From: Erysipelotrichaceae bacterium
GTDB lineage: Bacteria; Bacillota_I; Bacilli_A; RFN20; CAG-826
Assembly (NCBI GenBank): GCA_012518455.1
Contig: JAAYSA010000030.1
Coordinates: 1-39,591 of the forward strand
Length of the DNA: 39,591 nt
Reading direction: 5' to 3'
Position numbers and translations under genes: made by a program. Of the stretch, positions 1 through 39,591 are shown piece by piece. The notes beneath the pieces were generated by a model. It ran no database searches. It saw nothing but the letters and a program-made list of their open reading frames with translations, and was not told where the DNA came from. The stretch's first letter is position 1, and each line of letters begins with the position of its first letter.

Positions 1-3137
<3,137 letters not shown>

Positions 3138-3166
3138 TTGTATAATCAAATAATGAGGTCTAAATT

Positions 3167-3463
3167 ATGGATAATATTACAAAAGAACAAATAAAAAAAA
3201 TAGCAAACAGCATGTATCTTTCTTTAACTGATCAAGAAATTGATGCTCTTTTTGTGGAATTCCCCTCTTTTTTGCATAAAATTGAACTTTTAAATGATGT
3301 TGATGGTATTGATGAATGTGATGAAATGGTTTTTCCCTTTGAAGGACAATTAGGGGATCTTCATGAAGACAAAGAAGGTGAACCTTTAACTAAAAAAGAA
3401 GTACTTGAACTTGCTTCAAAAACAAAAGCAGATCAAATTTCACTTCCAAAGGTGGTGAAATAA
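3167..3463 (+). CDS. gatC: Asp/Glu-tRNA amidotransferase subunit C
   Basis: Small GatC-like protein immediately upstream of gatA and gatB. Confidence 0.92.
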   Translation: MDNITKEQIKKIANSMYLSLTDQEIDALFVEFPSFLHKIELLNDVDGIDECDEMVFPFEGQLGDLHEDKEGEPLTKKEVLELASKTKADQISLPKVVK

Positions 3464-4896
3464 TGAAATACGAACAATTGACAATTATTGAACTCCATAA
3501 TCTATATGTCTCCAAAAAAACAACTCCATTAAAAGTAGTTGAATATCTTATAGAATTAATTAAAAATGACGAACATAATTTCATGGAAGCAAATATGTTT
3601 GAAGATGCTATAAAGTTTGCAAAGAATATAGGTGAAGTTGAAAAAGATAATTTATTATGGGGCGTTCCATTTTTAATTAAAGATAATATAGCAACAAAAG
3701 GTGTAATAACAAGTGCAAGTAGTAAGATTCTTTCTAATTATGTTTCACCTTTTGATGCAACGATGATAAAGAAGTTAAGAGTCCTAAAAGCAATTCCGTT
3801 AGGAAAAACGACAATGGATGAATTTGCAATGGGTGGGAAAGGCACAACCTCCCATAACGGATTTACATATAACCCCCTAGATAAGACTAAAACAAAAATA
3901 ATGGGAGGATCTAGTTCGGGAAGTGCTGCAGCTGTAACTGCTCCCGTTGTTCCATTTGCATTAGCAAGCGATACTGGTGATTCAATTAGAAAACCAGCAA
4001 GTTATGGAGGTATAGTTGGTTTTAAACCTTCATGGGGACGTATATCTAGATATGGTTTATTTTCTTTTGCTCCTTCAATGGATCATGCTGGTTATTTCAC
4101 CAGGTCTGTAATTGATGCGGCAGTGTTATTAGAAGCCCTAGCAGGTCATGATGAAAACGATCCGACAAGTTCAAAAAATAATGTTGAAGAATATACAAAA
4201 AACCTTACAAATTCCAATCCAAAATATCAAATTGCAGTTATAAAAGGAATAATTGATAATGTTTTAGATGAAAATTTGAAGACTTTATTTAATAAATCCA
4301 TCAAAGAGTTAAAAGCGTTAGGGCATGAGGTTGAAGTTGTTGATATGCCTTTAACCTTACTTAGAGCAATATTTCCAACTTATTTTGTTATAAGTTGTGC
4401 TGAAGCTTCAAGTAATACCGCTTGTTTTGATGGAGTTAACTTTGGTCTTCGTTTAAAAGGCGACACATATGAAGAAATTGTAGCGAGGACACGTAGTGAA
4501 TTATTTTCATTACAAATAAAGAAAAGAATTATTTTCGGTGCATATGCTTTAGCAAAAGAAAATAAAAATGAGGCTTATTTAAGAGCCCAGCGTTCTAGAA
4601 GAAAGATTGTTAAATATATAAATAATCTTTTTATAAAATATCATTTTATATATTTGCCAGCTGCACCATCAGTCGCACCAGCATTTAATGAACAAAATGA
4701 TGACGATAATTTTGCTATTGCAGATAATCATCTAGCAATAGCTAATTTTGGTGGTTATCCCTCTATTACTATTCCACTTGGTGAAATAATGGGTCTTCCC
4801 CTAGGAGTTAATTTTACTGGTAGGCCATTTGAGGAAAAAAGTTTATTTAATATTGCTTATCAACTAGAGCAAATAACAAAAAGGAAAGGAGTGTAG
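3463..4896 (+). CDS. gatA: Asp/Glu-tRNA amidotransferase subunit A (amidase signature)
   Basis: Amidase signature GGSSSGSAAAVTAPVVPFALASDTGDSIRKPASYGGIVGFKPSWGRISRYGL. Confidence 0.96.
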   Translation: MKYEQLTIIELHNLYVSKKTTPLKVVEYLIELIKNDEHNFMEANMFEDAIKFAKNIGEVEKDNLLWGVPFLIKDNIATKGVITSASSKILSNYVSPFDATMIKKLRVLKAIPLGKTTMDEFAMGGKGTTSHNGFTYNPLDKTKTKIMGGSSSGSAAAVTAPVVPFALASDTGDSIRKPASYGGIVGFKPSWGRISRYGLFSFAPSMDHAGYFTRSVIDAAVLLEALAGHDENDPTSSKNNVEEYTKNLTNSNPKYQIAVIKGIIDNVLDENLKTLFNKSIKELKALGHEVEVVDMPLTLLRAIFPTYFVISCAEASSNTACFDGVNFGLRLKGDTYEEIVARTRSELFSLQIKKRIIFGAYALAKENKNEAYLRAQRSRRKIVKYINNLFIKYHFIYLPAAPSVAPAFNEQNDDDNFAIADNHLAIANFGGYPSITIPLGEIMGLPLGVNFTGRPFEEKSLFNIAYQLEQITKRKGV

Positions 4897-4899
4897 TCT

Positions 4900-6330
4900 A
4901 TGAATTTTGAAGCAGTAATTGGATTAGAAATCCATGTTGAATTAAAAACTAAAACTAAAATGTTTTCTAGAGCACCAATAGATTTTAAAGCTGAACCAAA
5001 TACTTTAGTTACTCCAATCGACTTAGCACTTCCTGGGACATTACCACTTGTAAATAAAAAAGCAGTTATTTTTGCCATTCGCGTTTCTAATGCTCTTCAC
5101 ATGAAAATAGATCATTTAATTAGATTTGATCGAAAAAATTATTTCTATAGTGATTTACCTAAAGGTTATCAAATAACTCAAGATCGTTATCCGATTGGTA
5201 GTGAAGGATATATTGATTTAGAAGTCGAAGACAAAATTAAAAGAGTTAGAATTCAACGATTGCACTTAGAAGAAGATACTGCAAAACAACTTCATATTGG
5301 TAATGAAACACTAATTGATTATAATCGTGCAGGAATTCCGCTTATTGAAATTGTTACGTATCCTGATATACGTTCTGGCAAAGAAGCGTCTTCCTATATA
5401 GAAAAGATTCGCCAAATTGTTACGTTTAGTGATGTTAGTGATGGCAAAATGGAAGAAGGTTCATTACGATGTGATGTTAATATTTCGTTGCGACCATATG
5501 GCGCAACTACTTTTGGTGAGAAAGTAGAAATTAAAAACCTTAACTCAATAAGTAATGTTGAAAAAGCTATTAATCTTGAGATTAAAAGACAAGAAAAAAT
5601 TCTTTTAAAAGGTGAAAAAGTAATTGCGGAAACAAGAAGATATGATGATAGTATTAAAGATACTGTTTCAATGCGATCGAAAGATGAAACTATAGATTAT
5701 AAATATTTTCCAGAAACAAATATATTACCTATTAAACTTAGTGATGCTTTCGTAAATGAAGCAATTGCAACTTGCCCTGAATTAGCAGATAAAAAGAAAA
5801 AAAGATATATTGAAGAATATTCATTATCTGATTATGATGCAGACATTTTGCTTTTAGATAAATATAATGCTGCCTATTTTGATGAAGCGGTCAAATTTAC
5901 TTCTTTTTATAAGACCTTAAGTAACTGGGTTACAGTAGAAATTGCAACATATCTAAATAGTGAACAAATATGTATTAGTGATTTCCCAATTGAGCCAAAA
6001 CGCATTGCTCTTTTAGTTAATTTAATTGAAAGCGGTGATGTTAGCAACAAGCAAGCTAGAGATATTTTTACTATTATGTTAAATAGTACTGACGAACCAT
6101 TAAACATTGCAAAAACGCATAATTTAATGCAAATTAGTGATGAAAATTTAATTTTGGAAACCATCAGAATCGTTCTAAAAGAAAACAAAGGCGCCATTGA
6201 AGATTATCGCGCCGGTAAAGATAGAGCATTTGGTTTTTTAATTGGAAAGATTATGGGTAAATCCCGCGGGAAATTTAATCCTACTTTAACAAGCAAACTT
6301 CTTAAGCAAGAAATAGACAAAAACGAATAA
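4900..6330 (+). CDS. gatB: Asp/Glu-tRNA amidotransferase subunit B
   Basis: FEAVIGLEIHVELKTKTKMFSRAP start, KNYFYSDLPKGYQITQ, full length 476 aa. Confidence 0.97.
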   Translation: MNFEAVIGLEIHVELKTKTKMFSRAPIDFKAEPNTLVTPIDLALPGTLPLVNKKAVIFAIRVSNALHMKIDHLIRFDRKNYFYSDLPKGYQITQDRYPIGSEGYIDLEVEDKIKRVRIQRLHLEEDTAKQLHIGNETLIDYNRAGIPLIEIVTYPDIRSGKEASSYIEKIRQIVTFSDVSDGKMEEGSLRCDVNISLRPYGATTFGEKVEIKNLNSISNVEKAINLEIKRQEKILLKGEKVIAETRRYDDSIKDTVSMRSKDETIDYKYFPETNILPIKLSDAFVNEAIATCPELADKKKKRYIEEYSLSDYDADILLLDKYNAAYFDEAVKFTSFYKTLSNWVTVEIATYLNSEQICISDFPIEPKRIALLVNLIESGDVSNKQARDIFTIMLNSTDEPLNIAKTHNLMQISDENLILETIRIVLKENKGAIEDYRAGKDRAFGFLIGKIMGKSRGKFNPTLTSKLLKQEIDKNE

Positions 6331-6331
6331 C

Positions 6332-7723
6332 TTAAATATTATAACCTAAGTAATATAGTGCTGCTGATAGGTGTTTTTCTAGTGTAGATTCACTAATATA
6401 TTCTATGGTGTCATTAAGGGTATGATAGTATGTAGTGTCATAGTGACATATTGTAAATGAATTTATAGTATACATTGATAGCGCATAATGGTCTGAAACC
6501 TCTTGATTTGGTCCAAAAGAATAGGCTGAAATATCAAATTTTTCAAAAATTTGAGTTAGTCTATTTTTTGTTGCGTTCGTATACAAACCAAAAATTTCTA
6601 AATTACTAGCATTATCGGCAATAGATCCAATCATATCTAAATTTAAAACTAATTTTAAGTTTTGACTTAATGGTAATGCGGGGTCACTGGGGTAAAAGTT
6701 ACTTCCAAGTAGACCAGCCTCTTCGCTGTTATATGCTGCAAAAACGATGTTAATTTTTAATTCATCACGAACTTCTGATAAAATTTTAGCTAATTGAAGC
6801 ATGCCTGCAGTGCCACTTGCATTATCAAGAGCGCCCGGAAAATATTGATGATCTTTTTCTCCATATCGCCCAAGGTGATCTAAATGAGCTGAAATTACTA
6901 TATGTCCATCATTAACTGCTTTACCACCACGCAAAATACCAATGACATTATTCATTGTTCTTCCTGAGATATCGTAATTCCAATTGATGCGAATTTTCTT
7001 TTGTTCGTTCAAGTAATCCAATTCAATGTTTTCCATCATTCTAGTAGAAATATATATTTTGAAACCGTTTGTCATATCGGTATTGAAATAATTACCACTA
7101 CCATATTCCACAAATGGAAAATAATCATTTGATATAGGAATTAAATATTTGTAATTATCATAGAATGAAGGAATTGAGTTCCTTGGTGCAATTAATATTG
7201 TGTTTTCATCTGCTTCCTCTACATTAAAAGTGTAATTAAGATCATATTCAGCACTTTCTGGAACCTCAAAGGGAATTAACTTCCAATCAAAACTGTATTC
7301 ATATTCTGTTTTTTCTAATGTTGATTCATTGTAAGTATATAATGTTGGATACGACATTGGGATTTTCGTGCATTTTTGATAAAACGGTTGAAAATAAGTG
7401 TCGTCTTTATATGGCTCTAAACCAAGCATTTCAAAACGGTTAGCTACAAATTGAGTTGCCAATTCATTACCTTCAGTACCAGGATTGCGACCACCTAGCT
7501 CACTAGATGCTAAATATTCAATATCATTTTTAACTTCAGTAGCATTAATAGAATCAACTAAATTTAATCTAGGCTCATTAGTTGATTCACTTGTAGTATC
7601 ACTAATAGTTTCAGAGGTACCACTACTAGAATCAGAAATAGAGGAAGATGGGTTAACATGTTTGCTACATCCAGAAGTGATAAGAAGAAGTAATATAAGT
7701 AAGAATTTGTTTTGGGTTTTCAT
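6332..7723 (-). CDS. M28-family zinc aminopeptidase-like lipoprotein
   Basis: Lipobox LITSGC at N-terminus, Ser/Thr-rich linker, M28 metal-ligand motifs SAHLDHLG...GALDNASGTAG...YNSEEAGLLGS...LNLDMIG...CHYDTTYYHTLND. Confidence 0.88.
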   Translation of the reverse strand: MKTQNKFLLILLLLITSGCSKHVNPSSSISDSSSGTSETISDTTSESTNEPRLNLVDSINATEVKNDIEYLASSELGGRNPGTEGNELATQFVANRFEMLGLEPYKDDTYFQPFYQKCTKIPMSYPTLYTYNESTLEKTEYEYSFDWKLIPFEVPESAEYDLNYTFNVEEADENTILIAPRNSIPSFYDNYKYLIPISNDYFPFVEYGSGNYFNTDMTNGFKIYISTRMMENIELDYLNEQKKIRINWNYDISGRTMNNVIGILRGGKAVNDGHIVISAHLDHLGRYGEKDHQYFPGALDNASGTAGMLQLAKILSEVRDELKINIVFAAYNSEEAGLLGSNFYPSDPALPLSQNLKLVLNLDMIGSIADNASNLEIFGLYTNATKNRLTQIFEKFDISAYSFGPNQEVSDHYALSMYTINSFTICHYDTTYYHTLNDTIEYISESTLEKHLSAALYYLGYNI

Positions 7724-7770
7724 ATAGTTAATCTCTTTTCTCTATATATAATATTACAAAAGAAGAAAAT

Positions 7771-7800
7771 TATATAGTAAAAGCAACGCTTTACTATATA
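7771..7800. repeat. Inverted repeat in the divergent M28/queT intergenic region
   Basis: TATATAGTAAAAGC-AAC-GCTTTACTATATA; 13-bp arms with one bulged A. Confidence 0.7.
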
Positions 7801-7861
7801 CTTAACTTTGATTTATCTTTATCTTATATTAAAATATGAATACATAATTTGAATTAAAGGA

Positions 7862-9503
<1,642 letters not shown>

Positions 9504-9504
<1 letters not shown>

Positions 9505-10532
9505 TGGATATTGAAGTTTTTAATTATAATCTTCCTATGGAGCTAATTGCACAGTATCCTTCAAAAAAACGAGATCATTCACGTATGCTTGTTTTAAACA
9601 AAACAAAAAACACGATTGAGGATCATTATTTCTATAATATTCTTGATTTCCTTCGTCCTGGTGATGTTTTAGTAAGAAATAATTCGCGTGTTATTCCTGC
9701 TAGACTTTTTGGATTAAAAGAAGGAACTGGAGCAAAAGTAGAAGTACTCCTTTTACATTTGGTTGATAAAGACACATACGAATGTTTAGTAGGCAACGCT
9801 AAAGTTATAAAAAAAGGAACTGTAGTTAATTTTTCATCTGAACTTAAAGCTACATGTGTTGAAGTAAAGGATGAAGGTCTTAGGCATTTAAAGTTTTCAT
9901 ATGAAGGTATTTTTATAGAAGTTTTAGAAAGAGTTGGATTAACTCCCCTTCCCCCATACATCAAAGATGATAAAGATAAATATTCTCACTATCAAACTGT
10001 ATATGCAAAAGTAAATGGCAGTGCTGCAGCACCAACAGCAGGCTTCCATTTTACTAACGAGTTAATAGAGAAAATTAAAGAAAAGAAGGTTGAAATACTT
10101 GATATAACGCTTCATGTTGGATTAGGTACTTTTAGACCAGTTTCAGTAAAGAAAACGGAAGATCATATTATGCATGAAGAGTATTATATGATTGATGAAA
10201 TAACAGCAAACAAACTTAATGAAGCTAAGAAGAAAAACCGTCGAATTATTGCTGTTGGAACTACTACTGTTCGTGTATTAGAATCTAGTTTTGCAAAATT
10301 CGGCCGCTTTTTGCAGGAAAATAGTTCAACAAAACTTTTTATTACACCAGGATATAAGTTTAAAGCCATTGATGCACTAATTACTAATTTTCATCTGCCT
10401 AAATCGACATTATTGATGCTCGTTAGTGCTTTTAGTGGACTTGATTTTACAATGGAGGCATATAAGCACGCAATTGAAGAGAAATACCGTTTCTTTTCTT
10501 TTGGTGATGCGATGTTTATTTATGAAGATTAA
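9504..10532 (+). CDS. queA: S-adenosylmethionine:tRNA ribosyltransferase-isomerase
   Basis: DYNLP-like start (FNYNLPMELIAQYPSKKRDHSRML), AAPTAGFHFT, HVGLGTFRPV, TNFHLPKSTLLMLVSAF. Confidence 0.97.
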
Positions 10533-11145
10533 TTATGATTTAGTTGCACAAAAAGAAATGGAACGTTTAAAACAAGAAGGAAAACGCCCTACTTTAGCTT
10601 TACATGTTTGTTGTGCTCCATGCTCTTCATATAGTTTGCTTATGTTAACAAATACTTTTGATGTAACTGTTATTTATACAAATAGCAATATATATCCGCA
10701 AGATGAATTTAATAAAAGAGCAAAAGAAGCAGAAAGGTTTATTGAATTATTTAACAAAGAACATAATCAAAATGTAAATTTTATTCTTGCGCCCTATGAA
10801 CATGATGCATTTATGGAAGAACTTAAGCCATATAAGGATGAAATAGAAGGCGGAGCTCGTTGCGTGCTTTGCTATAAAAAAAGATTAATAGAGGCATTTG
10901 AATTTGCTAAAGTTCATAACATAGAATATGTAACTACTACACTAACGATTTCTCCTCATAAAAACAGTGAAATAATTAATAAAATAGGTGAAACATTAGA
11001 AAAACAATACTATCCCATTCGTTATTTTTATTCTGACTTTAAGAAACGAAACGGTAATCTTATCGCAAAAAGATTTAAAGAAAAGTATAATCTCTATCAA
11101 CAAAACTACTGTGGTTGTGAGTATTCAATAAGAGACGAAAAGTAA
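10522..11145 (+). CDS. queH: Epoxyqueuosine reductase QueH (DUF208)
   Basis: CCAPCSSYSLLML, YTNSNIYPQDEF, GGARCVLCYKKRL, YCGCEYSIR. The ATG at 10522 fits the protein start better than the listed 10426, which lies inside queA. Confidence 0.93.
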   Translation: MKINYDLVAQKEMERLKQEGKRPTLALHVCCAPCSSYSLLMLTNTFDVTVIYTNSNIYPQDEFNKRAKEAERFIELFNKEHNQNVNFILAPYEHDAFMEELKPYKDEIEGGARCVLCYKKRLIEAFEFAKVHNIEYVTTTLTISPHKNSEIINKIGETLEKQYYPIRYFYSDFKKRNGNLIAKRFKEKYNLYQQNYCGCEYSIRDEK

Positions 11146-11295
11146 TCATTTTTCACGATTTTGTGACAAAAAATTATGCCAAGCAGCCATTTTTTTGTTT
11201 ATTAAATAAGGAAGTTTTTGCCAATATTTTTAATGAAAAAAAACGATGTTAAAAAGGGAACCTATTAATAAATATTAATTTATGTAAATATTTGC

Positions 11296-11325
11296 TTGAC
11301 ATTACACACGCGAAAGGGGTATTCT
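11296..11325 (+). promoter_or_regulatory. Putative sigmaA promoter for the ribosomal superoperon
   Basis: TTGACA (11296-11301), 18-nt spacer, TATTCT (11320-11325), followed by a structured leader. Confidence 0.65.
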
Positions 11326-11334
11326 ATTCAAGGT

Positions 11335-11412
11335 TGTCGCCTGTGATGAAATGCGAGGTTACCGATACACCTACAACCGTTGTCATGAAGTGTCACGGAG
11401 AATTCGCATCGA
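11335..11412 (+). promoter_or_regulatory. Structured 5' leader upstream of rpsJ, candidate S10-operon (L4-type) regulatory leader
   Basis: Nested pairing: ATGCGA (11351-11356) with TCGCAT (11404-11409); internal CCG..ACAC with GTGT..CGG; apical ACAA/TTGT. Confidence 0.55.
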
Positions 11413-11451
11413 GCAGGAAATAACTAAAGTAGAAACAAAGGAGGAAAATTC

Positions 11452-11757
11452 ATGGCAAAAAAAATCAGGGTACGCTTACAATCCTATGATCACGCTCTGC
11501 TTGATGATGCAGTTAGCAAGATTGTAAAAAGCACAATTGAAAGTGGTGCCAAAGTAATTGGCCCAATTCCGCTACCAACGGAAAAACAAGTGTACACCGT
11601 CTTAAGAGCAGTTCATAAGGACAAAGACGCTCGTGAACAATTCGAAATTCGGACACATAAAAGACTTATCGATATCGAAAATCCAACCAAGAAGACTGTC
11701 GAAGTTCTTCGCAAATTCGAACTTCCAGCAGGTGTGGACATCGATATCAAATTATAG
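11452..11757 (+). CDS. rpsJ: 30S ribosomal protein S10
   Basis: [23 protein letters not shown]...[29 protein letters not shown]. Confidence 0.98.
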
Positions 11758-11766
11758 GAGGGACTT

Positions 11767-12447
11767 ATGAAAGCAGTAATTGGACGCAAAATGGGTATGA
11801 CCCAAGTATTCGCCGAAGATGGCACTCAATATGCTGTCACTGTCGTTGAAGTCTTACCTAATGTAGTCACCCAAATTAAAACTGAGGAAACTGATGGATA
11901 TAACGCAATCCAAGTTGGCTACCAAGATAAAAAAGTTAGCCCACATAACCTCACCAAACCACTTAAAGGACATTTTGAAAAAGCAAAAGTTAGTCCAAAA
12001 CAAGTGATTAAAGAATTACCTTACGAAAATGTTGCTGACTTTACACTCGGCCAAGAAATCACAATTGACATCTTCGAAGATGGCGATGTAGTAGATGTAA
12101 TAGGCGTAAGTAAAGGCAAAGGATTCACCGGTGCAGTTAAGCGCTGGAATCAAGCACTTGGCCCAGCCGCTCACGGCTCAGGTTATCACCGCGGTCAAGG
12201 TTCAATGGCAAGAGGAGGTATTATCCCTCGCATCTTACCAGGCAAAAGAATGGCAGGACATCATGGCGATAAACAAGCAACTGTCCAAAACCTACAAATC
12301 GTAAAGGTTATCAAGGAAAAGAATGCTCTTCTTATTAAAGGAGCAATTCCAGGACCTAAATACTCAATCATCACCGTACGCTCTGCGATTAAGCAACAAC
12401 TAAAAAAACGTGAAGTTAAACCATTACTTAATCGCACTGCCGAATAA
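11767..12447 (+). CDS. rplC: 50S ribosomal protein L3
   Basis: GRKMGMTQVFAEDGTQYAVTVVEV; GKGFTGAVKRW...GSGYHRGQGSM. Confidence 0.98.
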   Translation: MKAVIGRKMGMTQVFAEDGTQYAVTVVEVLPNVVTQIKTEETDGYNAIQVGYQDKKVSPHNLTKPLKGHFEKAKVSPKQVIKELPYENVADFTLGQEITIDIFEDGDVVDVIGVSKGKGFTGAVKRWNQALGPAAHGSGYHRGQGSMARGGIIPRILPGKRMAGHHGDKQATVQNLQIVKVIKEKNALLIKGAIPGPKYSIITVRSAIKQQLKKREVKPLLNRTAE

Positions 12448-12470
12448 TTAACAAAAGGAGGTAAGTGAAT

Positions 12471-13115
12471 ATGAGTGAAACAAAACCCAAAACAATCACC
12501 TATCCTGTTGTTAATCAAGAAGGTGATAAAGTCTCTACAATTCGTCTAAATAGCGAAGTCTTCGGGGTAGAAGTACACGAAGATGCTATGCACCGCGCAG
12601 TGAATGTATATTTAGCAAATCGTAGACAAGCAACAGCAAAAACAAAAACACGAAGCGAAGTCCGTGGCGGTGGTAAAAAACCATGGCGTCAAAAAGGAAC
12701 AGGCCGTGCAAGAGCAGGTAGTAGAAGAAGCCCAATCTGGGTCGGCGGTGGAACTATCTTTGGTCCGACCGGCAACCAAAACTACCGTCTTAATATGAAT
12801 AAGAAGGAACATACACTAGCTCTAAAAAGTGCCCTCTCGCTTATCGTAAAAGAAAAACGACTTATCGTAGTTGATGAAGAAATGGAAATCGAACCAAAAA
12901 CACGCCTCGCGGTTCAATTACTTAAAAACCTTGGGGCAGTAGGCAAAGTTATGATCGTTGTTGAAGACAATGTAAATCTATTACGTGCTGTTGGTAATCT
13001 CCAAAATGTTATCGCAGTAGAAGTTCATGACGTTTCTGTTTATGATCTACTAAATACTGACTTCATCATCTTCGAAAAAGCAACTCTAAAAGCATTTGAA
13101 GGAGGTCTAGTCTAA
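12471..13115 (+). CDS. rplD: 50S ribosomal protein L4
   Basis: KTRSEVRGGGKKPWRQKGTGRARAGSRRSPIWVGGGTIFGP. ATG 12471 has a well-spaced AAAGGAGG, preferred over GTG 12465. Confidence 0.97.
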   Translation: MSETKPKTITYPVVNQEGDKVSTIRLNSEVFGVEVHEDAMHRAVNVYLANRRQATAKTKTRSEVRGGGKKPWRQKGTGRARAGSRRSPIWVGGGTIFGPTGNQNYRLNMNKKEHTLALKSALSLIVKEKRLIVVDEEMEIEPKTRLAVQLLKNLGAVGKVMIVVEDNVNLLRAVGNLQNVIAVEVHDVSVYDLLNTDFIIFEKATLKAFEGGLV

Positions 13116-13456
13116 TGGCAAGAAAGAAAAGAACTGCAAGAACAAGAGAAAAAAGCCGTGTCGCGACTGTTGAACAATTTGATTTAATTATTCGCCCAGT
13201 CATTACTGAAAAAACAATGCTCTTAATGCAAGATTTAAATAAAGTCACGGTTGAAGTCCCACGCTCTGCAAATAAAACTGCAATTAAAGACGCCTTCGAA
13301 GCTGTCTTTGGAGTCGAAGTTGTCGATGTAAGAACTTCAATAGTTAATTCAAAACCAAAAAGACGCGGTGGTCGCTATGACGGCCGCACAAATATCGTGA
13401 AGAAAGCAATTGTTACCGTAAAAGACGGCGAAGCAATTGATTTATTCAAAGAATAA
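13115..13456 (+). CDS. rplW: 50S ribosomal protein L23 with short basic N-terminal extension
   Basis: DLIIRPVITEKTMLLMQDLNKVTVEV...NSKPKRRGGRYDGRTNIVKKAIV. Confidence 0.96.
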   Translation: MARKKRTARTREKSRVATVEQFDLIIRPVITEKTMLLMQDLNKVTVEVPRSANKTAIKDAFEAVFGVEVVDVRTSIVNSKPKRRGGRYDGRTNIVKKAIVTVKDGEAIDLFKE

Positions 13457-13474
13457 GGGAAGGAGATATAGATT

Positions 13475-14317
13475 ATGGCAATTAGAACATATAAACCAAC
13501 TACACCATCCCGCCGAAATATGACCAATGTTAAGTTTGATAAGCTTAGCAATAAAAAGCCTGAAAGAAACCTACTTGTTTCATTAAAGAAATCAGGCGGG
13601 CGCAATAATCAAGGCAAAATTACAACTCGTCACATCGGTGGCGGACACAAAAGACAATATCGCTTAGTAGACTTCAAAAGAAACAAAGACGATATCGTTG
13701 GAAAAGTAAGTGCTCTTGAATACGATCCAAATCGTAACGCAAATATCGCCCTTATTACTTATGTAGATGGCGAAAAGCGCTACATCTTAGCACCACAAAA
13801 ACTAAACGTTGGTGATCAAGTAATCTCAGGGGAAAATGTTGACATTAAAGTTGGTAACGCACTTCCTCTAGATAACATTCCTGTAGGTACCTTAATTCAT
13901 AATATTGAACTAAGACCTGGTAAAGGTGGCCAAATGTGCCGTGCAGCAGGAACAAGCGCTCAACTTCTAGCAAAAGAAGGAAAATATGTAACTCTTCGTC
14001 TTCAAAGCGGTGAAGTTCGTAAAGTCCTAGGAACTTGTAGAGCTACAATCGGCGAAGTAGGAAACGAAGACTACAATCTCATCAACTTAGGTAAAGCCGG
14101 AAAATCACGCTGGTTAGGCAAACGTCCAACCGTTCGAGGCTCGGTTATGAACCCAGTTGATCACCCACACGGTGGGGGTGAAGGTAAATCACCAATTGGA
14201 CATGATGCACCAAGAACACCATGGGGAAAACGCGCTCTTGGCGTAAAAACAAGAAACAAAAACAAACAATCGACGAAATTAATCGTTCGTCGGAGAAAAA
14301 ATAAGACAAGGAGGTAA
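13475..14317 (+). CDS. rplB: 50S ribosomal protein L2
   Basis: [15 protein letters not shown]...[17 protein letters not shown]...[19 protein letters not shown]. Confidence 0.98.
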
Positions 14318-14323
14318 CAAATT

Positions 14324-14620
14324 ATGGCACGTAGTATTAAAAAGGGTCCGTTTGCAGACGAACACTTACTTAAGAAAGTTGATGCTCTTAACAAAGCAAA
14401 TAAAAAAGAGATCATTAAGACATGGTCTCGTCGTTCCACAATTTTCCCCTCTTTTGTTGGACATACCTTCGCAGTCTATAACGGTAAAGAACATATTACT
14501 GTCTATGTAACCGAAGATATGGTCGGACACAAGTTAGGTGAATTTAGTCCGACACGATTATATAAAGGACATGCTGGCCACACTGCAGCAGATAAAGCTG
14601 CAAAGGCTAAGAAAGGATAA
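14324..14620 (+). CDS. rpsS: 30S ribosomal protein S19
   Basis: [18 protein letters not shown]...[42 protein letters not shown]. Confidence 0.98.
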
Positions 14621-14625
14621 GGACT

Positions 14626-15033
14626 ATGGCAAGAATTAGTAAGAAAAAAACTGCTACTCCAAAAGAAGAAGTAGTTAAAAAAGAAAAACCAAAAGTTACT
14701 GAAGCTCGGGCCATCAGTCGTACCGTCCGTGTTACTCCAAGAAAAGCTCGTCTAGTTGCAAACCTAGTTCGAGGCAAAGATGTAAAAGACGCAGTCGGTA
14801 TCCTCTATAACGTAAATAAAGCTGCTAGCACCCCAATAAGAAAAACAATTCAAAGTGCAGCAGCCAATGCCGTTAATAACCATGAGCTAAACGAAGATAC
14901 TCTCTACATTAGCGACATTCAAATTAATGATTCAATCAAAATGAAACGCTATCGCCCCCGTGCAAAAGGTATGGCAGGTGGCATCATCAAACGGACGAGC
15001 ACCATCGTCGTGAAAGTAAAAGAAAGGGAATAG
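14626..15033 (+). CDS. rplV: 50S ribosomal protein L22 with N-terminal extension
   Basis: ARAISRTVRVTPRKARLVANLVRGK...RYRPRAKGMAGGIIKRTSTIVVKVKE. Confidence 0.97.
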   Translation: MARISKKKTATPKEEVVKKEKPKVTEARAISRTVRVTPRKARLVANLVRGKDVKDAVGILYNVNKAASTPIRKTIQSAAANAVNNHELNEDTLYISDIQINDSIKMKRYRPRAKGMAGGIIKRTSTIVVKVKERE

Positions 15034-15039
15034 TAAGAT

Positions 15040-15705
15040 ATGGGACAAAAAGTTAATCCAAACGGACTAAGATTCGGTATCTACCGTAATTGGGAAAGCC
15101 GCTGGTTTCCAAAAAATAAAGACTATGCACCTTTCCTTAAAGAAGATGGCAAAATCCGTAAATATTTAGAAAAAGCGCTCAAAAACGACATGCTTTCACG
15201 CGTTGAAATTGAACGCACTAACTCCTTCGAAGGCAAAATTAAAGTTGAAATCTTTATTCATACTGCTAAACCAGGCAGTGTAATTGGCCAAGAAGGTAAA
15301 GACATTAAAGCAATTACCCAACAAGTAACCCGCATTGTTAAAAGCGGCGAAGCACGTGTTAATGTTGTTGAAGTTAAACGTCCTGATTTTGATGCTACTC
15401 TCGTCGCACAAGACATCGCAACAATGCTTGAAAATAGAGCAAGTTTCCGATCAGTCCAAAAAAGAGTTATCCAAAGAGTTCGCCGAAGTGGTGCTCAAGG
15501 AATTAAAACTCTTGTCAGCGGACGTCTAAATGGCGCAGAAATTGCTCGTAGTGAAGGATATAAAGATGGCATTATCCCGCTACACACTTTAAAAGCTGAC
15601 ATTGACTATGCAAGTGTCAGCGCCCATACAACGTATGGACGCCTTGGCGTTAAAGTGTGGATTTGTCGCGGTGAATTCCAAAAAGAAGATAGGAAAGGAG
15701 AATAA
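15040..15705 (+). CDS. rpsC: 30S ribosomal protein S3
   Basis: [25 protein letters not shown]-type region; [32 protein letters not shown]. Confidence 0.98.
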
Positions 15706-15707
15706 CG

Positions 15708-16127
15708 ATGTTACAACCAGTACGTACAAAATATCGTCGACCCCATCGCTTAAGTCATGAAGGTACAGCTTTCCGTGGAAATAAAGTTTCCTTTGGAGAA
15801 TTTGGTCTTCAAGCAATGGAAGGCGCCTATATTACGAACAGGCAAATTGAAGCAGCTCGTATTGTCTTAGCTAGCTATACACGTAGAGTTGGTAAAATTT
15901 GGATTCGTATATTCCCACACCTTTCTAAAACCAAGAAACCATTAGAAGTTCGGATGGGTAGTGGTAAAGGGGCACCAGATAGCTGGGTCGCCGTTGTTAA
16001 AAAGAACCGCGTGATATTTGAAATCGCCGGTGTTAATGAAAGCGTTGCAAGAGAAGCACTTCGTCTTGCAGGCTATAAATTACCGATTAAAACTCGAGTA
16101 ATTAGTAAAAGTGATAAGGAGGAATAA
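15708..16127 (+). CDS. rplP: 50S ribosomal protein L16
   Basis: [16 protein letters not shown]...[12 protein letters not shown]...[25 protein letters not shown]. Confidence 0.98.
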
Positions 16128-16130
16128 ACA

Positions 16131-16328
16131 ATGAAAATTAGTGAAATTCGCACATTAAGTAATACTGAACTTAATGAAAAAGTTTATAACCTCAAGGAAG
16201 AACTCTTCCATTTACGAAGAAAACAAGCCGTTGGACAACTTGAAAACGGCACCGACATTCGGCGCGTAAGAAAAGATATCGCTCGCGTATATACTGTTAT
16301 TCGCGAACGCGAACAAGGAATTAAATAA
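16131..16328 (+). CDS. rpmC: 50S ribosomal protein L29
   Basis: [61 protein letters not shown]. Confidence 0.96.
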
Positions 16329-16339
16329 AGGAGACGATT

Positions 16340-16747
16340 ATGGAATTAGAAAGAAAACAAAGACAAGTCCTTGACGGCGTTGTCATCTCAGATAAAAACA
16401 ATAAAACAATTACTGTTTTAGTTGAAACTCATAAACGTCATAAATACGGTAAAAGAGTTAAATACCGTAAAAAATATTACGCGCATGATGAAAACAATGA
16501 AGCAAAAGAAGGCGATACAGTTCGCATTATGGCAACTCGTCCTCTTAGTGCTCTTAAGCGCTGGCGCTTAGTTAAAGTGCTCTCACTTGCTGAAGTTTCA
16601 ATTGAAGAATATCAAGAAGCTCTAGCACAAGAAGAAATTCTTGAAGAAATTGAAGAAGCAACCAAAGAAGTCCCAGCCGACAAACGGGAAGAAGTAGTAG
16701 TTGAAGAAACTAAAGAAGAACACGTAACGGAGGAACAAGATGCTTAG
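16340..16747 (+). CDS. rpsQ: 30S ribosomal protein S17 with acidic C-terminal extension
   Basis: [41 protein letters not shown]...[15 protein letters not shown], followed by about 50 Glu-rich residues. Confidence 0.96.
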
Positions 16748-17114
16748 TGTTGAAACAAAAGTAACGATTGCTGATAACTCCGGTGGCAAATACGGAAAAA
16801 TTATCCGTCTTTACGGTGGATCAGTAAGACGTAATAGCAACATTGGCGATATTGTTCTTCTATCAATCAAACAAGCATTGCCAAATAGCAAAGTCAAAAA
16901 AGGTGACATGGTAAAAGGCATCGTAGTAAGAACTAAAAAAGGTATCTTACGCAAAGATGGCTCCAAAATCTCCTTTGATGATAATGCAGTCGTTTTATTA
17001 AATAACGACGGCAATATGATAGGGACACGGGTCTTTGGCCCAGTCGCCCGTGAACTACGAGAAAAAGGCGAAGGTGCAATGAGAATAATCTCACTTGCTC
17101 CTGAAGTCTTATAG
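16740..17114 (+). CDS. rplN: 50S ribosomal protein L14
   Basis: [25 protein letters not shown]...[19 protein letters not shown]-type ending; overlaps the rpsQ stop by 8 nt. Confidence 0.98.
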
Positions 17115-17125
17115 GAGGATTCGTT

Positions 17126-17434
17126 ATGTTAATTAAAAAAGGTGATAAAGTCGTTGTTATTACTGGTCGCGACAAAGGAAAAGAAGGAATTGTTCAAAAA
17201 GCATATCCTCGTCTTGAAAAAGTTGTCGTTGAAGGTATTAATATTCGTAAAAAACATCGCAAGCCAACACAACAAAATCCTGAAGGATCAATCGTAGAAA
17301 TGTATGCGCCAATTCATGTAAGTAATGTCGCACTCATTGATCCAAAAACAAAAAAACCAACTCGTGTTGGTATCAAAATAGTAAAAGGTAAAAAAGTTCG
17401 CGTTGCTAAAAAAAGCGGCGAAGTAATTAAATAG
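17126..17434 (+). CDS. rplX: 50S ribosomal protein L24
   Basis: [52 protein letters not shown]. Confidence 0.97.
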
Positions 17435-17442
17435 GAGGCACT

Positions 17443-18309
17443 ATGGAAGAAAAAGACAAAAAAGTTGCAACCGATTCCAAGCGGGATGAACAAGGTCGTT
17501 TTGTAAAAACAGTGGCTCCAAAAAAAGAAACTGCTAAAAACGAACCAAAAACCAAAGAACCTGCAAAAAAAGCAGAAACCACTACAAAAGCGGCTCCAAA
17601 AAAGAAAACCGCTAAAAAAGAAGAGGTTAAAAAAGAAGTAAAAACTTCTAAAGAACCAGCTAAAAAGCAAGAAGAAAAAGTAGTAAAAGAAGCTCCTGTT
17701 AAAGAAGTTGAAACTACTCCTAAAAAAGAAGTTAAAAAAGCTTCTGATGGACATAAAGAACCAAAAGTTCTTAACCGCGTTGAAAAACGTTATAAAGAAG
17801 AAATTGTACCTGAGTTAATTAAACAATTTAATTACACCTCAGTTATGCAAGTTCCTAAACTTCATAAAATTGTTCTCAATATGGGTGTAGGAGATGCGCT
17901 TCAAAACGCTAAAAACCTAGATGACGCTGTTAAAGAGCTTGCGCTAATCGCTGGCCAACAACCAGTCGTCACTAAAGCAAAAAAGAGTATTGCTAACTAT
18001 AAATTACGTGCCGGTCAAAAGATTGGCTGTAAAGTTACTCTCCGTGGACTTAAGATGTATGACTTCTTCGATAAGTTAATTACTATCGCACTCCCACGTG
18101 TACGTGATTTCCGTGGAGTTAGTAAAAACTCATTTGACGGCAAAGGAAACTATTCCTTAGGCGTCAAAGAACAATTAATCTTCCCAGAAATTGACTTTGA
18201 TTCAATTGGTAAGATTCGCGGAATGGACATCGTAATTGTTACAACCGCACATACAGATGAGGAAGCATTCGCCCTTCTAAAGGCACTTGGAATGCCCTTT
18301 AAACGCTAA
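17443..18309 (+). CDS. rplE: 50S ribosomal protein L5 with about 108-aa Lys/Ala-rich N-terminal extension
   Basis: L5 core from about residue 109 ([42 protein letters not shown]...); extension is in frame with its own SD (AGGAGGcactATG). Confidence 0.96.
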
Positions 18310-18321
18310 GGAGGTAAACAA

Positions 18322-18507
18322 ATGGCAAAAACGAGTAAACGGGTTTCACAAAGACGCCCTAAAAAATTCAAAGTAAGAGAATATTCTCGCTGTGCACGTT
18401 GTGGACGTCCTCATAGCGTGTATAAAAAATTTGGAGTCTGCCGGATTTGTCTACGCGAACTCGCGTATGAAGGTAAAATCCCTGGCATGAAAAAATCAAG
18501 TTGGTAG
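18322..18507 (+). CDS. rpsZ: 30S ribosomal protein S14 type Z (zinc-binding)
   Basis: [38 protein letters not shown]. Confidence 0.97.
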
Positions 18508-18520
18508 GAGGTAAAGCAAC

Positions 18521-18916
18521 ATGAGTATGACTGATCCAATTGCAGATATGCTAACAAGAATTCGCAATGCAAATGCGATGCGTTACGATACGGTTGCGAT
18601 GCCGAGTAACCGCATGAAAACCCAAATCGCAAAGATTCTTAAAGAAGAAGGATTCATTATTGACTACGCCGTAAGTGGTGATGTTAAGAAAACTTTAACA
18701 ATTAATTTAAAATATGGCGATAAAGGTGAACGCGTAATTTCTGGTCTTAAGAAAATTTCTAAACCAGGACTTCGTGTCAACACTTCCCACAAATCACTTC
18801 CCCGTGTGCTTCGTGGATTAGGTATCGCTATTATTTCCACCTCACAAGGTGTAATGACTGATAAGAAAGCCCGAGCCTTAGGCATCGGAGGCGAAGTAAT
18901 CGCCTACGTTTGGTAA
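18521..18916 (+). CDS. rpsH: 30S ribosomal protein S8
   Basis: [19 protein letters not shown]...[26 protein letters not shown]. Confidence 0.98.
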
Positions 18917-18921
18917 GTCCT

Positions 18922-19470
18922 ATGAGTAGAGTTGGATTAAAAGTTATTAATATTCCAAGTGGTGTTACACTAAAAGTAGAAAACTCCACAATGACAATTA
19001 CGGGGCCAAAAGGTACGTTAAATGTGCATATTCCAGACGTAATTTCGCTTGATTCAAGCGTTGAAGGAAAACTAAGCCTTAAACGTGCTAACGATGAAAA
19101 GCAAAGCAAACAACTTCATGGAACAACTAGATCACTTATTAACGATGCAATCATCGGTGTAAGTGAGGGATTTACCAAAACGCTTGAAATTGTTGGTATT
19201 GGATACCGTGCAACTCAAAATGGTGCAAATGTTGTTTTAGAAGTTGGTTATTCACACAAAATCGAAATCGCACCAAGTCCAGGTTCAAAAATTAATGTTG
19301 TTAACCCGACTAAAATTGAAGTAGTTGGTTTTGACAAACAAGCAGTTGGTCAAACAGCAGCAAATATTCGTGCTGTCCGTAAACCTGAACCCTATCTTGG
19401 TAAAGGTATCAAATATAGTGACGAACGCATCATCCGTAAAGAGGGTAAACGTGCGGGTGTCGGAAAGTAA
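18922..19470 (+). CDS. rplF: 50S ribosomal protein L6
   Basis: MSRVGLKVINIPSGVTLKVEN...GKGIKYSDERIIRKEGKRAGVGK; start set at MSRVG. Confidence 0.97.
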   Translation: MSRVGLKVINIPSGVTLKVENSTMTITGPKGTLNVHIPDVISLDSSVEGKLSLKRANDEKQSKQLHGTTRSLINDAIIGVSEGFTKTLEIVGIGYRATQNGANVVLEVGYSHKIEIAPSPGSKINVVNPTKIEVVGFDKQAVGQTAANIRAVRKPEPYLGKGIKYSDERIIRKEGKRAGVGK

Positions 19471-19484
19471 GAGGACAATAAATT

Positions 19485-19841
19485 ATGATTAAACAAAATA
19501 AACGTGATGTAGTTCGTAAACGTCGACACCTTCGTGTTCGTTCAAAAATTAGCGGAACGCCTGAAAGGCCACGCCTTGCAATTTTCCGTTCAAATAAGCA
19601 TATTAGCTGTCAAATCATTGATGATGTTGTAGGTCATACCCTTGTTTCAACCGGTAGTCTTAACCTTGGTTTAGAACATGGTGGTAACATTGAAGCCGCA
19701 AAAGTCGTCGGTGAACAAATTGCTAAACTAGCACTTAGTAAAGGTATTAAAAATGTTGTTTTTGATCGCGGTGGTTTCTTATACCATGGTCGCGTCAAGG
19801 CACTTGCAGAAGCCGCTCGCGAAGCCGGCTTGGAATTTTAG
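19485..19841 (+). CDS. rplR: 50S ribosomal protein L18
   Basis: [35 protein letters not shown]...[26 protein letters not shown]. Confidence 0.98.
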
Positions 19842-19850
19842 GAGGAATGT

Positions 19851-20510
19851 ATGGATAAGAAACTTAATGATCAAACCGTAGAAGAAATCGTTGAAGAAGA
19901 AACTGAAACAGAAGAAACTACTGTTACTGAAAAAGAAGAACGTCCTCGTCGCACTAGACAAGATGGTGCCACTCGTTCCCCAAGAGGTGGACGTCGTCCA
20001 ACAAGAGGACGTCGCACTGCTCCTAAAGCAAAAGAATACGAAGAACGCGTTGTTTATATTAACCGTGTTTCAAAAACTACTAAAGGTGGTCGTAGACTTC
20101 GCTTCTCAGCCGTTACTGTCGTTGGCGATGGTAAAGGAAAATATGGCTTTGCTAGTGCTAAAGCCGCTGAAGTACCAGATGCAATCAAAAAGTCTTTAGA
20201 CAAAGCTAAAAAAGATACTCGTATGGTCAATATCGTTGGTGATGATACGATTGCTCACGAAATCTATGGTCGCTTTGGTGCTTGTAAAGTATTCTTAAAA
20301 CCAGCTCCTGCTGGTACAGGAATTATTGCCGGCGGTCCTGTCCGTGCAATTCTTGAACTCGCTGGAATTAAAAACGTATATTCAAAAGTTTATGGCAGTA
20401 GAACTGCTCTAAACGTCCTACGAGCAACCGATAATGGGCTACAAGGACTAAAGAGCCGTGAAGAAGTTATTCGCCTAAGAAAAACTGTAGATACGAAGGA
20501 GGAAAAATAA
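19851..20510 (+). CDS. rpsE: 30S ribosomal protein S5 with long acidic/RG-rich N-terminal extension
   Basis: [41 protein letters not shown]...; preceded by about 60 extra residues. Confidence 0.97.
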
Positions 20511-20950
20511 TGAAATTACATGAATTAAAATACTCCGAAGGTGCAAGAACAAAGAAAAAACGCGTTGGTCGCGGTATGAGTTCTGGTTTTGGAAAAACTA
20601 GTTGCCGAGGTCAAAAAGGTCAAAAGTCACGTTCAAGTGGCGGTGTCCGTCTTGGATTTGAAGGCGGTCAAATGCCCTTATATCGTAGAATTCCAAAAAG
20701 AGGCTTTAAAAACGTTAATCGTGCTCAATTTGCAGTAGTAAATGTCGAAGATCTTAACGTTTTTAGTGAAGGAACTGTTGTTACTCCAACCTTACTTGTT
20801 GAAAAAGGTTTAGTAAAAAAGGAATTTAACGGTGTAAAAATCCTAGGAAATGGTAAACTTAACATTAAGTTAACTGTTCAAGCTCATCGCTTCAGTAAAG
20901 CTGCAAAGCAAGCGATTGAAGAAGTGGGTGGAAAAGCCGAGGTCATCTAA
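20510..20950 (+). CDS. rplO: 50S ribosomal protein L15
   Basis: [66 protein letters not shown]. Confidence 0.98.
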
Positions 20951-22293
20951 TGAAAAAAATCGCAGGCATCTTTAAAAACAGAGAAATCGTTGATCGTATA
21001 TTCTTTACGATTATGATTTTATTCATCTTTCGTCTTGGGGCTGCGATTAAAGTGCCCGGTGTTACCGTTCAAGATCTATCATTTCAAACTAACGACGCCT
21101 TTGGGTTAATGAACCTTTTAGGTGGCGGTACCCTACAGAGCTTTTCTGTCTTTGCTTTAGGGGTTTCACCTTACATTACGGCATCAATTATTGTTCAACT
21201 TCTTTCAATGGATGTTCTTCCAGCATTTAGCGAACTAAGTAAACAAGGACAATATGGCCGTAAGAAGATGGAAATGGCTACTCGATATTTAACTCTTATG
21301 CTTGGCGCAGTTCAAGCGTACGGAGTTATTAAAACAATGGAAAATCAAGCCTTTATTACGCTTAAAGACACCTCATTTTTGACATATGCATATATTATTA
21401 CGGTCCTTCTTGCAGGTAGCATGCTAACGATGTGGCTTGGTGACCAAATCTCTCAAAAAGGAATTGGTAACGGTATCTCAATGATTATTTTTGCTGGTAT
21501 CGTTTCTAGTTTACCCCTTCAAATTACGCGTGCCTATCAAACTTGGCTCGCAGATAAAGTTGGACAAGGAAGTAGTCAAATCCTTATTGGAGTTCTCCAA
21601 TTTGGGGTGTATTTACTTAGCTTTATTCTAATTATTGGCTTTATTACCTTTATTGAATCTAGTAAACGAAAGATTCCAGTTCAACATGCTGGTAAGGGCG
21701 GACAAACTCGTAAGATGGCTCAAGCTAGTTTCTTACCAATTAAGATTAACTCAGCGGGAGTTATTCCTGTCATCTTTGCTTCTTCAATTATGATGGCTCC
21801 TTCAATTATTGCCTCATTTATTACTGGAGCAAATCTAGATGCTGAATGGCTAAACATCTTCAATAGTAGTGCTCTTACTAAAATGCCTGGTATTAATGGA
21901 ACAGAATGGTCAATGCCTTGGGGTTTAATGATCTATATTGGTCTAACAGTTATGTTTTGTTTCTTTTATGCCAAACTTCAAATTAACCCAGAACAACTTG
22001 CAGAAAACTTCCAAAAAAATGGTAGTTATATTCCCGGTGTTCGACCAGGAAATGAAACTGCTCGCTATGTAAGTAAAGTACTTAACCGTATTACCGTTAT
22101 CGGGGCATCTGCTCTTGCCTTTATTGCAGCACTCCCTCTAGTACTCGTCTTACTTAAAGTTGTTCCTGACCAATCACTAGCACTTGGTGGAACAGGCTTA
22201 ATCATTGTTGTTGGTGTAGCAATTGAACTTAATACCCAAATTGATGGACTTCTAGCAGGAAAAAGCTTCGAAGAAGTTCAAAGAGGAGAATAA
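20950..22293 (+). CDS. secY: Preprotein translocase subunit SecY
   Basis: NLLGGGTLQSFSVFALGVSPYITASIIVQLL; multi-TM; 447 aa. Confidence 0.98.
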   Translation: MKKIAGIFKNREIVDRIFFTIMILFIFRLGAAIKVPGVTVQDLSFQTNDAFGLMNLLGGGTLQSFSVFALGVSPYITASIIVQLLSMDVLPAFSELSKQGQYGRKKMEMATRYLTLMLGAVQAYGVIKTMENQAFITLKDTSFLTYAYIITVLLAGSMLTMWLGDQISQKGIGNGISMIIFAGIVSSLPLQITRAYQTWLADKVGQGSSQILIGVLQFGVYLLSFILIIGFITFIESSKRKIPVQHAGKGGQTRKMAQASFLPIKINSAGVIPVIFASSIMMAPSIIASFITGANLDAEWLNIFNSSALTKMPGINGTEWSMPWGLMIYIGLTVMFCFFYAKLQINPEQLAENFQKNGSYIPGVRPGNETARYVSKVLNRITVIGASALAFIAALPLVLVLLKVVPDQSLALGGTGLIIVVGVAIELNTQIDGLLAGKSFEEVQRGE

Positions 22294-22298
22294 TAGTA

Positions 22299-22952
22299 AT
22301 GGTAAATATCATTCTATTAGGCCCTCCTGGTGCAGGTAAAGGCACCCAGGCTAAAAGAATATCTTCGCTTTATAATATCCCCCATATTTCTACTGGTGAT
22401 ATGTTTCGCGAAGCAATAAAGAAAGGGACAGAACTTGGCAAAACTGCTGCTAAATTCATAAATGAAGGTCATTTAGTCCCCGATGAACTTACAATTGCAA
22501 TCGTTAAAGAACGTTTAAATAAAGATGATTGTAAAAACGGCTATCTTCTTGATGGCTTCCCCCGCACGCTTCCGCAAGCAGAAGCGCTTGACGCTCTTAC
22601 GCTTGAGCTTGCTCGTCCGCTTACGCACGTGATTAATATCACATGTGGCACGCAGGAGCTCGTACGCAGGATCACAGGCAGGCGCGTATGTAGAAAATGC
22701 GGAGCCCCCTATCACATTGACACACTAAAACCAAAAGTTACTGGTATTTGTGATTTATGTGGCGGGGAACTATATCAACGCGCTGATGATACAAAAGAAG
22801 CGCTTTTAGTCCGGCTTGATCACTACTATAAAGAAACTAAGCCGCTAGAAGATTACTACAAAGCTAAAAAACTTCTTGTTGAAGTTGATGGCGAACTAGG
22901 CCTAGAAGGAACACTTAAGGCAATTAAAAAAGTTTTAGGAGCTACTAAATAA
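22299..22952 (+). CDS. adk: Adenylate kinase (zinc-lid type)
   Basis: NIILLGPPGAGKGTQAKRI; LID CRKCGAPYHI...CDLCGGELYQRADD. Confidence 0.98.
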   Translation: MVNIILLGPPGAGKGTQAKRISSLYNIPHISTGDMFREAIKKGTELGKTAAKFINEGHLVPDELTIAIVKERLNKDDCKNGYLLDGFPRTLPQAEALDALTLELARPLTHVINITCGTQELVRRITGRRVCRKCGAPYHIDTLKPKVTGICDLCGGELYQRADDTKEALLVRLDHYYKETKPLEDYYKAKKLLVEVDGELGLEGTLKAIKKVLGATK

Positions 22953-23725
22953 TGATTGTTCTTCGAAGTCCGCGCGAAATTGCGCTACTAAAAGAAGCTG
23001 GTCATATAGTTGCAACCGTATTTAAAAAACTTGAAACTGAACTTAAACCTGGGATGTCAACGCTAGATGTTGATCGCATCGCTCTTGATGTTATTAAAAA
23101 AGCAGGCGGCATCCCCACCTTTAAAGGCTATGGAGGCTTTAAAGGAAATGTATGTGTTTCAGTTAACGATACATTAATCCACGGCATCCCTAGTTCAAAA
23201 GAAATTATTAAAGACGGCGACATTGTTAGTGTCGACGTCGGCGTAACTTATAAAGGTTATGTCGCCGATGCTTGTCGTACATTTCTTGTAGGAAATGTTA
23301 CAGACGAAGCACGTCGTCTTGTAAAGACGACCGAAGATAGTTTCTGGTATGCAGTTAATAACTATGCAAAACCAGGCTCTACAATAGGTGATATTAGTAA
23401 CGCCATTCAAACATTTTGCGAAAAAGAGGGTTACACTCTTACTTCGCACTATACCGGTCATGGAGTCGGTACTAAACTTCATGAAGATCCTATTATTCCT
23501 AATGTTGGAATAAAAGGTAAAGGTCCCACTTTACGAAAAGGGATGTGCTTAGCCATCGAACCGATGGTTAACGCCGGGGCAGTCGATCTTATTGTGCTTA
23601 AAGATGGCTGGACCGTAAAAACAAAAGATGGCGCTCTTGCAAGCCATTATGAAAATTCGCTTGTCATTACCGATGATGGTTATGAAATACTGACAAAATT
23701 AAAAGGAGAACTTAATGGCCAGTAA
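22952..23725 (+). CDS. map: Type I methionine aminopeptidase
   Basis: [59 protein letters not shown]. Confidence 0.97.
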
Positions 23726-23942
23726 AAAAGATGTCATCAGAGTCGAGGCGAGAGTACTAGAGTGTCTACCAAACGTTGAGTTTAAAGTAGAACTTATTGA
23801 AAACGGACTAATCATGCATGCCCACGTTTCTGGTAAAATCCGGATGCACAATATCCGCATTCTACCAGGTGATCGCGTTAGTCTAGAAATCTCACCTTAT
23901 GATTTAACACGTGGACGCATTACATATCGGTTTAAAGATTAA
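23715..23942 (+). CDS. infA: Translation initiation factor IF-1
   Basis: [67 protein letters not shown]. Confidence 0.97.
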
Positions 23943-23959
23943 ACCAGAGGAGGAAAATT

Positions 23960-24073
23960 ATGAAAGTAAGAGCCTCAGTAAAACCCATTTGCCCAAAGTG
24001 TAAGGTAATTCGTCGCAAAGGCCGCGTTATGGTCATCTGCGAAAACCCAAAACATAAGCAAAGACAGGGTTAA
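23960..24073 (+). CDS. rpmJ: 50S ribosomal protein L36 (not in supplied ORF track)
   Basis: [37 protein letters not shown], 37 aa, preceded by AGAGGAGGAAAATT; between infA and rpsM. Confidence 0.97.
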
Positions 24074-24092
24074 GAAAGTAGAGGAGTAAATT

Positions 24093-24470
24093 ATGGCACG
24101 TATTGTTGGTGTTGATATTCCAAACGATAAGCAAGTTGGTACTTCCCTTACCTATATTTATGGGATTGGAAGAGCAACAGCTTTAAAAGTTTGTGAACGC
24201 GCGAAAGTTGATAGCACGATTCGCGTTAAAGATTTAAGTGATGAACAATTAAACGCTGTTCGTAGTGAAGTTAGTAAACTTCGTGTTGAAGGTGATCTTC
24301 GACGTGCAGTTACAATGGATATTAAACGATTAAGCGAAATTGGTTCATATCGTGGGATTCGTCATCGTAGAGGATTACCTGTAAGAGGACAAAGAACCCG
24401 CACAAATGCAAGGACTAGAAAAGGTCCAAAAAGAACTATTGCAAATAAAAAGCAAGTTTCGAAAGGTTAG
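24093..24470 (+). CDS. rpsM: 30S ribosomal protein S13
   Basis: [28 protein letters not shown]...[30 protein letters not shown]. Confidence 0.98.
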
Positions 24471-24480
24471 GTGAATACTT

Positions 24481-24876
24481 ATGGCTAAGAAAAAGACTAG
24501 AGTCGTACGTAAAAAAAGAATTCGTCGTACGTTTACTAAAGGTATTGCACATATTCACTCTACCTTTAATAACACAATCGTAACAATTACCGATGAAGCC
24601 GGGAACGCAATTAGCTGGTCAAGTGCCGGTGCGATGGGCTTTAAAGGTAGTAAAAAATCAACGCCTTGGGCAGCCCAACTTGCCGGGGAAGCAGCTGCAA
24701 AAGTAGCAGTTGAACAAGGCTTAACTTCAGTTGATGTAAATGTTAAAGGTCCTGGACCAGGAAGAGATTCAGCAATTCGTTCACTAGCAAGCGCTGGACT
24801 TACGATTACATCAATTCAAGATACTACACCAATTCCCCATAATGGATGTCGGCCACCCAAACGGCCACGAGGATAA
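24481..24876 (+). CDS. rpsK: 30S ribosomal protein S11
   Basis: [48 protein letters not shown]...[14 protein letters not shown]. Confidence 0.98.
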
Positions 24877-24887
24877 GGAGGACCGTA

Positions 24888-25868
24888 ATGCACAAAGATA
24901 TTGCTAATCCATTTGAAATACCACAATTTAAGATTAACCAACTCGAGGAAGATAATAATCATGCTCGATTTACAGTTGAACCACTTGAAAGAGGCTTCGG
25001 ACAAACGTTAGGTAATTCCTTACGTCGGATTCTATTATCTTCTCTTCCAGGTGCAAGTATGTTTGCTATTAAGGTTGAGGGTGCTCTTCATGAATTTAGT
25101 GCTCTTGATGGCGTAACTGAAGATGTTACCAATATCATCCTTAATTTAAAAAACTTAATCATGGTCATCTCTGATCCAACTGAAACAGTTAAACGGATTG
25201 AACTAGATTTTGTTGGTCCAGGTGTAGTAACCGCAGCTCATCTAGATACTCCAGTTGATGTTGAAATTATTAATAAAGACCTCATCATTGCTAATGTTGC
25301 AGATGGCGGGCACTTACGCCTTACAATTTTTGCTCGTAATGGCCGCGGCTATATTACGGGAGAAGAAAATAAGGTAAATCGTAAAATCTTAGGTTCATAT
25401 GCTGGAATTATTGCAACTGATAGTAACTATTCACCAATTACAAAAGTTAACTATACAGTTGAAAATACTCGGGTTAAATATGATGAACGCTATGACAGAC
25501 TCATCTTTGAAGTTTGGACTGATGGAAGCATGAAGGCTCTTGATGCCGTTGCTCTTGGTGCAAAAATCATGATTGAACATTTAAAACCATTTATGCATTT
25601 AGATGAAAATGTCCAAGAACTCATGATTATGAAAGAAGAAGTTGAAGAAGAGGAAGATCAATTCAAAGATCGTACAATTGAAGATCTTGATATTAGTGTC
25701 CGTAGCTTTAACTGTTTAAAACGTGCTGGCATTAATAAGGTCAGCGAACTAATCGCTAGAAGCGAAGAAGAAATTCTTAAGGTTAAAAACCTTGGTAAGA
25801 AATCCTTTAAAGAAATTAAAGATAAACTAACCGAACTTGGTTTGTCCTTCCGTGGGACAATAGAATAG
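24888..25868 (+). CDS. rpoA: DNA-directed RNA polymerase subunit alpha
   Basis: EPLERGFGQTLGNSLRRILLSSLPGASMFAIKVEGALHEFSALDGVTEDVTNIILNLK; alpha-CTD present. ATG 24888 with upstream AAGGAGGaccgta preferred over 24846. Confidence 0.98.
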   Translation: MHKDIANPFEIPQFKINQLEEDNNHARFTVEPLERGFGQTLGNSLRRILLSSLPGASMFAIKVEGALHEFSALDGVTEDVTNIILNLKNLIMVISDPTETVKRIELDFVGPGVVTAAHLDTPVDVEIINKDLIIANVADGGHLRLTIFARNGRGYITGEENKVNRKILGSYAGIIATDSNYSPITKVNYTVENTRVKYDERYDRLIFEVWTDGSMKALDAVALGAKIMIEHLKPFMHLDENVQELMIMKEEVEEEEDQFKDRTIEDLDISVRSFNCLKRAGINKVSELIARSEEEILKVKNLGKKSFKEIKDKLTELGLSFRGTIE

Positions 25869-25877
25869 AGGTGTCTA

Positions 25878-26282
25878 ATGGCAGCACAAGGAAGAAAAAA
25901 CGTACGCGGTAGAACAGGTGTTCGATTTAAAGCTCGTTATGACCGTGCAAAAGATAAAGCGATGATTCGTAATGTTACAAGCGAATTTATCGTTTATGGA
26001 AAAGTTAATCTAATTAAAAAAGTATCAAAACAAGTACAAATTGAAACTGAAAAGCTCATTACCTTAGCAAAACGCGGTGACCTTCATAGTAGAAGACTAG
26101 CAGCTGCTAGACTTCGAGAAGGCATTGTAAGAAAAAGTGATGGTAAAAAAGCTCTTGATATTCTTTTTGACGAATTAGCTCCACGCTTTAAAAATCGCCA
26201 AGGTGGCTATACACGTGTTTTAAACCTCGAAAATAGACGTGGTGACAATGCCCCAATGGCTTTACTTACATTTGTTGAATAA
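25878..26282 (+). CDS. rplQ: 50S ribosomal protein L17
   Basis: L17-like sequence after rpoA, ending NRRGDNAPMALLTFVE. Confidence 0.96.
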   Translation: MAAQGRKNVRGRTGVRFKARYDRAKDKAMIRNVTSEFIVYGKVNLIKKVSKQVQIETEKLITLAKRGDLHSRRLAAARLREGIVRKSDGKKALDILFDELAPRFKNRQGGYTRVLNLENRRGDNAPMALLTFVE

Positions 26283-26300
26283 ACAAAAGTAAACTTAAAT

Positions 26301-26332
26301 AGAGGCTTACAGTAGTGTAAGTCTCTTTTTTG
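26301..26332 (+). terminator. Rho-independent terminator after rplQ
   Basis: AGAGGCTTAC-AGTAGT-GTAAGTCTCT then TTTTT (one G-U pair). Confidence 0.85.
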
Positions 26333-26368
26333 TTTAATTTGAATATTTCGAAGAATAATCAAATTACA

Positions 26369-26394
26369 TTACATAAAGTCATATATTTATGTAA
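26369..26394. repeat. Perfect 9-bp inverted repeat upstream of FAD oxidoreductase, operator-like
   Basis: TTACATAAA-GTCATATA-TTTATGTAA, ending about 20 bp before the ATG. Confidence 0.7.
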
Positions 26395-26415
26395 AATAAG
26401 AGTGGAGGAAAAAAC

Positions 26416-27744
26416 ATGTATAATTACGACGTTGTTATCGTCGGTGCAGGAACTGCCGGCACTTATTTTGCGCTTCTACTTGCTAAAAGAGGAGTTAAAG
26501 TTCTTGTTATTGATAAAGATGCAGAAAAAGATCTTGCTAAAAGATTAGATATTTTTCATTTTACTAGCGAATCTTTTGCTGAGTTTAATCTTGAAGAGTC
26601 AAAAGAAGGTGATCCTGAATTTGTCTCAAAGTTTTCTTATTGTTATTCTCGCTCTGCCCTTGATAATTATGAGAAAAAGAATTTTTTAGAAGTTCATGTA
26701 ATGCATTTACCACTTTTTATTAAACGCCTTAGAAACTTGGCTATTAAAGAAGGTGCAAAATTTCAATTTGAGACCACTTTTGCAGACTTAATCTATGATA
26801 AAGATAATAGAATAAGTGGTATTAAAACATCTAAAGATGAAGAAATACGAAGTAGATTAGTTGTTGATGCTTCTGGTATTCCTTCAGTTGTACGAAGAAA
26901 AGTTAGTGATCCATATATTGAAAACTGGCCAATAGGACCACGAGATAAGTTTTATGTTTTCTTAAAATATGTTCTTTTGGATGATCCTAAAATTACAATT
27001 GATCGTTCAATAAGTTGGCCTTACTACAAGGGGTGGATTGCTCCTCAACAAAGTAAGGGTGGAGCAATTGTAGGTGTTGGAGCAAATCTATCAACTGATT
27101 ACGCTAGGAAATGTATGAAAAAATTTGAAGATAGCATTCCTTTACCAAAATATACACTCCAATATGAAGAATGGGGTGCTACACCTTACACTAGACCGCC
27201 ATTTAGTTTTGTTACAGATGGTTTTCTTGTTATAGGTGATGCCGCCTGTTTAACTAAACCAATGAACGGAGAAGGTATTACTAGCGCATGGGTTCAATCA
27301 ACACCTGCAGCAGATGTAGTAGCCTACGCTTTAAAAGATAATAAGTATCCTACAAAAGAAGCACTTTGGAAAATTAATTACCTCTATCAAACTAAGGAAG
27401 GAGCTGAATTTGCAGGATTGAGGGCGCTTTTGGTGGGTGCTGTCGCAATGAGTAAAGAAGATAATGATTATTTATATGCAAATGGAATTATCTTTAAAAG
27501 CGATGATGAAGAAGTAAAAGGTAGTGTTGCAGGTAACTTAATTAAAGGTGTTTTAAAAAGAAAATTTTCTTATTCTGCTTTAAGTAAATTACTGAAAGCA
27601 AGTAACACTGGTACAAAACTTACTATACATTATAAACGCTATCCGTTAACACCTGAAGGTTATTTTAAATGGAAGAAAAAAGCACTCAGTTTATGGGAAA
27701 AAGTTGGTTCAATGGCCGATAACATAACTGATGCAGAGGAATAA
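26416..27744 (+). CDS. NAD(P)/FAD-dependent oxidoreductase, geranylgeranyl-reductase-like
   Basis: Rossmann motif DVVIVGAGTAGTYFALLLAKRGVKVLVIDKD; second FAD motif GFLVIGDAACLTKPMNGEGITSAW; LVVDASGIPSVVRRK. Confidence 0.82.
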   Translation: MYNYDVVIVGAGTAGTYFALLLAKRGVKVLVIDKDAEKDLAKRLDIFHFTSESFAEFNLEESKEGDPEFVSKFSYCYSRSALDNYEKKNFLEVHVMHLPLFIKRLRNLAIKEGAKFQFETTFADLIYDKDNRISGIKTSKDEEIRSRLVVDASGIPSVVRRKVSDPYIENWPIGPRDKFYVFLKYVLLDDPKITIDRSISWPYYKGWIAPQQSKGGAIVGVGANLSTDYARKCMKKFEDSIPLPKYTLQYEEWGATPYTRPPFSFVTDGFLVIGDAACLTKPMNGEGITSAWVQSTPAADVVAYALKDNKYPTKEALWKINYLYQTKEGAEFAGLRALLVGAVAMSKEDNDYLYANGIIFKSDDEEVKGSVAGNLIKGVLKRKFSYSALSKLLKASNTGTKLTIHYKRYPLTPEGYFKWKKKALSLWEKVGSMADNITDAEE

Positions 27745-27781
27745 AAAATGAAAGAAAAAAAGAATTAGAAAACCTGTAAAA

Positions 27782-29209
27782 ATGGTAAACGGGCTGCATT
27801 CTGCAAGGTTTTGGCTAATTATTTGTTTAATGGGGATGGCAGGGCACCTGTGTTGGAACATTGAAAATCAATGGTTTAACACATTCGTTTACGCGAAAAT
27901 TGGCGGAGATGTCAATGTTGTTACTTGGATGGTTATAGTTAGTGCTACCGTAACAACAATTTCAACTTTTATTTTTGGCACACTTAGCGATAGGCTAGGT
28001 AAAAGAAAACGATTTGTTTCAATTGGCTATATTCTTTGGGGTATTGCTACAATAATTTTTGGACTTACAGAATATGCAAGAAGTTCAGGAATTGGCTTTT
28101 TTGTTTCATTAAGTGGATTTCTTGTTGTATTTACAGATGCGCTAATGTCTTTTTTAGGTTCATTAGCATTTGACGCAGGCTTTACAACATGGGTAAATGA
28201 CTATACAGATGAAACAAATCAAGGACAAGTCGGAGCTTCATTTGCTGGTATTCCTGTTTTAGGAACTATTGTTGGTACAGTTTTAGGTGGGATATTAGTT
28301 AATGTTGGAAACGCTACAGCAGGGACTGACCACTATAATCCTGCTCTTGATAACTATCAATTATTATTTTGGTCTATGGGAATTTTTGTAATTTTGGTTG
28401 GAGTGCTTTCAATTTTCTTAATGAAGGATGCCCCAGACATTAAACCAAACAAAGAAGGTTCTTATTTTAAACAACTATTTCAAGTTTTTAATTTTAAAAA
28501 GTTAAAAGGACATAAAGAAAATAAAGAAATGTTTTTAGCAGCTCTAGTTGCATGTTGTTTCTTTATCCCATTTAACTTTTATTTTGTTCATATGGGGAAC
28601 TGGTTAATTTATGATATTGGATTTACTGCAACAAACATGGGTTTAATTGAAGGAATCTCCCTTATATTTTCTGTATTAGTTACGATCCCGTTTGCTAGGT
28701 TAATTAATAAAAATAAAGTTCCTTTAGTAGCACTTATTGCAGTATTAGTGAACGCTATAGGTCTATTTATGCTTTACCTATTTGTTAAAGATCCAAGTAG
28801 CGTTGATAATAGTAGTGCTTTTAATGCGAAAAACATTCCGCTTCTTTTCGCGGTTTTCCTTGTTGGTACGGGTTATGTATTAATTACTCAAGCGACAATG
28901 GTTTGGGTTAGAGGACTGTTCCCAAAAGAAAATCGTGGTCAATTTGAAGGGATTAGATCACTATTCTTTACACTTATTCCAATGTTTATTGGTACATTAA
29001 CTGGTGGATTAATAATTAAATATACACCTCAACCAGTTGAAGTTCACGATCAATTTGGTCATATAATTGATGTTCCGCAAGAAAATCTATTCTTATATTC
29101 TGCGTTAATGGTTTTATTAACGATTATTCCTCTTGTTTTTGCGTGGAGAGAGTTTGATAAAAGAATAAACCTTCAACAACTAGTTGAAGCAACAGAGGAA
29201 GTTAAATAA
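27782..29209 (+). CDS. MFS transporter of GPH/sugar-cation symporter type (start region possibly frameshifted; see findings)
   Basis: About 12 TM segments; MFS loop GTLSDRLGKRKRFVSIGYILWG; LSIFLMKDAP mid-loop. Confidence 0.8.
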   Translation: MVNGLHSARFWLIICLMGMAGHLCWNIENQWFNTFVYAKIGGDVNVVTWMVIVSATVTTISTFIFGTLSDRLGKRKRFVSIGYILWGIATIIFGLTEYARSSGIGFFVSLSGFLVVFTDALMSFLGSLAFDAGFTTWVNDYTDETNQGQVGASFAGIPVLGTIVGTVLGGILVNVGNATAGTDHYNPALDNYQLLFWSMGIFVILVGVLSIFLMKDAPDIKPNKEGSYFKQLFQVFNFKKLKGHKENKEMFLAALVACCFFIPFNFYFVHMGNWLIYDIGFTATNMGLIEGISLIFSVLVTIPFARLINKNKVPLVALIAVLVNAIGLFMLYLFVKDPSSVDNSSAFNAKNIPLLFAVFLVGTGYVLITQATMVWVRGLFPKENRGQFEGIRSLFFTLIPMFIGTLTGGLIIKYTPQPVEVHDQFGHIIDVPQENLFLYSALMVLLTIIPLVFAWREFDKRINLQQLVEATEEVK

Positions 29210-29337
29210 TTAATTTTACATTGTAATTAAAATAGGATGAAAGCGCTATTATGAGGTAGTAGGTTGAAAAAAACTCTAAAACTCAGTTTTTCTATTGACA
29301 AATTGTGTTATAATTACCATAGAAGGAGGAACTTATC

Positions 29338-29559
29338 ATGGTTAAATGGATGGATAATTTACCAAAGTGGGCAAAGGTAGTACTTGCTCTTCCGTGTTTA
29401 GATGTCGTTTGGGTTATTTATCGTTTGGTTAAAAGTCTTGGAAAGAAACAAACACTTGGCGTCGTTCTAGCGGTTATATTAATAGTCGTTGGTTTACCAT
29501 GGCTTTGGTTGCTTGACATTATCACAATTATCTTACTAGATAAAGTTCTTTGGTTCTAA
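29338..29559 (+). CDS. Small membrane protein (73 aa), uncharacterised
   Basis: AGAAGGAGG SD, extended -10 TGTTATAAT upstream, two hydrophobic segments, followed by a terminator. Confidence 0.7.
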   Translation: MVKWMDNLPKWAKVVLALPCLDVVWVIYRLVKSLGKKQTLGVVLAVILIVVGLPWLWLLDIITIILLDKVLWF

Positions 29560-29581
29560 ACCTAGGAACTTTATATATAAA

Positions 29582-29605
29582 GGCTCTCATTGAGAGTCTT
29601 TTTAT
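29582..29605 (+). terminator. Rho-independent terminator
   Basis: GGCTCTCA-T-TGAGAGTC followed by TTTTTATT. Confidence 0.78.
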
Positions 29606-29741
29606 TACGCAAAAATGACCTATTTATTACAAAAATGGGATTAATTTGGTATAAAACATTGGGTTCAATGTTAATTTTATAAGCTATAAGCTTAAGTATT
29701 TAATAAGAATGTTTAAAATGGTATAATTTATTGGAGGAATT

Positions 29742-31076
29742 ATGAATATACGATTATTTAATTCACTTAGTGGTAAGGTCGAAGATTTCCTTCCAATAAA
29801 AAAAGGTCAAGTTTCAATGTATGTTTGCGGACCAACGATTTATGATGATGTTCATGTTGGAAATTTAAGACCAGTTGTCGTTTTTGATACATTAAGACGA
29901 TTCTTTCTGCATGTTGGTTATGATGTAATTTTTGTTAGTAATTTTACTGATATTGATGACAAAATTATTGATCGGGCTTTAAAAGAAAATAAAAGTGAGC
30001 TTGAAATAGCCAATCGGTATATTGATGTCTATAATAGGAACGTCGAAAACGTAAACGCGATGACTCCAACTTATACACCAAGAGTTACGACTTCGATAAA
30101 CGAAATCATTAAATTTATTGAAGAGTTGGTTAAAAAGGGTGCGGCTTATGAAAAAGATGGAGATGTCTTTTTTAGGGTAAGTGAAGATAAAAATTATGGT
30201 CATCTTGCGAATATTAAACTTGAAGATTTAGTACATGGTGCACGAATAGATGAAAATGACAAAAAAGAACATCCAGCAGATTTTTTACTTTGGAAAAGAA
30301 CTGAAGTTGGTATTACATTCTCGTCCCCTTGGGGCGAAGGCCGTCCTGGCTGGCATACCGAATGTGTTGTTATGATTAACAAGACTTTCAAACAACCATT
30401 AATTGATATTCATGGTGGTGGTTTTGATCTTAAATTTCCTCATCATGAAAACGAGATGGCTCAATCTAGAGCCCATAGCGGCACAAACCTAGCAAATTAT
30501 TGGATGCATAATGGTTTTATTAATGTAAATAATGAAAAAATGTCGAAATCTTTAGGCAATACTTTAACTGCAACTGATTTTATTAATAAGTATGGTGGTA
30601 ATACTTTGCGTTTATTATTATTGAGTGGTCACTATAGATCACCTTTAAATTTAACGGATGAAGTAATAAGTAATAACCAAAAAGAAGTAGAGAAAATTTC
30701 TAATGCTATACGTCAATTAGCTGTCTATCTTCAATTAAATGGTGGTAAGTTAAATAAAACAGCACATATTAATAATGAATTTTTAGAAACATTAGCTGAT
30801 GATCTTAATACAGCAAACGCGATTAGTATTTTGTTTGGTGTAATTAAAACTATAAATACTAAACTTCGCAAACCAAACAAAGAGATTGAAACACTTGAAA
30901 ATCTTTTCGTAGAATCAAATTCGATGCTTGATTTGCTAGGTTTAAAAATAAATTATCCCGAATTGGATAAAAATGATATACAATTATATACACAATACAA
31001 AGAAGCAAAAGAAAAGAAAGATTTCGCAAAAAGCGATGAAATACGCGACAAATTAATTGAACGCGGCATTTTATAG
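29742..31076 (+). CDS. cysS: Cysteinyl-tRNA synthetase
   Basis: YVCGPTIYDDVHVGNLRPVVVFDTLRRF; GWHTECVVM; NEKMSKSLGN. Confidence 0.97.
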   Translation: MNIRLFNSLSGKVEDFLPIKKGQVSMYVCGPTIYDDVHVGNLRPVVVFDTLRRFFLHVGYDVIFVSNFTDIDDKIIDRALKENKSELEIANRYIDVYNRNVENVNAMTPTYTPRVTTSINEIIKFIEELVKKGAAYEKDGDVFFRVSEDKNYGHLANIKLEDLVHGARIDENDKKEHPADFLLWKRTEVGITFSSPWGEGRPGWHTECVVMINKTFKQPLIDIHGGGFDLKFPHHENEMAQSRAHSGTNLANYWMHNGFINVNNEKMSKSLGNTLTATDFINKYGGNTLRLLLLSGHYRSPLNLTDEVISNNQKEVEKISNAIRQLAVYLQLNGGKLNKTAHINNEFLETLADDLNTANAISILFGVIKTINTKLRKPNKEIETLENLFVESNSMLDLLGLKINYPELDKNDIQLYTQYKEAKEKKDFAKSDEIRDKLIERGIL

Positions 31077-31091
31077 AAAGAAGGTAATAAA

Positions 31092-31820
31092 ATGGATATT
31101 ACAACTGTTGATCAATTAATTAGAGAATGGTTTTTAAGTTTTGGAACTACGGGTCATATTTTTCTAATAATAGTCTCTTTATTTGCTGCCGCACTTTTTG
31201 CGGGTGTAATTGGATTTGAACGTGAATATCACGGCCATGCTGCTGGATTAAGAACACATATGCTCGTCGGTCTCGGCAGTGCTTTAATTATGGTTGTATC
31301 AATTTATGGTTTTGACAAAGGTGTATTCCCAGATCGAGACCCTGCTCGTCTAGCAGCACAAGTAGTTAGTGGTATTGGTTTCTTGGGTGCGGGTACAATT
31401 ATTCAAACTGGTACAGATATCAAAGGTCTTACCACTGCGACAACTTTGTGGATTGTTATGGCTGTTGGTCTTGCAGCTGGAGCAGGTCAATTTGTTATTG
31501 CTGGGCTAGGCACACTCTTTTCATTAATTGTTTTAATTAGTTTACGTCGATTAGAACACTTGGCACAAAAAAGAGCACCAAAAATTACTCTTGTTGTTTC
31601 AAGTGATACAAGTATTTTAAGTGATGTTCATATTATTGCATCGCGTTTTGGTGTGAATATTAAAGATATTCAATCATCTATGATTATTATTAATGCAAAC
31701 ACTTATCTTCGTGTTACTTTAAATATTGCTTTTGCCTCAAAAGCAACAATTACGGCTTTTACTGAAGAACTTAAGGATGAAATAAAGCCTCTTGAACTTC
31801 GAGTTAGTTCTAACTTCTAA
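31092..31820 (+). CDS. MgtC/SapB family membrane protein
   Basis: GVIGFEREYHGHAAGLRTHMLVGLGSALIMVVSIYGF...VVSGIGFLGAGTIIQTGTDIKGLTTATTLWIVMAVGLAAGAG. Confidence 0.92.
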   Translation: MDITTVDQLIREWFLSFGTTGHIFLIIVSLFAAALFAGVIGFEREYHGHAAGLRTHMLVGLGSALIMVVSIYGFDKGVFPDRDPARLAAQVVSGIGFLGAGTIIQTGTDIKGLTTATTLWIVMAVGLAAGAGQFVIAGLGTLFSLIVLISLRRLEHLAQKRAPKITLVVSSDTSILSDVHIIASRFGVNIKDIQSSMIIINANTYLRVTLNIAFASKATITAFTEELKDEIKPLELRVSSNF

Positions 31821-31823
31821 AAG

Positions 31824-32540
31824 ATGATTAACCTTCAATACGGAAGAATTCCGGTTTTAAATTCTTTAAAAGAATATCAAGTTAATGAAATTTTTATTTC
31901 AAATTCTTTTAATGATAAAAAAATATTAGAACATATTGAAAGATTAAATATTAAAGTCACTATTTTATCGAAAAACGATTTAGATAAAATGGTGAAAGGA
32001 AATCATCAGGGCATTATCGCGAAGGTTAAACCATTTGAGTATACACCCTTTGAAACCCTACAAAATTTTTTAAAAAGACAGCAAAACCCAATTGTTTTAC
32101 TTTTAGATGAGATCCAAGATCCGCAAAATTTTGGCGCTATTATAAGAAGTGCTGATGCTTTTGGGGTATCAGGGATAATTATTAAGAAAAGAAATCAGGT
32201 TCTAGTAACGCCGACAGTTATTAAAGCCGCGACGGGTGCACAAAATTATGTAAAAATATGTCAAGTTCCAAATCTTAGAGACGCCATTGATAAACTAAAG
32301 AAAATTGGTTTTTGGATTGTAGCAACTGATGCTTCTGCAGAACAAAGTGCTAATCAATTAGATTATAATTTTCCCGTGGGGCTTATTATTGGAAGTGAGG
32401 GATTTGGGATCTCTAGTCTATTATTAAAAAATGCTGATTATATAGTTAAAATTCCAATGTCAGGCAATGTTAATTCACTTAACGCAAGTGTTGCTACTGG
32501 TATATTACTTTACGAAATTAGAACAAAACAAATTAAATAA
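31824..32540 (+). CDS. rlmB: TrmH/RlmB-family rRNA 2'-O-methyltransferase
   Basis: SPOUT motifs LLLDEIQDPQNFGAIIRSADAFGVSGIII, GLIIGSEGFGIS, IPMSGNVNSLNASVATGILLYE. Confidence 0.92.
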   Translation: MINLQYGRIPVLNSLKEYQVNEIFISNSFNDKKILEHIERLNIKVTILSKNDLDKMVKGNHQGIIAKVKPFEYTPFETLQNFLKRQQNPIVLLLDEIQDPQNFGAIIRSADAFGVSGIIIKKRNQVLVTPTVIKAATGAQNYVKICQVPNLRDAIDKLKKIGFWIVATDASAEQSANQLDYNFPVGLIIGSEGFGISSLLLKNADYIVKIPMSGNVNSLNASVATGILLYEIRTKQIK

Positions 32541-32572
32541 CGCCAATTTATAATTATCAGACACTGATATTT

Positions 32573-33187
32573 ATGAAATATGACGTCATTTTGACCTCAA
32601 ATGAAGAGGCTATAAGTGCCGCAACAGTATGTGGGATAAATGAAAACGAAGCAGTTCTTTTAATAATTGCTAATTTTATGTATTGGATAAAAAAGAAGGC
32701 GGGAAACTTTATTAATAGTCTTGAATATTTAGCTCTCGAGTTTGAAGATTTATATAATGAAGGACTTCGTAGTATTACACATGCAATCGAAACATTTGAT
32801 GTTTGTAAAGGTTGTTTTACTAGCTATGTACAAATTGTAATTCATCGTCAAATGTGGGGGTTAATTAAAAAGGCTAGGTCTGCAGGGCGCAAAATTCATA
32901 CTAATGCTTTAAGTTTAGATGCACAGTTATATAAAGAAAATGATCGGTTTTTTATTAGTGACTCAATTGGAGAACTTGATCCATATCAAAGTAGTGAAAC
33001 ATTACCAAATTCAATGATTGATCATGTAGGTGATCTAGTAAGCGTAAGATTAGACGAAGATGAGATTTGCGTAATTAAGCTTAAAATTGCAGGGTTTAAC
33101 TATGGAGAAATTGCGGAAAAATTAGGTTGTTCAAGAAGACAAGTGTTTGCAGTGATTAAATCAATTAAGTCAAAATATGGTTGGTAA
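32573..33187 (+). CDS. Sigma-70 family RNA polymerase sigma factor, SigH-like
   Basis: Region 2-like segment (EFEDLYNEGLRSITHAIETFDVCKGCFTSYVQIVIHRQMWGLIKKA) and region 4 HTH (ICVIKLKIAGFNYGEIAEKLGCSRRQVFAVIKSIKSK); sits at the sigH position in cysS-rlmB-sigH-rpmG-secE-nusG order. Confidence 0.82.
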   Translation: MKYDVILTSNEEAISAATVCGINENEAVLLIIANFMYWIKKKAGNFINSLEYLALEFEDLYNEGLRSITHAIETFDVCKGCFTSYVQIVIHRQMWGLIKKARSAGRKIHTNALSLDAQLYKENDRFFISDSIGELDPYQSSETLPNSMIDHVGDLVSVRLDEDEICVIKLKIAGFNYGEIAEKLGCSRRQVFAVIKSIKSKYGW

Positions 33188-33334
33188 ATTTAATTAAAAA
33201 TCAAAATTTTAAATTTAAATATAATCATTCCAATTAATTTTGTTTTTTCTTTGTTTGAAAATAATAAGGAAAATGAGATAATAAGTAAGGCTCTTTTTTG
33301 AATTTAAATTCAAAATATGGCTAAATAGTATTTG

Positions 33335-33368
33335 ACTATATAAAGGAGCTTATGATATATTCATAAGC
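33335..33368 (+). promoter_or_regulatory. Putative promoter for rpmG-secE-nusG with inverted repeat over the -10
   Basis: TTGACT, 18-nt spacer, TATATT; GCTTATGA-TATAT-TCATAAGC (33348-33368) spans the -10. Confidence 0.6.
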
Positions 33369-33391
33369 ACGATATGGAGAGGAGTCGTTAG

Positions 33392-33541
33392 ATGCGTGTA
33401 AAAGTTCTATTAATCTGTTCTGAGTGTCTTTCAAGAAATTATACGACCTCAATTAATCGAGCCACGCAGACTAAACGATTCGAAATAAGAAAGTATTGTC
33501 CTAGATGTAATAAGACGACATTACATAAGGAGAGCAAATAG
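33392..33541 (+). CDS. rpmG: 50S ribosomal protein L33 (zinc-ribbon type; not in supplied ORF track)
   Basis: [49 protein letters not shown], 49 aa; followed by secE. Confidence 0.95.
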
Positions 33542-33550
33542 GAGGCACTT

Positions 33551-33751
33551 ATGGGACTAAAAAAATATGCTGGCGAAGTCATCAAAGAAGGTAAACGAGT
33601 ACGTTGGCCAAAAAGAGAAGTTATCTTCCCGCTAATTTTTGTTGTTTTAGTAATTACTGCTTTTGCTGCTGCTGTTTTGCTTTTAGAAGATATGGCAGTT
33701 GCACGTCTTTTAGGTGCTTTAGAAAAAGCGTTTGAAGGATTTAAAAAGTAG
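33551..33751 (+). CDS. secE: Preprotein translocase subunit SecE
   Basis: YAGEVIKEGKRVRWPKREVIFPLIFVVLVITAFAAAVLLLED; between rpmG and nusG. Confidence 0.95.
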   Translation: MGLKKYAGEVIKEGKRVRWPKREVIFPLIFVVLVITAFAAAVLLLEDMAVARLLGALEKAFEGFKK

Positions 33752-33770
33752 ATTTTAGAGGAGGTGTTGT

Positions 33771-34337
33771 ATGAGAATACCAGAAAAAGATATTCGTTGG
33801 TATGTTGTATCAACCCAATCAGGTCGTGAAAATCGAATTAAAGATTATATTTTATCTCGAAAGACCTCAATGGATTTAGAAGAAAATATTTATCGCGTTA
33901 TCGTTGCAGAAATTGAAGTTGATGTTATTGATAAAGAAACCGGTTTACCTAGTGGTAAGAAGAGAATGAAAAACCTCTATCCTGGATATGTCTTTGTTGA
34001 AATGCTAATGAGTGATGAGGCTTGGTTCGTAGTTCGTAATACGCCGGGGGTTACTGGTTTTATCGGTTCAAGCGGAAAAGGTGCAAAACCCTTCCCTGTT
34101 CCAGATGATGAAATTGAACCAATATTAAAAAGACTTGGTATCATTAGTAAAGAAATGTATGAAAGTTACAATGAAGGCGATACAGTTAGAATTATTACGG
34201 GTCCTTTAGAAGGAACAGAAGGAACAATTATTGAGTTTGATAAAGATACAGGTAACTTAGTAATTGAATCATTAATCTTCGGACGTCCGCAAAGAATTGA
34301 AACAAACTTTGCTGATACTGAAAAAATTAACGAATAA
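33771..34337 (+). CDS. nusG: Transcription termination/antitermination protein NusG
   Basis: RWYVVSTQSGRENRIKDYIL...NLYPGYVFVEMLMSDEAWFVVRNTPGVTGFIGSSGKGAKPFPV; KOW motif GDTVRIITGPLEGTEGTI. Confidence 0.97.
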   Translation: MRIPEKDIRWYVVSTQSGRENRIKDYILSRKTSMDLEENIYRVIVAEIEVDVIDKETGLPSGKKRMKNLYPGYVFVEMLMSDEAWFVVRNTPGVTGFIGSSGKGAKPFPVPDDEIEPILKRLGIISKEMYESYNEGDTVRIITGPLEGTEGTIIEFDKDTGNLVIESLIFGRPQRIETNFADTEKINE

Positions 34338-34338
34338 G

Positions 34339-34363
34339 AAAACGGGGTCTGACCCCGTTTTTT
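34339..34363. terminator. Intrinsic terminator between convergent nusG and ktrA (potentially bidirectional)
   Basis: AAAACGGGG-TCTGA-CCCCGTTTT with T-tract. Confidence 0.88.
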
Positions 34364-34368
34364 AGTGT

Positions 34369-35097
34369 CTATTTTTTAGTGTCTTTTCTTTTTGTTCGTC
34401 TTGGTTTCTTTTTCTTATTATTAACTGATGAAGGTTCACGATTAATAAAATCGCCAAAATCTTCAATATCACGCCTTGTACCAACGACATGGATTATATC
34501 TTTTGGGCTAAGAGTATCAGCAGCTCGAGGCGAAAACATTTTATGACCTCTTTGAATAAGAATTATATTAATACCAAATTGGTTTCTAGCATCAAGAGCA
34601 AGAATAGGAATGGGGACAAAATCTTCACGAATTGTGATTTTAACAACTGAATAATTTCCGCCTAAATTGTAATAATCAAGAAAGTCTTCGTTCCCAATTC
34701 TGTTTGCAAGACCAATACCAGCTAATTTTTGGGGAGTAACAATTTCATCTGCTCCTAATTTTCTGATAATATCAATATAATTTTCGTTATCCATTCTTAC
34801 GGTTATGTGTGGAACCCCTAAGTCTTTTAAAAGAGCAGTTGTTAAAATACTAGCAACATCATTGTCCCCAAAACAGACGATGGCATGAGTGCATTCTTTT
34901 GCTCCGACCTCAATTAATGCCTTTTCATTGGTACTATCTGCAATAAAGGCAGTAGAAACAAAGTGACTAACTTTGTTAATAGCATCTACTGATACATCAA
35001 TAGCAGTTACATCACGATCTAGACGGACAAGTTCTTCAACAATTGAAAGACCAAATTGACCAAGTCCGATAACTAAATAACTTTTTCTTTTTCTCAT
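34369..35097 (-). CDS. ktrA: Potassium uptake regulatory subunit KtrA/TrkA (RCK)
   Basis: YLVIGLGQFGLSIVEELVRLDRDVTAIDVSVDAINKV; RCK-N and RCK-C; adjacent to ktrB. Confidence 0.93.
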   Translation of the reverse strand: MRKRKSYLVIGLGQFGLSIVEELVRLDRDVTAIDVSVDAINKVSHFVSTAFIADSTNEKALIEVGAKECTHAIVCFGDNDVASILTTALLKDLGVPHITVRMDNENYIDIIRKLGADEIVTPQKLAGIGLANRIGNEDFLDYYNLGGNYSVVKITIREDFVPIPILALDARNQFGINIILIQRGHKMFSPRAADTLSPKDIIHVVGTRRDIEDFGDFINREPSSVNNKKKKPRRTKRKDTKK

Positions 35098-35109
35098 AAT
35101 ATACTCCTC

Positions 35110-36474
35110 CTAACCGACAATTAAGTCTGTTTCTATATATTTGAAATTTTCTTTTTGGTGTCTATGCATTGAGTTAGAAACAACCGACATAATTGTCATT
35201 GGTCCAACTCGCCCAAAGAACATTAAAAATATTAATATTAATTTACTTCCTACGCTAAGAGAAGGAGTAATACCCCATGATAGACCTGTGGTAGAGAAAG
35301 CACTAACTACTTCAAATAGAATTGGCTCTGTTGTCCAGCCCTTAGCTAATATAAATCGATTATTGACTTCTATAGCACTAATAATAGAATAAGACAAAAT
35401 GAGGGTTAAAAATACAATAATTAATAAAGTAACGGCTTGAATAAATGTTTTTATTGTAAAAGAGCGGTTAAATGCATTACTTTTTCTACCTCTAATAAAG
35501 GAAATAATTGTGGCTAAAATAACAAAAACAGTTGTAACTTTTAAGCCTCCTCCCGTACTAAGTGGACCCACACCAGTAATCATAAGAAGTAAAACAATTA
35601 TTCGCGCAAAAGGATTCATATTTGGAATATGATAAACAGAAAAACCTGCTGTTCTACTTGAAACGCTTAAGAAAAAGGCTTGAATAATTGAAAGTGGCTC
35701 TGCATTTTTAAGGTTTAATACATAATAAAAAAACATTCCAAAAAGAATTAAAATACTAGTCATTAAAATTACAACTTTTGAATGAATAGACCAGAATTTT
35801 GCACGATTAGCCTTCAAAATGTCGCGTATTGTTAAAAAGCCTAAACCACCCAAAATAACGAGAATTGCAGTATTTAGCATAATGATGTAATTGTTTCTAA
35901 ATGGTTCTAGGGAATCTGCTCCAATTAAATCAAAACCGGCATTATTAAATGAAGAGATACTATGAAAAACAGCTTTTCCAAGTCCAGGAAGAGGTCCGTA
36001 TATAGGTACAAAAACAAATAAAAATGGAATAACTCCACAAAGCTCAATTACAAAAGAAATAAGTATCATTGATCTAACTAAACTAATAACACCTTCAAAT
36101 GTTTTAAAAGAAAGTGCTTCTTTAACTAAGTAGCGATCACTTGCAGCAAGTCTTTTGTTAAAAAGCGTGAATATAAATGTAAAAATTGTAATAAAACCAA
36201 GTCCACCAATTTGGATAAGAACGGCCATTACAATTTTCCCATATACAGTCATAGTATTAACAACATTAGGAAAAACATTTAGTCCGGTAACGCAAACACA
36301 AGAAGTCGATAAGAAAAGCGCATTAACAAAAGATGGCCAGTTATTATCTTGATAAGCAGCAGGAAACGCTAAAAGAAACGCGCCAAAAAGAATAACAGAT
36401 AGGAATGAAATTAATACTGCTGCATAAGGAGAAATTTTGAATTTTTTAAATAACTTAAACACTTTGTTTACCAA
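35110..36474 (-). CDS. ktrB: Potassium uptake transmembrane subunit KtrB/TrkH family
   Basis: Multi-TM; STSCVCVTGLNV, SSFNNAGFDL, SVSSRTAGFS, SAFSTTGLSWG pore-loop motifs; TTG start. Confidence 0.93.
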   Translation of the reverse strand: MVNKVFKLFKKFKISPYAAVLISFLSVILFGAFLLAFPAAYQDNNWPSFVNALFLSTSCVCVTGLNVFPNVVNTMTVYGKIVMAVLIQIGGLGFITIFTFIFTLFNKRLAASDRYLVKEALSFKTFEGVISLVRSMILISFVIELCGVIPFLFVFVPIYGPLPGLGKAVFHSISSFNNAGFDLIGADSLEPFRNNYIIMLNTAILVILGGLGFLTIRDILKANRAKFWSIHSKVVILMTSILILFGMFFYYVLNLKNAEPLSIIQAFFLSVSSRTAGFSVYHIPNMNPFARIIVLLLMITGVGPLSTGGGLKVTTVFVILATIISFIRGRKSNAFNRSFTIKTFIQAVTLLIIVFLTLILSYSIISAIEVNNRFILAKGWTTEPILFEVVSAFSTTGLSWGITPSLSVGSKLILIFLMFFGRVGPMTIMSVVSNSMHRHQKENFKYIETDLIVG

Positions 36475-36631
36475 TTTTCTATCTTATAATTATAAAGTTT
36501 ATTGCCTAATTTTCCAATAGGACTAACCAAAAAAAACATTGACCAAACCTTAAAAACGGTTAACAAAGTTAAAAGAAAAACCGTATAAAAGCGCCTTTTT
36601 TATAAAAAAAGGCAAAAATATCATTTTCTTG

Positions 36632-36660
36632 TTGAATTTTAAATTTAAATGAGGTATTGT
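36632..36660 (+). promoter_or_regulatory. Putative promoter for rplK-rplA
   Basis: TTGAAT, 17-nt spacer, TATTGT. Confidence 0.5.
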
Positions 36661-36668
36661 AGAACACG

Positions 36669-36746
36669 AAGCATTTTATGCGCGTATATGCGTATACGCG
36701 AATGCTTAGCGTTGTGGGAGGAAGTACGATTATTCCTACTACCACA
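36669..36746 (+). promoter_or_regulatory. Structured rplK-rplA 5' leader, two hairpins
   Basis: AAGCATT-TTATG-CGCGTATA-TGCG-TATACGCG-AATGCTT; second hairpin TGTGG-G-AGGAA...TTCCT-ACTA-CCACA. Confidence 0.65.
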
Positions 36747-36778
36747 GCACGGACAAATCTAAAAAGGAGGAAAGTCAC

Positions 36779-37192
36779 GTGAGTAAAAGAATCGCAAAAG
36801 TCGTAAAACTCGAACTAATCGGTGGCGAAGCAAAACCGGGTCCTAAGCTTGCATCAGCTGGGATAGTAATGCCAAAGTTTTGCACGGACTTTAACGCCAA
36901 AACCGCTGACCGCCGTGGTCAAGTAGTTCCAGTTATCATTACGGCATATGAAGACAAATCATTTGATTTCGTCATCAAAACAACACCAGTTACTATCTTG
37001 CTTAAAGAAAAAGCTGGTATCAACAAGGCTTCAGCCACGCCTAACAAAGATAAAGTTGGCAAAATTAACAGAGCCCAACTCCGCGAAATCGCTGAGTACA
37101 AAATGCCAGACCTTAACTGCAATGACATCGAAGCTGCGATGCGAATTGTTGAAGGATCTGCTCGTAATATGGGCATTACGGTAGAAGACTAA
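36779..37192 (+). CDS. rplK: 50S ribosomal protein L11 (GTG start)
   Basis: L11 order and motifs (KLELIGGEAKPGPKLASAGI...FDFVIKTTPVTILLKEKAGI); AAAGGAGG SD. Confidence 0.96.
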   Translation: MSKRIAKVVKLELIGGEAKPGPKLASAGIVMPKFCTDFNAKTADRRGQVVPVIITAYEDKSFDFVIKTTPVTILLKEKAGINKASATPNKDKVGKINRAQLREIAEYKMPDLNCNDIEAAMRIVEGSARNMGITVED

Positions 37193-37234
37193 GTGGAAGA
37201 GTTAACTTCTCGTTAGAACCACAGGAGGAAAATT

Positions 37235-37918
37235 ATGAAAAGAGGAAAAAAGTACAGAGCAGCCGTTGAACTTGTTGAAAAAGGCAAGATCTACGAACTA
37301 GAAGAAGCAGTTGCTCTTGTTAAAAAAACATCAACAACCAAATTTGATGCAACCGTTGATGCTTCCTTCCGCCTCAATGTTGACCCACGTCAAGCAGATC
37401 AACAAATCCGCGGAACTCTCGTTTTACCACACGGCACTGGTAAAACTAAAGTCGTCTTAGCAATTACCCAACGCGTTGATGATGCTCTAAGTCATGGAGC
37501 AGACTTCGCTGGTGGAAAAGAAATGCTAGACAAAATCAAAAATGAAAACTGGTTTGGATTTGATGTAATCGTTGCAACACCAGACATGATGGGCGAATTA
37601 GGCAAAATGGGCCGAATTCTTGGTCCAAAAGGCTTAATGCCAAACCCAAAACTTGGTACTGTTACAACTGATTTAGCAAAAGCAATCCACGAAATCAAAG
37701 CTGGTAAGGTTGAATATCGTGTTGACCGTAATGCTAATATGCACGTTAGCATTGGTAAAGTCAGCTTCGACGATGAAAAACTTATCGAAAACTTAAACGC
37801 CTTATGCGAAAGGGTTGTTAGAGTCCGCCCTGCATCCGTCAAAGGCACCTACATTAAAAACGCCGTACTCTCCACGACGATGGGACCGGCAGTGCCCTTT
37901 ACTTTCAAAGGTCGCTAA
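37235..37918 (+). CDS. rplA: 50S ribosomal protein L1
   Basis: [89 protein letters not shown]. Confidence 0.98.
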
Positions 37919-37929
37919 AATCGTCATTA

Positions 37930-38034
37930 TAAGATATCAATATACCGAAGAAAGCAACGGGCACTGCCTTAATTAAGTTGCCGAGGTCTAGATAGAAAAG
38001 ATCTTACGTAAAACGTACCAATGGATATTGATAC
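37930..38034 (+). promoter_or_regulatory. Ribosomal protein L10 leader (L10_leader-type autoregulatory RNA)
   Basis: Outer stem TATCAATAT/ATATTGATA; ACCGAAGAAAGCAACGGGCACTGCCTTAATTAAGTTGCCGAGGTC with GCAAC/GTTGC stem, resembling the known L10 leader; directly upstream of rplJ. Confidence 0.88.
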
Positions 38035-38064
38035 CTCACTACATTACTAAAAGGAGGTAGAACT

Positions 38065-38553
38065 ATGAATCACAACACCTTAGAAGCTAAAAAAGCGATT
38101 GTAAATGAAGTTGTTGAAGCTGCAAAAGCTCATAATTCAATGGTTGTCGTTGAATATCGTGGCTTATCGGTTTCAGAAATGACCGAACTTCGACGTGAAC
38201 TTCGTGAAAATGATGCACGCATGGTTATTTATAAAAATTCTATGGTTCAAAGAGCCGTTAGTGAATTAAATAAACCAGAATTAAGTGAATATTTAACTGG
38301 TCCAAATGCGTTCGTCTTCTCAAAAGACACAATTGCTGGACCACGTGTCATTAGCAAGTTTGCTCGTCGTAACGAACATATCGTTATTAAAGGCGGTCTT
38401 CTTGATGGCAGAGTCCTTGATGCTGAAGGAGTCAAAGCGATTGGAAAATTACCAGGTCGCGAAGGCTTGATCTCAATGTTCTTATCGGTGCTTGAGGCAC
38501 CAATTCGCCAATTTGCTGCCACAGTTAAAGCTGTTGCAGAGGCCAAACAATAA
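38065..38553 (+). CDS. rplJ: 50S ribosomal protein L10
   Basis: VVEYRGLSVSEMTELRRELRENDARMVIYKNSMVQRAV; SD AAGGAGG. Confidence 0.97.
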   Translation: MNHNTLEAKKAIVNEVVEAAKAHNSMVVVEYRGLSVSEMTELRRELRENDARMVIYKNSMVQRAVSELNKPELSEYLTGPNAFVFSKDTIAGPRVISKFARRNEHIVIKGGLLDGRVLDAEGVKAIGKLPGREGLISMFLSVLEAPIRQFAATVKAVAEAKQ

Positions 38554-38574
38554 TTGCCTTAGGAGGAAAATATC

Positions 38575-38952
38575 ATGGCAAAACTAGAAATTAAAGATAT
38601 TATCGCGTCATTAAAAGAAATGACCGTCGTCGAACTAAACGAATTAGTTAAAGCTGTTGAAGAAGAATTCGGTGTTACCGCTGCTGTAGCAGTTGCTGGC
38701 CCAGCCGTACACGAAGAAGAAGAAGCAGTTGCCAAAGGACCAAGCGAAGTCAATTTAATCCTTACTTCATTTGGTCAAACAAAAGTTCCTGTCATTAAAG
38801 CCGTCCAAGCTATTACTGGCTTAGGCTTAATGGATGCTAAGAAACTCGTTGACAGCGCTCCTGCTACAATTAAAGAAAAAATCTCTCCAGTTGAAGCAGA
38901 AGAACACAAAAAGGCGCTTGTCGCAGCAGGCGCTGAAGTTGAAATTAAATAA
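38575..38952 (+). CDS. rplL: 50S ribosomal protein L7/L12
   Basis: MTVVELNELVKAVEEEFGVTAA...KVPVIKAVQAITGLGLMDAKKLVDSAPATIKE. Confidence 0.97.
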   Translation: MAKLEIKDIIASLKEMTVVELNELVKAVEEEFGVTAAVAVAGPAVHEEEEAVAKGPSEVNLILTSFGQTKVPVIKAVQAITGLGLMDAKKLVDSAPATIKEKISPVEAEEHKKALVAAGAEVEIK

Positions 38953-38966
38953 GAATTTTGACTTTC

Positions 38967-39000
38967 AAACCCACTTTACGCATACGCGCAGTGGGTTTTC
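38967..39000 (+). terminator. Intrinsic terminator after rplL
   Basis: AAACCCACT-TTACGCATACGCGC-AGTGGGTTTT. Confidence 0.82.
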
Positions 39001-39026
39001 TGGCATTTATAAGGGGAGGTGAATGA

Positions 39027-39591
39027 ATGAGTCAATACTTTGAAAACGACCCAAAAGTCAAATCAAATCCACGCTTACTTCACTATCTTTTTCATGGTGA
39101 ATCATTCTCCTTCCATACTGATGCTGGCGTCTTTTCTAAAAATACGATTGATGAAGGAAGCATTGCCCTTCTTGAAGTCGTACGTGCTAAGCCCCTTAAC
39201 GGACCAATTCTTGATGTTGGCTGCGGTTATGGGGTTTTAGGCATTATTTTAGAAAGAATTAGTCAGCAATCGGTAACGATGTTTGATGTCAACAAAAGAG
39301 CCGTTGAGTTAGCTAAAAAAAACATTGTGCTAAATGAATGTAAAAATGCAAAAGCTCATGTTGCAAGTGATTACTCAAATTTAAAAGAAGGCTCTTTTGA
39401 CACAATCGTCATAAATCCACCTATAAGAGCAGGAAAAAAAGTTATTTATCCGCTCTTAGAAGGCGCTTATGACTATCTAGCCTTTAGCGGATCATTGTAC
39501 TTTGTTATGCGCCGAACTCATGGAGCAAAAAGTGCAGCTAAAGTTGTTCAAGCTAAATTTAATAACTGTACATTAGTTAAAAAAGATAAAG
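39027..39591 (+). CDS. RsmC-like class I SAM-dependent methyltransferase (YbxB-type), truncated by window end
   Basis: MSQYFENDPKVKSNPRLLHYLFHGESFSFHTDAGVFSKNTID...ILDVGCGYGVLGIILE...DTIVINPPIRAGKKV; SD GGGGAGG; position between rplL and expected rpoB. Confidence 0.9.
   Translation, partial: MSQYFENDPKVKSNPRLLHYLFHGESFSFHTDAGVFSKNTIDEGSIALLEVVRAKPLNGPILDVGCGYGVLGIILERISQQSVTMFDVNKRAVELAKKNIVLNECKNAKAHVASDYSNLKEGSFDTIVINPPIRAGKKVIYPLLEGAYDYLAFSGSLYFVMRRTHGAKSAAKVVQAKFNNCTLVKKDK

Follow-up and report, generated by a model that had tools for sequence, protein, structure and literature searches.

The conserved start codon of an MFS transporter gene, ATG 27748, is out of frame with the rest of its gene in the window (a 39,591-nucleotide stretch of Erysipelotrichaceae bacterium DNA, contig JAAYSA010000030.1). 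We favor the interpretation, with a probability of about 0.78, that this is a frame change of the conserved start private to this genome, either real or technical, and not a programmed event; the figure includes a consensus error and a relocation of the start as sub-cases. Both the place where the four orthologues start and a net change of frame in the window are established, although the latter was read from a single genome, which weighs against the favored interpretation. The reinitiation step discussed below is one that we infer.

Results

The start region can be read directly. On the forward strand, ATG 27748–27750 is followed by AAA GAA AAA AAG AAT and by TAG at 27766–27768, which gives the six-codon frame MKEKKN* (27748–27768; the locus was matched at 27733–27761). 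An A7 run at 27755–27761 lies inside the codons right after this ATG and is the point of frame loss. The transporter frame is open for 475 aa from an internal ATG at 27782 (27782–29209, forward strand), 34 nt 3′ of the original start. This is the first usual start codon in that frame: the nearest upstream stop is TGA 27749–27751, and from there to 27782 the frame has no ATG, GTG or TTG. It does hold one rare start codon 5′ of 27782, ATT 27764–27766, a weak candidate from reading and SD scoring. When the A run is shortened by one base, the two frames fuse to read MKEKRIRKPVKMVNGLHSARFW; two additional A's also bring the frame back. The preliminary description had correctly set out the short frame, the A7 run, the fusion obtained by deleting one A and the transporter ATG lacking an SD.

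It had also described the SD at ATG 27748 as good. The sequence GCAGAGGAataaaaa is found immediately 5′ of this ATG, and the SD-like GCAGAGGA at 27733–27740 (forward strand) is identical in the orthologous locus L003. An SD (GAGGA) is thus present and conserved, but it is modest in strength: the anti-SD match is 4 bases long (AGGA) with a spacing of 7, and is equalled or bettered by ~ 10% of random sites. SD scoring detected no anti-SD match at ATG 27782, and the 13 nt that separate the leader stop from this codon (27769–27781) contain no SD. An anti-SD match of at least 3 bases precedes the first start of 228 of the 273 long ORFs scored in the window's genome versus ~ 40% of random sites.

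The transporter scores 125.8 bits with the MFS_1 profile (PF07690), whose gathering cut-off is 33.4 (E = 2.4e-36), which places it in the MFS, and is ~ 80% identical to a protein of Tenericutes bacterium ADurb.Bin239. The gene immediately upstream (26416–27744, forward strand) encodes an FAD-dependent oxidoreductase of the geranylgeranyl-reductase kind, with a Pfam FAD_binding_3 match and with NCBIfam TIGR02032 and NF041080 matches below cut-off; its last codons contain the SD of the transporter. Amino acid identity is 80% for both genes, and fourfold-site identity is 0.325 for the transporter and 0.350 for the FAD gene. By these sequence measures the body of the transporter gene, apart from its start, is intact and under the same degree of constraint as the neighboring gene, so any inactivation would be recent. 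The locus resembles known pairs of MFS_1 and geranylgeranyl-reductase-like FAD genes in its family match and in the retention of the pair in four relatives; unlike in other such pairs, the first codons of the transporter, and only those, are out of frame. A small hydrophobic ORF of 73 aa with no Pfam or NCBIfam match is located 3′ of the transporter at 29338–29559.

The start was compared with those of four syntenic orthologues that share the upstream FAD-reductase gene: L003/L077 (one contig present in two collections), L078, L211 and L005. The FAD gene–transporter pair is kept in all four, and in all four the transporter starts at an ATG just 3′ of the FAD gene with a similar SD and an unbroken frame. 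The N-termini are MLRNNNNTKPKKTVNGLHPVRFW (L003/L077), MKPTVDKKEKKYYGLGSFRFW (L078), MKENKYHGMKAWKFW (L211) and MNNNEIGNKKQGTVGWKFW (L005), and the corresponding purine-rich SDs are GAGGAataataATG (L003), GGAGGcattATG (L078), GGAGGacaaattATG (L211) and GGAGaaatactATG (L005). In each orthologue a whole number of codons separates the ATG from a conserved FW motif. None of the four has an A7 run at this place, and in L003, the closest of them (80% identity), the column of Met27782 is ACA (Thr). Since the orthologous starts are at the SD-linked ATG and the Met27782 column holds Thr, the conserved and ancestral start corresponds to 27748, relative to which the window is frame-shifted. The suggestion in the preliminary description of a frameshift relative to a natural start is supported by this comparison of start codons in homologous loci, and no syntenic orthologue was found to start at the methionine of MVNGLHSARFW, part of the result it had named as refuting a frameshift. 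The leader codons vary strongly among the orthologues; in the alignment they are too variable for the base change that occurred to be read and, judged from the same sequences, for selection on a reading frame there to be revealed. In L209 (G028), after position 2820, the place of the transporter behind the FAD-reductase orthologue (80%) is taken by a frame that we read from its residues as flavodoxin-like.

In more distant homologues the FW motif comes after the first 9 residues, which is also its position in MVNGLHSARFW (e.g., MKNKQSKLLFW in L024). This agreement in length, together with the intact ORF from 27782, is consistent with the tentative alternative that a real indel became fixed and that the gene now uses ATG 27782 (or ATT 27764). 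Against such a relocation, ATG 27782 lacks an SD in a genome whose genes mostly have one, if only a weak one, and a start at this position is seen in no syntenic orthologue.

A pure consensus or assembly error, where the organism itself has an in-frame tract and starts the transporter at ATG 27748 like its relatives, would explain why the orthologues are all in frame and why the gene is intact and constrained, and the window does come from a 61-contig draft. When the proteins of a relative were scanned against the window's genome, two frameshift candidates were detected among 58,457 aligned residues, both away from long A runs, and none was detected in the relative; this orthologue-wide scan is blind to shifts within a few codons of the start, the window's own included. 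The two candidates are at L121:1675–1684 and L149:12818–12856 (contigs C15 and C20). The 140,680 aligned coding bases contain 73 A/T runs of at least 7, and neither candidate coincides with one, so that these ~ 141 kb yielded no further case of a frame lost at an A run. By this measure the assembly shows no sign of being error-prone at homopolymers, with the per-run error rate bounded only to a few per cent, and this argues against a consensus error, which we regard as possible but doubtful. A start-loss scan flagged 7 of 91; on inspection by eye, these were misaligned edges or starts that lay slightly within the aligned part. The arrangement of SD, ATG and mini-ORF was recovered in 5 of 264 genes and in 7 of 718, mostly with weak SD matches. 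As it recurs, this arrangement has no diagnostic value by itself; only the comparison with orthologues has. A search for strain variants of the locus in viral contigs yielded none. Among the causes of the locus as recorded, we assign about half of the probability to a real indel (fixed or segregating), three tenths to a consensus error and the remainder to other causes.

The stretches sampled for these analyses comprised 405 kb of the window's genome, including the window, and 1.09 Mb of the relative. A7 runs are common in the window's genome (31% GC): 278 ORFs (320 kb) contain 233 sense-strand A runs of at least 7, and the first 45 nt hold 23 of these, a density 2.7 times that of the rest of the ORF. 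Synonymous-codon shuffles within genes gave 314 ± 11 runs in total and 28.2 ± 2.6 in the first 45 nt. Because the observed 5′ bias is no greater than that of the shuffles, it is explained by amino acid and codon content, and the A7 run at 27755 is not special. Across the window and the sampled stretches of its genome, runs of A7 or longer are fewer than in the shuffles (233 versus 314 ± 11), which suggests selection against slippage-prone runs.

These counts bear on the proposal in the preliminary description of a phase-variable tract that toggles the transporter on and off. There is a precedent in the short 5′ A6/A7 tract of Listeria inlA, which varies in just this manner at ~ 1e-7 to 1e-8 (PMC2831843). 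Here, the run is only 7 bases long and ordinary for the genome, and the syntenic relatives have no such run, whereas a contingency tract would be expected as a long repeat or as one conserved at the same place in relatives. We found no support for the proposal and consider it improbable. We regard as very improbable the related possibility that A7 switches the transporter on and off, or sets its dosage, at low frequency, with an off state made leaky by reinitiation at ATG 27782.

Slippage of RNA polymerase on the A run, or a ribosomal frameshift there, could also restore the frame during expression. The heptamer A_AAA_AAG is of the classical slippery kind, and slippage on A runs does occur (PMC5009743). 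To enter the transporter frame, the RNA would need to lose one base or gain two, or the ribosome would need to shift by +1. If the ribosome shifts by −1 or transcription inserts one base, the leader instead reads MKEKKELENL*, ending at TAA 27777–27779 in the wrong frame; a programmed −1 frameshift of the dnaX type thus does not reach the transporter, which is in the +1 frame. In transcripts of A runs, insertions (usually of one base) prevail and deletions are rare, and transcripts of E. coli and Buchnera showed no event that restored the frame (PMC5574713). No stimulatory RNA structure was detected around the start, as the local fold was no better than that of shuffled sequences (z = 0.43; an equally good fold in 129 of 200 shuffles), and the relatives have no A run. 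That the usual modes of slippage enter the wrong frame argues against programmed rescue, which we judge highly improbable, and makes the transcriptional slippage suggested earlier unlikely. One added base in the A run or a −1 slip places the leader stop (TAA 27777–27779) 2 nt before ATG 27782, and such a shift would bring terminating ribosomes nearer to the internal start.

The last reading offered for the locus was that MKEKKN is a translated regulatory leader peptide. Its SD and ATG are conserved, and the next start follows 13 nt after its end. In the orthologues, however, this ATG is the transporter's own start: they carry a single fused frame rather than a separate conserved short ORF as expected of a leader-peptide attenuator. 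This contradicts a leader peptide as a conserved element and leaves it hardly credible.

Discussion

A private frame change of the conserved start would account for the locus as follows. The true conserved start of the transporter is ATG 27748, directly 3′ of the FAD-reductase gene and using the SD there. The A run near this start would have undergone a homopolymer indel, private to the genome or to its consensus, that put the ATG out of frame, and the recorded outcome would then be MKEKKN* followed by an open frame without an SD. If the indel is real, ribosomes that end at TAG 27766–27768 may reinitiate at ATG 27782, 13 nt on, and make less transporter. In E. coli, a gap of +14 nt lowers reinitiation by 40–80% without abolishing it (PMC10666635), and by analogy reinitiation at ATG 27782 is possible but inefficient. 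The reinitiated product (MVNGLHSARFW...) would lose only the variable leader and have an N-terminus as long as those of the distant homologues, so that a real indel would probably leave the gene weakened, not dead. Against the notion of a broken start, ATG 27782 may be a newly adopted start, and nothing would then be broken in practice.

The nearest precedent is inlA of Listeria monocytogenes, where the 5′ A run is in frame as A7, leads to a stop after 8 residues as A6 and is stable as the A2GA4 allele (Orsi et al. 2010, PMC2831843). In both genes a short A run is located in the first codons and a one-base difference results in a short peptide before a stop (8 residues in inlA, 6 in the window). 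As in inlA, a conserved start with its SD is followed by a homopolymer and a premature stop within ~ 10 codons, and relatives are in frame at the same place (L003, L078, L211 and L005 here, with the interrupted A2GA4 run on the inlA side). The two differ in that inlA has length polymorphism among strains and measured reversion, whereas the locus here is seen in one genome; in addition, the frame-broken allele is A7 here and A6 in inlA, and here an in-frame ATG follows 34 nt downstream. The origin that we propose, by slippage in a short start-proximal A run, is the same as in inlA. The locus is also reminiscent of the genes frameshifted at poly(A) runs in the AT-rich reduced genomes of Buchnera and Blochmannia (PMC5009743), as its genome too is AT-rich and small and the indel is in an A run of an otherwise intact gene. 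Compared to those cases, its run is shorter, is start-proximal and has an ATG downstream that could serve. The comparisons give no support to a conserved switch, a leader peptide or programmed recoding, and the cause is most likely ordinary.

The case matters mostly for annotation, since an automatic call of the start at 27782 would conceal both the conserved start and the frame change. More generally, start-proximal A runs are weak points of AT-rich genomes, and an in-frame ATG downstream can soften the resulting frameshift.
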